A stretch of 64,000 nt of DNA from Anaerostipes caccae L1-92. Lineage in GTDB: Bacteria; Bacillota; Clostridia; Lachnospirales; Lachnospiraceae. The stretch covers positions 1,677,501 through 1,741,500 of the forward strand of contig NZ_AP023027.1 in the NCBI RefSeq assembly GCF_014467075.1, in the 5' to 3' direction. The notes under the pieces were generated by a model. That model did no database searches. It saw only the letters and a program-made list of their open reading frames with translations, and was not told where the DNA came from. This document shows, one piece after another, positions 1-64,000 of this stretch. Made by a program: the position numbers and the translations under genes. The first letter of the stretch is position 1. The number at the start of each line of letters is the position of its first letter.

Positions 1-1
1 C

Positions 2-2233
2 TGTGATACCTTATGCCTTCCGAAAGAACAGCTGATAGGAAGAAAATGTTATGAAGTGATTCAGGGAAGGACATCTCCCTGTCCTTTCTGCAATAATGAC
101 TGTCTCACGGAGGATGAATTCTATGAATGGGAATTCTACAATCCGGTTTTGAAACGTTCGTTTCTGATCAAAAACCGTATTATTGACTGGGAAGGGCATA
201 GGGCACGGATTGAACTGTCTAATGATAATCTGAGTCCGGAATATAAACTGGAGAAAAGAGACAGGGAAAGAGAAGCCATTATACGGACAATACCCGGCGG
301 ATTTGCCCGGGTGGATGCCGAGGATTTAAGAACGGTTATCTGGTATGGCGGAGGGTTTCTGCAGATGATCGGCTATACTGAGGAACAGTTTGAAAATGAA
401 CTTCAGTCTAAATGCGACTATGTGCATCCGGATGACATAGAACGCACGGTGGAGATCATGGAAAAATCCAGAGAGACCGGTGAAGATACAGCGGCAGAGG
501 GGCGTATTGTAACCCGGGACGGAAAGATTAAAATCCTCACAATGACCTTCAGTTATGTCAGCGCGAAAGACAGCTGGGACGGGAAAGATTCTTTCTACAG
601 CATTGGGATTGATATTACAAAGGAGAGAGAAGAGCAGGAACGGCAAAAAACGGCACTGCAGGACGCATATCAGGCAGCGAGAGTAGCAAATGCAGCCAAG
701 ACAAACTTTCTTTCTTCTATGTCTCATGATATACGGACACCGATGAATGCCATTATGGGCATGGCGGCCATCGCACAGGCAAATCTGGAATGTCCGGACA
801 AGATACAGGACTGCCTGAATAAGATCAACACTTCAAGCAGGCATCTGCTCAGTCTCATCAATGAAGTTTTGGATATGTCTAAAATTGAGAGCGGAAAGAT
901 AAATATTTCGTTAGAGCAGATCAGTCTGCCCGACATGATTGGGGCAGTTATGGATATGTGCCTGCCGTTAATTAATGGAAAGCATCAGCAGTTTCAGATG
1001 AGTATCGGACATGTAAACCATGAACATGTGATTGCGGACGGTGACCGTCTCCGCCAGGTCCTGATGAACCTGATTTCGAATGCTGTAAAATATACGCCGG
1101 AAGGCGGAACGATTACGCTGCGTATCAATGAGCAGTATTCACCGAATCCAAAGAAAAGTCAGTATGAATTTATTTGTATTGACACAGGAATTGGAATATC
1201 AGAAGAATTTCTGCCGCACATTTTTGAGCCTTTTTCAAGGGCAGAGGATTCCAGAATCAGTAAAATTCAGGGCACAGGCCTGGGAATGGCAATTACAGAG
1301 AATATCGTCCGTATGATGAATGGGACGATCAGTGTGGAGAGCAAGATTGGTACAGGAAGTAAGTTTACGGTATCTGTCCCGCTTGAAATCTGCGGGGAAG
1401 AAGAGGTATGCACAGAAGAACTATCCGGCCGGCCGGTACTGGTAGTGGATGATGACCGGATGACATGCGAGAGCGCTGCTGCACTTTTAGTTGAATTAGG
1501 CATGCGGGGAGAATGGGTGCTGTCCGGGAAAGAGGCGGTCAGCAGAGTTGTAGAGGCACATAACGCGGCGGAGGACTTCTTTGCAGTGATATTGGACTGG
1601 AAAATGCCGGAGATGGACGGGCTGGAGGCCACAAAAGCGATACGGGAAAATTTAGGCGGGCATGTGCCGATTATTGTGATATCTGCTTATGATTATTCCG
1701 AAATTGAAGAACAGTTTTTAGAGGCGGGCGCCGACGCATTTATAACGAAACCTCTGTTTAAGTCGAAGATTCTTCAGGTACTTCAATTGTTTGTCTCTGT
1801 GGACAAAGAAGACGATACAGGAGACAATGAGGAGGAAAAACAGACAGGAATAGAAGGGAAGAGGGTGCTTCTGGTTGAGGACAATGATATTAACAGAGAA
1901 ATTGTCATAGAACTCCTGGAAATGAATCATGTGCATGTAGACTCAGCCGGAAACGGACAGCTCGGTAAAGAAGCTTTCGAGGCATCTGCACCGGGTGATT
2001 ACAGTGCTATTCTAATGGATATTCAAATGCCGGTTATGAACGGGTATGATGCAACAGCTGCCATACGAAGCATGGAGAGAGACGATGCCCGCAAAATCCC
2101 GATCATAGCGTTGACGGCAAATGCGTTCACTGCTGATGCGGCAATGGGCTATAGTGCAGGGATGAATGATTACCTTGCAAAACCTGTAGATATTGAGCGC
2201 TTATTAGACGTGCTGCAAAAATGGATTGATTAG
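2..2233 (+). CDS. Hybrid sensor histidine kinase with two receiver domains (5' end missing)
   Basis: The frame is open to the left edge of the window, so the gene is partial. The GTG at 56 is not the start, because the residues before it (KCYE just upstream) continue a Cys-rich PAS-like segment ending CPFC. A second PAS domain follows, ending GIDITKE, then a HisKA domain whose phospho-acceptor His (SHDIRTP) is encoded at 725-727. The ATPase domain has an N box (NLISNAVKY) and G boxes. Two receiver domains come last, with phospho-acceptor Asp codons at 1595-1597 (LDWKMP) and 2018-2020 (MDIQMP). No membrane segment, HPt or DNA-binding domain is visible, so it is probably a cytoplasmic phosphorelay kinase that passes phosphate to a partner encoded elsewhere. 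The signal sensed cannot be told. Confidence 0.93.
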   Translation, partial: CDTLCLPKEQLIGRKCYEVIQGRTSPCPFCNNDCLTEDEFYEWEFYNPVLKRSFLIKNRIIDWEGHRARIELSNDNLSPEYKLEKRDREREAIIRTIPGGFARVDAEDLRTVIWYGGGFLQMIGYTEEQFENELQSKCDYVHPDDIERTVEIMEKSRETGEDTAAEGRIVTRDGKIKILTMTFSYVSAKDSWDGKDSFYSIGIDITKEREEQERQKTALQDAYQAARVANAAKTNFLSSMSHDIRTPMNAIMGMAAIAQANLECPDKIQDCLNKINTSSRHLLSLINEVLDMSKIESGKINISLEQISLPDMIGAVMDMCLPLINGKHQQFQMSIGHVNHEHVIADGDRLRQVLMNLISNAVKYTPEGGTITLRINEQYSPNPKKSQYEFICIDTGIGISEEFLPHIFEPFSRAEDSRISKIQGTGLGMAITENIVRMMNGTISVESKIGTGSKFTVSVPLEICGEEEVCTEELSGRPVLVVDDDRMTCESAAALLVELGMRGEWVLSGKEAVSRVVEAHNAAEDFFAVILDWKMPEMDGLEATKAIRENLGGHVPIIVISAYDYSEIEEQFLEAGADAFITKPLFKSKILQVLQLFVSVDKEDDTGDNEEEKQTGIEGKRVLLVEDNDINREIVIELLEMNHVHVDSAGNGQLGKEAFEASAPGDYSAILMDIQMPVMNGYDATAAIRSMERDDARKIPIIALTANAFTADAAMGYSAGMNDYLAKPVDIERLLDVLQKWID

Positions 2234-2254
2234 GATTCGGGTCAGAACTTCGTA

Positions 2255-2282
2255 TTGAATTTATTTTTAAACATAGTACAAT
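2255..2282 (+). promoter_or_regulatory. Candidate sigma-A promoter for the HAD phosphatase gene
   Basis: TTGAAT at 2255-2260 and TACAAT at 2277-2282 are separated by 16 bases and lie about 40 bases before the ATG at 2324. This is a match by eye to the -35/-10 consensus. Confidence 0.5.
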
Positions 2283-2323
2283 AAAAGAGTAATACATCAT
2301 GTTTTGTTTAGAAAAGAGGATTT

Positions 2324-3121
2324 ATGAAAAAGTACAAAGGGATCGTTTTCTTTGATTATGACGGAACGACCGTGGACGATACAGATAATATTAGAAAAGC
2401 AACCCAAAAGACAATAGAATCTCTCGGAAGACTAAAGGAAAACGGGTATCTGACGATGCTGTGTTCGGGGCGCAGCAAACGTTTTCTGGAAGCGGATATC
2501 GATAAATTTGAGGGAGCTATCACCTGCAACGGGTCCTATACGGAAGTCGGCGGACAGGTTGTCAGTGATATTCACATTTCTGAAGAGGCGATGCAGAAGG
2601 TCATTTCCGGATATTTTTCAGAAGATACGGCTCTGCATATGGAGACACAGGATGTTACATATTATATGCACTATGATCAGCCGTTTTACCATGATTTCCG
2701 GAACTTTCTTGGATTTCCGGAACGCTGGTTCGCACCGTGGGAGACAAGAAAGGGAGAGAATATTACGAAAATCGTGATAAATTACAACAGGGAAGAGCTG
2801 ATGGATGAAATACAGACGGAATTTGAAGGGGAGCTGCAGTGTGTGAAACCTTTTGAAGATATGAATATTTTAGATATTATGTCAAGAGGGATCACCAAGG
2901 GAAATGCTATTATAAATCTCATGGACCGGTATGGAATCAGCAAAAAAGACTGTTATGCCTTCGGCGATTCCGATAACGACATCGAGATGCTTGAGGCTGT
3001 AGGAACCGGCATTGTGATGGGGCGGCACAGCAGGGCAGCAGGAAAAGCGGCTGACATGCTGACGGGCACCGTAAGAGAAGAAGGCATCACAATGGCGCTG
3101 GAATCAATAGGACTGATATAA
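2324..3121 (+). CDS. Cof-type HAD-IIB sugar phosphatase-like hydrolase
   Basis: This 265-residue protein has the HAD motif I FDYDGTT near the N terminus (nucleophile Asp and acid/base Asp), a Ser-type motif II (CSGRSK), a Lys in the TKGNAI segment, and motif IV GDSDNDIEML. The size and order fit the Cof/YidA class with a C2B cap, which dephosphorylates sugar phosphates and related small metabolites in the cytoplasm. An AGAGGA site precedes the ATG. The next gene starts five bases after the stop, so the two are probably co-transcribed. The substrate cannot be assigned from sequence. Confidence 0.88.
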   Translation: MKKYKGIVFFDYDGTTVDDTDNIRKATQKTIESLGRLKENGYLTMLCSGRSKRFLEADIDKFEGAITCNGSYTEVGGQVVSDIHISEEAMQKVISGYFSEDTALHMETQDVTYYMHYDQPFYHDFRNFLGFPERWFAPWETRKGENITKIVINYNREELMDEIQTEFEGELQCVKPFEDMNILDIMSRGITKGNAIINLMDRYGISKKDCYAFGDSDNDIEMLEAVGTGIVMGRHSRAAGKAADMLTGTVREEGITMALESIGLI

Positions 3122-3126
3122 GCCTT

Positions 3127-3867
3127 ATGAAGAAATCGAATTTGTTCAGGGGAATTTTTTATGCGGCGGGGCTTTTTATACTGGCTCTGGGGATTACTTT
3201 AAATACAAAAACAGGCCTGGGTGTATCGCCGATCATATCAGTTTCATACAGTATTTCAGCTATATGGAACCTCAATTTCGGAAATATGACGCTGGTTCTC
3301 TATGGAATCTTCGTGGCTGCTGAAATGCTTCTTCATACCATCAGAAATAAACGGAGCATGAAGAGGGAAAGCACCATACTTGTACACGCAAATAAGGTCG
3401 ATTTAAAGCTGGTGCTTCTTATGGACTTGCTGCAGTTTCCGCTGAGTCTGGTTTTTACACGATTTTTAAATGTTTTTTCAGCATGGATACCTGATCTTTC
3501 CTCGCTTAGTCCGGACAGCTTTGCCGGAAGTTCTTTAGGGAGGTTTACATTCCTGGCCATTGCGGTGGTTTTGACCGGGATCGGTGCGGCCATGTCTTTA
3601 AACATGCGGGTAATTCCAAATCCCGGAGATGGAATTGTACAGGCAATTGCGGACTGTGTCGGGAAGGAAACCGGACTTGTGAAGAACTGCTTTGACATAT
3701 TAAACATCTCCGTTACGGCTATGACAGGCATGATTTTTGCGGGGAAAATCGTCGGGATTGGCATTGGAACGGTGGCCGCAGTGATCGGAGTCGGACGAAC
3801 GATTTCAATATTCAACCATTTTGTCAGGGAGAAAATGGACACGCTGGCGGGGATGCAGGCAAGATAA
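3127..3867 (+). CDS. YczE/YitT-like integral membrane protein (DUF6198 type)
   Basis: This 246-residue hydrophobic protein has about five or six predicted membrane segments, including the N-terminal stretch around GLFILALGITL and C-terminal segments around AVIGVGRTISIF. The phrases TKTGLGVSPI and NPGDGIVQAI are typical of the YczE/YyaS group of bacterial membrane proteins, whose transport role is unproven. It starts five bases after the HAD phosphatase stop, which suggests translational coupling. The family link rests on recognition of these motifs. No function is assigned. Confidence 0.72.
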   Translation: MKKSNLFRGIFYAAGLFILALGITLNTKTGLGVSPIISVSYSISAIWNLNFGNMTLVLYGIFVAAEMLLHTIRNKRSMKRESTILVHANKVDLKLVLLMDLLQFPLSLVFTRFLNVFSAWIPDLSSLSPDSFAGSSLGRFTFLAIAVVLTGIGAAMSLNMRVIPNPGDGIVQAIADCVGKETGLVKNCFDILNISVTAMTGMIFAGKIVGIGIGTVAAVIGVGRTISIFNHFVREKMDTLAGMQAR

Positions 3868-3930
3868 CAAAAGTTTAAGGGGTAAAGTTAAGAGTTCTGT
3901 CCCTGCAGGAAGCGGGGGAGGGGAGGCAGT

Positions 3931-6354
3931 ATGAAAAAGCTGTTTGTTTTTTTAATGTCACTTTGTTTATTTTTCAGTCAGCTGACTTTGCCGGAAGCAA
4001 AAGAAAAATCTTCCGGGGAAGGGGAAAGTCATTATCATACAGTAGATTATGAAGTATCTGAGTCGAAGACAAAAAATGTCCGGTTCCGTTCGCGGAATGT
4101 TCTTCCGAAATCCTATGATGCCAGGACAGAAAATTATATAACCAGTGTAAAAAATCAGAGTCCGTTCGGAGGCTGCTGGGCGTTTTCTGCCATATCTGCG
4201 GCTGAGACCAGTGCTTTAAAAAACGGTTTGGCAGCTGACAAATCAGAAATTGATCTGTCAGAACTGCAGCTGGCCTATTTCTTTTATCACAGGGTCAACG
4301 ATCCGCTGGGAAATACAGAGGGAGACCAAAATATAATAGTGGGAAAAAATGCAGGGCAGCCGGATGGTTATCTTCAAAACGGCGGAAACAACTGGTATAC
4401 TGCAATGAGCTTGTCACAGTGGCCTGGACCTGTTGATGAAAGTAAAGCTCCCTATGTAAATGACAAAAATAATTATCCTAAATTTTTGGATGCAGATCTT
4501 AACTATCTAAATACTGAATATGCAATGAAAGATGCTGTTTTTCTTCCTGCTCAGGATACAGAAGGGATGAAACAGGCGATTATCACAAATGGATCGGTCA
4601 GTGCCTCTTATGCATCGGAAGGAATGGGTGCTTTAGATAAGTATTTTTACAGTGGGAGTGATAAAGCAGACCATGCTGTTACCATTGTCGGATATGATGA
4701 CAGCATTTCAAGAGAATTGTTTGGAGATCAGAAGCCGCAGAAGGATGGAGCGTGGATCGTAAAAAACAGCTGGAGCAGCAGAGCAGGCGATGGGGGATAT
4801 TTTTATCTTTCCTATGATCAGCCTTTAAATTCTGTTGTAGCTTATAATTATATGGCAGCAGACCAATATGACAATAATTATTTTTATGATGGATCTGTCG
4901 GTATGCAGAGGCTCAAAACCAGAGGGGGAAGTCTGACTGCAGCCAATGTTTTTCAAGCTAAGAGCGGAAGCGGGAAATATCCTGAATTTTTGGAGGCGGT
5001 TTCTGTGGGGATTGCTGGTGCAGACACCAATTACAGTGTCCAGGTTTATACGGACTTGAAGGATGTTTCTGATCCGTACAGCGGAACCAAAGCCTTGGCA
5101 CAGCCGGTTACCGGTTTTGAGCCCTATGAAGGGATCTATACGATTGAGCTGCCTGATAAAATAAAATTAAGCCAGGGAAGTCATTTTTCTGTTGTTATAA
5201 CATTAAAAAATAAATCCGAGAACTCTGGCAGTATTTTTGTGGCAAAAAGCGAGGCTGGCAGCTGGATATCTGCGGAGGAGAAAACTGCACCGCAGCAAAG
5301 CTTTTTATTTGACGGCAGCGGATGGTATGATACGCATGCTTCTGAGTTTTGTAACCGTATTAAAGCATTTACTGAATTGAACCATGAGTCTTTGAAGGAG
5401 CAGGCACGCAGAATTACAGCCGTCCAAATCGAAAAGATATCTTCTGCTATTTATAATGGAAAGAAACAGACTCCCGCTGTTATTGTAAAGGACGATACTG
5501 CAGCGTTGAAAGAAGGCACGGATTACACACTGACTTACAGCAACAATATTAATGCAGGTCAGGCATCTGTGACAATTAAAGGGATAGGGAACTATACAGG
5601 AACCGCTGCCAGAAATTTTACGATTGTTCCGGCGGATATAAATAAATTGAATTACGGCAGTACCGGCACCAAGATCTATAATGGAAAACCACAATATCCG
5701 GATATGCGAGTGACAAATGCCGGAATTGTTTTAAAGAAAGGAACAGATTATACCTTATCCTACAACAATAATACCAACGCGGGTACGGCAGCTGTAACAG
5801 TTACGGGAAAGGGGAATTACACTGGTCGTGCTGTTAAACATTTTATAATTTCCAGGCGGGGTGTGAATACTTTAAGCACTGGCGGGATTTCGAACCGTAC
5901 TTATACCGGAAGAATTATAAAACCGTCTGTGACAGTGAAATATGGATCGAAAACTTTGAGACAGAACACGGATTATACCTTAAGCTATGGAAAAAACAAG
6001 AATACCGGGAAAGCCACAGTGAAGGTGACAGGGAAAGGCAATTATACCGGAACCGTTACAAAATCATTTTATATTGTTCCGAAGAAGACAAAGATCACCT
6101 ATGCTAGATCCAAAAAGTCAAAGAAGCTGACTTTAAAATATAAGAAAATGACAGGAGCAAGCGGATATCAGATCGCATACCGGAAAAAAGGAACAAAATC
6201 TTATAAGTATAAAAGAACTTCCAAGCGTTCTTATACATTGTCTAAGCTTTCCGGGAAAAAATCTTATCAGGTTAAAGTGCGCGCTTATAAAACGGTCGGG
6301 AAAACAAAATATTACGGAAGTTACAGTCCGCAGAAGACAGTTCGTATCCGCTGA
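3931..6354 (+). CDS. Secreted papain-family (C1A) cysteine protease with three Ig-like repeats and a C-terminal FnIII-like domain
   Basis: This 807-residue protein starts with a signal peptide (MKKLFVF plus a hydrophobic core). The protease domain shows the active-site Cys in NQSPFGGCWAFSA, the catalytic His in DHAVTIVGYDD and the Asn in WIVKNSWSS, in papain order. A beta-rich lectin-like segment follows. Three tandem repeats of about 70 residues (YNGK, GTDYTLSY, GNYTG) and a Lys/Tyr-rich fibronectin-III-like domain close the protein. No LPXTG motif is visible, so the basic repeats may hold it to the wall. The start is supported by a GGGGAGG site 6 bases upstream. It is probably an extracellular protease or adhesin; the substrate is unknown. 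Confidence 0.9.
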   Translation: MKKLFVFLMSLCLFFSQLTLPEAKEKSSGEGESHYHTVDYEVSESKTKNVRFRSRNVLPKSYDARTENYITSVKNQSPFGGCWAFSAISAAETSALKNGLAADKSEIDLSELQLAYFFYHRVNDPLGNTEGDQNIIVGKNAGQPDGYLQNGGNNWYTAMSLSQWPGPVDESKAPYVNDKNNYPKFLDADLNYLNTEYAMKDAVFLPAQDTEGMKQAIITNGSVSASYASEGMGALDKYFYSGSDKADHAVTIVGYDDSISRELFGDQKPQKDGAWIVKNSWSSRAGDGGYFYLSYDQPLNSVVAYNYMAADQYDNNYFYDGSVGMQRLKTRGGSLTAANVFQAKSGSGKYPEFLEAVSVGIAGADTNYSVQVYTDLKDVSDPYSGTKALAQPVTGFEPYEGIYTIELPDKIKLSQGSHFSVVITLKNKSENSGSIFVAKSEAGSWISAEEKTAPQQSFLFDGSGWYDTHASEFCNRIKAFTELNHESLKEQARRITAVQIEKISSAIYNGKKQTPAVIVKDDTAALKEGTDYTLTYSNNINAGQASVTIKGIGNYTGTAARNFTIVPADINKLNYGSTGTKIYNGKPQYPDMRVTNAGIVLKKGTDYTLSYNNNTNAGTAAVTVTGKGNYTGRAVKHFIISRRGVNTLSTGGISNRTYTGRIIKPSVTVKYGSKTLRQNTDYTLSYGKNKNTGKATVKVTGKGNYTGTVTKSFYIVPKKTKITYARSKKSKKLTLKYKKMTGASGYQIAYRKKGTKSYKYKRTSKRSYTLSKLSGKKSYQVKVRAYKTVGKTKYYGSYSPQKTVRIR
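5420..6090 (+). repeat. Three tandem coding repeats of about 220 bp inside the protease gene
   Basis: Each unit encodes a Y(N/T)G motif, a stretch ending in TDYTL(S/T)Y, an N-rich NAG or NTG turn, and G(I/K)GNYTG followed by a short beta strand. The units begin near 5420, 5640 and 5860. They resemble MBG/YDG-type surface repeats. Confidence 0.75.
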
Positions 6355-6390
6355 GAAATGCAGGCAGAAGAACTCGCAAAACCAGAGACG

Positions 6391-6432
6391 GGAAACCGCC
6401 CTGTGACCAAAGATGGTCACAGGGCGGTTTCC
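6391..6432. terminator. Strong bidirectional terminator between convergent genes
   Basis: A perfect 19-bp stem (6391-6409 with 6414-6432) and a 4-base loop lie between the protease gene (plus) and the trpB-like gene (minus). T-rich bases follow only loosely on each side. Confidence 0.8.
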
Positions 6433-6476
6433 TGATTTATGATTGCAGCAAACAGATTGTAGCTGAGCGGAAAAAC

Positions 6477-7691
6477 TTATAAATACTTTTCTCCGTACCC
6501 ATAGTTTTCTACGACATAGTCAATATCCTTGTCTCCCCGGCCGCTCAGACAAACGAGGATAGAACCTTTCTTCATTTCCTGTGCTTTCTTCGTTGCATAG
6601 GCAACCGCATGGGAACTCTCAATGGCCGGAATGATCCCCTCATAGCGGGAAAGTTCAAAAAATGCTTTCATGGCGGCTTCATCGTCTGCCGTCTCATAGG
6701 AAACCCGTCCTAAATCATTTAGGAATGCGTGCTCCGGGCCGACAGAGGGATAGTCAAGTCCGCTGGCGATAGAGTAGACCGGAGCGGGCTCTCCATCTCT
6801 GTCTTTCAGCATGATGCTTTCAAATCCGTGCATGACTCCTTTTTCTCCATAAGTCATAGATGCGGCGTGATCACCTAAGGCTGAGCCCCGGCCCAGCGGT
6901 TCCACGCCCACGATGTCTACCGGCTCATCGACAAAGGGAATGAACATGCCGATGGAATTGCTGCCTCCTCCGACGCAGGCGCAGACTACATCGGGCAGCA
7001 GCCCTGTCATCTCTATAAACTGCTCTTTCGCCTCATATCCTACAACAGACTGAAAGTCACGGACCATCAGCGGGAATGGGTGAGGACCCAGGGCAGATCC
7101 GATACAGTAAATAGAATCCTTATAGTTTTTTGCGTAAGAATCAAATGCAGAATCAACGGCTTCTTTTAAAGTTTTTAATCCGTGTGTAACGGGAACGACG
7201 TTTGCACCGAGAATTTTCATGCGGGTCACATTTGGAGCCTGTTTTGCAATATCCACTTCTCCCATATGTATTTCACACTCCAGTCCGAAAAATGCCGCCG
7301 CCGTTGCGAGAGCCACGCCGTGCTGACCGGCTCCGGTCTCGGCGATCAGACGTTTCTTTCCCATGAATTTTGCCAGAAGGCCTTCTCCCATGCAGTGATT
7401 CAGCTTGTGGGCGCCGGTATGATTTAAATCTTCCCGTTTCAGATAGATCTGGCAGTTTCCGTACATATTCGAGAGCCGTTCACAGTGATAGACCGGTGTG
7501 GGTCTTCCCTGAAATTCTCTGCGGATTCTCCGGAGTTCATTGATAAACTGGGATGAGTGGCAGATCGTCTGGTAAGCCTCTGAAATTTCTTCAAAGGCGG
7601 GTTTTAACTCATCCGAAAGATAAGCGCCGCCGTAAGGGCCGAAACGTCCTTCCTGATCAGGGTAGTTTCTTAAATAAGTTCTGTAATCCAT
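6477..7691 (-). CDS. trpB: Tryptophan synthase beta chain (TrpB1 type), without trpA nearby
   Basis: This 404-residue protein has the PLP-binding Lys96 in HTGAHKLNH, the catalytic Glu118 in AETGAGQHG, the phosphate-binding loop GGGSNS and a C-terminal SGRGDKD. These match TrpB1, which joins indole and serine to make tryptophan. An AGGAGG site precedes the ATG by 6 bases. The start lies 9 bases after the stop of the LacI-ribokinase gene, so the two form an operon. No trpA or other complete tryptophan gene is in the window. An isolated copy beside a ribose regulator may be an indole-salvage enzyme or a repurposed paralogue. The family is certain; the role is not. Confidence 0.93.
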
Positions 7692-7700
7692 AATTTCCTC

Positions 7701-9620
7701 CTATCGGTATGATGATTTACGTTCTTTAATCAAAGATTTTTCTTTCTGAATAATATAAGTTTCCAGGCTGCGTTTATCAATAAGGGACGGAACAACACCT
7801 TCCCGGGAGATACAAAAACCTGCGGCATAGGTGGCAATCCGGACGGCTTCTTCCAGTGAATATCCATACAGGAGATAAGCGGCCAGAGCGCTGATAAAGG
7901 CATCGCTGGCACCGGTATTATCAACAGACGGAAATGGAACTGCCGGAAAATGTTTTTCCAGATCCGCAGTCCGGACATAACAGCCGTTTTCACCAAGGGT
8001 GACAATGATGGTTTCTATGCCGTATTCCAATAAGGCAGCAGTCTTTTCCTGAAGGGTTGACTGGGCCGGGCATATTTCGTTCAGTTCCTCCTCATTCGGG
8101 ACTAAAATATCGACTCCGGAAAGTACTTCTGACGGAATAAATCCGCAGACAGAGGGCTTCAGGATTGTTTTGGCTCCGCATTCATGTGCAATACGGCATG
8201 CTTCTGCCACGGTATCCAGCGGGATTTCTGACTGGATCAAACAGTAACCGGTATTTTTAAAGAAACGTTTTCGCTTCCGGATATCCTCCGGGGTCAGAAT
8301 GTTGTTTGCGCCGGAGAGGATAGAGATCATGGAGTGTCCGCTGGACTCTACAAAAATAAATGCTTGTCCTGTCTTTTCCTGATTACACCGCTTCACTCCA
8401 AAAGATTCTACACCATATTCTTTAAGAGCGTTGTATACAGAGGCAGAATCAATATCAGAACCGACATTGCCGATCAGTGTTACGCGGTGTCCCAGCTTCG
8501 CCGCTCCGATGGACTGATTGATGCCTTTTCCGCCGGGATAAACAAAGGAAGTGGAGCTGCTGACAGTTTTTCCGCTGTGAGGCAGCTGCGGTACATTCAG
8601 GTAGGTATCAATGTTGATACTGCCGACCACTGTGATCTTGGGAACGTTTAAGTTAAATGGGACACTGACTGTGATCTCGTTATCCAGATGAAAATCCTGG
8701 ACAAAAGAATGTGGCTTGTCCGTGCGTTTTTCAATCTCTGTAATGATTTTATTGCATAAATAAGAACCAAAATCAGCATTCAGCATGGTATAAGTGGAAA
8801 TCTCGGATATATTGGGAAAAGCAAGGTTCTCCATCGTGTCATTTTTTAAGGAAATGAGGGAGATGTCTTCGGGGATCCTATAGCTTAATGTATTCATAAG
8901 CTGATAAAATTCCAGTGATTTCCGGTAATGAGAAGAGATGATCCCGCTGATACTGTGAGTGTTTACTTTATGTATCAGAGATTCATCCAGATCATAAAAA
9001 ATCAAATCTTTATCCAGTTTCATATGATTGTCGAACAAACATTTTTTATATCCGTTTAAAAAGGCAGAAGTACGGCGCCCTTCTTTTAAGATACAGGCAA
9101 TACTGCGGTGCTTTCTGCTGATCAATTCCTGAGTGATCCGGTAGGCAGCTTCTTCATAAGGAATCATGTGCGAATTATCACCGCCGTTGGGCCCAATGGT
9201 CATGAGCGGGATGTTCATGTCCTGAAAGTGAGAGGTACGGGAGAGGCTTTCTTTGCTTACAGGCTCCCAGATAATACCGTCAACGTTGTTTTTGCACAAT
9301 GAAGTAATGTTTTTAAGCTCCTGTTCCATGTCGGAGTAACTGTTATATACAAGGGCGCTGTACCCATTTTGCTGGGCGGTCTGTATGATCCCGTCCAGCG
9401 TAGAATCCAGAGAAACAGAAGACCGGAGCAGGATGCCGAGGATCCATGTCTTTGCAGGGGAAGCGGTGGCAGCTGCATAGGGAGTGTAATTATACTCCCT
9501 TACGATCTTCAGCACCCGTTCCCTTGTTTCGCTGCTGATGCTTTCATCTTTTTGATTGACTATTTTTGAAACGGTTGAGGCAGAGACACCTGCCAGCTGT
9601 GCGATTTCCTTTATGTTCAT
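7701..9620 (-). CDS. LacI-type regulator fused to a ribokinase domain
   Basis: This 639-residue protein has a LacI helix-turn-helix at residues 3-25 (IAQLAGVSASTVSKIV), a periplasmic-binding-like sensor domain to about residue 310, and a complete PfkB/ribokinase domain from about residue 330. The kinase part shows VVGSINID, the sugar-binding YPGGKGINQ and the C-terminal DNTGASDAF, where GASD stands for the usual GAGD anion hole and keeps the catalytic Asp. It is divergent from the nucleoside/riboside operon that starts at 9902, which makes that operon its likely target. The kinase half may phosphorylate ribose or act as a sensor. One uninterrupted frame spans both halves, so this is a true fusion. 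Confidence 0.92.
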   Translation of the reverse strand: MNIKEIAQLAGVSASTVSKIVNQKDESISSETRERVLKIVREYNYTPYAAATASPAKTWILGILLRSSVSLDSTLDGIIQTAQQNGYSALVYNSYSDMEQELKNITSLCKNNVDGIIWEPVSKESLSRTSHFQDMNIPLMTIGPNGGDNSHMIPYEEAAYRITQELISRKHRSIACILKEGRRTSAFLNGYKKCLFDNHMKLDKDLIFYDLDESLIHKVNTHSISGIISSHYRKSLEFYQLMNTLSYRIPEDISLISLKNDTMENLAFPNISEISTYTMLNADFGSYLCNKIITEIEKRTDKPHSFVQDFHLDNEITVSVPFNLNVPKITVVGSINIDTYLNVPQLPHSGKTVSSSTSFVYPGGKGINQSIGAAKLGHRVTLIGNVGSDIDSASVYNALKEYGVESFGVKRCNQEKTGQAFIFVESSGHSMISILSGANNILTPEDIRKRKRFFKNTGYCLIQSEIPLDTVAEACRIAHECGAKTILKPSVCGFIPSEVLSGVDILVPNEEELNEICPAQSTLQEKTAALLEYGIETIIVTLGENGCYVRTADLEKHFPAVPFPSVDNTGASDAFISALAAYLLYGYSLEEAVRIATYAAGFCISREGVVPSLIDKRSLETYIIQKEKSLIKERKSSYR

Positions 9621-9649
9621 AAAATTCCTCCAACTTTATACTACATTCC

Positions 9650-9678
9650 ATAATAGACAAAGAAATAATATATGTCAA
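9650..9678 (-). promoter_or_regulatory. Promoter of the LacI-ribokinase/trpB operon
   Basis: Read on the minus strand, TTGACA (9673-9678) and TATTAT (9650-9655) are 17 bases apart, close to the sigma-A consensus, and lie 30 bases before the start codon. Confidence 0.72.
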
Positions 9679-9706
9679 TATAGCCAAATGTGCAAAATAG
9701 ACAATG
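9652..9706. promoter_or_regulatory. Two direct copies of AATAGACAA, candidate operator pair
   Basis: AATAGACAAAG at 9652-9662 overlaps the minus-strand -10 box, and AATAGACAATG recurs at 9696-9706. The spacing is 44 bases, about four helical turns, between divergent promoters. Binding by the LacI-ribokinase protein is inferred. Confidence 0.4.
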
Positions 9707-9751
9707 AACGGATCGAAAAAACAAAAAAAGTAACATTATATGATAAAAATG

Positions 9752-9780
9752 TTGACAAATGAATAGAGCAGTGATAAATT
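9752..9780 (+). promoter_or_regulatory. Promoter of the ECF/nucleoside operon
   Basis: TTGACA at 9752-9757 and TAAATT at 9775-9780 have a 17-base spacer. The first gene starts about 120 bases downstream, leaving a long leader with no recognised riboswitch. Confidence 0.6.
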
Positions 9781-9901
9781 TTAAATAAAGAAAATGATTT
9801 CGGAAAATAGTTTCCTAGAATTATTATTGAGTTTTCTCTCGCTATTTCCGTCACGCTTTAAAATGCGTTCCAACTTATTTATGAAAAAGGAGGATGAAGT
9901 T

Positions 9902-10534
9902 ATGAGAAAGAAAAAAATGACATTTGCAGAAGGGATCAGAGCTCAGTTTTCCACAAAGTCGCTGGTATTGATCCCAATCGCAGTCGGAATCAACCTGATT
10001 GGCGGGACCCTGTGCTCTGCATTAAAGCTGCCGCTGTTTCTGGATATGATCGGGACGATCGTTGTTGCGTGTTTATCAGGAATATGGGTATCTGCCCTCT
10101 GCGGACTGCTGACCAATGTATTCCTGGCACTGGTGGCAAATCCTGTTTATCTGCCCTATTCCATCGTCAGCGTTTTGTGTGCGGTAGTCACCGGATATAT
10201 GGTGAAAAAAGGTTTTTTCAAGAATGTTTGGGGAGCTGTTCTGACATGGCTAGCATGTACGCTGACCAACACCATTTCCGCCTCAGTGATCACAATTTTC
10301 GTTTACGGAGGGTCAGCCGGCGTGACAGGAACTTCAGTACTGACCGTAACGCTGATCGCAGCTACGAAAAACATTATAACTTCGGTATTATCCACCTCCA
10401 TGCTTGAAAATCTGATCGATAAAGGGATTACATTCTTCATTGCGTTTATCCTTATACAGAAGATCCCGAAGAGATTCCTGAGTCAGTATGCGGCGGATAC
10501 AGACGATGACGATGAGGAAGACGATGAAGATTAA
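9902..10534 (+). CDS. ECF transporter substrate-binding (S) component
   Basis: This 210-residue membrane protein has about five or six hydrophobic segments and a very acidic C-terminal tail (DDDDEEDDED). The AAGGAGG site just upstream selects the ATG at 9902; an in-frame ATG at 9794 has no such site. It is followed by genes for the T and two A components, so it supplies substrate specificity for a complete ECF importer. The motifs LFLDMIGT and the LLTN loop are seen in orphan S components near nucleoside genes. The nucleoside hydrolases and ribokinases downstream suggest a nucleoside, nucleobase or riboside as substrate, by inference. Confidence 0.82.
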   Translation: MRKKKMTFAEGIRAQFSTKSLVLIPIAVGINLIGGTLCSALKLPLFLDMIGTIVVACLSGIWVSALCGLLTNVFLALVANPVYLPYSIVSVLCAVVTGYMVKKGFFKNVWGAVLTWLACTLTNTISASVITIFVYGGSAGVTGTSVLTVTLIAATKNIITSVLSTSMLENLIDKGITFFIAFILIQKIPKRFLSQYAADTDDDDEEDDED

Positions 10535-10563
10535 AATGCAAGTCCGCTTAAGGGAGGTTTAGC

Positions 10564-11355
10564 ATGGCAAAGACATCAAACACATTTATTTCAAAACATA
10601 CGGTGATCGAAGAGCTGAATCCCATGACAAAGATCTTTGCAGTCTTTTCTCTGGGGCTTGGGTCGCTGATCTTTCCGGGATCATGGCTTGGTCTGGCCGT
10701 CATCATAGGATTATTTGTGACAGCCTGTCTTGCCGGGATACTGAAGGAATTTGCAAAGATCATGTTTGGGTTCGGAGTGCCGGTTGCAGTTATGCTTTTG
10801 TTTATCCAGGGATGTTATCATCCAGGAAACGTGACAGTGATTGCGGATCTGGGGTTTGCGAAAGTTGGATTGGAGGGCGTTCTCTATGCACTGAAGATCA
10901 TAAGCACACTTCTGGTCTTTCTGGGAGCATTTTATATTATGAACAAGACAACCTATCCCGGGAAACTGGTAGCAGCGCTTACAAAGAGCGGTCTGCCGCC
11001 GAAAGCCGGATATTTAGTATTGGCAAGTCTTAATGTAGTTCCCCAGATGCAGAGAAGAATGGCAGTGATCCAGGAGGCGCAGGAAGCAAGAGGGGTAGAA
11101 ACCGGAGGAACTATATTTGCCAGGGTAAAAGCTTACATACCGCTGTTGGGACCAGTTGTCATGTCCTCTCTGACCGATGCTCAGGAAAGGGGTATGACGC
11201 TGGAGACCAGAGGGTTTGGAATGAAAGGCGTAAAGCAGACGAGTTACGTGGAAGTCAGAACAACGAAGAGAGATAAAGCTGTAAATATTTTCCTGGCCTT
11301 ATTTTTTATTATCACAGCAGCAGTTACAGTTTTGATGAAGATGAACCTGATATAA
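10564..11355 (+). CDS. ECF transporter transmembrane (T) component
   Basis: This 263-residue CbiQ/EcfT-family membrane protein has several hydrophobic segments and the two coupling-helix motifs of EcfT: a motif around QEARGVETGG and another at LETRGFGMKG, each with the conserved A/T-R-G that docks on the ATPases. A GGAGG site precedes the ATG. It lies 29 bases after the S gene and 16 bases before the first ATPase gene. With EcfA1 and EcfA2 it forms the energy-coupling module in the membrane. Confidence 0.9.
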   Translation: MAKTSNTFISKHTVIEELNPMTKIFAVFSLGLGSLIFPGSWLGLAVIIGLFVTACLAGILKEFAKIMFGFGVPVAVMLLFIQGCYHPGNVTVIADLGFAKVGLEGVLYALKIISTLLVFLGAFYIMNKTTYPGKLVAALTKSGLPPKAGYLVLASLNVVPQMQRRMAVIQEAQEARGVETGGTIFARVKAYIPLLGPVVMSSLTDAQERGMTLETRGFGMKGVKQTSYVEVRTTKRDKAVNIFLALFFIITAAVTVLMKMNLI

Positions 11356-11371
11356 AAGAAGAGGAGAACAA

Positions 11372-12226
11372 ATGGGCAGGATAGTATTAGAGGTCAAAGA
11401 TTTTTCTTTTAAGTACAGGCAGACAAAAAGGAAAGCGCTGAAAAAGATCAGCTTTCAGGTGGAAGAAGGAAGTTTTTTGTGCATCATAGGCTCCAACGGA
11501 TCAGGGAAATCTACGCTCTGTAACGCGCTGGTCGGTTTGATTCCTCATTATTTTGCTGGGAAAATGTCCGGTCAGGTGATTGTGGACGGAGTGAGTACCG
11601 AGGAAAGTACGATTGCAGAGCTTTCACCGAAGATCGGACTGGTATTCCAGAATCCTTTTAACCAGCTTTCCTATACCGCCGGGACAGTGGCGGAGGAGCT
11701 GGCATACGGACTTGGCAACAGGGGAATACCGAGGGAACAGATGGCTGAGAAAGTCGATTATGTATCAAAACTCATGAGGATTGACCATATTCTTTCTAAA
11801 AATCCTCTGGAATTGTCCGGAGGGCAAGTACAGAGGGTGGCATTCGGTTCTGCATTTATCATGGAACCTGAAATTTTGGTTTTAGATGAATGTACCACCC
11901 AGCTGGACCCGTCAGGAAGTGAGGAGATCTTTGATATTGTAAAAGATCTGAATAAGAAAGGAATCACGGTCATTATGGTGGATCATGATATGGAGAGGGT
12001 TGCAAGATGTGCGGACAAGATTCTGGTTTTGGATCAGGGAGAAGCCGCCGCTATAGACGAACCTAAGAAAATTTTTGGAAATCCGGAGATTGTAAAAAGG
12101 GGGATCGGAGTCCCTGATTATGTGAAACTCTCCCAGGCGCTTAAGGAAAAACATTATACGGAACGGGAAATAGAAATTACCGAGGGACCGACCATAGAAA
12201 TGGTGAAGGAGGTTCTGAAAATATGA
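11372..12226 (+). CDS. ecfA1: ECF transporter ATPase A1
   Basis: This 284-residue ABC ATPase has Walker A GSNGSGKST, the Q loop VFQNPFNQ, an intact signature LSGGQVQR, Walker B LVLDECT (Glu present) and the His switch VDHD. It powers the ECF importer as a heterodimer with the next gene product. An AGGAG site lies before the ATG. The stop overlaps the start of the second ATPase gene in ATGA, which fits translational coupling. The symbol follows the family and gene order. Confidence 0.9.
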   Translation: MGRIVLEVKDFSFKYRQTKRKALKKISFQVEEGSFLCIIGSNGSGKSTLCNALVGLIPHYFAGKMSGQVIVDGVSTEESTIAELSPKIGLVFQNPFNQLSYTAGTVAEELAYGLGNRGIPREQMAEKVDYVSKLMRIDHILSKNPLELSGGQVQRVAFGSAFIMEPEILVLDECTTQLDPSGSEEIFDIVKDLNKKGITVIMVDHDMERVARCADKILVLDQGEAAAIDEPKKIFGNPEIVKRGIGVPDYVKLSQALKEKHYTEREIEITEGPTIEMVKEVLKI

Positions 12227-13029
12227 AGATTGAGTTAAAAAAACTCCGCTATGTGTATCCTTCAGGGGATGAAGCTCTGAAGGGAATTAATTTGGAGATT
12301 GAAGGAACGGATCCGGTCGCGGTCATAGGACAGAACGGAGCCGGGAAGACCACAGTCGTAAAGCACTTTAACGGAATTTTGAGACCTTCATCAGGAGAAG
12401 TGCTGATCAATGACGAGAGTATTGAAAAACGGTCCACAGCACAGTGGTCAAAGGAGGTTGGATACGTATTCCAGAATCCGGATGACCAGTTGTTTCTGGA
12501 ATCTGTAAGGAAAGAATTTGAATTCGGACCAAAGCAGATCGGGATGACGCAGAAAGAGATCGACAAGAGAGTGGAGTGGACCGCTGACCTTGTAGGATTA
12601 TCTGAGAAATTGGATCTGCATCCATTGGATCTGACTTTGGCGGAGAAGAAGTTCTGTACCATTGGTGCGGTCATCATGATGGATCCCGGGGTACTGATCT
12701 TTGATGAACCTACCTGCGGGCAGGATGTGCAGGGAAATCTAAGGCTGCACAGGATTATTCAGACATTGAAAGAGAGAGGGAAATTATGTATTACCATTTC
12801 TCATGATATGAAATTTGTAGTTGAGAATTTTAAGCGCATCATTGTGATGTGCAGAGGGGAGGTGATCCTGGACGGCAGGGCTGAAGATGTGTTTGCGCAA
12901 GTTGAAACCTTAAAGAAGAGTTTTGTTGCGCCTCCGCCGATTACAAAAGTGGCACAGGGGGCGGGATTTACAAAGACAGTTTTTACAACAGAAGCATTTA
13001 TGGAAGCATTAGAAGAAAGGATGGTTTAG
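12223..13029 (+). CDS. ecfA2: ECF transporter ATPase A2 with degenerate signature motif
   Basis: This 268-residue ABC ATPase has Walker A GQNGAGKTT, the Q loop VFQNPDDQ, Walker B LIFDEPT and the His switch ISHD. Where an LSGGQ signature is expected it reads DLTLAEKKF. In an A1/A2 heterodimer this would weaken the ATP site made of A1 Walker A and A2 signature, so ATP hydrolysis may be asymmetric. The ATG overlaps the A1 stop by 4 bases. The TrpF-like gene starts 3 bases after its stop, which ties the importer to the catabolic genes. Confidence 0.9.
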   Translation: MKIELKKLRYVYPSGDEALKGINLEIEGTDPVAVIGQNGAGKTTVVKHFNGILRPSSGEVLINDESIEKRSTAQWSKEVGYVFQNPDDQLFLESVRKEFEFGPKQIGMTQKEIDKRVEWTADLVGLSEKLDLHPLDLTLAEKKFCTIGAVIMMDPGVLIFDEPTCGQDVQGNLRLHRIIQTLKERGKLCITISHDMKFVVENFKRIIVMCRGEVILDGRAEDVFAQVETLKKSFVAPPPITKVAQGAGFTKTVFTTEAFMEALEERMV

Positions 13030-13032
13030 GAA

Positions 13033-13734
13033 ATGGCAGATGTAATTATTCAAATTTATGGGATCAGAACAGTAGAGGATGCACGGATGGTCGTGGAGAT
13101 GGGAGGACATCACCTTGGAGTGTCTTATGGAAAGATCAAGAGAACCCCGGGTCAGCTCTCATGTGAACGCGCCAGAGAAATTTTTGAAGGCGTGCAGCCG
13201 GAAGCAGTCAGGATTGGTCTGACAGTATCAGAAGACATTGACGAGATTACAGAAGACTTAAAAGAGGCTATGCCGGATGTGATGCATTTATCAGGCGATA
13301 TTGAGGGCATTACCCCGGCCCAGGTACAGGAACTTAAAAACAGATTCCCGGGACTTAAGATTATGCAGGCGATTCCTGTTCTTGCGGGGGTGCCTCTTGA
13401 AGAGCAGAAAGTTATGCAGTACATCAAAGATTATGAACCGGTAGCGGATTTCTTCCTGATTGATACAAAAGCGCCGTCAGCAGGCGATATCGGAGCAACG
13501 GGACTTACCCATGACCAGCTGATCGACAAAGCTATCATCGAAAGCACGGATGTACCTTGTATTATCGCTGGAGGACTGGATGCAGACAATGTGGCAGAAG
13601 CTATCCATATCACACATCCGTACGGAGTAGACTCCTTTACGATGACAAACTATGACGATGAGCGTGCAGACACAGAACGCTGCAAAGATCCGGCCAGAGT
13701 AAAAGCATTTATCGAGGCAGCACAGAATGCCTGA
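13033..13734 (+). CDS. TrpF-like (phosphoribosylanthranilate isomerase family) protein lacking the catalytic Cys
   Basis: This 233-residue TIM-barrel protein follows the TrpF pattern: an N-terminal QIYGI strand where TrpF has K-I-C-G-I, the central FLIDTKAP strand containing the TrpF general-acid Asp, and the C-terminal phosphate loop AGGLDADNV. The TrpF general base Cys is replaced by Tyr, and the VDVSSGVE-like end is changed to VDSFTM. It is therefore unlikely to be a normal tryptophan enzyme. Its place between an ECF importer and PfkB kinase and nucleoside hydrolase genes suggests an isomerase for a phosphoribosyl compound or pentose phosphate. The next gene overlaps its end by 8 bases. 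Confidence 0.8.
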   Translation: MADVIIQIYGIRTVEDARMVVEMGGHHLGVSYGKIKRTPGQLSCERAREIFEGVQPEAVRIGLTVSEDIDEITEDLKEAMPDVMHLSGDIEGITPAQVQELKNRFPGLKIMQAIPVLAGVPLEEQKVMQYIKDYEPVADFFLIDTKAPSAGDIGATGLTHDQLIDKAIIESTDVPCIIAGGLDADNVAEAIHITHPYGVDSFTMTNYDDERADTERCKDPARVKAFIEAAQNA

Positions 13735-14689
13735 TGTAATCGTTGTCGGCGATGCGACCGTTGACATTATCGTACCTTATCCGAGATTTCTGAATGAAGA
13801 ACGGACACTGGTTGATTATCCGGAACCGTCCCTTCAGGGGGGCGGGACCTCTGCCAACACGGCAGTGGCTCTGGCAAGGCTTGGAGTCGGAACAAGTTTT
13901 ATCGGTTCCATCGGAGAAGATCAGTATGGAAGGTACGTGAAAAGTGATCTTCAAAAAGAAGGCGTAAATATATCCGATATGATCATTGAGCCGGAGTTGA
14001 ATACAGTCGGTGTGTTTGCGTTTATTGACGAAAACGGAGAACGCTATCTCTGGGGATGGCCCAGGGTGGATCAGGCATTTAAAGTGCTGGATGCAGATAA
14101 AGTATCGTTTGAAAAAGTACGGAAAGCGGACTGGGTACATTCATCAGGAATGTCATTGGCGTATGATACCTCTGCCCGCCACACGGTGATCAAGATTTTT
14201 AAAGAAGCATATGAAGCGGGAGTTCCTACTTCATTCGATCTGAACCTGAGAGTGGATGACGGTGTTTTGGATCCGGAATATGAGAAGGCGGTGCGTGAGA
14301 TTATCAAATATACGGCGTATCTGCTGGGATCCGGTACCGATGAATTTGCTTATCTTGGGGAAGAGAAAGATTGGAGAAGGAATGCCAGGTCCTTCGTATC
14401 TGAAGGCCGTGTGGTGATCGTGAGAAATGGAAAAGAAGGTTCTTATGGATTTTCTGCACAAGAGGAAACAGCAGCGCCTGCATTTTCGGTCAAAGTAGAA
14501 GATACGGTTGGAGCGGGGGATGTCTATAATGCCGGATTTATCCGTGCAGTACTGGAGGGCAGACCGCTTAAGGAGTGCCTGGTCGCAGGAAATGCAGTAT
14601 CCGGGTATACCGTGACAAAAAAGGGTGCCAGAACTGCTCCTGATACAGAGCAGTTACAAAAGTTTTTAGAAGAACATCAAGCAGAGTAA
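13727..14689 (+). CDS. PfkB-family carbohydrate kinase
   Basis: This 320-residue kinase has an N-terminal VVGDATVDI strand, a sugar-binding GGGTSANTA motif and the C-terminal DTVGAGDVYNAG with catalytic Asp and GAGD anion hole. Such cytoplasmic enzymes phosphorylate sugars or nucleosides with ATP. The start overlaps the TrpF-like gene by 8 bases, and 13 bases separate it from the nucleoside hydrolase gene. Ribose or a nucleoside is a likely substrate from context. It is distinct from the second kinase of this operon at 17557. Confidence 0.88.
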   Translation: MPDVIVVGDATVDIIVPYPRFLNEERTLVDYPEPSLQGGGTSANTAVALARLGVGTSFIGSIGEDQYGRYVKSDLQKEGVNISDMIIEPELNTVGVFAFIDENGERYLWGWPRVDQAFKVLDADKVSFEKVRKADWVHSSGMSLAYDTSARHTVIKIFKEAYEAGVPTSFDLNLRVDDGVLDPEYEKAVREIIKYTAYLLGSGTDEFAYLGEEKDWRRNARSFVSEGRVVIVRNGKEGSYGFSAQEETAAPAFSVKVEDTVGAGDVYNAGFIRAVLEGRPLKECLVAGNAVSGYTVTKKGARTAPDTEQLQKFLEEHQAE

Positions 14690-14702
14690 AGGAGAATCAG
14701 TT

Positions 14703-15674
14703 ATGAAAAAAGTGATTTTAGATTGCGATCCGGGGCATGATGACGCGTTTGCCATGATGCTGGCAGTACAGAATTTAGATGTGCTTGGAATTACCACGAT
14801 CGGCGGTAACTGTACTTTAGAGAATGTGACAAAGAATGCCCTGAAGGTGCTGGAAGTGTTGGGAAGAACTGATATTCCTGTTTTTGCGGGACATTCCTGC
14901 CCTACAACCGTACCTCTTGTAACCGCACCGCAGTTTCATGGTGAAACTGGGCTGGACGGTCCGGTTCTTCCGGAGCCAACTGCCAAAGCACAGGATCAAC
15001 ATGCAGTTGATTTTATTGTGGAAACTGTGATGAACACAGATGATGTCACTCTGATCGCCACAGGCCCGCTGACAAACATTGCAGCAGCTATTAACCGTGA
15101 GCCCAAAATTGTGGAGCGTGTCAAAGAATTAAGTATCATGGGCGGTTCTGTGACTTACGGCAACTGGACCCCGGCAGCAGAATTTAATATTTATGTAGAC
15201 CCGGAAGCAGCCTACCGTGTATTTAACTCAGGAATGCATATTAAAATGTCAGGAATTAATCTGACCAGGCAGTGTTGTCTGACAGCAGAGCATGTGGCCA
15301 AATTCCGTGAAATCGGAACGAAAGCAGCACATTTTGCGGCAGATCTGACAGAATTCTTCATCGATACAACCATTAAGAGTGCATCTCTTTCAGGGGCCAA
15401 TATGCACGATGCCTGTGCGGTGGCATGGCTGATCGACCCGTCTCTGATCAAAGCGGCTGATATGCACATCGACATTGAATTAAAAGGTGAGCTTACCAGG
15501 GGAATGACAGTATGTGATTATCGTCATTTAAGAGGAGTAGAGCCTGCTGTGGATCTGTGCAGAGAGCCGCAGATGGATTTCAGAGGAGAAGCGCCAAACG
15601 CTGAGGCAGCCCTGGAATTAGACTTTCCGGGATTTATGGATCTGCTGTATAAGACGCTTAAAAACTATAACTGA
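14703..15674 (+). CDS. Nucleoside hydrolase (IUNH family), first copy
   Basis: This 323-residue protein has the calcium-binding N-terminal motif ILDCDPGHDD, the GGNCTLENV segment, the EFNIYVDPEAA motif and the active-site His in MHDACAVAW. These are the hallmarks of inosine-uridine-preferring nucleoside hydrolases, which split ribonucleosides to ribose and base in the cytoplasm. A AAAGGAG site precedes the ATG. The stop TGA overlaps the following ATG (TGATG). It should supply ribose to the ribokinase encoded downstream. Base preference cannot be read from the sequence. Confidence 0.92.
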   Translation: MKKVILDCDPGHDDAFAMMLAVQNLDVLGITTIGGNCTLENVTKNALKVLEVLGRTDIPVFAGHSCPTTVPLVTAPQFHGETGLDGPVLPEPTAKAQDQHAVDFIVETVMNTDDVTLIATGPLTNIAAAINREPKIVERVKELSIMGGSVTYGNWTPAAEFNIYVDPEAAYRVFNSGMHIKMSGINLTRQCCLTAEHVAKFREIGTKAAHFAADLTEFFIDTTIKSASLSGANMHDACAVAWLIDPSLIKAADMHIDIELKGELTRGMTVCDYRHLRGVEPAVDLCREPQMDFRGEAPNAEAALELDFPGFMDLLYKTLKNYN

Positions 15675-16339
15675 TGAAGTATCAGATGGTCTTATGGGAC
15701 TTTGACGGCACTCTGGCTTATACTGGCAGGGATGTATGGATTACTTTGGAACATGCCGCAGCGAAATGCGGCGGCAGGCTGCCCAAAGAGTTTACCGGCA
15801 GGGACAGTAATCTTGGAAAAACGGTGAAAGAAGTTTTTCATCAGATCATTCCAAAGCCGGAAGAAGAGAAATATGAGATGTTTGAGGAAGTGGTAAGAGT
15901 ACATTACCGTACGCTCAACGATTACCAGAATACATATCTCTATCCCGGAATCCGCCAACTGCTTTTGAAAACCAGGGCAGCAGGAATGATCCATTTTATC
16001 ATTACCATGAAACCGCAGGAAGCATTGGAAAAGATCCTTAAGCAAAAAGACTGGAAAGCATTGTTCGACGGCTGGATATCTCCGGATTCTTTCCCGGGGG
16101 CTGAACGAACAAAAAGTGAGATGATCACCGATGTAATGCGCAAGTCAGGATTGGAGGCAAGTCAGTATGTCTATATCGGGGACACATGGAGTGATGTGGA
16201 TGCTGCATGTGAAAATGGAATTGACTGTATTGGGGTGACATACGGAGACGGAGATACAAAACAGCTTTGTGCCCGCAAACCTAAATACTGTGCACAGGAT
16301 GTTTCAGAAATAGAAAAAATTATAAAAGAAGGTGTGTAA
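15674..16339 (+). CDS. HAD-superfamily phosphatase (phosphoglycolate phosphatase-like)
   Basis: This 221-residue protein carries motif I DFDGTLAY, a Thr motif II in FIITMK and motif IV GDTWSDVDAA. An alpha-helical cap lies between motifs I and II. The class removes phosphate from small metabolites or sugar phosphates. Its start overlaps the stop of the nucleoside hydrolase gene by one base, so it belongs to the riboside operon. It may limit toxic accumulation of a sugar phosphate or hydrolyse a nucleotide. The substrate is not known. Confidence 0.85.
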   Translation: MKYQMVLWDFDGTLAYTGRDVWITLEHAAAKCGGRLPKEFTGRDSNLGKTVKEVFHQIIPKPEEEKYEMFEEVVRVHYRTLNDYQNTYLYPGIRQLLLKTRAAGMIHFIITMKPQEALEKILKQKDWKALFDGWISPDSFPGAERTKSEMITDVMRKSGLEASQYVYIGDTWSDVDAACENGIDCIGVTYGDGDTKQLCARKPKYCAQDVSEIEKIIKEGV

Positions 16340-16342
16340 AAG

Positions 16343-17545
16343 ATGCTCAAGGATTTTAACTTATGTATTGATACCAAATTTGTTTTTGGAAAAGATGCGC
16401 AAAATCAGATTGGAAGCGAATTAAAGCAGATGGGGATCCGAAAAGTTTTGATCCACCATGACGATGGAAAATTTTTGTACGATACCGGACTTTTGGATCA
16501 GGTGAAGGAACAGCTTAAAAAAGAAGGAATCGAAACGCTGGAACTTGGCGGGGTCCTGCCGAATCCAAGACTGTCTCTTGTAAAAGAAGGAATTTTTCTG
16601 GCAAAGGAAGAACATGCAGATATGGTACTGGCGATTGGCGGAGGAAGCGTGATTGATTCTGCCAAGGCGATCGGGCTGGGAGCAGTGACGGATATAGATG
16701 TATGGGACTTTTTTACGGGAACAGAAGTGCCCAAAAAGTCTCTGCCCACAGGCGTGATCCTTACCTGCCCGGCAACCGGAAGTGAATCCAGTGAAGTAAG
16801 TGTAATAAACAATACTGAGATTGGAATGAAACTTTTGGTCAGCAATCCGATCCTGCGTCCGGCAATCGCGTTTATGAATCCGGAATTGACCTGTTCGCTG
16901 CCAAAGTTTTTGACTGCATGCGGTGTTGTGGATATGTTTTCCCATGTATGTGAGAGATATTTCTCACCGGATGGGGAGATTGGAGTGATCGACCGGATGT
17001 CAGAAGGAATCCTGAAAACCTTGGTTGAGGTTGGGCCTAAAGTTCTCGCAGATCCGGACAATTATTCTTACCGCGCAGAGATCATGTGGATCGGAACGAT
17101 AGCACATAACGATACCGTCGGCATTGGCCGAATCCAGGACTGGGCAACCCATGAAATCGGAAATGAATTAAGTGCTCTGTATGATACGCCGCATGGCGCC
17201 ACACTTTCTATTATTATGGGATCCTGGATGCGGTATGTATATAAGGAAGACCCTAAACGGTTTGCCCGCTATGCGAAAGAAGTATTTGGAGTGGATTGGA
17301 ACGGAGACAATACATTGGAGGCAGCGTATAAAGGGATTCTGAAAACAGAAGAGTTTTTCCGGAGCATGGGAATGCCGGTATCATTTGAGGACTTCAGGAT
17401 TCCTACAGATGAAGTGGAAAAGATGCTTGACCAGATCGCTTTCCGCGGTGAAGATGACAGCATTGGAGGCATAAAAAGACTGAATCGGGATGACTGCCGC
17501 AGCATTTATAAGATGGCATTTTCATTTCGAAAAACTGACGAGTGA
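16343..17545 (+). CDS. Iron-containing alcohol dehydrogenase (butanol dehydrogenase type)
   Basis: This 400-residue protein has the dinucleotide loop GGGSVIDSAKA and the metal-site pattern of group III alcohol dehydrogenases: an Asp/His pair in VVDMFSHVCERY and His residues in WATHEIG and YDTPHGAT. The enzyme would interconvert an aldehyde and an alcohol with NAD(P)H. It starts 3 bases after the HAD stop. In a pentose catabolic operon it may reduce a sugar-derived aldehyde and act as an electron sink. A similar protein is encoded at 41157. Confidence 0.9.
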   Translation: MLKDFNLCIDTKFVFGKDAQNQIGSELKQMGIRKVLIHHDDGKFLYDTGLLDQVKEQLKKEGIETLELGGVLPNPRLSLVKEGIFLAKEEHADMVLAIGGGSVIDSAKAIGLGAVTDIDVWDFFTGTEVPKKSLPTGVILTCPATGSESSEVSVINNTEIGMKLLVSNPILRPAIAFMNPELTCSLPKFLTACGVVDMFSHVCERYFSPDGEIGVIDRMSEGILKTLVEVGPKVLADPDNYSYRAEIMWIGTIAHNDTVGIGRIQDWATHEIGNELSALYDTPHGATLSIIMGSWMRYVYKEDPKRFARYAKEVFGVDWNGDNTLEAAYKGILKTEEFFRSMGMPVSFEDFRIPTDEVEKMLDQIAFRGEDDSIGGIKRLNRDDCRSIYKMAFSFRKTDE

Positions 17546-17556
17546 GTGAGGGTAAT

Positions 17557-18450
17557 ATGAAAATACTTAATTTTGGTTCTTTAAATATTGATTATGTTTA
17601 CAGCGTAAGCCATTTTGTAGAAAAGGGAGAGACGATCTCCTCTAATACGCTGGATGTGTTTCCGGGAGGGAAAGGACTTAACCAGTCCATTGCGCTCGGC
17701 AGAGCAGGGGGAGATGTTTATCATGCAGGAATCATCGGGGAAGACGGAAGGTTTTTAAGCGAACTTCTCTGTGATGCAGAGGTTGATACCCGCTATCTGA
17801 GGATCAGTGAGGATGTCAGGACTGGAAATGCAGTGATTCAGAAAGACCGGAAGGGAGATAACTGTATTATTTTGTACGGCGGTGCAAATCAAGCGGTCAC
17901 AAAAGAGATGGCGGATCAGGTTCTCAGGGAATTTCACGAAGGGGACTGCCTGATCCTGCAAAATGAAATCAGTGAGATTCCGTATATTGTAGAAAAAGCA
18001 CATGAAAGGGGAATGCAGATTGTTCTGAATCCATCTCCAATGGATGAAAAGATTTTTGATATTAATCTAAATCACATTGACTGTTTCATTCTAAATGAAG
18101 TGGAAGCGCGTACACTGGTTCAGTCAGATGCAGATCAGGATGTTTTACTAAAACAGCTTACACAACGGTTTCCTCATGCTGAAATCGTTCTTACTCTTGG
18201 AGAAAACGGTTCGATGTATGCGGGAACAGAAGGAGTGGCAGAGCAGAAAGCATATAAAGTGGAAACGGTAGATACCACCGCGGCAGGAGATACCTTCACC
18301 GGCTATTATATGGCTGCAAGACTGCAGGGGCAAACTGTGAAAAAAGCACTTCACATGGCTTCGAAAGCATCTGCGATCGCGGTCTCTATGGAAGGTGCGG
18401 CGCCGTCTATCCCGAAAAAGGATGAGGTAGAGCGGTTTGAGGAAGACTAA
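17557..18450 (+). CDS. Ribokinase-type PfkB kinase
   Basis: This 297-residue kinase shows FGSLNIDYVY at the N terminus, the ribose-binding FPGGKGLNQ motif close to that of RbsK, and the C-terminal DTTAAGDTFTGY where AAGD replaces GAGD and the catalytic Asp stays. The start at 17557 is preceded by a GTGAGGG site; an upstream GTG at 17542 overlaps the dehydrogenase stop and is less likely. It probably makes ribose 5-phosphate from the ribose freed by the two nucleoside hydrolases encoded on either side. Confidence 0.9.
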   Translation: MKILNFGSLNIDYVYSVSHFVEKGETISSNTLDVFPGGKGLNQSIALGRAGGDVYHAGIIGEDGRFLSELLCDAEVDTRYLRISEDVRTGNAVIQKDRKGDNCIILYGGANQAVTKEMADQVLREFHEGDCLILQNEISEIPYIVEKAHERGMQIVLNPSPMDEKIFDINLNHIDCFILNEVEARTLVQSDADQDVLLKQLTQRFPHAEIVLTLGENGSMYAGTEGVAEQKAYKVETVDTTAAGDTFTGYYMAARLQGQTVKKALHMASKASAIAVSMEGAAPSIPKKDEVERFEED

Positions 18451-18497
18451 GAAAAAGCGGATTTACTGTTTATGCTAATTATACTAGGAGGAACACC

Positions 18498-19424
18498 ATG
18501 GAAACAAGAAAAATAATCATTGATACGGATCCGGGGATCGATGATGCGGCGGCAATTTCAGTCATGCTGTCCGAGCCGTCCCTGGATGTGAAGCTGATCG
18601 CCAGTGTATCAGGAAATGTTGGTATTGAACACACCACAAACAATGCATTAAAGCTGCTGACATTTCTGAAAAAGGATGTCCCGGTGGCAAAAGGTGCAGC
18701 GGCTCCTCTTTTAAGGGACAACAGATTTGCAACAAATGCGCATGGAAAATCCGGTATGGGAGGGTTTGAATTTCCTGAACCTAACAAGGAGCTTTTGTTA
18801 AAAGAAAATGCAGTTCTGAGCGAATATCGGGTGCTGATGGAGTCAGAAGAGAAGGTAACGATCCTCACGCTTGGTCCGCTGACCAATATCGCTCTGCTGA
18901 TCTCGACGTTTCCTGAGGTCAAAGAAAAAATCCAGGAAATCGTTACTATGGGCGGTTCTACAGAAAGAGGGAACATAGGCATTTATGGAGAGTTTAATGT
19001 AACCATTGATCCGGAAGCGGCGAAAATCGTATTTCGTTCCGGCATTCCGATCACCATGGTTGGATTAGATATTGGAAGAAAGGCCAGACTTACAGTGGAA
19101 GACCTTGAGAAACTGGAAGAGAGCGGAGAGACGGGAAGAATGATCAGTTCCCTGTTCCGTTCTTATGACGGCGGCCATGTGGAAGAGGGAGTTAAGATGT
19201 ATGATCCTTCTGCGGCCATGTATCTGATGGAGCCGGAACTGTTTGAAACAAAAGACGCTTTTATCGATGTGGAAATCTCCAGCCCGCTTACCATGGGTGC
19301 CACAGCGGTAGATTTTGACGGTACATTAAGTGAAACAAAGAACGCTGCAGTGTGTGTGGATGTGGATGCAGAACGTTTCCGCAGACGATATGTGAAGAGA
19401 GTCGCAGACACGGAATGTAAATAA
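18498..19424 (+). CDS. Nucleoside hydrolase (IUNH family), second copy
   Basis: This 308-residue protein has the calcium motif IIDTDPGIDDA, the GNVGIEHTT segment, the LTLGPLTNIA strand and EFNVTIDPEAA. Where most family members carry a His in an HDP motif near the base-binding site, it has MYDPSAAM, with Tyr instead of His. This may change leaving-group activation or base preference relative to the first copy at 14703. A GGAGG site lies upstream of the ATG. It is 47 bases after the ribokinase gene and 39 before the MFS gene. Confidence 0.9.
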   Translation: METRKIIIDTDPGIDDAAAISVMLSEPSLDVKLIASVSGNVGIEHTTNNALKLLTFLKKDVPVAKGAAAPLLRDNRFATNAHGKSGMGGFEFPEPNKELLLKENAVLSEYRVLMESEEKVTILTLGPLTNIALLISTFPEVKEKIQEIVTMGGSTERGNIGIYGEFNVTIDPEAAKIVFRSGIPITMVGLDIGRKARLTVEDLEKLEESGETGRMISSLFRSYDGGHVEEGVKMYDPSAAMYLMEPELFETKDAFIDVEISSPLTMGATAVDFDGTLSETKNAAVCVDVDAERFRRRYVKRVADTECK

Positions 19425-19463
19425 ACAATATGAAAAACATTATTGAAAGGTATGGTATAAAAA

Positions 19464-20900
19464 ATGTCTAATACAAATATAAAAACAACAGGTATCCCGG
19501 TACCTGCGGAAGGAACACCAGAATTTGAAAAAATGAACCGTATGGCAAAGCGTGCAATCCCATTGGTGCTGATCATCTTTATTTTTGGTATTCTTGAGCA
19601 GCAGGCATTCGGAATGATCTTTGTAAATATCGGTCAGCAGCTGGGAACACCGGAACTTGCATCCCTGATCACATCCCTTCCGGGTATTGCTCTCGGTATT
19701 GTCTGTGTTATCTACGGATCTCTGGGTGACTTTGTATCTCTAAAGAAAATGACCCTTTTAGGAACTATTGTATTTGCTGTTGGCTCTGCGATTGGATTCC
19801 TTCTGGGGCCAGTGAGCATCTGGGCGGTTGTAGCGGCGCGTATGCTTCAGTCTATAGGCGGTCAGGTGGCAGGATCTGTATTCCTGGTCCTTGTGTCCAA
19901 ATACATTTCTCAGAAAGAGCGTGTAGTTTATTACGGTATTTTTGTGGCAGTATTCAGATTTTCAGCGGCCCTCGGTGTAGTAGCAGCCGGATATGTAACA
20001 AAAATTGACTGGAGATGGATGTTTGCGATCCCGATGATCTCTGTTATATTTCTTCCGGCGCTTTCAAAGAACCTTCCGGATGAACACGCAAAAGGCGCTA
20101 AGATTGACGGCTGGGGCTTCACTTTAATCGGTGCTTTTGCAGGTGCCATCACAATGTTCTTTACTGACATGAATATGCTCTGGACCGTTGCAACCGTTGT
20201 AACTCTGGTAGCCTTTATCGTGTACATCAACAAAGCAGAAGACCCGATCATTACCCCGGCATTCTTAAAGAATCCAGCATTTGTGGCAACTATGGTAGTT
20301 ATCTTCGTAGGTTACTTCTTCAGCTATACACTGAACGCCGGTGTAAATGCCATTGGACTTGAGGTGTTTGGTATTGATTCTGCTCAGGTTTCCAACCTGC
20401 TTGTATGGTCTATCCTCCTGGCGGCAGTACTTGGATTCGTGTGCGGACCGGTCATCAAAAAAATCGGGCGTTCTGCAGCGATCATTATGGCTCTTTCAGC
20501 CATGGGACTCGGACTGATTGCCATTGCGTTTGCGATTCCTTACGGTAAATATGCAGCACTGGCGGCAGCACCATGTATCTACTACTTCGGAACATCTTTC
20601 TTCTACTCACCGATCGTAGACACGGCAACACTTACGGTATCGCCGGAAGAGTCAGGGCGTGTCCTGGGAATCAATGACCTTGTACAGGCGATCACGGGAT
20701 CTGTCGGTGTGGCAGTCTTTGGACAGCTCATGTCAAAGGGTGCAATGTCAGGAGGAAGTATTGCAGGCGTTGAAGCGGGAGCTGCATCTACCTATGCGAA
20801 TGTATTCCTGGTAGGCGGTGTTATTGTTCTTGCAGCATTGGTGATCTTTATCGTAACAAAGAAAATGATCTACAGCCGCTCAAGAAAAGATGACGAATAA
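19464..20900 (+). CDS. MFS transporter with about 12-14 membrane segments
   Basis: This 478-residue membrane protein has the MFS pattern of repeated hydrophobic helices. It has a GDFVSLKK loop between helices 2 and 3, the RMLQSIGGQVAGS helix typical of the drug:H+ antiporter-2 group, and a repeated loop in the second half (KKIGRS). It ends in a basic/acidic tail. As the last gene of the riboside operon it may import a nucleoside or sugar or export a product. The family call is firm; the substrate is inferred from context only. A strong terminator follows. Confidence 0.88.
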   Translation: MSNTNIKTTGIPVPAEGTPEFEKMNRMAKRAIPLVLIIFIFGILEQQAFGMIFVNIGQQLGTPELASLITSLPGIALGIVCVIYGSLGDFVSLKKMTLLGTIVFAVGSAIGFLLGPVSIWAVVAARMLQSIGGQVAGSVFLVLVSKYISQKERVVYYGIFVAVFRFSAALGVVAAGYVTKIDWRWMFAIPMISVIFLPALSKNLPDEHAKGAKIDGWGFTLIGAFAGAITMFFTDMNMLWTVATVVTLVAFIVYINKAEDPIITPAFLKNPAFVATMVVIFVGYFFSYTLNAGVNAIGLEVFGIDSAQVSNLLVWSILLAAVLGFVCGPVIKKIGRSAAIIMALSAMGLGLIAIAFAIPYGKYAALAAAPCIYYFGTSFFYSPIVDTATLTVSPEESGRVLGINDLVQAITGSVGVAVFGQLMSKGAMSGGSIAGVEAGAASTYANVFLVGGVIVLAALVIFIVTKKMIYSRSRKDDE

Positions 20901-20923
20901 ATTCAATAAGTAAGTAAAAAAAG

Positions 20924-20970
20924 AAAAACAGAACGGAAAATATCAAAAATATTTTCCGTTCTGTTTTTTT
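20924..20970. terminator. Strong bidirectional terminator after the MFS gene
   Basis: A perfect 20-bp stem (20924-20943 with 20949-20968), a 5-base loop and T runs on both strands end the riboside operon on the plus strand and the DeoR gene on the minus strand. Confidence 0.88.
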
Positions 20971-21011
20971 GAATCTTATTGGAGACAGCAAGCAGGAGAA
21001 CTGGTCAAAAT
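20970..21011. repeat. Degenerate half copy of the inverted-repeat element found at 48175-48268
   Basis: GAGACAGCAAGC followed by a diverged GGA segment and then ACTGGTCAAAATG match, on the opposite strand, one arm of the element at 48175. An AATCTTA block upstream also matches, with a four-base gap. The DeoR stop codon (21005-21007) lies inside it. Confidence 0.5.
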
Positions 21012-21748
21012 GTTACTTTGATTCCCTTGCTCTCCAGCTCTGACTTGGAAGCCTCAGAAATTTGATCATCGGTAATCACTGTCTTGACCTGTTCTTTTAG
21101 GTTGAGAGGGACAATTCCGTGTTTAGAAAATTTGTCACTTTCTGTTAATACGACAACCTGACCGGCCTGCAGGGCCATATCCCGTACAGCCTGTGCCCGC
21201 ATCTGGTCACGATTGGTAAAGCCGGCTTTGGGAGTATAACCGTCTGTTCCGATAAAAAATAAATCTACAAGAAAATTTTCTACACAGGGACGAATCATCG
21301 GGCCTACCATGACCTGGGAATCCTGCTGATAAATGCCGCCTAAGAGAATGATCTGAAAGTTTGATTTTCCCCTGATATGGTCTGCGATAAAAGCACTGTT
21401 GGTAATAATCGTCAAATCTTTTTTGGAAGAGGCCAGCTCATCTGCCAAGAGAGCACAGCAGCTGCCGCTTTCGATCATAACCGTATCGCCGTCACAGATC
21501 AATTCGGCCGCTTTCTTGGCGATTTTTCGTTTTGCTTCATAATGGTAGGCGATTCTCCCGTTAATATCGTCCGTGCTGCATAAGAGTGCAAATCCGTGTT
21601 CACGCTTTATGATTCCTTTGTTTTCCAGTTCATCTAAGTCCTTTCTGACAGTAACCTGGGAAACACCAAGTTGTTCGGAAAGCTGTGATACTTCAATTTT
21701 ATTTTTTTGGGTGAGAAGCTCCAAAATCTTATTTGTCCTGTTTTTCAT
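21005..21748 (-). CDS. DeoR-family transcriptional regulator
   Basis: This 247-residue protein has an N-terminal DeoR helix-turn-helix (VSQLSEQLGVSQVTVRKDLDEL) and a C-terminal sugar-phosphate-sensing domain with GDTVMIESGS and FIGTDGYTPKAG. Such regulators bind a phosphosugar and release DNA. The gene follows the activase gene on the same strand and stands beside the glycyl radical enzyme gene. That makes it the likely regulator of the anhydrosugar-type cluster, through the operator-like repeats at 22814-22847. Its last codons lie in a repeat fragment. Confidence 0.9.
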   Translation of the reverse strand: MKNRTNKILELLTQKNKIEVSQLSEQLGVSQVTVRKDLDELENKGIIKREHGFALLCSTDDINGRIAYHYEAKRKIAKKAAELICDGDTVMIESGSCCALLADELASSKKDLTIITNSAFIADHIRGKSNFQIILLGGIYQQDSQVMVGPMIRPCVENFLVDLFFIGTDGYTPKAGFTNRDQMRAQAVRDMALQAGQVVVLTESDKFSKHGIVPLNLKEQVKTVITDDQISEASKSELESKGIKVTF

Positions 21749-21861
21749 ATGATGACTCCGTTCGTATGTTGTAGCATTGTGATATTTTACTTTGTTTCCT
21801 AGTATACCACAAATAAAGATTCAATCAATGAGGTAAAGTTACGAATGAAAGAACATGCTGC

Positions 21862-22776
21862 TTAAAAAAATGCAAGAATCCCGCAATCAATCATTGTTTG
21901 AAGATAATCCTGCAAATCCTCCCTGTGCATAGACGGTATATCATGGTAATCATACGCCTGACCCAATAAATCATATTTGTTTTCACCGAACTGATGAAAA
22001 GGAAGCAGCTGACACTTATCTGCTCCGGCTTTCAGCAGGGTGTCTGCCAGCCTGGCGGCATCTTCAAAGGAGTCGTTGAATCCCGGGATCACAGGAATTC
22101 TTGGGAGGACTTCTTTTCCTGCTTGGATGGCGTGCTTCATATTAAATAGAGGAAGATCATTGGATACACCGGTGCCCTCTTTGTGTTTTGCGGTATTCCA
22201 ATGTTTCATATCAAATAGTATGTAATCAAGATGTTTTATTACGCCGTTAAAGATTTCCGGATCAGCAAATCCTGTTGTCTCACAGCAAGTATGCAGTCCA
22301 TTTTCCTTAGAGGCAAGCAGCAGTTCAGCGGCAAATTCGGGCTGGGAAAGGAATTCACCGCCGGAAAGAGTAATGCCGCCGCCGCTTTCTTCATAAAAAT
22401 CTTTATCCTGCAGCACTACATTAAGGACTTCCTGTACTGTCTTGGTTTCCCCTTCTGATTTTAATGCTTTACCGGGACATTCGAGTACACATTGTCTGCA
22501 TCCGATGCATTTCTCTGCATGAACGCGGATGTGGTCCTGAATCAAAGAAATTGCTTTGGACGGACATACATCTATGCAGTGATGACACCCAATACATTTT
22601 TTTTGATCCCATAGAATCTGGATCTCTGAAAGCTGGCTTTCGGGATTTGAACACCAGCGGCAGTGCATAGGGCAGCCTTTAAAAAAAACAACCGTTCGGA
22701 TGCCTGGACCGTCATTGACACTAAATTTTTGAATATTAAAAACAACACCTGTTTTTTTATAATCTGCTTTTTTCAT
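21862..22776 (-). CDS. Glycyl radical enzyme activase (radical SAM, PflC/YbiY type)
   Basis: This 304-residue protein has the radical SAM cluster Cys35, Cys39 and Cys42 (CxxxCxxC) followed by two ferredoxin-type [4Fe-4S] motifs (Cys61/64/67/71 and Cys90/93/96/100). The GGGITLSGGE segment is the SAM-binding region of this family. It installs the glycyl radical on its partner. The inserted ferredoxin domain separates it from the short pyruvate formate-lyase activase. The gene is divergent from the glycyl radical enzyme gene, with a shared 180-base regulatory region. Confidence 0.94.
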   Translation of the reverse strand: MKKADYKKTGVVFNIQKFSVNDGPGIRTVVFFKGCPMHCRWCSNPESQLSEIQILWDQKKCIGCHHCIDVCPSKAISLIQDHIRVHAEKCIGCRQCVLECPGKALKSEGETKTVQEVLNVVLQDKDFYEESGGGITLSGGEFLSQPEFAAELLLASKENGLHTCCETTGFADPEIFNGVIKHLDYILFDMKHWNTAKHKEGTGVSNDLPLFNMKHAIQAGKEVLPRIPVIPGFNDSFEDAARLADTLLKAGADKCQLLPFHQFGENKYDLLGQAYDYHDIPSMHREDLQDYLQTMIDCGILAFF

Positions 22777-22798
22777 AGTAATCTCCTTTGCTGACTAA

Positions 22799-22827
22799 AT
22801 CATAACATATTTGTTTCGATTTGAAAA
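22799..22827 (-). promoter_or_regulatory. Candidate promoter of the activase gene
   Basis: On the minus strand TTTTCA (22822-22827) and TATGAT (22799-22804) are 17 bases apart. The -35 box overlaps the first operator-like repeat. Confidence 0.5.
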
Positions 22828-22847
22828 TAAAAACTTTCAAATGAAAG
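22814..22847. promoter_or_regulatory. Paired TTTC/GAAA operator-like repeats between divergent genes
   Basis: TTTCGATTTGAAA at 22814-22826 and the palindrome CTTTCAAATGAAAG at 22834-22847 have centres about 20 bases apart. TTTC...GAAA sites are typical of DeoR-family operators. Control by the nearby DeoR protein is inferred. Confidence 0.5.
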
Positions 22848-22874
22848 AATAATTAATTTTAATACAAAAACATC

Positions 22875-22903
22875 TTGACAAATATTTGGAAATGATGTAG
22901 ATT
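22875..22903 (+). promoter_or_regulatory. Promoter of the glycyl radical enzyme gene
   Basis: TTGACA at 22875-22880 and TAGATT at 22898-22903 are spaced by 17 bases, 55 bases before the start codon. Confidence 0.6.
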
Positions 22904-22957
22904 TAAATTACAAACAAAACAAAGAAATATTACGAGTGAAATTTAAAGGAGGAGCTT

Positions 22958-25372
22958 ATGGAAAATAAAGCGCATTTTGGATCACTGACAGACAGAATGA
23001 GTGCTTTTCGTGAAGAAGTCTTGGATGAGAAACCCTATATCGATGCTGAGAGGGCATTGCTGGCGACTCAGGCCTATAAAGAGAATCAGAATCAGCCCCG
23101 TGTTATGGTGAGAGCGCTTATGCTGAAGAAGATTTTGGAAAACATGACGATTTACATTGAAGACAAATCTGTGATCGCCGGCAACCAGGCAACGAAGAAT
23201 GCCAATGCTCCGATTTTTCCCGAATACACAATGGAATTTATTCTGAACGAATTGGATCTCTTTGAGAAGAGAGATGGAGATGTATTTTATATAACAGAAG
23301 AAACAAAACAGCAGCTTCGTGAGATTGCACCATTTTGGGAGAATAATAATCTGCGCGCAAGAGGTGAGGCGCTTCTTCCTGATGAAGTCAGTGTCTTTAT
23401 GGAAACCGGTGTTTTCGGCATGGAAGGAAAACTAAATGCAGGAGATGCCCATTTAGCAGTGAATTATGAAAGACTTCTGGCTGAGGGATTGAAAGGATAT
23501 GAAGAAAGAACAAAGGCTTTCAAAGATGCTCTTGACTTTACTGATCCGGAGAGTGTTGATAAAAATGAATTTTATAAGGCTGTCTTGATTGTGATTGAGG
23601 CGGTTCATCATTTTGCACTGCGTTACAGCAGACTGGCAGAAGAATTAGCAGGCAAAGAGAAGGACCCGAAGAGAAAAGCAGAACTGGAAGAGATGAGCAG
23701 GATTTGTTCTAAGGTTCCGTATGAACCTGCATCTTCTTTCAAAGAAGCTGTACAGTCTGTCTGGTTCATTCAGCTGATCCTGCAGATCGAGTCAAACGGA
23801 CACTCTTTAAGTTACGGAAGGTTTGACCAGTATATGTATCCGTATTATAAAAAAGAGATTCAGGACGGAACGATGACAGAGGAAGAGGCAGGAGAAATCC
23901 TGACATGTCTCTGGATCAAGACACTGACCATCAATAAAATAAGATCCCAGGCACATACCTTAAGTTCAGCCGGCTCTCCTATGTATCAGAATGTTACGAT
24001 CGGCGGACAGACACCGGATAAGAAAGATGCGGTGAATGAATTAAGTTTTGCAGTACTTAAATCTGTTGCACAGACAAGGCTTACCCAGCCCAACCTGACG
24101 GTGCGGTATCATCAAAATATCAACAAGCAGTTTTTTGACGAATGTATCGAAGTTATGAAGCTTGGATTTGGAATGCCGGCACTGAACAATGACGAAATTA
24201 TCATACCTTCTTTTATCAACTGGGGTGTCAAAGAAGAGGACGCTTATAATTACAGCGCCATTGGATGTGTAGAGACCGCAGTTCCCGGCAAGTGGGGATA
24301 CCGCTGTACGGGAATGTCTTATATCAATTTTCCGAGAGTTCTGCTCTGTGCCATGAATAATGGCGTGGATCTGACAAGCGGAAAGAGATTTACAAAAGGT
24401 TATGGTTATTTTAAGGATATGGACTCCTATGAGGATCTGCTGGCAGCGTGGGATAAGACTGTAAGAGAAATGACCCGTTACAGTGTCATTGTTGAGAATG
24501 TCATCGATAAAGCATCTGAAAGAGATGTGCCGGATATTCTCTGCTCTGCGCTTACGGATGACTGCATCGGAAGAGGAAAGACCATCAAAGAAGGCGGAGC
24601 TGTTTATGATTTTATTTCCGGACTTCAGGTTGGAATTGCAAATATGGCAGATTCTCTGGCTGCGATTAAGCAGCTTGTTTACGAAGAAAAGAAAATTACA
24701 AAGGAGCAGCTCTGGAATGCGATTCTTGATGATTTCCAGTCTCCGGAGAATCAGAAGATTCAGGAGATGCTGGTCAATGACGTACCAAAGTACGGCAATG
24801 ACAATGACGATGTAGACCTGCTGGTTCTTGAAGCATATGATTCTTACTTAGATGAAATCAAGAAATATCCAAACACTCGTTATCAGAGAGGACCGATCGG
24901 AGGGATACGCTACGGCGGCACATCTTCCATCAGTGCCAATGTGGGGCAGGGTATGGGAACTAAGGCAACGCCGGATGGAAGAAATGCATTTGAACCTTTA
25001 GCGGAAGGCTGCAGTCCTGCACATAATGCGGATAAAAACGGACCGACCGCGGTATTTAAAACTGTTTCTAAACTTCCCACAGAGAAAATAACCGGAGGTG
25101 TCTTATTAAATCAGAAGATGACGCCGCAGATGCTTTCTACGGAAGAGAACAAACAAAAGCTGGAAATGCTGATCCGTACATTTTTCAACCGACTGCACGG
25201 ATATCATGTACAGTATAATATTGTGTCAAAAGAAACGCTGCTGGATGCGCAGGTACATCCGGAGGACCATAAAGATCTGATTGTCCGTGTGGCCGGATAC
25301 AGTGCATTCTTCAATGTACTTTCTAAAAAAACACAGGATGATATTATTGAAAGAACAGAGCAGACACTGTAA
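22958..25372 (+). CDS. Glycyl radical enzyme of the YbiW/PflD type (anhydrosugar-6-phosphate lyase-like)
   Basis: This 804-residue protein has the thiyl Cys437 with Glu439 in AIGCVETAV and the radical-bearing Gly780 in RVAGYSAFF. There is no CC pair, so it is not pyruvate formate-lyase. The segments GDAHLAVN, LQIESNGHS, GKWGYRCTGM and YNIVSRETL-like HVQYNIVSKETL resemble E. coli YbiW, whose length (about 810) is also close. From memory, YbiW and PflD open the ring of 1,5-anhydroglucitol- or anhydromannitol-6-phosphate to give 1-deoxyfructose 6-phosphate. An FSA-type aldolase gene follows directly, as expected for that route. A GGAGGAG site precedes the ATG. Which anhydrosugar is used is unknown. 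Confidence 0.85.
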   Translation: MENKAHFGSLTDRMSAFREEVLDEKPYIDAERALLATQAYKENQNQPRVMVRALMLKKILENMTIYIEDKSVIAGNQATKNANAPIFPEYTMEFILNELDLFEKRDGDVFYITEETKQQLREIAPFWENNNLRARGEALLPDEVSVFMETGVFGMEGKLNAGDAHLAVNYERLLAEGLKGYEERTKAFKDALDFTDPESVDKNEFYKAVLIVIEAVHHFALRYSRLAEELAGKEKDPKRKAELEEMSRICSKVPYEPASSFKEAVQSVWFIQLILQIESNGHSLSYGRFDQYMYPYYKKEIQDGTMTEEEAGEILTCLWIKTLTINKIRSQAHTLSSAGSPMYQNVTIGGQTPDKKDAVNELSFAVLKSVAQTRLTQPNLTVRYHQNINKQFFDECIEVMKLGFGMPALNNDEIIIPSFINWGVKEEDAYNYSAIGCVETAVPGKWGYRCTGMSYINFPRVLLCAMNNGVDLTSGKRFTKGYGYFKDMDSYEDLLAAWDKTVREMTRYSVIVENVIDKASERDVPDILCSALTDDCIGRGKTIKEGGAVYDFISGLQVGIANMADSLAAIKQLVYEEKKITKEQLWNAILDDFQSPENQKIQEMLVNDVPKYGNDNDDVDLLVLEAYDSYLDEIKKYPNTRYQRGPIGGIRYGGTSSISANVGQGMGTKATPDGRNAFEPLAEGCSPAHNADKNGPTAVFKTVSKLPTEKITGGVLLNQKMTPQMLSTEENKQKLEMLIRTFFNRLHGYHVQYNIVSKETLLDAQVHPEDHKDLIVRVAGYSAFFNVLSKKTQDDIIERTEQTL

Positions 25373-25390
25373 TTGAAAGGAAGATTTACC

Positions 25391-26068
25391 ATGAAATTAA
25401 TGATTGATGATGCGAACATCGAACGGATTAAGGAAATTTACGAATTTTATCCGGTGGATGGTGTGACCACGAATCCATCTATTTTGGCTAAAAGTAAAAG
25501 AAGTCCTTATGATGTACTCAAAGAAATCCGTGAGTTTATCGGGGATGAAGCGGAACTTCATGTGCAGACTGTGTCAGGCGATGCGCATGGAATTGCTGAA
25601 GAGGCACATAAAATCGTCAAAGAGCTCGGAAAGAATACTTATGTAAAAATTCCGGCTGTTCCTGAAGGATTTAAGGCAATGCAGGAATTAAAGAAAGAGG
25701 GTATTAAACTGACGGCAACTGCGGTTTATACACCGATGCAGGCGTTCCTTGCAGCAAAGAGCGGGGCATCCTACGCAGCCCCTTATATTAACCGGATTGA
25801 TAATATGGGATATAACGGTATCCAGGCTGCAAAAAAAATCCATGATATTTTCAGGAATAATGGACTGAACACAGAAGTGCTGGCAGCCAGCTTTAAGAAT
25901 TCTCAGCAGGTGCTGGAACTATGTGAATACGGAATCGGCGCTTCTACAGCCGCACCGGATGTGATTGAAGGATTGGTAAAAAATCAGGCAATCACATCAG
26001 CGATTGATGACTTTGTGAAAGATTTTGAGGGATTAACAGGCATAGGAAAGAACATGACCAGCTGCTGA
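25391..26068 (+). CDS. Fructose-6-phosphate aldolase / transaldolase-like protein (FSA family)
   Basis: This 225-residue TIM-barrel protein has the early motif VTTNPSILA, the Schiff-base Lys86 in YVKIPAVPEG, ATAVYTPMQA and APYINRID. Its size matches FSA or the short transaldolase rather than full-length transaldolase. The ATG at 25391 has an AAAGGA site; an in-frame ATG at 25373 touches the previous stop and lacks one. Coupled to the glycyl radical enzyme it would cleave 1-deoxyfructose 6-phosphate to hydroxyacetone and glyceraldehyde 3-phosphate. A role as ordinary transaldolase is possible. Confidence 0.88.
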   Translation: MKLMIDDANIERIKEIYEFYPVDGVTTNPSILAKSKRSPYDVLKEIREFIGDEAELHVQTVSGDAHGIAEEAHKIVKELGKNTYVKIPAVPEGFKAMQELKKEGIKLTATAVYTPMQAFLAAKSGASYAAPYINRIDNMGYNGIQAAKKIHDIFRNNGLNTEVLAASFKNSQQVLELCEYGIGASTAAPDVIEGLVKNQAITSAIDDFVKDFEGLTGIGKNMTSC

Positions 26069-26090
26069 GATCAGTGAATGTACGCAGAGA

Positions 26091-26128
26091 AGACAGGATT
26101 TACTATTTACAGTAACTCCTGTCTTTTT
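26091..26128 (+). terminator. Terminator after the FSA gene
   Basis: AGACAGGA (26091-26098) pairs with TCCTGTCT (26117-26124), followed by T residues. Confidence 0.65.
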
Positions 26129-26200
26129 CCGTGAGATGCCTCTAAGTAAGCTTTCTGCCGATTGCTGTTCTGTGCAAAGTGAAAACAAAAGTTGGGAAGG

Positions 26201-26229
26201 TTGACAAAAAAGATCCAACACAATAAAAT
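26201..26229 (+). promoter_or_regulatory. Promoter of the Gfo/Idh oxidoreductase gene
   Basis: TTGACA at 26201-26206 and TAAAAT at 26224-26229 with a 17-base spacer. Confidence 0.65.
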
Positions 26230-26276
26230 AATAGTAACCAATATAAAACAATAGCCACACGGAAGGATGAGATCAT

Positions 26277-27254
26277 ATGGTCAGATTTGCAGTAATCGGA
26301 ACAAATTTTATAACAGACAATTTCATGGATGCGGGGAGCCAATGTGAAGGCTTTAAGGTTCAGGCAGTGTATTCAAGGAGTATGGAAAAGGCAAAAGAGT
26401 ATGCAGAGAAATATGGGATCGAAGACTGCTATGATTCCCTTGATGCTCTGGCGGCTGCAAAAGACATCGATGCAGTTTACGTGGCATCTCCCAACGCGCT
26501 CCATGCAGGACAGAGTATAAAGATGCTGAAAGCCGGCAAGCATGTCCTGTGTGAAAAAACCATTGCATCTAATTCCGGCGAATTAGAGCAGATGCTCAAG
26601 GCCGCAGAAGAAAATCAAGTCATGGTCATTGAAGCGATGCGTTCCGTGTTCGACCCTGGTTTTGCGGCAATTCAGGAAAATCTTCCGAAGCTCGGAAAGA
26701 TCCGCAGGGCAACGTTCCAGTACTGCCAGTATTCCAGCCGGTATGACAATTTTAAAAAAGGAATCATAGAAAACGCATTTAAACCGGAGCTGTCCAACGG
26801 ATCTCTGATGGATATCGGCGTCTACTGTGTGCATCCGATGGTAAAACTGTTCGGACTGCCCAATGAAATCTCAGCTCACTGCCTGAAACTTTCCAACGGA
26901 GTGGATGCGTCCGGAACCATTGTGGCTATGTATGATGAAATGCAGGCGGAGCTTATGTACTCTAAGATTACAAATTCCGCACTTCCAAGCCAGATCCAGG
27001 GAGAAGAGGCTTCTATGATCATAACGGAAATTCCGGATACAACAAAGATCGAGATTGTCTATCGGAACGGTGATAGAGAAGAGATCAAAATAGACAAAAA
27101 GGCCAACAACATGTATTATGAGATAGAGGAATTCATTCGGCTGGCAGAGGCAAAAGAAAGTGCGCAGATACATAATCAGTACTCTGTATTGGAGCTGAAG
27201 GTCATGGATGAAGCGAGAAAACAGATGGGAATCGTATTCCCGGCAGATCAATAG
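26277..27254 (+). CDS. Gfo/Idh/MocA-family oxidoreductase
   Basis: This 325-residue protein has an N-terminal Rossmann fold (FAVIGTNFIT), the family motif VLCEKTIAS (Lys of the EKP motif; here EKT) and the GSLMDIGVYCVH segment with the catalytic Asp and His. It would oxidise or reduce a sugar with NAD(P). It has its own promoter and lies downstream of a terminator, but sits beside the glycyl radical cluster. Since 1,5-anhydrofructose reductases belong to this superfamily, a link to anhydrosugar supply is possible but unproven. The next gene starts 10 bases after its stop. Confidence 0.87.
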   Translation: MVRFAVIGTNFITDNFMDAGSQCEGFKVQAVYSRSMEKAKEYAEKYGIEDCYDSLDALAAAKDIDAVYVASPNALHAGQSIKMLKAGKHVLCEKTIASNSGELEQMLKAAEENQVMVIEAMRSVFDPGFAAIQENLPKLGKIRRATFQYCQYSSRYDNFKKGIIENAFKPELSNGSLMDIGVYCVHPMVKLFGLPNEISAHCLKLSNGVDASGTIVAMYDEMQAELMYSKITNSALPSQIQGEEASMIITEIPDTTKIEIVYRNGDREEIKIDKKANNMYYEIEEFIRLAEAKESAQIHNQYSVLELKVMDEARKQMGIVFPADQ

Positions 27255-27264
27255 GGAGGAAGTC

Positions 27265-27729
27265 ATGGAAGATATCAAAACATTAATTGATCAGATGAAC
27301 GAGGAGCAGAAAGAACTTGTTCTCAAATCATTCACAAACGAAGAAGCCTGTGCTTTGGGTATCCAAATGTACCAGAAAGCTTTGAAAGAAAACAAACCGA
27401 TTGTCATTTCCATTACAAAGAACAGAAAGCAGATTTTTTATGCGGCAATGGAGGGCACGTCTAAGAACAACGAAGACTGGGTCCGCAGGAAAGAAAACAC
27501 GGTTTATGATTTTGAAAAAAGTTCTTACGAAATGAAATTGTCGATGGATCTCAAACAGGATGACATGTGGAATCGGTATGGGCTGGAAAAAGGTGATTAT
27601 GCGCAGGCAGGAGGAAGCATTCCGGTCTTTGTTTCCGGGACAGGAATGATCGGAACCGTGACCGTATCCGGAATGGCTCAAAGTGAAGACCACGCCTTTG
27701 TAACAGAGGCATTAAAAACGCTGAAATAA
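27265..27729 (+). CDS. UPF0303 / GlcG-HbpS-like protein
   Basis: This 154-residue protein has the pattern of the UPF0303 (YBR137W-like) family: an N-terminal helix, SITKNRKQIFYAAMEG, a central KNEDW-like NNEDWVRRKE and the C-terminal QAGGSIPVFVSGTGMIGTVTVSG. The GGAGGAAG site selects the ATG at 27265; the frame also runs back into the end of the previous gene. Related proteins have been called heme-binding or heme-degrading, but the enzymatic role is unsettled. It is co-transcribed with the Gfo/Idh gene. Confidence 0.78.
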   Translation: MEDIKTLIDQMNEEQKELVLKSFTNEEACALGIQMYQKALKENKPIVISITKNRKQIFYAAMEGTSKNNEDWVRRKENTVYDFEKSSYEMKLSMDLKQDDMWNRYGLEKGDYAQAGGSIPVFVSGTGMIGTVTVSGMAQSEDHAFVTEALKTLK

Positions 27730-27774
27730 AAGTTGTTATTTCTATACTAAAATAAATTCGGTAAAATCAAATCA

Positions 27775-27835
27775 GGGACTGCTGTGCCATGACGGAGAAA
27801 TCGGTTATGTACAGCAGTTCCTTTGTTATTTTTTT
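27775..27835 (+). terminator. Terminator after the UPF0303 gene
   Basis: An 11-bp stem (27775-27785 with 27811-27821) with one G-T pair is followed by a T-rich stretch. Confidence 0.65.
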
Positions 27836-27939
27836 AAGATCACAATATCGTGATAATCACCGGAGTGAAGGTCTTTTGGCTTAATTGTATGATAAAATAG
27901 AAGCTGAAGACAGATGAAAATGCGGAAAGAAGGTACAAA

Positions 27940-28611
27940 ATGCAGAAAATACTGATCGTGGAAGACGACCGGGAGCTAAACCGGACGATCTGCTATGCGC
28001 TGAAAAAAGAGGGGTATGACATATATTCAGCGTATTCGGTTTGTGAGGCGAAAGCCATATATCGACAAGAAAAAATGGAACTGATTTTATTGGATGTTAA
28101 TCTGCCGGACGGAGAAGGATTTTCTCTCTGCAGATGGATGAAAGGACAGAGGGAAGTCCCGGTTTTGTTTCTGACAGCGAGAGATTTGGAGGAGGATGCC
28201 CTGGAGGGCTATGGTTCCGGGGCGGAAGACTACATTACAAAGCCGTTTTCTATCAGAATATTAAAAGAAAAAATCCGCGTGGTTTTAAAGAGGGAAAAGA
28301 CCGGCAGAGAAAATTTCTTTGACGATGGATTTTTAAAGATAGATTTTGAGAGGGCAAAGGTAGAGGCGGGCGGAAAAGAATGTATGGTTACTCCTACGGA
28401 ATTTCGGCTGCTCCGTCAGTTTGTCCTGAACAGAGGACAGCTTCTGACCTACGCTGTGCTGCTTGAACGTATCTGGGACAGCGGGGGCTGCTTCGTGGAT
28501 AAACACGCTCTGGCAGTCAACGTAAACCGTCTGAGAAAAAAGATCGAGGACGGAGAGCATCATTATATTTCTAATATTTATGGGATGGGATATCAATGGC
28601 TGGAATCATGA
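27940..28611 (+). CDS. OmpR-family response regulator
   Basis: This 223-residue protein has an N-terminal receiver domain (acidic pair EDD, phospho-acceptor Asp in LLDVNLPDG, Lys in YITKPFS) and a C-terminal winged helix (TPTEFRLLRQF, NVNRLRKKIE). It overlaps the sensor kinase gene by 16 bases. With that kinase and the ABC transporter downstream it forms a peptide-sensing/detoxification-type module. An AAGAAGG site precedes the ATG. An imperfect ATCAC-GTGAT palindrome lies upstream near 27840. Confidence 0.93.
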   Translation: MQKILIVEDDRELNRTICYALKKEGYDIYSAYSVCEAKAIYRQEKMELILLDVNLPDGEGFSLCRWMKGQREVPVLFLTARDLEEDALEGYGSGAEDYITKPFSIRILKEKIRVVLKREKTGRENFFDDGFLKIDFERAKVEAGGKECMVTPTEFRLLRQFVLNRGQLLTYAVLLERIWDSGGCFVDKHALAVNVNRLRKKIEDGEHHYISNIYGMGYQWLES

Positions 28612-29522
28612 CAGCAGCGGCATGCTGCCTTTTTTTCATATCGGTTTTTATGGGCATAAAAATATGGAAGCTAAAACGGGATGTTTTCTTCTTCAGCGAC
28701 CGTCTGATCCGGTGTCTGAACGATATGACCTGCGGCAGGGAGCCGGAAAATATAGAAGAAGAGGGAGATACTCTGTGGAATAAAGTTTACGAAAGGCTTC
28801 AGAAGCTGGAGCGCATCTGGAAGAGGGAAAGCGCAGAAAATCTGGAAGAGAAGAAAAAAATGAAAAGCCTGATCTCGGATATTTCCCATCAGACGAAAAC
28901 TCCCATTGCGAATATCAAGCTCTATGAGGAGGTGTTGCTGGATGAAGGACTGGATTCGGCAGAAGCAGGGGAATTTCTCCAAAAGATAAGGATTCAGACT
29001 GAAAAGCTGGATTTTCTTCTGCAGAGCATGGTAAAAATGTCCCGTCTGGAGACAGGAATCATAGAAGTCCGCTGTATGAAATTACCTTTGTGCGGGACGC
29101 TTCAAAGAGCAGTGGAGGCAATCGTTTTGAAAGCCGAGAAAAAGCAGATACGCCTGTCTGTGGACTGCGATGAGGACATTGTGGTACATCATGATACAAA
29201 GTGGACGGAGGAGGCTGTCTTTAACCTGCTCGACAATGCGGTAAAGTATACCGGCAGAGAAGGAAATATTGAAATCTCGGTGTCAGTCCAGGAGATATTT
29301 ACGAAGATCAGTATCAGGGATTCCGGGAAGGGGATTGCCCTGGAGCGTCAGGCAGAGATTTTTACAAGGTTTTACCGGGAACCGGAGGTGTATGACCAGG
29401 AGGGGATCGGTGTGGGGCTTTATCTGGCGAGGAAGATCATAACAATGCAGGGAGGCTATATCCAAGTCTGTTCTGAGGTTGGAAAAGGTTCCGATTTTCA
29501 GATTTACCTGCCCAATGGGTGA
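28596..29522 (+). CDS. Sensor histidine kinase with a single N-terminal membrane segment
   Basis: This 308-residue kinase has one hydrophobic helix at residues 4-24, a short linker, a HisKA domain with the acceptor His in ISDISHQTKTP, the N box LLDNAVKY and G boxes DSGKGIA and GIGVGLYLA. It lacks an extracellular sensor domain, so sensing may depend on the neighbouring ABC transporter, as in BceS-type systems. The start lies inside the end of the response regulator gene. The ABC ATPase gene follows after 98 bases. Confidence 0.9.
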   Translation: MAGIMTAAACCLFFISVFMGIKIWKLKRDVFFFSDRLIRCLNDMTCGREPENIEEEGDTLWNKVYERLQKLERIWKRESAENLEEKKKMKSLISDISHQTKTPIANIKLYEEVLLDEGLDSAEAGEFLQKIRIQTEKLDFLLQSMVKMSRLETGIIEVRCMKLPLCGTLQRAVEAIVLKAEKKQIRLSVDCDEDIVVHHDTKWTEEAVFNLLDNAVKYTGREGNIEISVSVQEIFTKISIRDSGKGIALERQAEIFTRFYREPEVYDQEGIGVGLYLARKIITMQGGYIQVCSEVGKGSDFQIYLPNG

Positions 29523-29620
29523 TAGAAGGAAAGTTACAGTACTGTGAAATTTTATGTCTGTGAACGGTTTGTGATTTTTATAAGTTATGATTGCAGTATC
29601 AAAGGAAAGGAGATCAATCT

Positions 29621-30316
29621 ATGGAATCATATATAGTAGAGACACGGGCATTGAAAAAATATTATCAGCTGGGGACGAACGTTGTGAAAGCGCTGGATGG
29701 GGTAGACTTCAGGGTGAAAGATCAGGAGTTTGTATCCATTATCGGTAAATCGGGAAGCGGGAAGAGTACGCTCCTTCATATGATCGGAGGGCTGGATGTG
29801 CCGACGGAAGGTGAGGTGTATATAGACGGAAAGAATCTTGCCAAAATGAACAGGGAACAGCTCGCGGTCTTCCGCAGGAGAAAAATTGGATTCATATTTC
29901 AGAATTACAATCTTGTCCCGGATTTAAATCTGTATGAAAATGTAACCCTGCCCATTGAACTGGATGGAGACTGTGTGGACAGAGAATTCATTGATGAGAT
30001 CCTGAATCTTTTGAAACTGCAGGAGAAAAAAGAGGCGCTGCCCAATACCCTGTCCGGAGGACAGCAGCAGAGGGCGGCCATTGCCAGAGCCATTGCATCG
30101 AAACCTTCGATGATCCTGGCGGATGAACCTACGGGGAATCTGGACACTGCTTCCAGCCATGATGTGCTGGGGCTTTTAAAAGCGGTAGCGGGTCGGTTTA
30201 AACAGACCGTTGTTCTGATTACCCATGATCAGGATATTGCACAGCTTTCAGACCGCATCGTTCACATCGAGGACGGACGGATCATGAGAGGAAGTGATGC
30301 GTATGCTGGAAAATAA
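29621..30316 (+). CDS. ABC transporter ATPase of the MacB/LolD type
   Basis: This 231-residue ATPase has Walker A GKSGSGKST, Q loop FIFQNYNLV, signature LSGGQQQR, Walker B MILADEPTGNLD and switch ITHD. The GNLD after Walker B is typical of FtsX-permease partners. The AAGGAG site chooses the ATG at 29621; the frame extends back to 29591 without one. The permease gene starts within its last codons. Confidence 0.93.
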   Translation: MESYIVETRALKKYYQLGTNVVKALDGVDFRVKDQEFVSIIGKSGSGKSTLLHMIGGLDVPTEGEVYIDGKNLAKMNREQLAVFRRRKIGFIFQNYNLVPDLNLYENVTLPIELDGDCVDREFIDEILNLLKLQEKKEALPNTLSGGQQQRAAIARAIASKPSMILADEPTGNLDTASSHDVLGLLKAVAGRFKQTVVLITHDQDIAQLSDRIVHIEDGRIMRGSDAYAGK

Positions 30317-32789
30317 TAACCGGAAGATCATTACAAAGATGGCCGTGTCTTCACTTAGAGGAAACAAGCCTAAATCTGCCGTGATGATCATCGCCGTCAT
30401 GCTGTCTTCTTTTATGCTGTTCAGTGTGTTTACGGTCGGAAGTACTTATTTTAAAATGCAGCAGGTGCAGAATATTCATTTACACGGCGCAGATTTTGAT
30501 GCAGTCCTGCACGGCGGTTATTCAGAGCAGCAGCTGAAACAGTGCAAAAATAATCAGGATGTCAGAGTTGCAGGAGCAGGAGCATATGCAGGCGCCGCAG
30601 TGAAAACAGACGCAGACGATACACTTCATACCGGACTGATCTGGTGTGATGAGACGAATTGGAGTGTCATGATGAAGCCTGCCAGAAAGCGGGTAAGAGG
30701 CTACTATCCGAAAAAGGAAAATGAACTGATGGTCACGAAAGCAGCCCTGAAAGACTGCGGGAAAGAAAATCTGGATGTTGGAGATACCTTTGATCTGACT
30801 TATACAGACCAGAACGGTACTCACACGAAAAACTTTCTTATTTCCGGAATATGGGAAGGATACGGTGAGCAGGAGCTGTTTTATGTATCAGAAGCATTTT
30901 ATAACAAGACCGGATATCAGCTGAATCAAATGGGTGTGCTGTATGTAAAATTTAAAAATAAAATACTGACAGAAGATCAGAGGACGAAGTTTCAGGAGAG
31001 TATACATCTGAATAAGCGGCAGAATTTTCAATTTACAGGAGAAACGGAGAAATCTGCAGGTATCTTTGCGGGAATGGCCGGTCTGGTCCTGGTCACCTGC
31101 CTGAGTGCCTATCTGCTGATCTATAATATTTTGTACCTGTCCGTTTCAGGAAATATCCGTTACTATGGGCTGATGCAGACCGTGGGAATGTCCTCAAGGC
31201 AGATTCGTCTATTGATGAAAACTCAGATAATGATGATAGGAACAGCCGGGGTGGGCGGAGGAATCCTGCTCGGTTTTTTAACATCCTTTCTGCTGATCCC
31301 GAAGATTGTGCGGACGCTCGGCATCAGGGAAAGCGCAATCCCTGTCACATTTCATCCGGCAGTCTTTTTCATTACAATTTTTATTACGGGGCTGACCGTT
31401 TATTTCGGAGGCAGAAAGCCAATGAAGAAGGCGGTTTCTGTTACACCTGTGGAGGCGCTCAATTACCGTCTTACATCGGCAGGAAAGAAAACGCATAAAA
31501 CAAGAAATGGAAGTCTCCTGTGGAGAATGGCCGCAGATCAGTTTTGTAAGGACAAGAAAAAAACAGGAATTGCAGTCCTCTCCCTTGCTGCCAGTCTGTC
31601 GATGTTTTTATGTTTGATCACGATCATCCAAAGTCACGGAGCCAGAACGATCATGTCAAACTATATGGACACGGATTTAGTAGTCAGCAATGATACTCTG
31701 ATGAAAGAGGAAGATGAAAAATGGGAACAGATACTTAAACCATCTTTGATAAAAGAATTGAAAAAGAGCAAAGATATCCGGGAAGTGCACCCGCTGCGCT
31801 GTTCAAAGATCATTGTCCCATGGGAACCGGAATTCTCAGATGTGTGGATGAGAGAGTTTTATGAGAAGTGGATGTATACGCCTTATAAAGACGATGTCAG
31901 CGATTATAAAAAGCATCCGGAGAAATATTATTCTGTCATGCAGGGAATTGATAAAGAGGAATTTGAGCACTTAAATGAGAGTCTCATACAACCGGTAGAT
32001 CAGGAACTTTTTGAAAGCGGTAAGATTTGTATTATCTATGGGCCGGGCATGGATCTTTCCGGTCAGATCGATAAAAAAGCAAGGGTAAAATTTTATCTGT
32101 CAGAAAATAAAAACAAAAAGTTCCAGCTAAGAATTGCAGGCATGACCGACGACAGTTATTATGGCAGAACTTCAGGAAAGGCACCAGTTGTTATTGTCAG
32201 TGAATCATTTATGAAGAAGCACGTCATGAATCCGTATATTTCAAAACTGAATATCCGGTATACAAAAGAATATGATGATGAAACAGAAGGCAGAATCAGA
32301 AAAAAACTGAGTCAAAGCCCTTATGCTAAAGATGTGTCCTATGAATCCAGGATCGACAGCATGAAGGATATCCAAAAGGCCCAGGGAAATATGACCGGAG
32401 TCGGTGTGGGAATTGCCCTTATTCTTGCATTGATCGGACTGATGAATTATATCAATACGGTGTTTGGAAATATCCAGAACCGGAAGGTGTCTCTGGCTGT
32501 CATGGAAAGTGTGGGAATGACCGAAAAACAGGTGAAAAAGCTTCTGGTCAGGGAGGGGCTACTGTTTGCGGGAACTTCTCTGGCACTGACGGCAACGGCT
32601 GGCCTTTTTATCACTTATCAGTACTATCAGACGATGAATTACATGAACATTCCATTTCAAATTCCGGCCGTTCCGGTTTTGGCAGCTGTCTTGTTATCTG
32701 CGGCTGTATGCATTGGAATTCCTCTGGCCGCATACCGGATTATTCGGGGAAAGGCACCGGTGGCAGAAAGGATACGTGGGTTTGAATGA
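30297..32789 (+). CDS. FtsX-like ABC transporter permease, two-domain type
   Basis: About 830 residues contain two repeated halves, each with one membrane helix, an extracellular region (about 45-240 and 440-680) and three more helices. FtsX-type helices are seen near GLVLVTCLSAYLLIYN and GIALILALIGLMNYIN, with a coupling motif MESVGMTEKQ (and MQTVGMSSRQ in the first half). The start is uncertain: GTG 30294, ATG 30297 or ATG 30303, after an AGAGGA site. It works with the preceding ATPase and is likely an antimicrobial-peptide defence or export system controlled by the two-component pair. Confidence 0.9.
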   Translation: MRMLENNNRKIITKMAVSSLRGNKPKSAVMIIAVMLSSFMLFSVFTVGSTYFKMQQVQNIHLHGADFDAVLHGGYSEQQLKQCKNNQDVRVAGAGAYAGAAVKTDADDTLHTGLIWCDETNWSVMMKPARKRVRGYYPKKENELMVTKAALKDCGKENLDVGDTFDLTYTDQNGTHTKNFLISGIWEGYGEQELFYVSEAFYNKTGYQLNQMGVLYVKFKNKILTEDQRTKFQESIHLNKRQNFQFTGETEKSAGIFAGMAGLVLVTCLSAYLLIYNILYLSVSGNIRYYGLMQTVGMSSRQIRLLMKTQIMMIGTAGVGGGILLGFLTSFLLIPKIVRTLGIRESAIPVTFHPAVFFITIFITGLTVYFGGRKPMKKAVSVTPVEALNYRLTSAGKKTHKTRNGSLLWRMAADQFCKDKKKTGIAVLSLAASLSMFLCLITIIQSHGARTIMSNYMDTDLVVSNDTLMKEEDEKWEQILKPSLIKELKKSKDIREVHPLRCSKIIVPWEPEFSDVWMREFYEKWMYTPYKDDVSDYKKHPEKYYSVMQGIDKEEFEHLNESLIQPVDQELFESGKICIIYGPGMDLSGQIDKKARVKFYLSENKNKKFQLRIAGMTDDSYYGRTSGKAPVVIVSESFMKKHVMNPYISKLNIRYTKEYDDETEGRIRKKLSQSPYAKDVSYESRIDSMKDIQKAQGNMTGVGVGIALILALIGLMNYINTVFGNIQNRKVSLAVMESVGMTEKQVKKLLVREGLLFAGTSLALTATAGLFITYQYYQTMNYMNIPFQIPAVPVLAAVLLSAAVCIGIPLAAYRIIRGKAPVAERIRGFE

Positions 32790-32905
32790 TGAAAAAGGAA
32801 AAACCGGAAGAAAAAATGAAGGCCATGAAAGAATTCTGCCGTATCATTCTGCTGATATCATTGTTGATTACCATGATTTTGATCTTTCATATACTGATGA
32901 TGTAG
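32789..32905 (+). CDS. 38-residue single-helix membrane peptide
   Basis: ATG at 32789 overlaps the permease stop in TGATG, and the frame ends at TAG 32903-32905. The peptide has a charged N terminus (MKKEKPEEKMKAMKEF) followed by a hydrophobic helix of about 20 residues (IILLISLLITMILIFHIL). The coupled start and the charged-then-hydrophobic layout support a real small membrane protein that may accompany the ABC permease. No family is recognised, and it might still be a chance frame. Confidence 0.55.
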   Translation: MKKEKPEEKMKAMKEFCRIILLISLLITMILIFHILMM

Positions 32906-33023
32906 ATGGCGGCGTAATTTTATGATGTACAGGACAGACCAGGTGTCAAATGGTGTATTTTATGTTATGATAAAAGACAGAAAAGACGTACAAGGCAACA
33001 TAGACATAAAAGGAGATGGAATC

Positions 33024-33740
33024 ATGAACACAACAGATGCAGAAAAGAGAAAAATACTGGATTCTATGAAAGGTTTAATCGTATCCTGCCAGGTAGTGCC
33101 TGAAGATCCGATCTACACAGATGATATGGTAGTCAAGATGGCAGAGGCCGCACAGTGGGCAGGGGCAGTCGGAATCCGGGCCAATTCTCCGGAGCAGATC
33201 AGAGCCATTAAAAAAGCAGTGGATCTGCCGGTGATCGGTTTATATAAGATCAGGAGAGGTGATGAAGAGGTTTTTATCACTCCGACTCTGGAGGCCGCAA
33301 AGCAGGTCTGGGAAGCGGGAGCAGAGATCATTGCCATGGACTGTACGGACCGAATGACAAAAGAAGGCCGCCGTGCATGGGAACTTGTAGCGGATGTGAA
33401 AAGGGAAATCCCTGAGGCCATGATCTTTGCCGATGTCTCCAACTATGACGAGGCCAAAAGAGCGGCCGACTTGGGTGTCGATATTGTGGCGCCTACTCTG
33501 TTTGGATATACGGAGGCAACAAAGCATTTTGAAACCCAGGATATGAGGGCATTTGCAAAGATGTGCCGGGATCTTGGCAGCGATGTGTATATGATGATGG
33601 AAGGGCATATCAATACTCCGGAAGAAGCAGTGAAATGCCTGTATCTGGGGGCACATGCAGTGGTTGTCGGAAGTGCTATCACAAGGCCGCATCTGACGGC
33701 CAAGAGATTTGCGGATCTGATCTCAGGGTATCGGGAATAA
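33024..33740 (+). CDS. nanE: N-acetylmannosamine-6-phosphate 2-epimerase
   Basis: This 238-residue TIM-barrel protein has the NanE motifs LIVSCQVVPEDPI, AVGIRANSPEQI, VIGLYKIRRGD, IAMDCTDR, IFADVSNYDEA and a C-terminal phosphate loop VVVGSAITRPH. It converts ManNAc-6-phosphate to GlcNAc-6-phosphate in sialic-acid or ManNAc use. AAAGGAGA precedes the ATG at 33024; an earlier in-frame ATG at 32922 has none. No other nan genes are in the window, so this copy is isolated. A terminator follows. Confidence 0.94.
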   Translation: MNTTDAEKRKILDSMKGLIVSCQVVPEDPIYTDDMVVKMAEAAQWAGAVGIRANSPEQIRAIKKAVDLPVIGLYKIRRGDEEVFITPTLEAAKQVWEAGAEIIAMDCTDRMTKEGRRAWELVADVKREIPEAMIFADVSNYDEAKRAADLGVDIVAPTLFGYTEATKHFETQDMRAFAKMCRDLGSDVYMMMEGHINTPEEAVKCLYLGAHAVVVGSAITRPHLTAKRFADLISGYRE

Positions 33741-33752
33741 TTTATAACGGGA

Positions 33753-33800
33753 AGCCTGCTCATGGAAATTCAACAAAAATTCCATGGGCAGGCTGTTTTT
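33753..33800 (+). terminator. Terminator after nanE
   Basis: AGCCTGC(T)CATGGAA pairs with TTCCATGGGCAGGCT and is followed by GTTTTT. Confidence 0.8.
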
Positions 33801-33819
33801 GAATGTTTAGAAATAAATT

Positions 33820-34791
33820 TTACTGAAATTTCGGTTCTATATAGTTCTGAATAAAGTCTATTCGATCCTTCGCTCTGGGTTTAAACAGGGAAGCGATGGC
33901 TACGGTCAGGTTTTTCTTCATGTTGACGTAGATTACATTTCCACCGTCTCCCATTGCTGCAAAGCCTTCTTCGTGGAGCCACCATAAATACCCGTAAGCA
34001 AGGTTCTCCTTAATCCAGCGGCTGTGCTCTTTCGTGCTCTCGCTGATCCATTCTGCTGAAACAATAGGTTTTCCGTTCCACAGTCCGCCATTTAGATATA
34101 ACTGACCCAGTTTTGCCATATCCGCAGCCGAGAGGGTAAGGCCCCAGCCTCCTGTGTTTGTACCGGACGGGTCAGAGACCCAGCCGCTGATATCCGTGGC
34201 TTTGTTAAATGCCAGCTGTTCTTCCTTGGAATGAAATACGATGCTGCGCTCCGCGGTAATTTTAAGCGGTATGAATAAATTTTCCCGGGCAAATTCAAAT
34301 ACAGACTGGCCGGCAGCTTGTTTTAAAATACCTGTCAAAAGATCCGGTCCGATCAGAGGAGCATATCTGAATTGGCCTGGTTTTCCCCTGCCTCCCAGTA
34401 AATCAAGCGTAAACGTTACCATGTCATCGCTGGTGAAGTATTTGACGTAGGGGGCAATTTTGTATTTGTACGGGGCTGTCATCGTCAGCAAATGTTTCAG
34501 TGTGATATTCTGTATGGTTTTTTCTCTCTGGTTTGGGACGTAGTCAGGGAAAAAATCTAAAACCTTCTGGTCAATGTCTGTGATGAAGCCTTTGTCCATG
34601 GCGATTCCGATCAAAATAGAGACAATGCTCTTTGTAACAGAATATATATGAACGCGGCTTTCGGCGGTACAGCCGTTAAAGTACTGCTCATACTGCATTT
34701 CACCGTCCTTTAATACGACGATGCCTGCTGTATTGCCATAGTCTTTGTTGATGATCGCTTCAAGTTCTTTCATGTCTTGCTGAGTTGTCAT
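33820..34791 (-). CDS. Beta-lactamase-family serine hydrolase
   Basis: This 323-residue protein has the SxxK motif SVTK, a Tyr motif in RYAPLIGP and a third motif GDGGNVIY. The arrangement fits the class C beta-lactamase/esterase/DD-peptidase superfamily. No signal peptide is visible, so it is probably cytoplasmic and more likely an esterase or peptidase than a resistance enzyme. The site AAAGGAGA and ATG at 34791 are favoured over an upstream in-frame ATG at 34806. Confidence 0.85.
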   Translation of the reverse strand: MTTQQDMKELEAIINKDYGNTAGIVVLKDGEMQYEQYFNGCTAESRVHIYSVTKSIVSILIGIAMDKGFITDIDQKVLDFFPDYVPNQREKTIQNITLKHLLTMTAPYKYKIAPYVKYFTSDDMVTFTLDLLGGRGKPGQFRYAPLIGPDLLTGILKQAAGQSVFEFARENLFIPLKITAERSIVFHSKEEQLAFNKATDISGWVSDPSGTNTGGWGLTLSAADMAKLGQLYLNGGLWNGKPIVSAEWISESTKEHSRWIKENLAYGYLWWLHEEGFAAMGDGGNVIYVNMKKNLTVAIASLFKPRAKDRIDFIQNYIEPKFQ

Positions 34792-34904
34792 AATTTCTCC
34801 TTTCATCCATTGGTTTATGTGATAAAGGATATCCTTAATGTAAGCATAAGTTCATTAAAAATTGTTTACAACCCCTAATTTTAAAAAAATGAGAAAAGAA
34901 CTTT

Positions 34905-35537
34905 TTATTGTTCCAGTAATCTGTGTAATTCTCTGAAATCGTCAATGGAGTATTCTGGGTTATCCACATGGCCAAAGCCATAAGATGCCCATACAAAAGA
35001 GATCCCGGCTTTTTTCGCACTTTCGGCATCTCCCTTTGTATCCCCGATATATATGGGAGACTTCAGCCGGCTGCGCTCCATGACAAGTTTTATGTTTTCT
35101 ACTTTTGATAATCCGGTACGACCCTGTTCTTCATAGTCCATGATCCAGGGAGAGAGTTTGTTTCTTCTCATAAACGCACGGACATAACCGCTGGGGCAGT
35201 TGCTTACGATAAACAGGGGATACTGCTGTGCAAGTTTTTTAATTGTATCTTTTACTCCCGGATAAGTCCGGTCGGTGTTCAGGGATTCGACAAGTTTTAT
35301 CTGGTGATTTCCACAGTCCTCCATGAGTTTGTACCGTTCTTTTGGAGGAAGGTGAGACATAAACAGATCAGCCACTTCCTTTGGAGGAATCCCGAATACA
35401 GAGGTGAGATTTTCAGATGTAAAGTTTATTTCAGGATGACCCTGATTGTGGGCTTCCCTGGTAAGCGCCAGAGCAATCTCATCTCTTACGTCCCACAGTG
35501 TTCCATCAATATCAAAAATAATTCCGTCAATTTTCAT
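34905..35537 (-). CDS. HAD-superfamily phosphatase (Gph/PGP-like)
   Basis: This 210-residue protein has motif I FDIDGTLWD, motif II IVSNCP, a Lys in GLSKVEN and motif IV IGDTKGDAESA. It would dephosphorylate a small metabolite such as phosphoglycolate. It is divergent from the DeoR gene at 35708 and about 110 bases upstream of the serine hydrolase gene on the same strand. The physiological substrate is unknown. Confidence 0.88.
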   Translation of the reverse strand: MKIDGIIFDIDGTLWDVRDEIALALTREAHNQGHPEINFTSENLTSVFGIPPKEVADLFMSHLPPKERYKLMEDCGNHQIKLVESLNTDRTYPGVKDTIKKLAQQYPLFIVSNCPSGYVRAFMRRNKLSPWIMDYEEQGRTGLSKVENIKLVMERSRLKSPIYIGDTKGDAESAKKAGISFVWASYGFGHVDNPEYSIDDFRELHRLLEQ

Positions 35538-35653
35538 CTATTTGATTCCTTTCTATTTATTTTTCAAAGATATGATGTTATTCTATAATATTTTCGGAAA
35601 TTATCAAGATTTGATTGAAAAAATGAAGTTCGAAACTAAAAGTGCTCGTCTTA

Positions 35654-35695
35654 TGATTGAAAACGATCAAATTTTCGCATATAATTGATAACAAA
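35654..35695 (+). promoter_or_regulatory. Palindrome and -10 box before the second DeoR gene
   Basis: TGATTGAAAACGATCA (35654-35669, one mismatch between arms) precedes TATAAT at 35690-35695. The -35 region is weak. It may be an autoregulatory site. Confidence 0.4.
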
Positions 35696-35707
35696 GGGAG
35701 GAATCTT

Positions 35708-36469
35708 ATGAGTTTTGAAGACCGTGAAAGGAAAATTATCCAGTTAGTAAAAGAGAAAAATTACATTTCGGTCAAAGAACTGACAAAGCTTTTGTATGTC
35801 AGTGAGCCGACAATTCGCAGGGACTTGACGCTGTTAGAAAAGAAGGGTCTGCTGAAGAGAAACCGGGGCGGCGCTTCTTATGTAAGCAGGCAGCAGACCC
35901 AATACCCACAGGCATTCCGGCACGATGAAAATATACAGGAGAAAAAATATATCGCGAGGCTTGCGTCACAGTTTGTCCAAAATGGTGACTCTGTTTTTAT
36001 GGATGCCAGCAGTTCCTGTTTTTATCTGGCTCAATATATCAACCGGGATAAAAAGTTAAATGTCATGACGCATGGCTTTGCCGCGGCCAAGGAACTGGCA
36101 AAATCATCAAACATAAATGTAGAAGTCGTATGCGGAAAATACGATATTTTCAATGATGCAGTCTACGGTGCAGATGCCTGCAATTATGTGAGGTCCCGCT
36201 ATGCAGACATCTGTTTTATGTCGATGGGCGGTCTGGATGTTTCACAGGGACTGACAAACTTATATTTAGAAGATGCGGAGATCACCAGGGTATATCATCA
36301 GCAGGCTAAAAAAACCATTTTGCTGGCAGACCACACAAAAATAAACTGTAAATATTATATAAAAGTATTTGATCTGGCGGAGATCGACGTATTGATCACC
36401 GACCGGCCGCTGCCGGAAGAATTTGATGCTTTTTGTTTTGATCATGATATAGATGTGATCTTTGAATAG
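35708..36469 (+). CDS. DeoR-family transcriptional regulator
   Basis: This 253-residue protein has the N-terminal helix-turn-helix (VKELTKLLYVSEPTIRRDL) and a sugar-phosphate sensor domain with GDSVFMDASSSC and FMSMGGLDVSQG. The GGGAGGA site selects the ATG at 35708. It lies 31 bases before the MtlR-like regulator gene. The pair may jointly control the mannitol/hexulose genes that follow, but targets cannot be shown here. Confidence 0.9.
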   Translation: MSFEDRERKIIQLVKEKNYISVKELTKLLYVSEPTIRRDLTLLEKKGLLKRNRGGASYVSRQQTQYPQAFRHDENIQEKKYIARLASQFVQNGDSVFMDASSSCFYLAQYINRDKKLNVMTHGFAAAKELAKSSNINVEVVCGKYDIFNDAVYGADACNYVRSRYADICFMSMGGLDVSQGLTNLYLEDAEITRVYHQQAKKTILLADHTKINCKYYIKVFDLAEIDVLITDRPLPEEFDAFCFDHDIDVIFE

Positions 36470-36500
36470 GATGTGTTAAAATGTTTTTGAGGTGAGAACG

Positions 36501-38552
36501 ATGCAGATGTCGAATCGGATTAAAGAAATAATAGAAGTGATTCTGAACAGTAAAGGTTATGTGACGATCGGTGAAATCGCGAAGCAGATCAATGTGTCTG
36601 ACCGCACGGTATACCGTGAGATTCCGGAAGTCACAGAGATTATGAGGGAATACGGAGTACAGCTTAATACAGTCAGCAAGAAAGGCATGGCCGCAGTGGG
36701 GAGCTTAGAGGACATGAAATCTCTGCGCATTTCTCTGGGGATGGAAAAACAGATTTATATTGTAGATCCCAGAGAACGAATTGATTTTATTTTATTATAT
36801 CTTCTTCAGCAGGATGATTACATAAAAACAGAAGCACTGGCCATTGACCATCATACATCCGTGCCCACAGTGCGAAATGACCTGAAAAAGGTAAAGGAGC
36901 AGTTAGGTGTGTACGATCTTCACCTGATCCAGAAAAAGGGGGAGGGAATCCTGCTCACAGGCAGTGAGATCGAGAAGAATGCGCTGATGATCAATATTCT
37001 TCTGAATCATGCAGATGAAGCCACTCTCTATCAATGGCTGAGGAGAGAAGGGGATGTGTCGAATCCGTTTACAAAGAGGATGGAAGAGTACGGATATCTC
37101 GATGTGATGTCGGCATGTTACCTTAGAATGAAAAATATCATACGGGATCAGTGTGAACTGCCGGCTATGATCAAAGACCGGGAGTACTTGGAATATATAC
37201 TGCTGATCGCCATGATGATCGGCTGTCATCAAAAGGGACAGCCCTATGAGAAAGTGTTTGAGACTGAGAATTTTAAAGGAGAAGAACAGAGGGTTACCCG
37301 GCAGGTGAAAAGAGAGCTGGAAGAGGAATTTCATATTCTGCTGAGCCAGGAGGAAGAACAGTATATAAAATGGGTGCTTCATATGGGAATGATCCAGGAT
37401 ACATCAAGCGTCTATACGGTCAAAAACCGTATTCTGGATTCTAAAATCCATACATTCATTGAATATGTGGAAGACCGTATGGGGCTTCAGCTGATCCGGG
37501 ACAAAGAATTAAAAGAAAGCCTGTATGTTCATATAGAGAGGGCTTTGACAAGAATCCGAAGCGGTATGTGTATTTCTAATCCGCTGATCGAGGATGTGAA
37601 AAAAGACTATGAAGAACTGTTCGGGATTATCCGGGAAGGTGCAGACAGGATTTTTCAGGATGATTTCTTCCCCGATGATGAGATCGGCTATCTGGTACTT
37701 TATTTTGCAGTGTCTCTGGATAAAGTCATGAAGCGTTCATTCCGGATTCTCGTCGTCTGTTCCGGCGGCATGGGCTCTTCCAAAATGCTCGCCCACCGGG
37801 TAGAACAGGAAATTCCGGAAATATGCGTGAGCAAAGAGGTATCGCTGGTCGGGTTCGGTCAGGAAAATCTGGACGAGTATGATCTGATCTTATCCACAAT
37901 TCCTCTCTATATTGATAAACGGAATTATCTGAAAGTATCGCCGCTTTTAAGCAGTAATGAATTGGAACAAATCCATGAAGCGATCAAACGCCACAAATAT
38001 AAAACGATGCGCAAGATAACGGTCCGGGAACAGGAACGCCGCCAGCTGGAATCCAGGGATAATATAGAATCGCTTGAAACACTGCGCCTGCTCATGGATA
38101 CAGGCTTGAGAGTTATCAGACAATTCAGGATCGTTGAGACAAGGGAAAAAGATTTAAAAAACAACCTTCTGCGGATATTATCGGAAGAAAGCCTGTGTTC
38201 CCTGCCGGAAACAGAAGAAAAAATGAAGAAACAGCAGTCCTACTATATTCCGGTAACGGACATGGTCTATTACGAAGCAGTCCTTGCCCGAATGCCGGAA
38301 CCGAAGCTTTTTGCTGCTCACTATCATGACGATCAATATTTGTCCAACGGAGAAAAGTACACGGATGTCATTTATGCCGTTTATCCGGATCAGGCGTCGG
38401 AATATGAAAAAAATATTTTAAATCGTATGCTGGAAAGTGTGATCGAGGACAGGGATATCCAGGAAATGATCCACAGAGCAGATGAGAAAGGAGTCAGACA
38501 GTGGTTCGGATATCAGTTTAAACAGTATCTGGCGGAACTGCTGGCTGTATAA
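36501..38552 (+). CDS. MtlR/BglG-type PRD transcriptional regulator with EIIB- and EIIA-like domains
   Basis: This 683-residue protein has two N-terminal helix-turn-helix domains (GEIAKQINVSDRTVYREI and a second near VPTVRNDLKKV), two PRD domains with conserved His, an EIIB-like domain with Cys in VVCSGGMGSSKM, and a degenerate EIIA-like C terminus. Such proteins activate PTS sugar operons when phosphorylated. A GAGGTGA site supports the ATG at 36501 (an alternative GTG lies at 36492). The mannitol-1-phosphate dehydrogenase gene downstream makes mannitol the likely sugar, though no mannitol permease is in the window. Confidence 0.87.
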   Translation: MQMSNRIKEIIEVILNSKGYVTIGEIAKQINVSDRTVYREIPEVTEIMREYGVQLNTVSKKGMAAVGSLEDMKSLRISLGMEKQIYIVDPRERIDFILLYLLQQDDYIKTEALAIDHHTSVPTVRNDLKKVKEQLGVYDLHLIQKKGEGILLTGSEIEKNALMINILLNHADEATLYQWLRREGDVSNPFTKRMEEYGYLDVMSACYLRMKNIIRDQCELPAMIKDREYLEYILLIAMMIGCHQKGQPYEKVFETENFKGEEQRVTRQVKRELEEEFHILLSQEEEQYIKWVLHMGMIQDTSSVYTVKNRILDSKIHTFIEYVEDRMGLQLIRDKELKESLYVHIERALTRIRSGMCISNPLIEDVKKDYEELFGIIREGADRIFQDDFFPDDEIGYLVLYFAVSLDKVMKRSFRILVVCSGGMGSSKMLAHRVEQEIPEICVSKEVSLVGFGQENLDEYDLILSTIPLYIDKRNYLKVSPLLSSNELEQIHEAIKRHKYKTMRKITVREQERRQLESRDNIESLETLRLLMDTGLRVIRQFRIVETREKDLKNNLLRILSEESLCSLPETEEKMKKQQSYYIPVTDMVYYEAVLARMPEPKLFAAHYHDDQYLSNGEKYTDVIYAVYPDQASEYEKNILNRMLESVIEDRDIQEMIHRADEKGVRQWFGYQFKQYLAELLAV

Positions 38553-38556
38553 TACA

Positions 38557-38593
38557 AAAAACGGACATTCCGAACAGAATGCCCGTTTTTTTT
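38557..38593 (+). terminator. Terminator after the MtlR-like gene
   Basis: A 14-bp stem with one mismatch (38557-38570 with 38577-38590) and a run of eight T residues. Confidence 0.8.
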
Positions 38594-38678
38594 GTGTCTG
38601 TGCCACAGTGATAATTTTGTCAAAATAAAATTGAAAAAAACAGAACTGGAACAGATGGATTTTCCAAAACAAGCTTTC

Positions 38679-38684
38679 TATAAT
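38679..38684 (+). promoter_or_regulatory. -10 box of the mtlD operon
   Basis: TATAAT at 38679-38684 has no good -35 box 16-18 bases upstream, which fits a promoter that needs an activator such as the MtlR-like protein. Confidence 0.45.
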
Positions 38685-38742
38685 AAGATCATAGGCAAAC
38701 AACACACCTTTAACATTATGATTTGTAGAAAAGGAGATTTTT

Positions 38743-39906
38743 ATGAAAGCGGTACATTTTGGAGCAGGAAAAATCGGCAGAGGATTTATAGCAGACTTAT
38801 TACATAATACAGGATATGAGATTACGTTTGTCGATGTAAATGAAAAATTAAATGCTGAGATGAATCAGTATCACAATTATTACCTGTATGTAATCCAGGA
38901 AGATTACAGAAGAAAAGAGATCGATAAAGTCTCTGCATTATCTCCGATTACGCAGCCGGAAGAAGTGACACAGGCGATTACAGACGCCGATCTGGTGACA
39001 ACAGCAGTCATCGCAGACAATTTTCCAAAGATCGCAAACAACCTGGCAGCTGGATTAAAAGCCAGATTAGACGCAGGAAAAGAAAGGGTCAATGTAATCC
39101 CATGTGAGAATGCTTTTTACTGCGGGGTTATGTTAAAGAAAGAACTGTTAAAGACAGGGATTCTCACAGAGGAGGAACTGGATAAGATCGCCGGAATCCC
39201 GAGCACAGCAGTGGACCGTATGGTGTTTGCAGCTGACCGTGACGGAAGAGACGGAATTGATGTGGGCAATACATTTGAACTTGTCATTGAAAAAGAGCAG
39301 TTGGTGGACCCGGATGCCGAGCCGATCAAAGATGCAGAATATGCTGACAACCTCGATAAGTATTTAGAAAGAAAACTTTGTGTTGTCAATGGCGGACATA
39401 CGATGTCAGCTTACATCGCCCGCCAGATGGGTTATGATATTATTCAGGACTACTTTATGGTGCCGGAAAACAAACAACTGACGAGAGACATTATGCTTCA
39501 GGCCGGCGCATTTATCGAGAAAAAACATGGTTTTGCACATGAAGATATGGTTGATTATATTGACGCTACCATCGGACGCTGGTCTACACCAGGTGTCAAA
39601 GATACTGTTGAGCGGATCGCTAAAGCTCCGATCCGGAAGCTGGATCCGGAAGACCGTATGGTGAAACCGGCTGTTCAATGTGAAGAGTACGGACTTGCAA
39701 ATGACCTGATCCTGAAGGGAATCGCGGCAGCATTCTTATATGACATGGACGGGGATGAGCAGGCTGCCCAGATTCAGGCATATATCAGTGAAAACGGAAT
39801 TGAAAAAGCAGTTTCACACTATACCGGAATCGAAGCTGGAAGCAGAATTTATAATGAAATTTTAAAATATTATAACGAGTATGCAGCCCAAAAAACAAAT
39901 AAATAA
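38743..39906 (+). CDS. mtlD: Mannitol-1-phosphate 5-dehydrogenase
   Basis: This 387-residue protein has the NAD-binding MKAVHFGAGKIGRGFI at the N terminus, VIPCENAFY, VDRMVFAADR and the C-terminal NGGHTMSAYIARQMG and DYIDATIGRWS motifs of MtlD. It interconverts mannitol 1-phosphate and fructose 6-phosphate in the cytoplasm. The following two genes use fructose 6-phosphate-linked chemistry, which makes a coherent operon. An AAAGGAG site lies upstream. No mannitol PTS permease gene is near. Confidence 0.96.
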   Translation: MKAVHFGAGKIGRGFIADLLHNTGYEITFVDVNEKLNAEMNQYHNYYLYVIQEDYRRKEIDKVSALSPITQPEEVTQAITDADLVTTAVIADNFPKIANNLAAGLKARLDAGKERVNVIPCENAFYCGVMLKKELLKTGILTEEELDKIAGIPSTAVDRMVFAADRDGRDGIDVGNTFELVIEKEQLVDPDAEPIKDAEYADNLDKYLERKLCVVNGGHTMSAYIARQMGYDIIQDYFMVPENKQLTRDIMLQAGAFIEKKHGFAHEDMVDYIDATIGRWSTPGVKDTVERIAKAPIRKLDPEDRMVKPAVQCEEYGLANDLILKGIAAAFLYDMDGDEQAAQIQAYISENGIEKAVSHYTGIEAGSRIYNEILKYYNEYAAQKTNK

Positions 39907-39925
39907 ATTTTAGGAGGAAAAAAGA

Positions 39926-40552
39926 ATGAAATTACAGCTGGCATTGGATGAAATGAATCTTGTGGACGCCCTGCGTTTTGCCGATAAGGTTGCGGAACAT
40001 GTTGACATTATTGAAGTGGGAACACCTTTTGTTATGGACGAAGGAATGAGGGGAGTGCGTGAATTTCACCGTTTCTTCCCGGATAAGGAGATCCTGGCGG
40101 ATTTAAAGATCATGGACGGAGGATATTTAGAAGCAAGCTATGCCTATGAGGCAGGGGCTGCCTATGCTACCATTTTGGGAGTTTCTGATAATTTGACAAT
40201 AGAAGGAGCCTTAAAAGCTGCCAGAGATTATGAAAGAAAACTGGTCGTAGATATGATTTGTGTGGAAGACCTTCCGGCAAGGATCGCAAAAATGGAAGAG
40301 ATCGGAGTGGATATCCTGGCTGTGCACACCGGAGCCGACCAGCAGGCAGCGGGAAGAGAACCTATTCAGGATCTGGAAGTTATGACAGCAAATGCAAAGA
40401 AATCTCAGATTGCCGTAGCAGGAGGAATCAACAGTAAGACTATCGGCAAATATGTAGAATTAAAACCAGATATCGTGATCGTTGGATCTGCTATCGGTCA
40501 TGCGGATGATCCGGTTGCAGAAGCAAAAGCAATTCAAGATGCATTATTATAA
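39926..40552 (+). CDS. hxlA: 3-hexulose-6-phosphate synthase
   Basis: This 208-residue TIM-barrel protein has LALDEMNL, the IIEVGTPF and ADLKIMDGG motifs (Asp-Lys-x-x-Asp metal/phosphate site) and the C-terminal phosphate loop VAGGINSKT and VIVGSAIG. It condenses ribulose 5-phosphate and formaldehyde, reversibly. It lies 19 bases after mtlD and 19 bases before the isomerase gene. In anaerobes without the oxidative pentose phosphate branch this pair may run in reverse to make pentose phosphate. Confidence 0.95.
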   Translation: MKLQLALDEMNLVDALRFADKVAEHVDIIEVGTPFVMDEGMRGVREFHRFFPDKEILADLKIMDGGYLEASYAYEAGAAYATILGVSDNLTIEGALKAARDYERKLVVDMICVEDLPARIAKMEEIGVDILAVHTGADQQAAGREPIQDLEVMTANAKKSQIAVAGGINSKTIGKYVELKPDIVIVGSAIGHADDPVAEAKAIQDALL

Positions 40553-40571
40553 TCAAGGAGGAAGAAAGAAT

Positions 40572-41129
40572 ATGAGCGAGTGCAAAAATGTTTTTTCCAT
40601 TTTAAACGAATTAATGGAAAACGCAAAAGAAATCCAGAATGAAGACGTGTTAAAGGTAGAAGATCTGATTATGAACGCAAAAAGGATCTTCGTAGGCGGA
40701 GCAGGGCGGTCCGGCTTTGCTGCCAGAGGGTTCTCTAACCGGCTGATGCATTTGGGATTTCAGGTTTATTTTGTGGGGGAGCCTACGACTCCTAGTATCC
40801 AGGAAGGTGACCTGCTGATTGTCGGTTCAGGCTCAGGGAATACAGCCAGCTTAGTTTCCAATGCCAAGACTGCAAAGGCTCAGGGAGCAAAGGTTGCGAC
40901 TGTCACAATGTTCCCAGAAAATAAGATAGGTTCTATGGCAGATGCGGCCATCCGCATTCCGGGAGTGACAGAAAAATGTGCAGGCCAGGGAAAAGGCAGC
41001 GTCCAGTCTTCCGGGTCTTCTTTTGAAGAATTGACATGGATCACATATGACGCTATCGTCATGGATTTGATGAGGATCACAAAACAGGGTGACAAGGAAT
41101 TGTTTGCACGTCACGCAAATATGGAATAA
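40572..41129 (+). CDS. hxlB: 6-phospho-3-hexuloisomerase (SIS domain)
   Basis: This 185-residue SIS-domain protein has VGGAGRSGFAARGF, LIVGSGSGNTASL and the C-terminal GSSFEELTWITYDAIV. These match PHI, which interconverts 3-hexulose 6-phosphate and fructose 6-phosphate. The AGGAGG site picks the ATG at 40572; an earlier in-frame ATG lies inside hxlA. Together with HxlA it links fructose 6-phosphate to ribulose 5-phosphate and formaldehyde. Confidence 0.94.
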   Translation: MSECKNVFSILNELMENAKEIQNEDVLKVEDLIMNAKRIFVGGAGRSGFAARGFSNRLMHLGFQVYFVGEPTTPSIQEGDLLIVGSGSGNTASLVSNAKTAKAQGAKVATVTMFPENKIGSMADAAIRIPGVTEKCAGQGKGSVQSSGSSFEELTWITYDAIVMDLMRITKQGDKELFARHANME

Positions 41130-41156
41130 TTAAGACGGAAACGGAAGGAGATTCAA

Positions 41157-42365
41157 ATGAATGATTTTACATTTTTAAGCCCTACCAGACTGGTTGTGGG
41201 AAGAGATGCAGAAAAAGAAACGGGAAAATGGATCAAAGAATACGGCGGAACAACCGTGCTGGTACATCACGACAGCGGATTTGTAAAACAAAACGGATTT
41301 GTCGACAAAGTGATCGATATGTTAAAAGCAGACGGATTGAAGGTAGTGGAACTCGGAGGAGTTGTCCCGAACCCTCATTTGTCAAAGGTTTATGAGGGGA
41401 TCGAACTCTGTAAGAAAGAGGGCGTCGATTTTCTTCTGGCCATCGGCGGAGGAAGCGTTATCGATTCTACAAAGGCGATTGCCATGGGTCTTCCTTATGA
41501 AGGAGACGTCTGGGATTTCTTTATCGAAGAAGACGGGGTACCTCATGATGTGCCGACAAAGAGTACTCCTCTAGGTGTCATTCTTACCATTGCCGCCACA
41601 GGAAGTGAGGCGTCTAACAGCTGTGTTATTACAAAAGCAGACGAAAACTTAAAACGGTTCTGTGACAATGACATCAACCGTGCCAGATTTGCCATTGAAA
41701 ATCCGGAACTTACAATGACTCTGCCTCCATTCCAGACGGCATGCGGTATCATTGACATCATGTCTCACTCCTTTGAGAGATATTTTACTCCTGAAAAGGA
41801 AAATGACATACTGACGGACTATTTATGTGAGGCTATTTTCCACACATGTATGGACTGCGGACGGATTCTCATGAAAGATCCGGAAAATTACGAGGCAAGA
41901 GCCAGCATCATGGTGGCATCGACCCTTTCGCACAATGGTCTGACCGGCATGGGAAGAACCGGCGACTGGGCATCCCATTTCATCGAGCATGAGTTATCCG
42001 GTGAATACCAGAGCGTAACTCACGGAGCAGGGCTTGCGGTGATTACTCCTGCATGGATGAAATATGTGTACAAAGACAATATGGACAAATTTATAAAATG
42101 GGCAACTCGTGTTATGGGAGTGTCTATGGACTATGGCGATCCGGAGAGAACTGTACTGGAAGCCATCGACCGTTTAGAATTGTTTTTCTTAAGCCTTGGA
42201 GTTCCGACAAAATTAAGGGATGTTCCCGGAGTTGAGGATTTAGATGAAGAAGTGATGGAGCGCATGGCGAAACGAGTACGCGTTGTCCATGAGGACGGAA
42301 GCATCGGCTGGGTGCGCCGCTTAAATACAGAAGATATTGTAGAAATATTTAAACTGGCGATGTAA
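41157..42365 (+). CDS. Iron-containing alcohol dehydrogenase (butanol dehydrogenase type)
   Basis: This 402-residue protein has GGGSVIDSTKA, the metal pattern IIDIMSHSFERY, HFIEHELSG and SVTHGAGLAV, as in group III alcohol dehydrogenases. It lies 27 bases after hxlB and ends at a terminator. It is similar in layout to the protein at 16343. If HxlA/HxlB run in reverse, this enzyme could reduce the formaldehyde formed, or another aldehyde. The real substrate is not known. Confidence 0.88.
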   Translation: MNDFTFLSPTRLVVGRDAEKETGKWIKEYGGTTVLVHHDSGFVKQNGFVDKVIDMLKADGLKVVELGGVVPNPHLSKVYEGIELCKKEGVDFLLAIGGGSVIDSTKAIAMGLPYEGDVWDFFIEEDGVPHDVPTKSTPLGVILTIAATGSEASNSCVITKADENLKRFCDNDINRARFAIENPELTMTLPPFQTACGIIDIMSHSFERYFTPEKENDILTDYLCEAIFHTCMDCGRILMKDPENYEARASIMVASTLSHNGLTGMGRTGDWASHFIEHELSGEYQSVTHGAGLAVITPAWMKYVYKDNMDKFIKWATRVMGVSMDYGDPERTVLEAIDRLELFFLSLGVPTKLRDVPGVEDLDEEVMERMAKRVRVVHEDGSIGWVRRLNTEDIVEIFKLAM

Positions 42366-42376
42366 AAAATAATGAA

Positions 42377-42429
42377 AGAAAGTCCCACAGTGAAAAAGAC
42401 TGCTGTCTTTTATCACTGTGGGACTTTCT
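42377..42429 (+). terminator. Long hairpin terminator after the mtlD-hxlAB-adh operon
   Basis: A stem of about 24 bp with one bulge (42377-42400 with 42405-42429) and a four-base loop; the core is GTCCCACAGTG. Confidence 0.75.
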
Positions 42430-42461
42430 GCGGTTTGGTGAAAAGTTTTATACTTATTTTA

Positions 42462-42490
42462 TTGATAATCAGTCAAAATTGACATATAAT
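42462..42490 (+). promoter_or_regulatory. Promoter of the hydrogenase operon
   Basis: TTGATA at 42462-42467 and a consensus TATAAT at 42485-42490 with a 17-base spacer. Confidence 0.65.
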
Positions 42491-42544
42491 TAACGGTGAT
42501 TGATAAAAATTTAACCAAAATGCACAACGTAAAGGAGGTATCTC

Positions 42545-43018
42545 ATGTTAAACCAGGCCTACTATGACAAAACAGATGAGATCATAGCATCTCACGGGCT
42601 TACGCAGGCTGCTTTGATCCCGATCATCCAGGATATTCAGGCAGAATACCGCTATCTTCCGCCGGAGCTTTTAAGTTATGTGGCATCAAAGCTGTCCATT
42701 GACGAAGCCAAGGCGTACAGTGTTGCGACCTTTTATGAAAATTTTTCTTTTGAGCCAAAAGGAAAATATATCATTAAAGTCTGCAACGGAACAGCCTGTC
42801 ATGTCCGCAAATCGGTCTCCATTCTGGAACGTCTTTACAGTGAACTGGGGCTCTCAGAGGAGAAAGCGACTACGGATGATATGATGTTCACGCTGGAGAC
42901 CGTTTCCTGTCTCGGCGCCTGCGGTCTTGCACCGGTCATCACCGTCAATGACAAAGTCTATCCGGCGATGACCCCGGATGCTGCCGCTGAACTGATTCGA
43001 GAACTGAGAGGAGCTTAG
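42545..43018 (+). CDS. [2Fe-2S] NuoE-like subunit of a bifurcating-type hydrogenase
   Basis: This 157-residue thioredoxin-fold protein has the four cluster Cys in CNGTACHVR and TVSCLGACG spacing, as in NuoE/HndA/HydC. The GGAGG site precedes the ATG. The stop is directly followed by the NuoF-like gene. It passes electrons within the NADH-linked hydrogenase complex in the cytoplasm. Confidence 0.94.
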   Translation: MLNQAYYDKTDEIIASHGLTQAALIPIIQDIQAEYRYLPPELLSYVASKLSIDEAKAYSVATFYENFSFEPKGKYIIKVCNGTACHVRKSVSILERLYSELGLSEEKATTDDMMFTLETVSCLGACGLAPVITVNDKVYPAMTPDAAAELIRELRGA

Positions 43019-44908
43019 ATGATGAAAAAGATTGAAAACAGAGAAGCTCTCGGACAGATCCGTCAGACTTCCAGGGAGCAGATGAACAAAAGTAAGTGCC
43101 GGGTCCTGATCTGTGCAGGTACAGGCTGTCTTTCCGGAGGGTCCGGTGCCATCTATGACAGGATGTGTGAGTTAGTGGGGGAACATCCAGACGTAGAAGT
43201 CCATTTCGGACCGGAGATTGCACACGGAGACGGTGAGATTGGAATTAAAAAAAGCGGATGCCATGGCTTCTGCGAGATGGGTCCTTTGATGAGGATCGAG
43301 CCTCAGGGAATCCTATATACGAAGGTGAAGCTGGAAGACTGTGAGGAAATTTTTCACAGGACGATCGAAAAGGGGGAACCGATCAGGCATCTGTTATTCA
43401 AGAGGGATGGAATTGAATATCAGAGACAGGAAGAGATTCCCTTCTATAAAAAACAGACGAGAATCGTGCTGAAAAACTGCGGGCATATTGACGCAGAACA
43501 CATAGAGGAATATTTGTCCATCGGCGGATACGAGGCTCTGGAAAAAGCACTGTTTGACATGAAGCCGGAAGAGGTGATCAGCGAAATATCTGAGTCGAAC
43601 TTAAGAGGGCGGGGAGGCGGAGGTTTCCCGACAGGGTATAAGTGGTCCCAGGTAGCCGGACAGGAAGAGAAAATCCGCTATGTCGTATGCAACGGAGACG
43701 AGGGAGACCCGGGTGCATTTATGGACCGGAGCATCATGGAGGGAGATCCCCACAAGATGATCGAAGGCATCATGATTGCAGCCTATGCGGTGGGTGCTCA
43801 GGAAGGATACATTTACGTGCGGGCCGAATACCCACTGGCAATCAGCCGTCTGAAACGGGCTATAGAACAGGCGGAAGAATACGGACTTCTGGGAGATCAT
43901 ATCCTGGGAACCGATTTTTCTTTCCACTTACATATCAATAAAGGAGCAGGTGCTTTCGTTTGCGGAGAGGGAAGCGCACTGACGGCATCCATCGAGGGCA
44001 ACCGGGGAATGCCCCGTGTAAAACCGCCGAGAACCGTGGAACAGGGACTGTTCGGAAAGCCGACGGTGCTGAATAATGTAGAGACGTTCGCCAATGTACC
44101 GATGATCATCACAGAAGGGGCACAGTGGTTTAAAGGGATCGGACCGGAAAAGAGTCCCGGAACCAAGGCGTTTGCCCTGACAGGCAGTGTCAACCACACG
44201 GGCCTGATCGAGGTGCCTATGGGAACGACGCTCCGGGAAGTGATCTATGACATCGGCGGAGGAATCAAGGGAGACGGAGAATTCAAGGCGGTACAGATCG
44301 GAGGACCGTCCGGAGGATGTCTGATCACACCGCACCTGGATGTAAATCTGGACTTTGATTCCCTGAAAAAAATGGGTGCCATGATCGGTTCCGGAGGCCT
44401 TGTTGTCATGGATGACAGCACCTGTATGGTAGAAGTGGCACGGTTTTTCATGAACTTTACCCAGAATGAAAGCTGCGGAAAATGTGTTCCCTGCCGGGAA
44501 GGAACCAAGCGAATGCTGGAGATACTTGAGCGGATCGTAGAAGGAAAAGGAAAGCCTGAAGATCTGGATCTTTTAGAGGAACTTGCCACGACGATCACAG
44601 AGACGGCACTCTGCGGATTGGGAAAAAGTGCTGCCCTCCCTGTCATGAGTACCCTTAAGCTGTTCCGCGATGAGTATGTGGAACATGTGGTCGACAAGAA
44701 GTGTGCTTCTCATAACTGCAGTGCCCTGAGAAGATTTATCATCAGCCCGGAACGCTGCAAAGGATGTTCCAAGTGTGCAAGGAACTGTCCGGCAGACGCC
44801 ATCAGCGGACGGATCAAAGAACCGTATGTAATTGACAATGATAAATGCATTAAGTGCGGTGCATGTGAGAGTGCCTGTGCGTTTGGTGCGATCCATATTG
44901 AAGGGTAG
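43019..44908 (+). CDS. NuoF-like NADH-binding, FMN and Fe-S subunit of the hydrogenase
   Basis: This 629-residue protein has an N-terminal thioredoxin-like [2Fe-2S] domain (CAGTGCLSGG, GCHGFCEMGP), the NADH/FMN site (GRGGGGFPTG, CNGDEGDPGAF), an SLBB region, a [4Fe-4S] motif ESCGKCVPCREG and two C-terminal ferredoxin clusters (CKGCSKCARNC, CIKCGACESAC). This order is that of HydB/HndC, where NADH and ferredoxin are coupled. Two ATG codons in a row start the frame directly after the first gene's stop. Confidence 0.95.
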   Translation: MMKKIENREALGQIRQTSREQMNKSKCRVLICAGTGCLSGGSGAIYDRMCELVGEHPDVEVHFGPEIAHGDGEIGIKKSGCHGFCEMGPLMRIEPQGILYTKVKLEDCEEIFHRTIEKGEPIRHLLFKRDGIEYQRQEEIPFYKKQTRIVLKNCGHIDAEHIEEYLSIGGYEALEKALFDMKPEEVISEISESNLRGRGGGGFPTGYKWSQVAGQEEKIRYVVCNGDEGDPGAFMDRSIMEGDPHKMIEGIMIAAYAVGAQEGYIYVRAEYPLAISRLKRAIEQAEEYGLLGDHILGTDFSFHLHINKGAGAFVCGEGSALTASIEGNRGMPRVKPPRTVEQGLFGKPTVLNNVETFANVPMIITEGAQWFKGIGPEKSPGTKAFALTGSVNHTGLIEVPMGTTLREVIYDIGGGIKGDGEFKAVQIGGPSGGCLITPHLDVNLDFDSLKKMGAMIGSGGLVVMDDSTCMVEVARFFMNFTQNESCGKCVPCREGTKRMLEILERIVEGKGKPEDLDLLEELATTITETALCGLGKSAALPVMSTLKLFRDEYVEHVVDKKCASHNCSALRRFIISPERCKGCSKCARNCPADAISGRIKEPYVIDNDKCIKCGACESACAFGAIHIEG

Positions 44909-44920
44909 GAGGAGAAGAAC

Positions 44921-46606
44921 ATGAGTTATATGACAATCAATAACAGAAGAGTAGAGTTCACAGATGAAAAAAATGTTTTGTCTGTCATCCGCAAATCCGG
45001 GATCGATCTTCCTACATTCTGCTATCATTCCGAACTTTCCACATACGGCGCATGCCGGATGTGTGTGGTGGAAGATGACCGGGGTAGGATCTTTGCATCC
45101 TGCTCTGAGACACCAAGAGACAAAATGGTGATCTATACAAATACACCGAGGCTTAAGCATCACAGAAAAATGATTATTGAACTTTTGCTGGCCTCCCACT
45201 GCAGAGACTGTACTACCTGTACGAAAAACGGTGTCTGTGTCCTGCAGAAATTATCCAGACAGCTGGGAATCAAGGAGGTGCGCTTTGAGAACAATAAAAA
45301 GCAGCTACCGAAGGATCTGTCTTCCGAATGTATCATCCGGGACCCTAACAAATGTATCCTATGCGGAGACTGCGTGAGGACCTGCGATGAAATTCAGGGC
45401 ATGGGAATCCTGGACTTCGCATTCCGCGGATCAAAAATGCAGGTGACAACGGCTTTTAACAAAGACCTGGCACAAACGGACTGTGTGGGATGCGGACAGT
45501 GCCGTGCAGTCTGTCCTACCGGAGCCATTACGATCAAGCAGGACATTGAAAGAGTTTGGGATGCGCTGTCTGATCCGAAAATACGGGTCGTTGTCCAGAT
45601 TGCTCCTGCCGTGCGCGTAGCCGTGGGAGACAAGTTCGGAATCCCGAAAGGAGAAAATGTACTGGGGCGTCTTGTGGCCGCCCTTAGAAGGATCGGATTC
45701 GATGAAGTCTATGATACAAACTTCGGCGCAGACTTAACGGTCATGGAAGAATCCAAGGAACTGGTAGAACGGCTTGAATCCGGAGATAACCTTCCGTTAT
45801 TCACCTCCTGCTGTCCAGCATGGGTGAAGTTCTGTGAGAACAGGTATCCACAGTTCAGGAAAAAAATTTCAACGTGCCGTTCTCCTCAGGAAATGTTCGG
45901 AGCGCTGATCAAAGAAGAGGCACGAATGGATGAGGCAGGCGACTCGAGGAAAACAGTGGTCGTATCCATCATGCCGTGTACCGCAAAAAAAGCAGAGATC
46001 ACGAGGCCGGAACATTTCAATGAAGGGGAACAAAATGTAGATTATGTTCTGACAACGACCGAGGCATCCCGCATGATTCAGGAGTCAGGGATTGACCTTT
46101 CTCAGGTAGAGCCGGAGGCTTTGGATATGCCGTTTGGAATCTCCTCCGGAGCCGGAGCAATCTTCGGCGTGACCGGAGGAGTGACAGAGGCCGTCCTGCG
46201 CCGCCTGATGAACAGCGACCGGGCAGAAGATCTGGAGGCCATCAGCTTTACCGGTGTCCGGGGCGTGGACGGGATCAAAGAAGCTTCCGTTAAGCTGGGA
46301 GACAGGGACGTAAAGATCGCGGTAGTCAATGGCCTCAAATGTGCCTCAGAGGTACTGGATAAATTGGATGCGGGAGAGATCTATTATGACTTTGTTGAAG
46401 TCATGGCATGCAAGAGAGGATGCATTACCGGAGGAGGCCAGCCTGTGCCGATCGGGCCGAGGACAAAGAAAGCGAGAGTTGAGGGTCTGTATAAGATCGA
46501 TAAGATGGCCCAGATCAAGCTTTCCAGCCAGAATCCGATTGTGGCGACCGTTTATGACGGAATTCTGAAAGGGAAGGAACATAAACTGCTCCACAATGAA
46601 AAATAG
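44921..46606 (+). CDS. hydA: [FeFe] hydrogenase catalytic subunit
   Basis: This 561-residue protein has an N-terminal [2Fe-2S] domain (CYHSELSTYGACRMC), a His/Cys-liganded cluster (HCRDCTTC), two ferredoxin clusters (CILCGDCVRTC, CVGCGQCRAVC) and the three H-cluster motifs FTSCCPAWVKFCE, MPCTAKKAEI and MACKRGCITGGGQP. It makes or uses H2. With the two preceding genes it forms a trimeric NAD- and ferredoxin-linked (bifurcating-type) hydrogenase, fitting a fermentative anaerobe. An AGGAGG site precedes the ATG. Confidence 0.97.
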   Translation: MSYMTINNRRVEFTDEKNVLSVIRKSGIDLPTFCYHSELSTYGACRMCVVEDDRGRIFASCSETPRDKMVIYTNTPRLKHHRKMIIELLLASHCRDCTTCTKNGVCVLQKLSRQLGIKEVRFENNKKQLPKDLSSECIIRDPNKCILCGDCVRTCDEIQGMGILDFAFRGSKMQVTTAFNKDLAQTDCVGCGQCRAVCPTGAITIKQDIERVWDALSDPKIRVVVQIAPAVRVAVGDKFGIPKGENVLGRLVAALRRIGFDEVYDTNFGADLTVMEESKELVERLESGDNLPLFTSCCPAWVKFCENRYPQFRKKISTCRSPQEMFGALIKEEARMDEAGDSRKTVVVSIMPCTAKKAEITRPEHFNEGEQNVDYVLTTTEASRMIQESGIDLSQVEPEALDMPFGISSGAGAIFGVTGGVTEAVLRRLMNSDRAEDLEAISFTGVRGVDGIKEASVKLGDRDVKIAVVNGLKCASEVLDKLDAGEIYYDFVEVMACKRGCITGGGQPVPIGPRTKKARVEGLYKIDKMAQIKLSSQNPIVATVYDGILKGKEHKLLHNEK

Positions 46607-46615
46607 TATAATAGA

Positions 46616-46653
46616 AAATGGAACGCTTCTTCAAACGGCGTTCCATTTTTCTG
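46616..46653 (+). terminator. Terminator after the hydrogenase operon
   Basis: AAAATGGAACGC (46616-46627) pairs with GCGTTCCATTTT (46639-46650), with T residues following. Confidence 0.8.
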
Positions 46654-46764
46654 TTTAACGGGAGAAAAAACGAGTGCAGCTATGAGGCAGATCAAAGGAG
46701 TTGGGATACTGCTCCTTTTCCGGCTGGTAAAGTTTTGGTATGGGAGAAAGGAAACAAACTGATC

Positions 46765-46793
46765 TTGAAGATCCTTTAAACAAAATATATCAT
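46765..46793 (+). promoter_or_regulatory. Promoter of the glycerol-1-phosphate dehydrogenase gene
   Basis: TTGAAG at 46765-46770 and TATCAT at 46788-46793 with a 17-base spacer. Confidence 0.5.
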
Positions 46794-46833
46794 AAAGAAA
46801 AGCGGATTTTATTTTCTTAGAAGGGAGAAACAT

Positions 46834-48123
46834 ATGAGAATAGATATGAAAGAATTTACCGGAGAATGTACCTGTGGGAAGGAGCACCGGCTGAAGGTGA
46901 AGGATATGATCCTGGAGCAGGGGGCACTGCAGAGGATACCGGAGTTTTTACAAAAAGATCCTTATACCCAGTACCGCAATTTCGCAATGGTCTGTGACGA
47001 TCATACATATGAGGCAGCCGGAAAAGAAGTTGAGAGACTTATCCGAGGGATCAAGGTTATAAAACTGAATCCTGAAAATCTCCATGCCAATGAGATCGGT
47101 GTACAAAAAGTCCGGAAAGCATTGGAGCAGATGGAAGGCATCGACTGTCTGATCGCAGTTGGCTCCGGAACCATCCATGATCTCACAAGGTATCATGCAT
47201 ATGAAGATCAGATTCCATTCATTTCCGTGCCTACGGCAGCCAGTGTAGACGGATATGTTTCCACAGTAGCCGCCATGTCATGGTACGGGTTTAAAAAAAG
47301 TATGATTGCGGTCTCACCGATCCTTGTAGTCGCTGACAGCCGCGTAATCGCTCATGCACCAATGCGTCTGACGGCCTCAGGTGTGGGTGACCTTCTGGGA
47401 AAATATACGGCGCTTGCAGACTGGAAGATCACACATCTCTTAAACGGTGAATCTATCTGCAGCAGAATCTGCAGCATGGAGTATGAAGCTTTGGATAACT
47501 TGAAAAAATCATTGGAAGGGCTGATACGAGGAGAAATTGCCGCATATGAAAAATTAATGTACGGGCTGCTTCTGTCGGGCCTAGCCATGCAGATGACAGG
47601 GAATTCCCGTCCGGCATCCGGTTCGGAGCATCATATGGCACATTTTTGGGAAATGGCAGTTATCAATGAGGAAATCAGTGCGTATCACGGAGAAAAAGTC
47701 GGAGTTGGGCTTGTTTTGGCCAGCGATATATACCATAAGGCGGCTGATTATTTAAGAAAGGGTAAGTTTGAGATCAAAGAATCTGTGGATGTGGAGACAG
47801 CTCTGATTGAACGTATATTTACGAACAAAGAACTCTGTGAAAATATTAAAAAAACCAATGATCCGAATCTTCTGGATACGATAGATCCGGCAGTATTAAA
47901 GCAGAAGACAAAAGAAATCACTGCGGTAATCGAAGAAATTCCGAAGCCGGAAGAAATAGAAGAAATGCTTCGGAAAGTGAACGGAACTGCTGGTCTTCAG
48001 GATCTTGGCTTTGATTTATCAATGAGAGAAAAGACGGCCAAAATCGCGCCGTATATCAGAGACCGCATTACATTTTTGAGGATATTAAAGTTTTATGACT
48101 TTTATGATAAAGTTATAAGGTAA
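46834..48123 (+). CDS. sn-Glycerol-1-phosphate dehydrogenase (EgsA/AraM family)
   Basis: This 429-residue protein has the NAD loop AVGSGTIHDLTRY, PTAASVDGY, GVGDLLGKYTA (Asp metal ligand), the SGSEHHMAHFWE metal His motif and YHGEKVGVG. This matches the EgsA/AraM group, which reduces dihydroxyacetone phosphate to sn-glycerol 1-phosphate, rather than GldA. The enzyme is best known from archaeal lipids; bacterial copies occur, with roles less clear. It stands alone between two terminators. Confidence 0.92.
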   Translation: MRIDMKEFTGECTCGKEHRLKVKDMILEQGALQRIPEFLQKDPYTQYRNFAMVCDDHTYEAAGKEVERLIRGIKVIKLNPENLHANEIGVQKVRKALEQMEGIDCLIAVGSGTIHDLTRYHAYEDQIPFISVPTAASVDGYVSTVAAMSWYGFKKSMIAVSPILVVADSRVIAHAPMRLTASGVGDLLGKYTALADWKITHLLNGESICSRICSMEYEALDNLKKSLEGLIRGEIAAYEKLMYGLLLSGLAMQMTGNSRPASGSEHHMAHFWEMAVINEEISAYHGEKVGVGLVLASDIYHKAADYLRKGKFEIKESVDVETALIERIFTNKELCENIKKTNDPNLLDTIDPAVLKQKTKEITAVIEEIPKPEEIEEMLRKVNGTAGLQDLGFDLSMREKTAKIAPYIRDRITFLRILKFYDFYDKVIR

Positions 48124-48147
48124 AAATATGATTGCATATTGAAATGG

Positions 48148-48173
48148 GAGCCGCAGTGAATGCGGCTCTTTTT
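48148..48173 (+). terminator. Terminator after the glycerol-1-phosphate dehydrogenase gene
   Basis: GAGCCGCA (48148-48155) pairs with TGCGGCTC (48161-48168) around GTGAA, followed by five T residues. Confidence 0.85.
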
Positions 48174-48174
48174 G

Positions 48175-48268
48175 TATGTCATTTTGACCAGTTTTCCGGC
48201 TTGCTGTCTCAGAAATGTAAGATTTTCTAACTTTCAGCAAAGCCTCCAAACTGGTCAAAATGGACATA
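48175..48268. repeat. 94-bp imperfect inverted-repeat element
   Basis: The terminal arms TATGTC-ATTTTGACCAGTTT and AAACTGGTCAAAATGGACATA are inverted copies with one extra base. The 14-bp perfect core is 48181-48194 with 48248-48261, and further pairing (TTGCTG, AGAAA) continues inward. A diverged half copy lies at 20970-21011. Confidence 0.7.
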
Positions 48269-48353
48269 GTTTTTTCTGGAGAAGGCTGATGAATAAAGAA
48301 ATCTTATATTGAATAACCCATTTTATACAAAGAATACCTTTCCAGCAGATAAT

Positions 48354-48421
48354 ATGTCCATTTTCCACACGATTGGAGTGAGGCATTCTAAGAGCCGAAC
48401 GGAAATCGTGTGGAAAATGTC
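48354..48421. repeat. Second inverted repeat with related ends
   Basis: ATTTTCCACACGATT (48360-48374) is perfectly inverted at 48404-48418, with ATGTCC before and GTC after, so the ends resemble those of the element at 48175. Confidence 0.65.
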
Positions 48422-48606
48422 TTTAGTCAAATTTTGTCCGGATGCATGGATATATTTTTAACCAGATAGTAAAAAACACTGTCAGAACAGGGGTAAGGCT
48501 TTTGTCTTGAGAATGAAAAGTGTGAACGATATACTGAATTCATACCACACAACATCCTAATTCATGAATTAGCATAAGCAAAAAAACTATTCAAAAGGAG
48601 ATTAAA
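48422..48606 (+). promoter_or_regulatory. Leader region of the galactitol-type PTS operon, with promoter and palindrome
   Basis: The non-coding stretch 48124-48606 holds a terminator, two inverted repeats and this leader. TTGAGA (48507-48512) and TATACT (48530-48535) form a 17-spaced promoter. The 16-base perfect palindrome CTAATTCATGAATTAG at 48557-48572 lies downstream of the predicted start of transcription and is a candidate operator. No open frame longer than a few dozen codons stands out. Confidence 0.6.
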
Positions 48607-49284
48607 ATGGCAAACAAGGTAAATGACATTAAGAAGGAAATCGTTCTTTATGCAAAATTATTGGATGCAAAAGGCTTGGTGAATACATTGGAGGGAAATA
48701 TATCAATTTTAGACCGTGAAACCGGAGAATTATATATCACACCTTCAGGGACTAGAAAAGCATTTGTGGACGAAGATATGGTAGCAGTTGTAAAAGACGG
48801 GAAACAGATCGCAGGAAGTGTGAACCGCTCCAGCGAATATCTGCTCCATGAGGCTGCACTGAAAGCAAGGCCTGACTGCAATGCAGTGGCACATATCCAC
48901 GCTCCGTATTTAACAGCCTATGCGTACTGTAATCAGACAATTAAACTAAAATGTTCTACAACCTTTTCTTTAGTGTTCGGAGAGATTCCGTGTCTGCCTT
49001 ATGGAGAGGCGGGAACGATTCACATAGCAGACGGAATCGATGAGGCAATGAAAGAGCATGATCTGGTTCTGCTTGGCAATCACGGATGTGTAGCCGTTGG
49101 GCAGACCTTAGAAGATGCAGTAAAAATCATTGAGGCGGCAGAGGAAGTGTTAAAAATTGCGAAGATCGCAGGAGAAGTCGGCACGGTCGCAGATATTCCG
49201 GATGATAAATTAGAGTCATTGTTTGAACACCACCCGGGAAGCAAAAGAAACAGAAATAAGAAAAAGGAGGAAATTTTAAAATGA
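48607..49284 (+). CDS. Class II aldolase/adducin-family protein (L-fuculose-phosphate aldolase-like)
   Basis: This 225-residue protein has the GNISILD segment, the ITPSGTRK motif, the zinc His pair AHIHAPY and a third His in LLGNHGCV. The family splits or forms sugar phosphates such as fuculose 1-phosphate. It is the first gene of the PTS operon, overlaps the next start by 4 bases, and presumably cleaves the phosphosugar formed after uptake and oxidation. Its Lys-rich tail is unusual but not diagnostic. Confidence 0.9.
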   Translation: MANKVNDIKKEIVLYAKLLDAKGLVNTLEGNISILDRETGELYITPSGTRKAFVDEDMVAVVKDGKQIAGSVNRSSEYLLHEAALKARPDCNAVAHIHAPYLTAYAYCNQTIKLKCSTTFSLVFGEIPCLPYGEAGTIHIADGIDEAMKEHDLVLLGNHGCVAVGQTLEDAVKIIEAAEEVLKIAKIAGEVGTVADIPDDKLESLFEHHPGSKRNRNKKKEEILK

Positions 49285-50321
49285 AAGCAGCGATTATGTA
49301 TGGGCCCAATGATATCAGGGTGGAAGAAACCGAGAAACCAGCATGCCCCAAAGGAGGGCTGTTGCTAAAGGTTAAAGCCATCGGACTCTGCGGGTCAGAT
49401 ATCAGAAACCTAACGACAGATTCGAGAAAGGGAGATTATCCCCACATTTATGGTCACGAGGTGGTTGGGGAAGTTGCGGAAGTTTCACCGGAGATTACTA
49501 CATATGCCGTAGGGGACCGGCTTTATGTTTATCCGGTAGAACATTGTTTAAAGTGTGAAGCATGCAGGAGCGGCCACAGTGAAAACTGTGAAAATGCAGG
49601 AGACTATGCGAACCGTCAGGGAGGCTTTGCAGATTATCTCCCGGTGCCTCCGGAGCAGCTCAATGCAGATGCTGTATATCCAATCCCGGACGGGGTCGAT
49701 TACAACAGTGCATCACTGGGAGAACCATTATCTTCTGTCTATGCATGTCAGGAAAACGTAAATGTCACTCTGGGAGATACGGTTGTGATCATAGGAGCCG
49801 GTCCTATCGGCTGTTTCCATGCACAGCTGGCAAAGATCCGCGGAGCTAAAAAGATCATCATGATCGAGATCAACGACAAGCGCTTAGAGACAGCAAAGCA
49901 GTTTGGAGTCGATCATACTGTGAACAGCACAAAAGAAGATCCGATCGAAGCCGTAAAAAGGCTGACCGGGGGAAAAGGAGCGGAAAAAGTGATCTCCGCA
50001 AATCCGTCAACAGCTGCACAGTCACAGGCCGTTTTTATGGCAAAAAAAGGCGGAATCATCGTATTCTTCGGCGGAGTGCCTAAGGGAGCTTTGACAGAAA
50101 TAGATTCAAACTATATTCATTATAACAGCCTGTGGATTTACGGACACTACGGTGCCAACAGCATGCAGGTGCAGAAATCTTATGAATTGGCAATTTCCGA
50201 TGCTTTTCCGACGGAAAAATTCATCACTCATGTACTGCCGTTAAGTGAGATAAACAAGGGGATCGAGCTGACTAGAACAGGGGAGGCAATCAAAGTCGTA
50301 TTGCTTCCGAATGAAGAGTAG
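49281..50321 (+). CDS. Zinc-dependent medium-chain polyol dehydrogenase (galactitol-1-phosphate/sorbitol dehydrogenase-like)
   Basis: This 346-residue protein has the catalytic zinc site (GLCGSD, GHEVVGE), the structural zinc lobe (Cys4 around [16 protein letters not shown]), a Rossmann GAGPIGC and a C-terminal GEAIKVVL. It should oxidise a polyol phosphate such as galactitol 1-phosphate, with NAD+. The ATG overlaps the aldolase stop. Gene order aldolase, dehydrogenase, EIIB, EIIC, EIIA supports a galactitol-type pathway; another hexitol or pentitol is possible. Confidence 0.9.
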
Positions 50322-50334
50322 GAGATGAAAGATT

Positions 50335-50637
50335 ATGGCAAAAGAATTGAAAATATTAGTGGCCTGCGGAAGCGGAGTGGCCACCTCTACCGTTGCACAG
50401 GAAGCGGTAAAGAAAATATGTAAGGATGCTGGGATTCCGGCAAAGATCATAAAAAGCACAATGACAGAAATCCCGGCAAAACAGGCAGATGTAGACATAG
50501 TTATGGTGACAACAAATTACCGGCAGAAATTAGAGAAACCTCTGATCAAGGTATTTGGGCTGATCTCGGGGATCAATGAGGATAAGATCAGGGATGAGAT
50601 CATAGAAACATGCCACAGGCTTCAAAATGAAAATTAG
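50335..50637 (+). CDS. PTS EIIB component, galactitol type
   Basis: This 100-residue protein has the phosphocysteine Cys11 in LVACGSGVATST, the loop of galactitol EIIB. It takes phosphate from the EIIA and passes it to the sugar in EIIC. It lies between the dehydrogenase and EIIC genes. Confidence 0.93.
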   Translation: MAKELKILVACGSGVATSTVAQEAVKKICKDAGIPAKIIKSTMTEIPAKQADVDIVMVTTNYRQKLEKPLIKVFGLISGINEDKIRDEIIETCHRLQNEN

Positions 50638-50670
50638 TGATCAGCTTTAGAAAAGATAGGAGAGAGACGT

Positions 50671-51930
50671 ATGGATATTTTATTAAAAGCGGTTCAGGCT
50701 TTATTGAATATGGGTGCTGTTGCCCTGCTTCCAATCATGATCTGTATTCTGGGACTCGTGTTCCGGATGAAGTTTGGGGCATCGCTGAAAGCCGGATTAA
50801 TGGTAGGAATCGGTTTTCAGGGATTGAGCTTAACGGTTGGTCTTCTTACAGCTACGATTGAACCAATTACACAATACTATCAAAAAATGGGAAGCGGTTT
50901 TACGGCCGCGGATATCGGATTTGCAGCCGTGGGCGGAGCCTCATGGACCGTACCGTTTGCGCCGATCGCGGTGCCGCTGATCGTAATCGCAAACTTTATC
51001 CTGCTGAGAGCGGGGCTGACGAAGGTACTGAATGTGGATATTTGGAATTACATTCATTTTCTGATCCCCGGAGCCTTGGCCTATGCACTTTGGGGAAACG
51101 CGGTGCTCGGCCTGGCAATCACAGTTGGACTTTCCATTGCAGCACTGTACGCCGGGCAGGCGATCGCACATAAATGGCAGGATTTTTTCGGCCTTGACGG
51201 AACGACCTGTTCAACCTTGTCCTTTACTACGTTTATGTATCCCTTATCCTGGGGGATCAACAAGCTGATCGACCATATTCCGGGAGTAAAAGACATTGAC
51301 ATTGACATGAACAAACTGGAAGAAAAGTTAGGCTTCTTTGGAGATCCGGCATTTGTAGGTCTGATCGTAGGGATTTTCCTTGGATTACTTACGAGACAGG
51401 CACCTACAACGATCTTTGGGATTGGAATGGGAATTGCCAGCGTGCTGATCCTGATTCCGAGAATGGTATCTATCATGATGGAAGGACTCACACCGATCGG
51501 AAATGCAGCAAGTGCTTATATGAAAAAACATATGGGTGAAGATGCGGAATTATTCATCGGCATGGATGTGGCTCTGGGGCTGGGAGATCCCGCATGTATT
51601 ACCTGTACTGCGATTTGTATCCCAATCACAATCTTATTCGCATTTATCATTCCGAATATGGTGTATTTCCCGATTGGACTATTGGGAATTGTGTGCTACA
51701 CCACGGTTATGTGCGTGCTGGCCAGCAAAGGGAACCTGTTGAGGAGCCTGGTCTGTTCCATCGCATCCATGTTTCTGATCACATTCTTTGTCAATATGTT
51801 TGTGCCGGAGTGTACAAAGATGCTTTCGGTGACGGGCCTGAAAATACAGGGAATGGTAGCGGACGGATCTTTTGGATATAATCTGGGAACCGTAATCATC
51901 TGCTTTATAAGTAAGCTTTTCGGAATGTAG
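50671..51930 (+). CDS. PTS EIIC component, galactitol (GatC) type
   Basis: This 419-residue membrane protein has many hydrophobic segments and family motifs around MGAVALLPIMICILGL, VGGASWTVPFAPIAVP and GDPACITCTA. The layout matches GatC rather than a fructose or mannitol EIIC. It imports the sugar alcohol while EIIB phosphorylates it. A GGAGAG site precedes the ATG. Confidence 0.93.
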   Translation: MDILLKAVQALLNMGAVALLPIMICILGLVFRMKFGASLKAGLMVGIGFQGLSLTVGLLTATIEPITQYYQKMGSGFTAADIGFAAVGGASWTVPFAPIAVPLIVIANFILLRAGLTKVLNVDIWNYIHFLIPGALAYALWGNAVLGLAITVGLSIAALYAGQAIAHKWQDFFGLDGTTCSTLSFTTFMYPLSWGINKLIDHIPGVKDIDIDMNKLEEKLGFFGDPAFVGLIVGIFLGLLTRQAPTTIFGIGMGIASVLILIPRMVSIMMEGLTPIGNAASAYMKKHMGEDAELFIGMDVALGLGDPACITCTAICIPITILFAFIIPNMVYFPIGLLGIVCYTTVMCVLASKGNLLRSLVCSIASMFLITFFVNMFVPECTKMLSVTGLKIQGMVADGSFGYNLGTVIICFISKLFGM

Positions 51931-51960
51931 ATACAGCCATAAAACAAAGGAGTGACCGCA

Positions 51961-52407
51961 GTGAGTTCAAAAAATGTATACATAGCGACAGAGGGAAGTG
52001 CGAAAGACTGGGAAGAAGCGATCAGGATTTGCGGAACATGCATGATGGAACGTGGAAGTGTCAGCAGATCATTCACAGATTCCTGCATTGAAAGAGAGCG
52101 GGAATATCCCACAGGGCTGCCGGCCGGCATACCGGTGGCCATACCGCACAGTAAGGCAGAGGGGATAAAAGAAAATTGTATCTGCTTCTTAAGATTAGAC
52201 CGACCGGTCCGGTTTTACCGGATGGACGACAGTGAAGAGTATATTGATACGAGATTAGTGTTTAATTTGGCAATCAAAGGAGCAGATGATCATTTAGAGT
52301 TTCTTCAGAAATTAATGCAGTTTGTAATGGATGAAGGCAGTCTGGAGAAATGCAGCAGCATGCCGCTGGAAGATATTACAAAACTGCTGGAAACAAAATT
52401 AGGATAA
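51961..52407 (+). CDS. PTS EIIA component (fructose/galactitol type)
   Basis: This 148-residue protein has the phosphohistidine His63 in PVAIPHSKAEG. The start is a GTG at 51961 or the in-frame GTG at 51952 that overlaps the AAAGGAG site; 51961 is preferred for spacing. It is the phosphate entry point for EIIB and also the likely partner of the regulator encoded next. Confidence 0.88.
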   Translation: MSSKNVYIATEGSAKDWEEAIRICGTCMMERGSVSRSFTDSCIEREREYPTGLPAGIPVAIPHSKAEGIKENCICFLRLDRPVRFYRMDDSEEYIDTRLVFNLAIKGADDHLEFLQKLMQFVMDEGSLEKCSSMPLEDITKLLETKLG

Positions 52408-52423
52408 ACCTGAAGGAGAATAT

Positions 52424-52464
52424 GACATTATAGAGAGACAAAAATCTATAATGTCTGTTTCTTT
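52424..52464 (+). terminator. Terminator after the PTS genes
   Basis: GACATTATAGA (52424-52434) pairs perfectly with TCTATAATGTC (52445-52455), followed by a T-rich stretch. Confidence 0.75.
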
Positions 52465-52490
52465 TATTATAAAGAGGAAAGTGATATGCC

Positions 52491-54566
52491 ATGAAACGAC
52501 GAAGCACTGAGATAATGCAGGCAATACTGAGATCAAAGGAAAATGATATATCTGCAAAGCAGTTGATGTGCCGGTATGATATTTCCAGGAGAACCTTAAA
52601 GAATGATATTAATGAGATCAATGATTTCCTCAAGACGATCTCAATGGAAGAGATCTTAATAACTGAGGACGGAAGTTTTAAATTTGGAGGGCTGTTTGAC
52701 AGAGAAACAGTAGAGAAGAACTTATATCAGATGGACATGTATATGTATAAACTGTCACCGGAAGAACGGCAGATTTATATTATGCTTGAATTGATTGCGA
52801 ATCCCCATTACACGACGATGCACCGGTTTGCGGAGGAGCTCTATGTAAGCCGTATTACGATCATGAGTGACATCGACGCAGTCAAACAGATTTTGATACC
52901 CAGTGATGCAGAGCTTCTCTTGGACAGCGGAAAGGGAATCAAATTATCGTGCAGTTATGAGGCGTCATTGGAACTGCTGGTTTCACTCTATAAAAAAATC
53001 GCAGTTAATATTAAGAATGACGGATATTTCCAGAGATTGATGCTTGATAAAATGAAGATTCAGTATACATTTTCAGAGCTGTTTTCTTATATGCAGGATT
53101 ATATGAAGATAAATAATCTGGTCTTCATTGAGGATATATTTTATGATATCGTTTTATATTTATTTGCAGCGTTTAACTTCCGTGAACGCGATCATGCCGG
53201 TACAGATAAACTGGTAACGGAAAAGTCGAAACTAACAAACATCGATCATATGATGCTGTATGCAGGCTACATGTTAGAAGTTCCGGTGACAGAAAAAATG
53301 ATTGCCTGCTTCAGGACCTATATTGAAAAAAATAATTTATATTCGTTTGTAAAGACGGTAGACGAAGTTGAGCTGTATAAGATTATTATGTTTTTTGTTT
53401 CACAAATTGATCAGGAGCTCCGGTTAGAATTGACCAATGACGATAAATTAATTGATTCACTTTTGATGCATATTAAAAGCATGAAGGACTGGGGGAACTA
53501 TGAAGTTGAATTCCCTAAAAATTATGATCTGCCCATGAATTATGAATTGCTGGAGACATTAGTAGAGAAATATTCTTATATTTTAGAATCTTTTTTATCT
53601 TATAAATTAAGTACCAATATGAAAAAATCAATCGTTATCCATATTTGTGTGGCGGTGATCAGAAACCGGAGATACTATATCCCGAAGCTTTCCATCGTGA
53701 TTGTTTGTCCCGGCAGCATGGCTACGGGAAAATATTTGGAAGCACAGATTAAAAACTATTTTGATTTTGAAATTGCAGGCGTTCTTGCCGCGGGTGAAGT
53801 GGTCAGTGAATTGGAGCAAATGGAACAAAAGATTGATTTTATTCTATCGACAGTACATATTGAGGCAGACCGGTATAAAGTGATCACAGTCAATCCTTTT
53901 TTGACTATGAAGGATTTAAATTTAATCCAAAAAGAAGTCTTTCAAAGCCAGAAACAGATAAATTTGCCGGCAGAAAAGAAAAAGAAGAAAATATTGGAGG
54001 ATCTTGAGGAATTAATGGATGATGACCGGCTGCCGGCAGAAATATATGACAAGATTGAATCTATGCTTATGGGCTTAAAAAAAGATCCGGAGGAAGAAAG
54101 TGCGATGGCAGAGCTGTTAAATAAAGAATTTATCACGATCCATGCAGCTCCCTGCAGCTGGAAAGAGGCCATAAGGCGTTCGGCAAAACCGCTTGAACAA
54201 TTCGGCTATATTGAGCCGAGATATACACAAGAGGCAATAGAAAAAGTAGAAGAGTACGGAGACTATATCGTGGTCAGTCAGGGTGTGGCACTGGCTCATG
54301 CCGGGAAGGATTCCGGAGTGATACAGGATGGGTTAAGCGTATTGGTTTCAAAGGAAGGAATCTGTTTCAGGAAAGAACAGCATCAGGTGAACTTAGTCTT
54401 CTGTTTTGCTTCAACGGGAGAAAAGGAATATTTAGATCTGATCAAAGAGATCGTTGCTGTCGGCAAGGAACAAAAACGCCTTAAGAGAATATTAAAATGC
54501 AATACGAAAGAAGAGATATATCATGCTCTGATATTTGACCGGGTTCCGGACTCTACGCAGCGTTGA
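52491..54566 (+). CDS. PRD-containing PTS regulator with EIIB- and EIIA-like domains
   Basis: This 691-residue protein has an N-terminal helix-turn-helix (KQLMCRYDISRRTLKNDI), a second near RFAEELYVSRITIMSDI, PRD domains, an EIIB-like domain with Cys in VIVCPGSMATGK and a C-terminal EIIA with the His motif GVALAHAG. It is the probable activator of the upstream PTS operon and responds to its phosphorylation state. A GAGGAAAG site precedes the ATG. It is similar in layout to the MtlR-like protein at 36501. Confidence 0.89.
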   Translation: MKRRSTEIMQAILRSKENDISAKQLMCRYDISRRTLKNDINEINDFLKTISMEEILITEDGSFKFGGLFDRETVEKNLYQMDMYMYKLSPEERQIYIMLELIANPHYTTMHRFAEELYVSRITIMSDIDAVKQILIPSDAELLLDSGKGIKLSCSYEASLELLVSLYKKIAVNIKNDGYFQRLMLDKMKIQYTFSELFSYMQDYMKINNLVFIEDIFYDIVLYLFAAFNFRERDHAGTDKLVTEKSKLTNIDHMMLYAGYMLEVPVTEKMIACFRTYIEKNNLYSFVKTVDEVELYKIIMFFVSQIDQELRLELTNDDKLIDSLLMHIKSMKDWGNYEVEFPKNYDLPMNYELLETLVEKYSYILESFLSYKLSTNMKKSIVIHICVAVIRNRRYYIPKLSIVIVCPGSMATGKYLEAQIKNYFDFEIAGVLAAGEVVSELEQMEQKIDFILSTVHIEADRYKVITVNPFLTMKDLNLIQKEVFQSQKQINLPAEKKKKKILEDLEELMDDDRLPAEIYDKIESMLMGLKKDPEEESAMAELLNKEFITIHAAPCSWKEAIRRSAKPLEQFGYIEPRYTQEAIEKVEEYGDYIVVSQGVALAHAGKDSGVIQDGLSVLVSKEGICFRKEQHQVNLVFCFASTGEKEYLDLIKEIVAVGKEQKRLKRILKCNTKEEIYHALIFDRVPDSTQR

Positions 54567-54615
54567 TTGTATTCCCGGGAGTCTTTTTTTATAATAGCAG
54601 ATGAGGTGAATTGAT

Positions 54616-55200
54616 ATGGACAGTCAAAAGATAGGAAAACTTATTAAAACATTGAGAAAAGAGAAACAGCTGACGCAGATGCAGCTGGCAGAGCACATGA
54701 ATATCAGCGATAAAACGATATCAAAATGGGAACGCGGTTTGGGATGCCCTGATATTTCGTTTTTTCCGAAACTGTCCGGGGTTTTTGACGTAGACCTGGA
54801 AAAACTGCTCTCAGGCAGGCTCGATGTCAACGAAGTATTAGGAGGAAATATGAAACATATGCAATTTTATATCTGTCCAAACTGCGGCAATCTGGTGACT
54901 GCTCTGGCAGATACGGCGGTTTCCTGCTGCGGAAAGAAGTTAAGGGCAGTACAGGCCCGGAAAGCACCGGAAGATGAACGTTTGAAGGTGGAGTCTATTG
55001 AAAATGATTACTTTATTTCGTCTCCACATGAAATGACAAGAGATCATTATATCTCTTTTGCTGCGCTGCTGACGGGTGACAGTATGATGGTACGCAGACT
55101 CTATCCCGAATGGGATATGCAGACGAGGATTCCCGCTTTCGGTCACGGCAGGCTGTTCTGGTACTGTACAAAGCATGGACTGTATTATCAGCCGGTCTGA
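54616..55200 (+). CDS. XRE-type HTH protein fused to a superoxide-reductase/desulfoferrodoxin-like domain
   Basis: This 194-residue protein has an N-terminal helix-turn-helix (TQMQLAEHMNISDKTISKWE) and a C-terminal domain resembling desulfoferrodoxin: a Cys4 iron site (CPNC and SCC), the metal-His motif PHEMTRDHYI and the C-terminal CTKHG. The first His of the known superoxide-reductase iron site (in HVP) is missing; at that place it has DERLKV. So it may sense superoxide, oxygen or iron rather than act as an enzyme. The family link is inferred from motif spacing. A terminator follows. Confidence 0.8.
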   Translation: MDSQKIGKLIKTLRKEKQLTQMQLAEHMNISDKTISKWERGLGCPDISFFPKLSGVFDVDLEKLLSGRLDVNEVLGGNMKHMQFYICPNCGNLVTALADTAVSCCGKKLRAVQARKAPEDERLKVESIENDYFISSPHEMTRDHYISFAALLTGDSMMVRRLYPEWDMQTRIPAFGHGRLFWYCTKHGLYYQPV

Positions 55201-55256
55201 TTACTTTTGGGGAATGAGCAAAAAGCAAATAACTGCTTAAACGCCATGTCTTTCGG

Positions 55257-55294
55257 GAGAAAACACAGAAATAACCTGTGTTTTCTCTTTTTTT
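55257..55294 (+). terminator. Terminator after the HTH-superoxide-reductase-like gene
   Basis: GAGAAAACACAG (55257-55268) pairs with CTGTGTTTTCTC (55276-55287), followed by seven T residues. Confidence 0.85.
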
Positions 55295-55326
55295 GGCATT
55301 TTTTTTGAAGTATCTGCATTTAAAAC

Positions 55327-55355
55327 TTGAAACTGAGCAAATAATATGATATAAT
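55327..55355 (+). promoter_or_regulatory. Promoter of the BlaI-type repressor gene
   Basis: TTGAAA at 55327-55332 and TATAAT at 55350-55355 with a 17-base spacer. Confidence 0.72.
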
Positions 55356-55403
55356 TTACAAAATGATGTTAATTGATTAAATGAATAATAAGGAGAGACG
55401 CCG

Positions 55404-55781
55404 ATGATAGACAGAGATTTGACAAACCGGGAAAAACTGATCATGAAGTGTGTATGGGCAGAGAATCGGGAGATTTCCATTCAGGATCTTCAGGATAAAC
55501 TGAAAGAAATGTTTGACTGGGATGCGAAAAGATCTACGGTCCGTACATTTTTAACAAGCATCGAAGGAAAAGGATTTGTTAAAATTGAGAGAAGAGGAAG
55601 ATTTTCTTATCTCAAGCCTTTGGTAGACGAAAAAAAATACAAAAGAGAACAGGTACTGAAATTTGTTGATTTTTGGTATGGCGGTTCTAAAGTTGCACTG
55701 ATCAAAGCTATAAAGGGCAAGAAACTGACAAAGGAGAAAGAAGAGTACCTTCGAAAGGTATTTAATGAGCCGGAAGAATAA
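55404..55781 (+). CDS. BlaI/MecI/CopY-family transcriptional repressor
   Basis: This 125-residue winged-helix protein has LTNREKLIMKCVWAE at the N terminus, the recognition region KRSTVRTFLTSIEGKGFV and a C-terminal dimerisation helix. It lacks a BlaR1-type partner gene and the CopY C-terminal Cys motif, so it is not clearly a beta-lactam or copper regulator. It stands alone between a promoter and a terminator. Its target is unknown. Confidence 0.88.
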   Translation: MIDRDLTNREKLIMKCVWAENREISIQDLQDKLKEMFDWDAKRSTVRTFLTSIEGKGFVKIERRGRFSYLKPLVDEKKYKREQVLKFVDFWYGGSKVALIKAIKGKKLTKEKEEYLRKVFNEPEE

Positions 55782-55842
55782 AAACTGCAGGAAGATTGTT
55801 TCTGTACATCAATCAGCATTGTCAGATGATGACTGAAACTAT

Positions 55843-55875
55843 GAGCCAGATACTTCAAGGACTGGCTCTTTTTTT
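55843..55875 (+). terminator. Terminator after the BlaI-type gene
   Basis: GAGCCAG (55843-55849) pairs with CTGGCTC (55862-55868), with eight T residues. Confidence 0.75.
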
Positions 55876-55906
55876 CGTCCTGCCCGCTTTGTTCTGACAA
55901 GAAGAA

Positions 55907-55931
55907 CTGCTGTACGTTTTTCGCACAGCAG
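55907..55931 (-). terminator. Candidate terminator of the DUF6465-like gene
   Basis: CTGCTGT pairs with ACAGCAG around an 11-base loop; on the minus strand it is followed by TTCTTCTTG. Confidence 0.5.
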
Positions 55932-55971
55932 CCCCTGCTTAAAATATAATTATGTAGCGATAGTATCTGAG

Positions 55972-56190
55972 TTATTCAAGGCTCAGCGGTTCCTCATTAG
56001 AAATAGAAGTGCCGTCTTTTGCTTTTGCCACATAAAATACAGACAAATTTTCCGGCTGATAATAGATTTCCAATGATGACAGGGAATTTAATTTTACACC
56101 TTTTGATTTGATGTCCTCCTTCACTGCCTTTTCCACATCTGCGACGAGCACATTGTGACTCTGAAACTGTACTTCTGTATAGATTTTCAT
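55972..56190 (-). CDS. Small DUF6465-like protein
   Basis: This 72-residue protein has an N-terminal beta strand (TEVQFQSH), a helix (VADVEKAVKEDIKSKG) and a C-terminal strand-rich part (SLEIYYQPENLSVFYVAKA). Small proteins of this shape recur in Lachnospiraceae and are grouped as DUF6465; the role is unknown. A strong AGGAGG site precedes the ATG, which argues for a real gene. The DUF assignment is by recollection of the LEIYYxPE pattern. Confidence 0.68.
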   Translation of the reverse strand: MKIYTEVQFQSHNVLVADVEKAVKEDIKSKGVKLNSLSSLEIYYQPENLSVFYVAKAKDGTSISNEEPLSLE

Positions 56191-56290
56191 ATTTTATCCT
56201 CCTTTCCTGCTTTAATTTTCTTATTATAAACCTTGTTTCATAAATATTCAAAGGATCAGGTGAAATATGAATATATTTTATTTTTTATGA

Positions 56291-56348
56291 TTGACATTTT
56301 GATAAAAGAGAGCTATTATAAATATAACATATGAATGATTGTTCATAT
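56291..56348 (+). promoter_or_regulatory. Promoter and ArsR-type operator of the metal efflux operon
   Basis: TTGACA (56291-56296) and TATTAT (56314-56319) are 17 bases apart. An inverted repeat ATATGAA ... TTCATAT (56329-56348) follows the -10 box, as in ArsR/SmtB-controlled operons. Confidence 0.75.
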
Positions 56349-56382
56349 GAATGAATATAATAATAAAAAGGAGGGTGAGAAG

Positions 56383-56742
56383 TTGACAGTACATGATATA
56401 GACTGCTGTGATACCTATCAGGTCCATGATGACCTTCTGAAAACAGTAAATGAAAAAATGCCCGAGGAAAGTGAACTGCAGGATCTGGCAGACCTTTTTA
56501 AGGTCTTTGGAGATTTTACAAGGATCAGGATTCTGTTTGTTTTGTTTGAAGCAGAAGTATGTGTGTGTGACCTGGCGGAGGCTCTTGATATGACTCAGTC
56601 TGCCATTTCACATCAGCTGAAGATACTGAAGCAGGCAAGGCTTGTAAAATCCAGAAGAGAAGGGAAATCGGTTTTTTATTCACTGGCAGACGGTCACGTA
56701 AGAACGATCATCGCTCAGGGAAGAGATCATATTGAGGAATAA
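56383..56742 (+). CDS. ArsR/SmtB-family metal-responsive repressor (CadC type)
   Basis: This 119-residue winged-helix protein starts at a TTG (56383) after an AAGGAGGG site; the frame continues upstream to 56335 with an ATG inside the operator. It has N-terminal Cys (DIDCC), the CadC-type VCVCD metal motif before the recognition helix and the DNA-binding segment MTQSAISHQLKIL. It should bind Cd, Pb or Zn and release the operator at 56329. It is the first gene of a metal efflux operon. Confidence 0.9.
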   Translation: MTVHDIDCCDTYQVHDDLLKTVNEKMPEESELQDLADLFKVFGDFTRIRILFVLFEAEVCVCDLAEALDMTQSAISHQLKILKQARLVKSRREGKSVFYSLADGHVRTIIAQGRDHIEE

Positions 56743-56766
56743 TCATAATTAAAATGGGAGGATATT

Positions 56767-56985
56767 ATGAAGAAAAAATTTAAGTTACAGGATTTAGACT
56801 GTGCACATTGTGCGGCAAAGATGGAAGAGGCAATTAAAAAAATACCGGGAGTAAATGATGCCAGTGTAAGTTTTATGACTCAGAAAATGACGATCAGCGC
56901 AGAAGATGAAAAGTTTGATGAGATCATGCAGAAGGTTGTCAGTACCTGTGCCAAGGTTGAGCCTGACTGCAGGATACTCATCTAG
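56767..56985 (+). CDS. Heavy-metal-associated (HMA) metallochaperone-like protein
   Basis: This 72-residue protein has the ferredoxin-like HMA fold with the metal site LDCAHCAAKME (CxxC), then a Cys-containing C terminus. In many ATPases this domain is fused to the N terminus; here it is a separate gene between the repressor and the ATPase. It probably delivers or senses Cd, Zn or Pb. A GGGAGG site precedes the ATG. Confidence 0.9.
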   Translation: MKKKFKLQDLDCAHCAAKMEEAIKKIPGVNDASVSFMTQKMTISAEDEKFDEIMQKVVSTCAKVEPDCRILI

Positions 56986-56990
56986 CTGAT

Positions 56991-57038
56991 AAAACCCGGA
57001 TGGAACGGAGCCGATCCCTCACTCCGGGTTTTATTTTT
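56991..57038 (+). terminator. Internal hairpin between the HMA and ATPase genes
   Basis: AAAACCCGGA (56991-57000) pairs with TCCGGGTTTT (57023-57032), followed by a T run. It may lower transcription of the ATPase gene. Confidence 0.65.
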
Positions 57039-57059
57039 TAATATAAGGAGACTATAATT

Positions 57060-58937
57060 ATGACAAAAAAACATAAAAAGATGCTGATCCGGATCATCGC
57101 GGCATTTTTCCTGCTTGCAGGGCTGATGATTGCGGAACATATGGGAAAGCTGGAAAGTTTGGAAGGTTCATGGGCTTTATTTGTGATTTATCTGATTCCG
57201 TATCTGGTGATCGGTTATGACATTATTTTCAAAGCAGCCAGAAATATCAAAAACGGACAGATATTTGATGAAAATTTTCTCATGATGATTGCCACGTTCG
57301 GGGCCTTTGGAGTGAAAGAGTATTCTGAAGCAGTGGCCGTTATGCTGTTTTATCAGGTGGGAGAGCTGTTCCAGAGTTATGCGGTGGGAAAATCCCGCCA
57401 GTCTATCTCAGAAATGATGGATATCTGCCCCGAATATGCGAATATTGAGGTTGACGGAGTGCTTACACAGGTTGATCCTGATGAAGTGGAAATAGGAAAT
57501 TTTATTGTTGTAAAGCCGGGGGAAAGAATTCCTTTGGACGGTGTGGTCATTGAGGGGGAATCCCTGGTCGATACAGCCGCACTGACCGGCGAGTCCGTTC
57601 CAAGAAAGGCAGCCGCAGGCGATGAAGTGATCAGCGGGTGCGTCAACGGAAGCGGTACACTGAAAGTAGAAGTGACGAAAGAATTCGAAGACTCCACTGT
57701 TGCAAAAATTTTGGAACTTGTTGAAAATGCCAGCAGCAAGAAGGCAAATGTAGAAAATTTCATTACCAAATTTGCAAAATATTATACCCCTGTGGTAACG
57801 ATCGGTGCTGTGATTCTTGCAGTACTTCCTCCGCTGATCTTAGGAGGAGGCTGGGGTGAATGGGTTCAGAGAGCCTGTATTTTTCTTGTCATCTCCTGTC
57901 CATGTGCGCTGGTAATTTCAGTGCCTATGGGATTTTTCGGAGGGATTGGTGCTGCCTCAAGGCTCGGTGTGCTGGTCAAAGGAAGTAATTATCTGGAAGC
58001 CGTATCTGAGATGACGACCATCGTATTTGACAAGACAGGAACTTTGACAAAGGGCGAATTTAAAGTGACGGAGATCCTGCCGCAGGGATGCAGCGAGGAG
58101 GAACTTCTTGAACTGGCGGCATTGGGTGAAGGATATTCGAATCACCCGATTGCAGGTTCTATCAAAGAGGCATATGGAAAAACAGCGGATATGAACCGTG
58201 TGTCCGACGCTGAGGAAATCGCGGGACACGGAATCCGTGTTTTGATCGATGGAAAAGAAATTCTAATCGGAAACGGCAAGCTGATGAGACAGCAGCACAT
58301 CGACTATGTCTCCTGCAAAAGCAGCGGAACTGTCGTCTACGTGGCCTCTGAGGGAGTGTTTGCAGGTGCCATTGTCATTTCTGATACGGTAAAAGACGGG
58401 GCAGAAGAGGCAATCAAACGCATGAAGCAGGCAGGTGTTAAAAAATGTGTCATGCTCACCGGAGACAGGAAAGAGGCAGCTGAATCTGTTGCTGCACAAT
58501 TAGGGATTGATGAAGTATACGCAGAACTCCTGCCGGGCGATAAAGTAGTTAAGGTGGAAAAGCTCCTGGAAAATCAGAGGGACAAAGAAAAGCTTGCTTT
58601 TGCCGGAGACGGTATTAATGATGCTCCGGTGCTTACAAGAGCAGATATTGGGATTGCCATGGGGAGCATGGGATCTGATGCGGCCATAGAAGCCGCGGAT
58701 GTAGTATTGATGGACGACGATGTCAGAAAGATTGCCTCCACCGTTCATATTTCAAGAAAAACACTGCGGATCGTGAAACAAAATATTGTGTTCGCTTTAG
58801 GGGTGAAGGCTCTTGTATTGGCTCTTGGCGCAGCCGGAATGGCAAATATGTGGGAAGCGGTCTTCGCAGATGTCGGAGTATCTGTAATCGCAATTCTTAA
58901 TTCCATGCGAGCGCTGAAAACCGATGACAAAGAATAA
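57060..58937 (+). CDS. P1B-type heavy-metal ATPase (CadA/ZntA type)
   Basis: This 625-residue protein has membrane helices, the TGES actuator motif, the CPC metal site in ISCPCALVISVP, the phosphorylation site DKTGTLTKG, the SNHPIAG motif and GDGINDAP. It has no N-terminal HMA domain. Together with the HMA gene and the ArsR repressor it is a metal efflux pump for Zn, Cd or Pb. A GGAGA site precedes the ATG. Confidence 0.95.
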   Translation: MTKKHKKMLIRIIAAFFLLAGLMIAEHMGKLESLEGSWALFVIYLIPYLVIGYDIIFKAARNIKNGQIFDENFLMMIATFGAFGVKEYSEAVAVMLFYQVGELFQSYAVGKSRQSISEMMDICPEYANIEVDGVLTQVDPDEVEIGNFIVVKPGERIPLDGVVIEGESLVDTAALTGESVPRKAAAGDEVISGCVNGSGTLKVEVTKEFEDSTVAKILELVENASSKKANVENFITKFAKYYTPVVTIGAVILAVLPPLILGGGWGEWVQRACIFLVISCPCALVISVPMGFFGGIGAASRLGVLVKGSNYLEAVSEMTTIVFDKTGTLTKGEFKVTEILPQGCSEEELLELAALGEGYSNHPIAGSIKEAYGKTADMNRVSDAEEIAGHGIRVLIDGKEILIGNGKLMRQQHIDYVSCKSSGTVVYVASEGVFAGAIVISDTVKDGAEEAIKRMKQAGVKKCVMLTGDRKEAAESVAAQLGIDEVYAELLPGDKVVKVEKLLENQRDKEKLAFAGDGINDAPVLTRADIGIAMGSMGSDAAIEAADVVLMDDDVRKIASTVHISRKTLRIVKQNIVFALGVKALVLALGAAGMANMWEAVFADVGVSVIAILNSMRALKTDDKE

Positions 58938-58974
58938 AAGAAAATTAAGGGAAAAATCCTGATTATATGATATG

Positions 58975-59018
58975 ATGCAGCAAAACAGAAACATGATCCT
59001 GTTTTGCTGCATTTTTTT
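58975..59018 (+). terminator. Terminator after the ATPase gene
   Basis: ATGCAGCAAAACAG (58975-58988) pairs with CTGTTTTGCTGCAT (58999-59012), followed by T residues. Confidence 0.9.
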
Positions 59019-59074
59019 GTTTTCATGTTAAGACTTTGTGTCTTGCATAGCAGACAGTATTATGATAACATAAA

Positions 59075-59093
59075 ACATACACAGTGCATGTAA
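59075..59093. promoter_or_regulatory. Operator-like motif before the TetR gene
   Basis: The sequence ACATACACAGTGCATGTA shares its right half (TGCATGTA) and ACATACA with the palindrome at 59796 before the ABC exporter gene, as expected for one TetR protein controlling both. Confidence 0.55.
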
Positions 59094-59111
59094 AAGGAGG
59101 TGAGATACGCA

Positions 59112-59753
59112 GTGCCGAGAAATAAACATCCGGAAGAAACAGTACAGAGGATTTTAGATGCTTCACTGAAGCTTTTTCTGGAAAAAGGATATGAGGAGAC
59201 CACAGTTTTAGATATCATCAGTGAATTAGGCGGGCTGACGAGAGGAGCATTTTACCACCATTTCAAATCAAAAGAGGAAGTCTTTGATGTTTTAAGTGAA
59301 AAATTGTTCTATGACGATAACCCTTTTGCAAAGGCAAAAGCACGCAGAGATCTAAATGGACTGGAGAAATTAAAGTTTGTACTGAAAGATTCTTTTAGAG
59401 AAACTGACAGCAGGAAGCTCAGTATCGCTTCCATCCAACTGGTGGAGAGTCCTTCCTTTTTAAAAAAATTGATCGAGACAAACCGCGATACGCTGGCACC
59501 TATGTTTGAGGAATTAATAGAAGAAGGAATAAAGGACGGGTCTGTAACAGCAAAGCATGCTAAACCCTTATCTCAGCTGGCAGTGATGCTGACTAATTTT
59601 TGGATGGTTCCGTCAGTCTTTCCCTGTGAGACAGAAGAGGAGCTATGGGAGCGTTTGTCAATGATCAAGGAGATCACAGATAAAATAGGAATGCCGGTCA
59701 TAGACGAAGAAATTTTGTCAATGTGCAGGGAGAATACCATAAATATAGATTAA
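59112..59753 (+). CDS. TetR-family transcriptional regulator
   Basis: This 213-residue protein has the helix-turn-helix TTVLDIISELGGLTRGAFYHHFKSKEE and a helical ligand-binding domain. The start is a GTG at 59112 after an AAGGAGG site; a GTG at 59100 sits inside that site. It lies 70 bases before the ABC exporter gene, and both promoters carry a similar TGCATGTA motif, so it is the likely repressor of the exporter. The ligand is unknown. Confidence 0.9.
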   Translation: MPRNKHPEETVQRILDASLKLFLEKGYEETTVLDIISELGGLTRGAFYHHFKSKEEVFDVLSEKLFYDDNPFAKAKARRDLNGLEKLKFVLKDSFRETDSRKLSIASIQLVESPSFLKKLIETNRDTLAPMFEELIEEGIKDGSVTAKHAKPLSQLAVMLTNFWMVPSVFPCETEEELWERLSMIKEITDKIGMPVIDEEILSMCRENTINID

Positions 59754-59783
59754 ATTGCCTTATGCCAGCCGAGGCAATTTTTT
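59752..59783 (+). terminator. Terminator overlapping the TetR stop
   Basis: AAATTGCCT (59752-59760) pairs with AGGCAATTT (59772-59780), followed by T residues. Confidence 0.7.
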
Positions 59784-59795
59784 ATAACCAAATAC

Positions 59796-59812
59796 ATACA
59801 TGTTGCATGTAT
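59796..59812. promoter_or_regulatory. Palindromic operator before the ABC exporter gene
   Basis: ATACATG TTG CATGTAT is a perfect 7-bp inverted repeat with a 3-base centre, 14 bases before the start codon. Confidence 0.6.
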
Positions 59813-59826
59813 CTAAGGAGGATATA

Positions 59827-61512
59827 ATGAATCAGTTTTTAAAAGAAAATAAGTTTCTGCTTTTTGTCACTGTTCTATTTACTGTTGTAAGTTCTTTATC
59901 CTATGTTTTTATCGCTATAGTCCTGCAGAAAATACTTGATATTGCAGTTATAGGTGATAAGAAGGGTTTTTTGACGACGATGATCTTTTCACTGTTTTAC
60001 TTTCTTTTTATAGGAATTTTTGCATATTTGCAGGAACTGTGCAGTAAGCGTTTCATCTGCAATGCGCTGCGTTCTGTCCGCACAAAGACATTTGAGGGAA
60101 TAGAACGCCGCAGTACTGAAGATTTTGAAAAATATCAAACTTCTGAATACCTTTCCTTTATCACAAATGATGTGAAATTGCTGGAAGACAACTATCTCAT
60201 CCCTTTGCTGGAAATCCTTCAGTATACGATTGTTTTTATAGCCTCCCTCGCAGTCATGATTTATTTTAGCCTTATTATCACAGTCTGCGTCATCTTTGCT
60301 GTTCTCCTGATGTTTATCGTTCCCGGTGTATTCGGCGGAATCATGGCAAAAAGACAGGAGGCATATTCAGAAAAACTTGCGGATTTTACCGGACATGTGA
60401 AGGATCTTTTGTCAGGATTTGAAGTCATTAAATCTTATGGGATGAAAAGATATGCGCTTTCCAGATTTGAAAAGAGCAGCATACAGACCATAAATGCAAA
60501 GTATTCCGTGGACAAAACAGCTGCTGCAAATGATGCCCTGTCCATGCTGCTTGCAGTTTTTCTGCAGGTGGTTGTCATTTTTCTTTCTGCTTATTTCATT
60601 ATGACTGGCCGTGTGACACCTGGAGTGCTGCTGGGAATGACGCAGGCCAGCGGAAATCTTGCTAATCCGCTTTTGATGATTTTGGGAAGTATCCCAAAAC
60701 TAAAAAGTGTGAAGCCGATCATAAAACGTCTGAAGAATTTGTCGGAGTACCAGGAAAGAAGGTTTATCGGCAAAACAGCCCCTTCATTAAACAAGAAAAT
60801 ATCGATTGATCATTTGAAATTTTCTTATGACAGCAGCCGGAATGTGATAGACGGACTCTCTTTGAACATAGAACAAGGAAAGAAATATGCGCTTGTGGGC
60901 AGAAGCGGCTGTGGAAAATCGACGCTTATCCGGCTGATTACGGGTTGTTACTCCAAATATGAAGGCACGATCAGGTACGATGATACAGACCTGGGAGATC
61001 TTGATCTCAGAAAAATTACGGAACTTTCCTCCGTCATTCATCAAAATATTTATATGTTTAATGAAAGCATCTATCATAACATTTGTTTACATCAGGAGTT
61101 TACGGACCACCAGCTGGAGGAGGCGCTAGAGGCCAGTGGTTCTGCCGGTTTTATCAGTCAGATGGCGGATGGTCTGTCCCATATCGCCGGTGAAAACGGG
61201 GCAAACTTGTCCGGCGGACAAAAGCAGCGCATTGCGGTTGCCCGCGCTCTGATCAGACATAAACCATTTTTGATTTTAGATGAGGGGACTTCCGCTGTTG
61301 ATATGCAGACGGCATATGATATAGAAACCAGGCTTTTGAAATTGAAAGGACTGACACTGGTGACGATTACCCACAATATGAATGCAGATATATTTAAGAT
61401 GTATGATGAAATTATTTATATGGAAGACGGCAGAATCTCTGAACAGGGCAGTTTTCAGGAACTTATGGAAGCAAATAAGAGATTCCGTGACTTTTTTGAA
61501 CTGAAAAAGTAG
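59827..61512 (+). CDS. ABC exporter (fused membrane and ATPase domains)
   Basis: This 561-residue protein has six membrane helices in its first 300 residues and an ATPase domain with Walker A GRSGCGKST, Q loop VIHQNIYMF, signature LSGGQKQR and Walker B FLILDEGTS. It is a half-transporter of the MsbA/LmrA/peptide-export type. The AAGGAGG site selects the ATG at 59827. A TetR regulator precedes it, which suggests export of a toxic compound. Homodimer formation or a partner is not shown. Confidence 0.92.
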   Translation: MNQFLKENKFLLFVTVLFTVVSSLSYVFIAIVLQKILDIAVIGDKKGFLTTMIFSLFYFLFIGIFAYLQELCSKRFICNALRSVRTKTFEGIERRSTEDFEKYQTSEYLSFITNDVKLLEDNYLIPLLEILQYTIVFIASLAVMIYFSLIITVCVIFAVLLMFIVPGVFGGIMAKRQEAYSEKLADFTGHVKDLLSGFEVIKSYGMKRYALSRFEKSSIQTINAKYSVDKTAAANDALSMLLAVFLQVVVIFLSAYFIMTGRVTPGVLLGMTQASGNLANPLLMILGSIPKLKSVKPIIKRLKNLSEYQERRFIGKTAPSLNKKISIDHLKFSYDSSRNVIDGLSLNIEQGKKYALVGRSGCGKSTLIRLITGCYSKYEGTIRYDDTDLGDLDLRKITELSSVIHQNIYMFNESIYHNICLHQEFTDHQLEEALEASGSAGFISQMADGLSHIAGENGANLSGGQKQRIAVARALIRHKPFLILDEGTSAVDMQTAYDIETRLLKLKGLTLVTITHNMNADIFKMYDEIIYMEDGRISEQGSFQELMEANKRFRDFFELKK

Positions 61513-61624
61513 TTATTACAGCATATCTATTTGATAAAAGTTTCCTTTTATTATAAAATAATAGAGAATTCATAGTTCTATTTTGTCAATACATTGCAGA
61601 ATTCACAGGGGAAAGGGGTTTCGG

Positions 61625-64000
61625 ATGAAAAGAGTGTTTAGAAAGAAGGTTTCCATATTTTTAACAGTTATTATAGTTCTCGGCACCACCGGGACAATAT
61701 TTGCAGTAGAACCAGGAAATATAAGCGGCGGAAATGTCGTTTTAAATGAGAAGACAGGGACTGAATATACATCTCTGACAGAGGCAGCGGCCAATGCAGC
61801 GGAGGGGGATACACTCAAACTTCTGGAAGATATTACGCTGGACAGTAAGATAATCATAAACGAAAAGATAACGATTGACTTAAACGGAAAGAGTCTGAAC
61901 GCATCTTCGGACGGTGATTGGAGCAGCGGTGTCATTTATAACGAACAGTCATGGAAGAGTTATATCTTTACTATAAAAAACGGAACGATCAATCTTCCGA
62001 AACCGCCTTCGGATACGAAAAATGTGATCGGCATCTATAATCACATTGGCAGTATAGAAGCTGAAAGTCTGTCTGTAATCTACGGCGGTCCGCCGGCTTT
62101 GGCGGGTCAGGTGACCGGAATCCGAAACAGTGGAATGAATGTCACTGTTTCAAACTGCAGTTTTCAGGTAGATGACAACGGTGTTGTTTTTCTCACTGAC
62201 GGAGAAAGCTCAAAGGTTATGGTGAAAGCCGGGACCTTTTCAAAGAATCCTCTGTCCGAAGATAACATTTCACTCAGCAAAGGGTATATCATGGAAGAGG
62301 CGAACGGTATGTTCGTTGTAAAAGCAGATGAAGCAGCGAAGATCAGCAGAGATGGAGCGGATATTATTTATACCACATTGGCAGAAGCACTCAGAAAGGC
62401 AGAGGCCGGAGAGACCGTAGTGCTGCTCAAAGATGTGCCTGCCGCCAATGAACAATTCTCAATTGATAAATCCATGACATTGGATTTGAACGGACACAGC
62501 ATCGGATCTGTAAAAGAGCAGACTTTTTTGATAAATAAATATGGGGAAACGATTGAAGTTAAGCTGAAAAACGGAACGATTACCAATGACAGCAGCGAAC
62601 CTGGCAAGTTAAGCATAGCGGTGTTTGCAAGACAAAGAGTCAAACTGTATCTGGAGAATATGAAGCTTACATCGAATCCAGACGCCGGTATGATGGGATA
62701 TGGCCTGAGGATCGGAAACGGCGACAACAATTTGGCACCGGAAGTCACTGTCAGCGGTGCTGACACCCGGATCACCGGAAGCGGCGCGGGAATTGCGCTG
62801 ATCGGCAGCGGCACCTATGGGACTGCATCCCTGGTGCTGAATGACGGCTCAGTGACCGGGGGATCTTATGGCATTGCAGGAAACGGTACTTTTGACGGTA
62901 CGGATATTACGGTGAACGGTAGCGCTGTAAAAGCTTTGAATACCGGCGGGGCGGCAGTCTATCATCCTCAGAACGGCAATCTGACAATCAACGGCGGAAT
63001 TTTTGAAGGAAGCGCAGGGATTCAGTATCTCGGTGAAGGAAAGGTTTCAATATCAGGAGGAGTGATTACCGCTTCCGATGAGCGGGTCAATCCGGTGATT
63101 CCCTCAGGAGACGGGGCAGTCCGTGACGGAGCGGCACTTTCCATCATATCCAGAGGCGGAGAATACGGAGGTGCTCGGGGAGCCGAGGTATCTATTACCG
63201 GGGGTACATTTATAAGCAAACATAATATAGCGGTCCGGGAATACGGTGCGGACAATCTCGATTCTCTAGTTAAAACACTGAATATCAATCAGGGGGAAGG
63301 AAAACTCTTAAAAGTTTGGAGCAGCGACGGACAGAAGGCAATGCAGATGGACAAAATGGATACCGATGAAATACCTCCGATTACCTCAGGCACATTTTCA
63401 GGTGATGTTTCGGATTTATATGACGAAATGAAGTATCAGCAGAATCCGCCGGATGCGCTCAAAGATCCTGGAGCAGTCGTTCCGAGGTCATATAAGATCA
63501 TTTATGATTATGCCGGAGGAGGACTGCCTCAGGGACAAAAGAATCCGGGGACATACACCTATTTTGACGATGAAATTCTCCTGATCAATCCTCAGAGAAC
63601 AGGTTATGAATTCGCTGGATGGATGGGGACCGGATTCCCGCTGCCGTCGCAGGATGTGAGCATTCCGGAAGGTTCTTACGGCGACCGTTCCTATATAGCC
63701 GTGTGGTCTGCCAAAGAAGCATCTATTGTATTTAAAGTGAATGGGGGCAGCTCTGTGGACAATCTTACAGGATTGACAGACCAGAAGATTTCTGACCGCA
63801 GCATGCCGAAGACGTCAAAAGAAGGATATATGTTTACTGGCTGGTTTGATCAAAATGGAAAGAAATCAGAGCTTCTGCCGGAGAAATTCCCGGCGGGAAC
63901 AACGGTTTACAGTGCCGGGTGGAAAGCGGTTCCAAAGGAGGATGAACAGAAGGCTGCTGTGCCTCCGTCCAACAGTTCATCCGCGCCGAAACCGAAGACC
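61625..64000 (+). CDS. Large secreted repeat protein with InlB-type repeats (3' end missing)
   Basis: An uninterrupted frame of 792 codons runs to the right edge. It starts with a signal peptide (MKRVFRKK plus hydrophobic core to FAV). Two related modules (EYTSLTEA...DLNGKSL and IYTTLAEA...DLNGHSI) begin a beta-helix-like region rich in GNGT and GGxF turns. Two Listeria/Bacteroides InlB-type repeats follow (GYEFAGWMG and GYMFTGWFD), then a Pro/Ser-rich stretch. It is a likely surface or secreted adhesin-like protein. An AAAGGGG site precedes the ATG. The missing end may hold an anchor. Confidence 0.85.
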   Translation, partial: MKRVFRKKVSIFLTVIIVLGTTGTIFAVEPGNISGGNVVLNEKTGTEYTSLTEAAANAAEGDTLKLLEDITLDSKIIINEKITIDLNGKSLNASSDGDWSSGVIYNEQSWKSYIFTIKNGTINLPKPPSDTKNVIGIYNHIGSIEAESLSVIYGGPPALAGQVTGIRNSGMNVTVSNCSFQVDDNGVVFLTDGESSKVMVKAGTFSKNPLSEDNISLSKGYIMEEANGMFVVKADEAAKISRDGADIIYTTLAEALRKAEAGETVVLLKDVPAANEQFSIDKSMTLDLNGHSIGSVKEQTFLINKYGETIEVKLKNGTITNDSSEPGKLSIAVFARQRVKLYLENMKLTSNPDAGMMGYGLRIGNGDNNLAPEVTVSGADTRITGSGAGIALIGSGTYGTASLVLNDGSVTGGSYGIAGNGTFDGTDITVNGSAVKALNTGGAAVYHPQNGNLTINGGIFEGSAGIQYLGEGKVSISGGVITASDERVNPVIPSGDGAVRDGAALSIISRGGEYGGARGAEVSITGGTFISKHNIAVREYGADNLDSLVKTLNINQGEGKLLKVWSSDGQKAMQMDKMDTDEIPPITSGTFSGDVSDLYDEMKYQQNPPDALKDPGAVVPRSYKIIYDYAGGGLPQGQKNPGTYTYFDDEILLINPQRTGYEFAGWMGTGFPLPSQDVSIPEGSYGDRSYIAVWSAKEASIVFKVNGGSSVDNLTGLTDQKISDRSMPKTSKEGYMFTGWFDQNGKKSELLPEKFPAGTTVYSAGWKAVPKEDEQKAAVPPSNSSSAPKPKT

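Follow-up and report, generated by a model that had tools for sequence, protein, structure and literature searches.

What does the glycyl radical enzyme (GRE) encoded beside an FSA-type aldolase in Anaerostipes caccae L1-92 act on? One candidate is a phosphate of 1,5-anhydroglucitol, a sugar alcohol found in food and blood that serves as a marker of glycaemia; which commensals degrade it bears on that use. Passages of a 2025 review (PMC12441222, citing Ma et al.) have E. coli YbiW converting 1,5-anhydroglucitol-6-phosphate, and E. coli PflD 1,5-anhydromannitol-6-phosphate, to 1-deoxyfructose-6-phosphate, bearing out the YbiW and PflD biochemistry put forward in a preliminary description of this locus.

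Parts of the locus

The locus lies in a 64,000-nucleotide stretch of DNA (the window, to which coordinates without a locus name refer) of a 3.59-Mb, single-contig genome. A unit at 21005-26068 comprises a DeoR-type regulator and a GRE activase on the minus strand and the GRE and an FSA-type aldolase on the plus strand. The features of the region are as follows:

21005..21748, minus strand: DeoR/GlpR-type transcriptional regulator (PF00455, PF08220)
21839..21850, plus strand: predicted operator site TTACGAATGAAA, upstream of the regulator gene (motif match)
21862..22776, minus strand: radical SAM activase of the GRE, carrying a ferredoxin insertion and transcribed divergently from it (TIGR02494, PF04055, Fer4)
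22835..22846, plus strand: predicted operator site TTTCAAATGAAA, between activase and GRE (motif match)
22875..22903, plus strand: predicted sigma-70-like promoter TTGACA-17-TAGATT, directed toward the GRE (counted by eye)
22930..22941, plus strand: predicted operator site TTACGAGTGAAA, just 5' of the GRE start (motif match)
22958..25372, plus strand: YbiW-class GRE, 804 aa, probable ring-opening 1,5-anhydroglucitol-6-phosphate lyase (from sequence)
25391..26068, plus strand: FSA-type aldolase, 225 aa from the ATG, probable 1-deoxyfructose-6-phosphate aldolase (PF00923)
26277..27254, plus strand: downstream Gfo/Idh/MocA oxidoreductase, association uncertain (domain match)

All parts named in the preliminary description were found at their positions among the open reading frames of the window. 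Its extent, 21862..26068, was too short: it did not reach the DeoR-type gene (21005-21748), apparently a part of the same unit as the activase, GRE, and aldolase genes. Farther upstream, at 14703-20900, nucleoside hydrolases, a HAD phosphatase, an Fe-ADH, a PfkB kinase, and an MFS transporter are encoded in what looks like a nucleoside scavenging operon.

The ferredoxin insertion ascribed to the activase is there, in the form of Radical_SAM and 4Fe-4S ferredoxin domains; the CxxxCxxC of the radical SAM type is C35/C39/C42 (counted on the translation), and the protein scores 337 bits against TIGR02494 (cut-off, 174). The aldolase gene does follow the GRE directly, as first described. Its open reading frame starts mechanically at TTG 25373, but the likelier start is ATG 25391, 18 bases past the GRE stop codon. 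The protein has 35% identity with FsaA, and a Lys and a Tyr of the catalytic region are among the residues that do not vary across five aligned FSAs. We kept the label to "FSA-type" because the match to PF00923 is clear (184 bits, Pfam) and the score against TIGR00875 (fructose-6-phosphate aldolase) is below the cut-off (212.7 versus 245.95 bits). An FSA-type aldolase, the partner expected in radical-mediated glycolysis (anhydroglycolysis), is adjacent to the GRE.

Class of the glycyl radical enzyme

The domains of the GRE (PF02901, 708 bits; PF01228, 116 bits; Pfam), its Cys/Glu/Gly set, and its activase place it among the PFL2/glycerol dehydratase-type glycyl radical enzymes, and it scores 931 bits against TIGR01774 (NCBIfam), above the cut-off of 678. 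C437, E439, and G780, picked out in the preliminary description, are all present in the alignment; the GCVE motif has a single Cys, where the genome's own PFL1 has CC. The best solved match, at 864 bits, is 6xs4, a YbiW-like entry that bears the label formate C-acetyltransferase; two YbiW chains score 855 bits, followed by glycerol dehydratase (604), 9rco (565), and PflD (477). Overall identity is 50% to the oxygen-sensitive E. coli YbiW, close enough to the solved YbiW chains to settle the fold, and 37% to PflD. The resemblance to YbiW in several segments, suggested earlier, amounts to 71% identity in 11 motif segments picked by eye: of their 272 positions, 192 are identical in YbiW, 113 (42%) in PflD, 124 (46%) in glycerol dehydratase, and 127 (47%) in 9rco.

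For comparison within the group, we scanned genome contigs for relatives, found 445, and kept the best 80 (74 to 97% identical). In an alignment of 80 clade rows (79 of these 80 loci plus the window, L022 being left out for an in-frame stop), 53 positions are invariant in the clade and YbiW and differ in all five contrast GREs (PflD, 8id0, glycerol dehydratase, 9rco, and L006, a second GRE of the same genome). They include W446, R449, C450, T451, G452, M453, and S454, in the loop that follows the catalytic Cys. The window GRE, YbiW, L083, and L088 also have a six-residue insert, YxRGPI/V, that PflD and glycerol dehydratase lack. The window GRE thus has both the active-site loop and the YxRGP insert of the YbiW class, features that we defined from our own alignment and not from a published source.

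In a 19-row tree that draws 12 relatives from the 80 loci, YbiW, the window GRE, and these 12 relatives form one group with support of 100/100. The assignment proposed at the outset therefore survives a tree that could have placed the enzyme in another class. PflD, 8id0, and the L006 GRE group together (100/99), with the window GRE outside, and so do glycerol dehydratase and 9rco (100/99). These groupings are to be read with the program's long-branch warnings for L006, YbiW, 9rco, and 8id0 and with the meeting of the long YbiW and PflD-group branches, and the tree does not fix the position of YbiW inside its group. The same grouping, with weaker support (81/85), came out of an earlier tree of 26 rows; its branches were very long, and we rebuilt it without PFL1, L008, L009, and partial PDB rows. 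Judged by alignment and tree, the window GRE is a YbiW-class enzyme.

Since it is of this class, and given what the review passages say of YbiW (PMC12441222), 1,5-anhydroglucitol-6-phosphate is its likely substrate. The enzyme could instead open 1,5-anhydromannitol-6-phosphate or another epimer, such as an anhydrogalactitol phosphate, with the rest of the route unchanged. The product and downstream enzymes would be common to both, as far as those passages go, and 50% identity to YbiW may leave room for a changed substrate. We nevertheless consider an epimer unlikely: the loop CVETAV-GKWGYRCTGMS agrees with YbiW and disagrees with PflD, the clade carries the 53 YbiW-diagnostic positions, and a different, looser filter leaves only 5 clade-invariant positions that PflD has in common with the clade but YbiW, glycerol dehydratase, and 9rco do not. 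A separate PflD-type cassette is also present in the genome.

Gene context, operator-like sites, and the entry step

The best 80 of the 445 relatives come from Lachnospiraceae, Erysipelotrichaceae, Selenomonadaceae, Atopobiaceae, Enterococcus, Vagococcus, and others. Of the named loci, that of Anaerostipes hominis is nearest, its GRE being 97% identical; one protein cluster at 97% bears both Hungatella and Anaerostipes labels. Within its own family, the window GRE has matches at E values up to 1e-280 in 10 of 299 genomes, its own included.

Neighbours were counted in 81 loci, these best 80 of 445 plus the window, by tblastn (E up to 1e-8, at least 100 aa), so that distant homologues may be missed; we preferred these counts because antisense open reading frames make clustered counts unreliable in GC-rich loci. 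Within 3 kb of the GRE, an activase is found in 77 loci, a DeoR-type regulator in 59, an FSA in 53, a ROK sugar kinase in 17, a Gfo-type gene in 10, and a GldA-like gene in 5. The neighbourhood of GRE and FSA is not due to chance. No FSA was found within 3 kb in 28 of the 81 loci, four of which are cut off by a contig end no more than 0.8 kb downstream and a fifth, L024, at 2.0 kb. In nine further loci of the family (one a repeat of L016), an FSA is adjacent or near in six and was not found in three, and a ROK is present in two. The FSA is therefore not obligatory at the locus. In A. hominis BG01, whose GRE is 97% identical, the FSA gene (L012:12440-12850) appears degraded or misassembled; the 53 include its 145-aa fragment.

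Several loci are more complete than the window. GRE, FSA, GldA-like gene, and ROK occur together in L035, L040, and L047 (the ROK lies 3.7 kb off in L035); in L157, GRE, FSA, and ROK follow one another, with activase and DeoR divergent; and in L154 what reads by eye as an ABC transporter is joined by a ROK, GRE, activase, an epimerase-like gene, and FSA. With a kinase and GldA in their context, such relatives would supply functions needed by the pathway. L155 and L156 have GREs 55 to 57% identical, with an FSA, beside NitT/TauT-looking ABC transporter genes (by eye), and the wider GRE group that includes them may hold several substrates. Upstream of the GRE in L017, L024, and L026 are genes clustering with alpha-amylase and branching enzyme (Pfam, for the L026 copies); they are a possible link to starch-derived 1,5-anhydrofructose, or could reflect plain synteny.

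The context also bears on a reading in which the GRE dehydrates glycerol, a diol, or another compound and the FSA is an incidental neighbour. Glycerol dehydratase is indeed its next best solved relative, at the 604 bits given above. This reading is very improbable given an FSA within 3 kb in 53 of the 81 loci, the tree, which sets the window GRE apart from glycerol dehydratase, and the replacement in the window GRE of the Asp (Asp447) in the GWHD loop of glycerol dehydratase.

The downstream Gfo/Idh/MocA gene was an attractive candidate for a 1,5-anhydrofructose reductase because such reductases belong to this superfamily. The identification is not supported: the best solved relatives are the uncharacterised oxidoreductases 2ho5 and 4iq0 (149 bits), followed at a distance by the dimeric dihydrodiol dehydrogenase 2o48 (81.5 bits) and the bacterial 1,5-anhydrofructose reductases 4koa (71) and 2glx (59). 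Dimeric dihydrodiol dehydrogenase is given as the human 1,5-anhydrofructose reductase in a passage of the review (PMC12441222). Gfo-type genes near the relatives' GREs belong to more than one subfamily, and the Selenomonas neighbour belongs to a different subfamily from that of the window. Behind the Gfo/Idh gene, at 27265-27729, is a small HbpS-like protein (PF03928), a homologue of which lies near the GRE in only 3 of the 81 loci.

From the upstream regions of the relatives (up to 330 bases) we derived the motif TTWCRARYGAAA. It occurs in 66 of the 81 regions, in 104 copies, a count that is partly circular given its origin. The reversed motif is found in none of the 81, and the motif itself nowhere within 195 kb of GRE coding sequence. 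The window has three copies, at 21839, 22835, and 22930, where 0.25 are expected in 64 kb; three or more arose in 1 of 100 shuffles. All three are confined to the surroundings of the regulator, activase, and GRE, and the sigma-70-like promoter at 22875..22903 sits between two of them. The fairer, genome-wide count, made with exact TTWCRARYGAAA only, is 15 sites, versus 10 for the reversed control, with 3 of the 15 at the window locus. Eleven of the other 12 lie within open reading frames of at least 110 aa, and one is intergenic in a ribosomal-protein region. No uptake gene was seen behind these 12 exact sites. One intra-frame site (L140) falls within the 3' portion of a PTS EIIC gene, with the gene of a BglG-like PTS regulator following ∼190 bases later; it is the sole exact match near uptake genes and, considered as an operator, was taken for chance.

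A third alternative has the cassette belonging to the upstream nucleoside-ribose run and acting on a pentose phosphate. Those genes do lie directly upstream in the window. Of the two genes of the run that were counted, however, few relatives keep a copy nearby: within 10 kb of the GRE, a homologue of the Fe-ADH is found in only 5 of the 81 loci and one of the PfkB kinase in only 3, the window included. With the three operator-like sites lying only around the regulator, activase, and GRE, we give this alternative hardly any weight and retain the reading as an anhydroglucitol cassette.

How would the anhydrosugar enter? The preliminary description was right that neither a kinase nor a PTS adjoins the unit at the window locus. 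The only ROK protein of the genome is 26 to 30% identical to six linked ROKs of the relatives and sits among MurB-like and HPr kinase-like genes (by eye). The genome has 21 PTS_EIIC matches, none beside the window genes. According to a passage of the review (PMC12441222), E. coli anhydrohexitols are phosphorylated by a PTS before GRE cleavage; since a PTS is reported for that route, a PTS encoded elsewhere in the genome appears the likeliest carrier of 1,5-anhydroglucitol. The linked ROKs suggest a dedicated kinase for the entry step in the relatives, which makes that step directly testable. The nearest solved protein to the L037 ROK is the beta-glucoside kinase 4htl (137 bits), which would suit an enzyme phosphorylating a ring ether that lacks a free anomeric centre. 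The six linked ROKs fall into at least two groups, with 52 to 70% identity within one and 25 to 28% across (L020 and L154 share 41%); the link may therefore have been gained or replaced more than once.

The genome has five PFL-like genes: the window GRE, L006, L008, L009, and PFL1 (L007). At L006:5666-11161, a PflD-type GRE (658 bits) is accompanied by an activase, an FSA 69% identical to that of the window, and a fructose-type PTS. With L006 of the PflD type and the window GRE of the YbiW type, the genome has counterparts to both E. coli branches. At L008:7941-11914 (G000:C1, about 715440-719410), an 803-aa GRE, an activase, and an FSA lie beside mannose-type PTS genes. The nearest solved GRE scores only 355 bits, and among 246 genomes of the order this type turns up, at E values up to 1e-150, in its own alone; by these scores it is possibly a new GRE class. 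At L009:7313-12409, a fructose-type PTS adjoins a GRE (best solved match, only 265 bits) and an activase; a DeoR-like gene is close by, and no FSA is adjacent. The PTS labels were read from translations, and PF02378 matches back those of L006 and L009. Homologues of the FSA number six full-length proteins and one 39-residue fragment match in the genome. A gldA-fsaA-GRE-PTS row of Streptococcus anginosus is listed in Table 4 of PMC12282319 as 30- to 146-fold up in serum-like medium.

Proposed pathway and known systems

The unit is probably a DeoR-controlled catabolic cassette for 1,5-anhydroglucitol that works by the YbiW-type pathway, a reading drawn from sequence and gene context. The anhydrohexitol would enter the cell and be phosphorylated at O6 by an unlinked PTS or kinase. 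By analogy with its family, the activase would place the radical on Gly780. Under anaerobic conditions, and following the work on YbiW, Cys437 would abstract a hydrogen from bound 1,5-anhydroglucitol-6-phosphate, and the ring C-O bond would break to give 1-deoxyfructose-6-phosphate. The adjacent FSA could then split this product into glyceraldehyde-3-phosphate and hydroxyacetone, and a GldA-type dehydrogenase could reduce hydroxyacetone to 1,2-propanediol. Ma et al. (JACS 2024; 146:26187) reportedly ascribed these two steps to FsaA/FsaB and GldA. A GldA homologue, 54% identical to E. coli GldA, is encoded unlinked in the genome.

The interpretation first put forward is supported by the tree, the context, and the review; of the two substrates that it named, 1,5-anhydroglucitol-6-phosphate is favoured. 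The idea has a precedent, the pathway having appeared in print in 2024, and the window unit is ordinary in kind and well supported. What we add, having searched the open-licence literature and claiming no priority, is a Gram-positive member, the operator-like sites, and the kinase linkage. More tentatively, Gram-positive gut bacteria might have a PTS-independent branch, in which a ROK 1,5-anhydrohexitol 6-kinase, ABC-fed in L154, leads to a YbiW-type enzyme, with L008 as a new GRE class opening or dehydrating another sugar-alcohol phosphate; we think it somewhat doubtful that both hold. If they did, GRE plus FSA would be a general module. The extra GRE-FSA cassettes point to further candidate substrates.

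Among known systems, the B12-independent glycerol dehydratase (1r8w) has the enzyme family, the Cys/Glu/Gly set, and the NGHS motif in common with the window GRE, which differs in its active-site loop and insert and falls in a separate tree group. The E. coli PflD/PflC/FsaB/GldA/Frw PTS system matches the window pathway in kind of chemistry and in product, as far as the source passages describe it. Unlike E. coli, which has both, the window lacks a linked PTS and GldA, and its GRE, at 37% identity, lacks the HD pair of the PflD loop. The closest counterpart is E. coli YbiW/YbiY/FsaA, with which the window shares GRE class, active-site segments, activase type, FSA partner, and the absence of a PTS among the neighbours. 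Gene order differs: the window FSA lies directly behind the GRE with the activase divergent, whereas E. coli carries ybiY in line with ybiW and has a divergent fsaA. Compared with the YbiW system, the window also has a DeoR-type gene and operator-like sites, and some of the relatives' loci have a linked ROK kinase.
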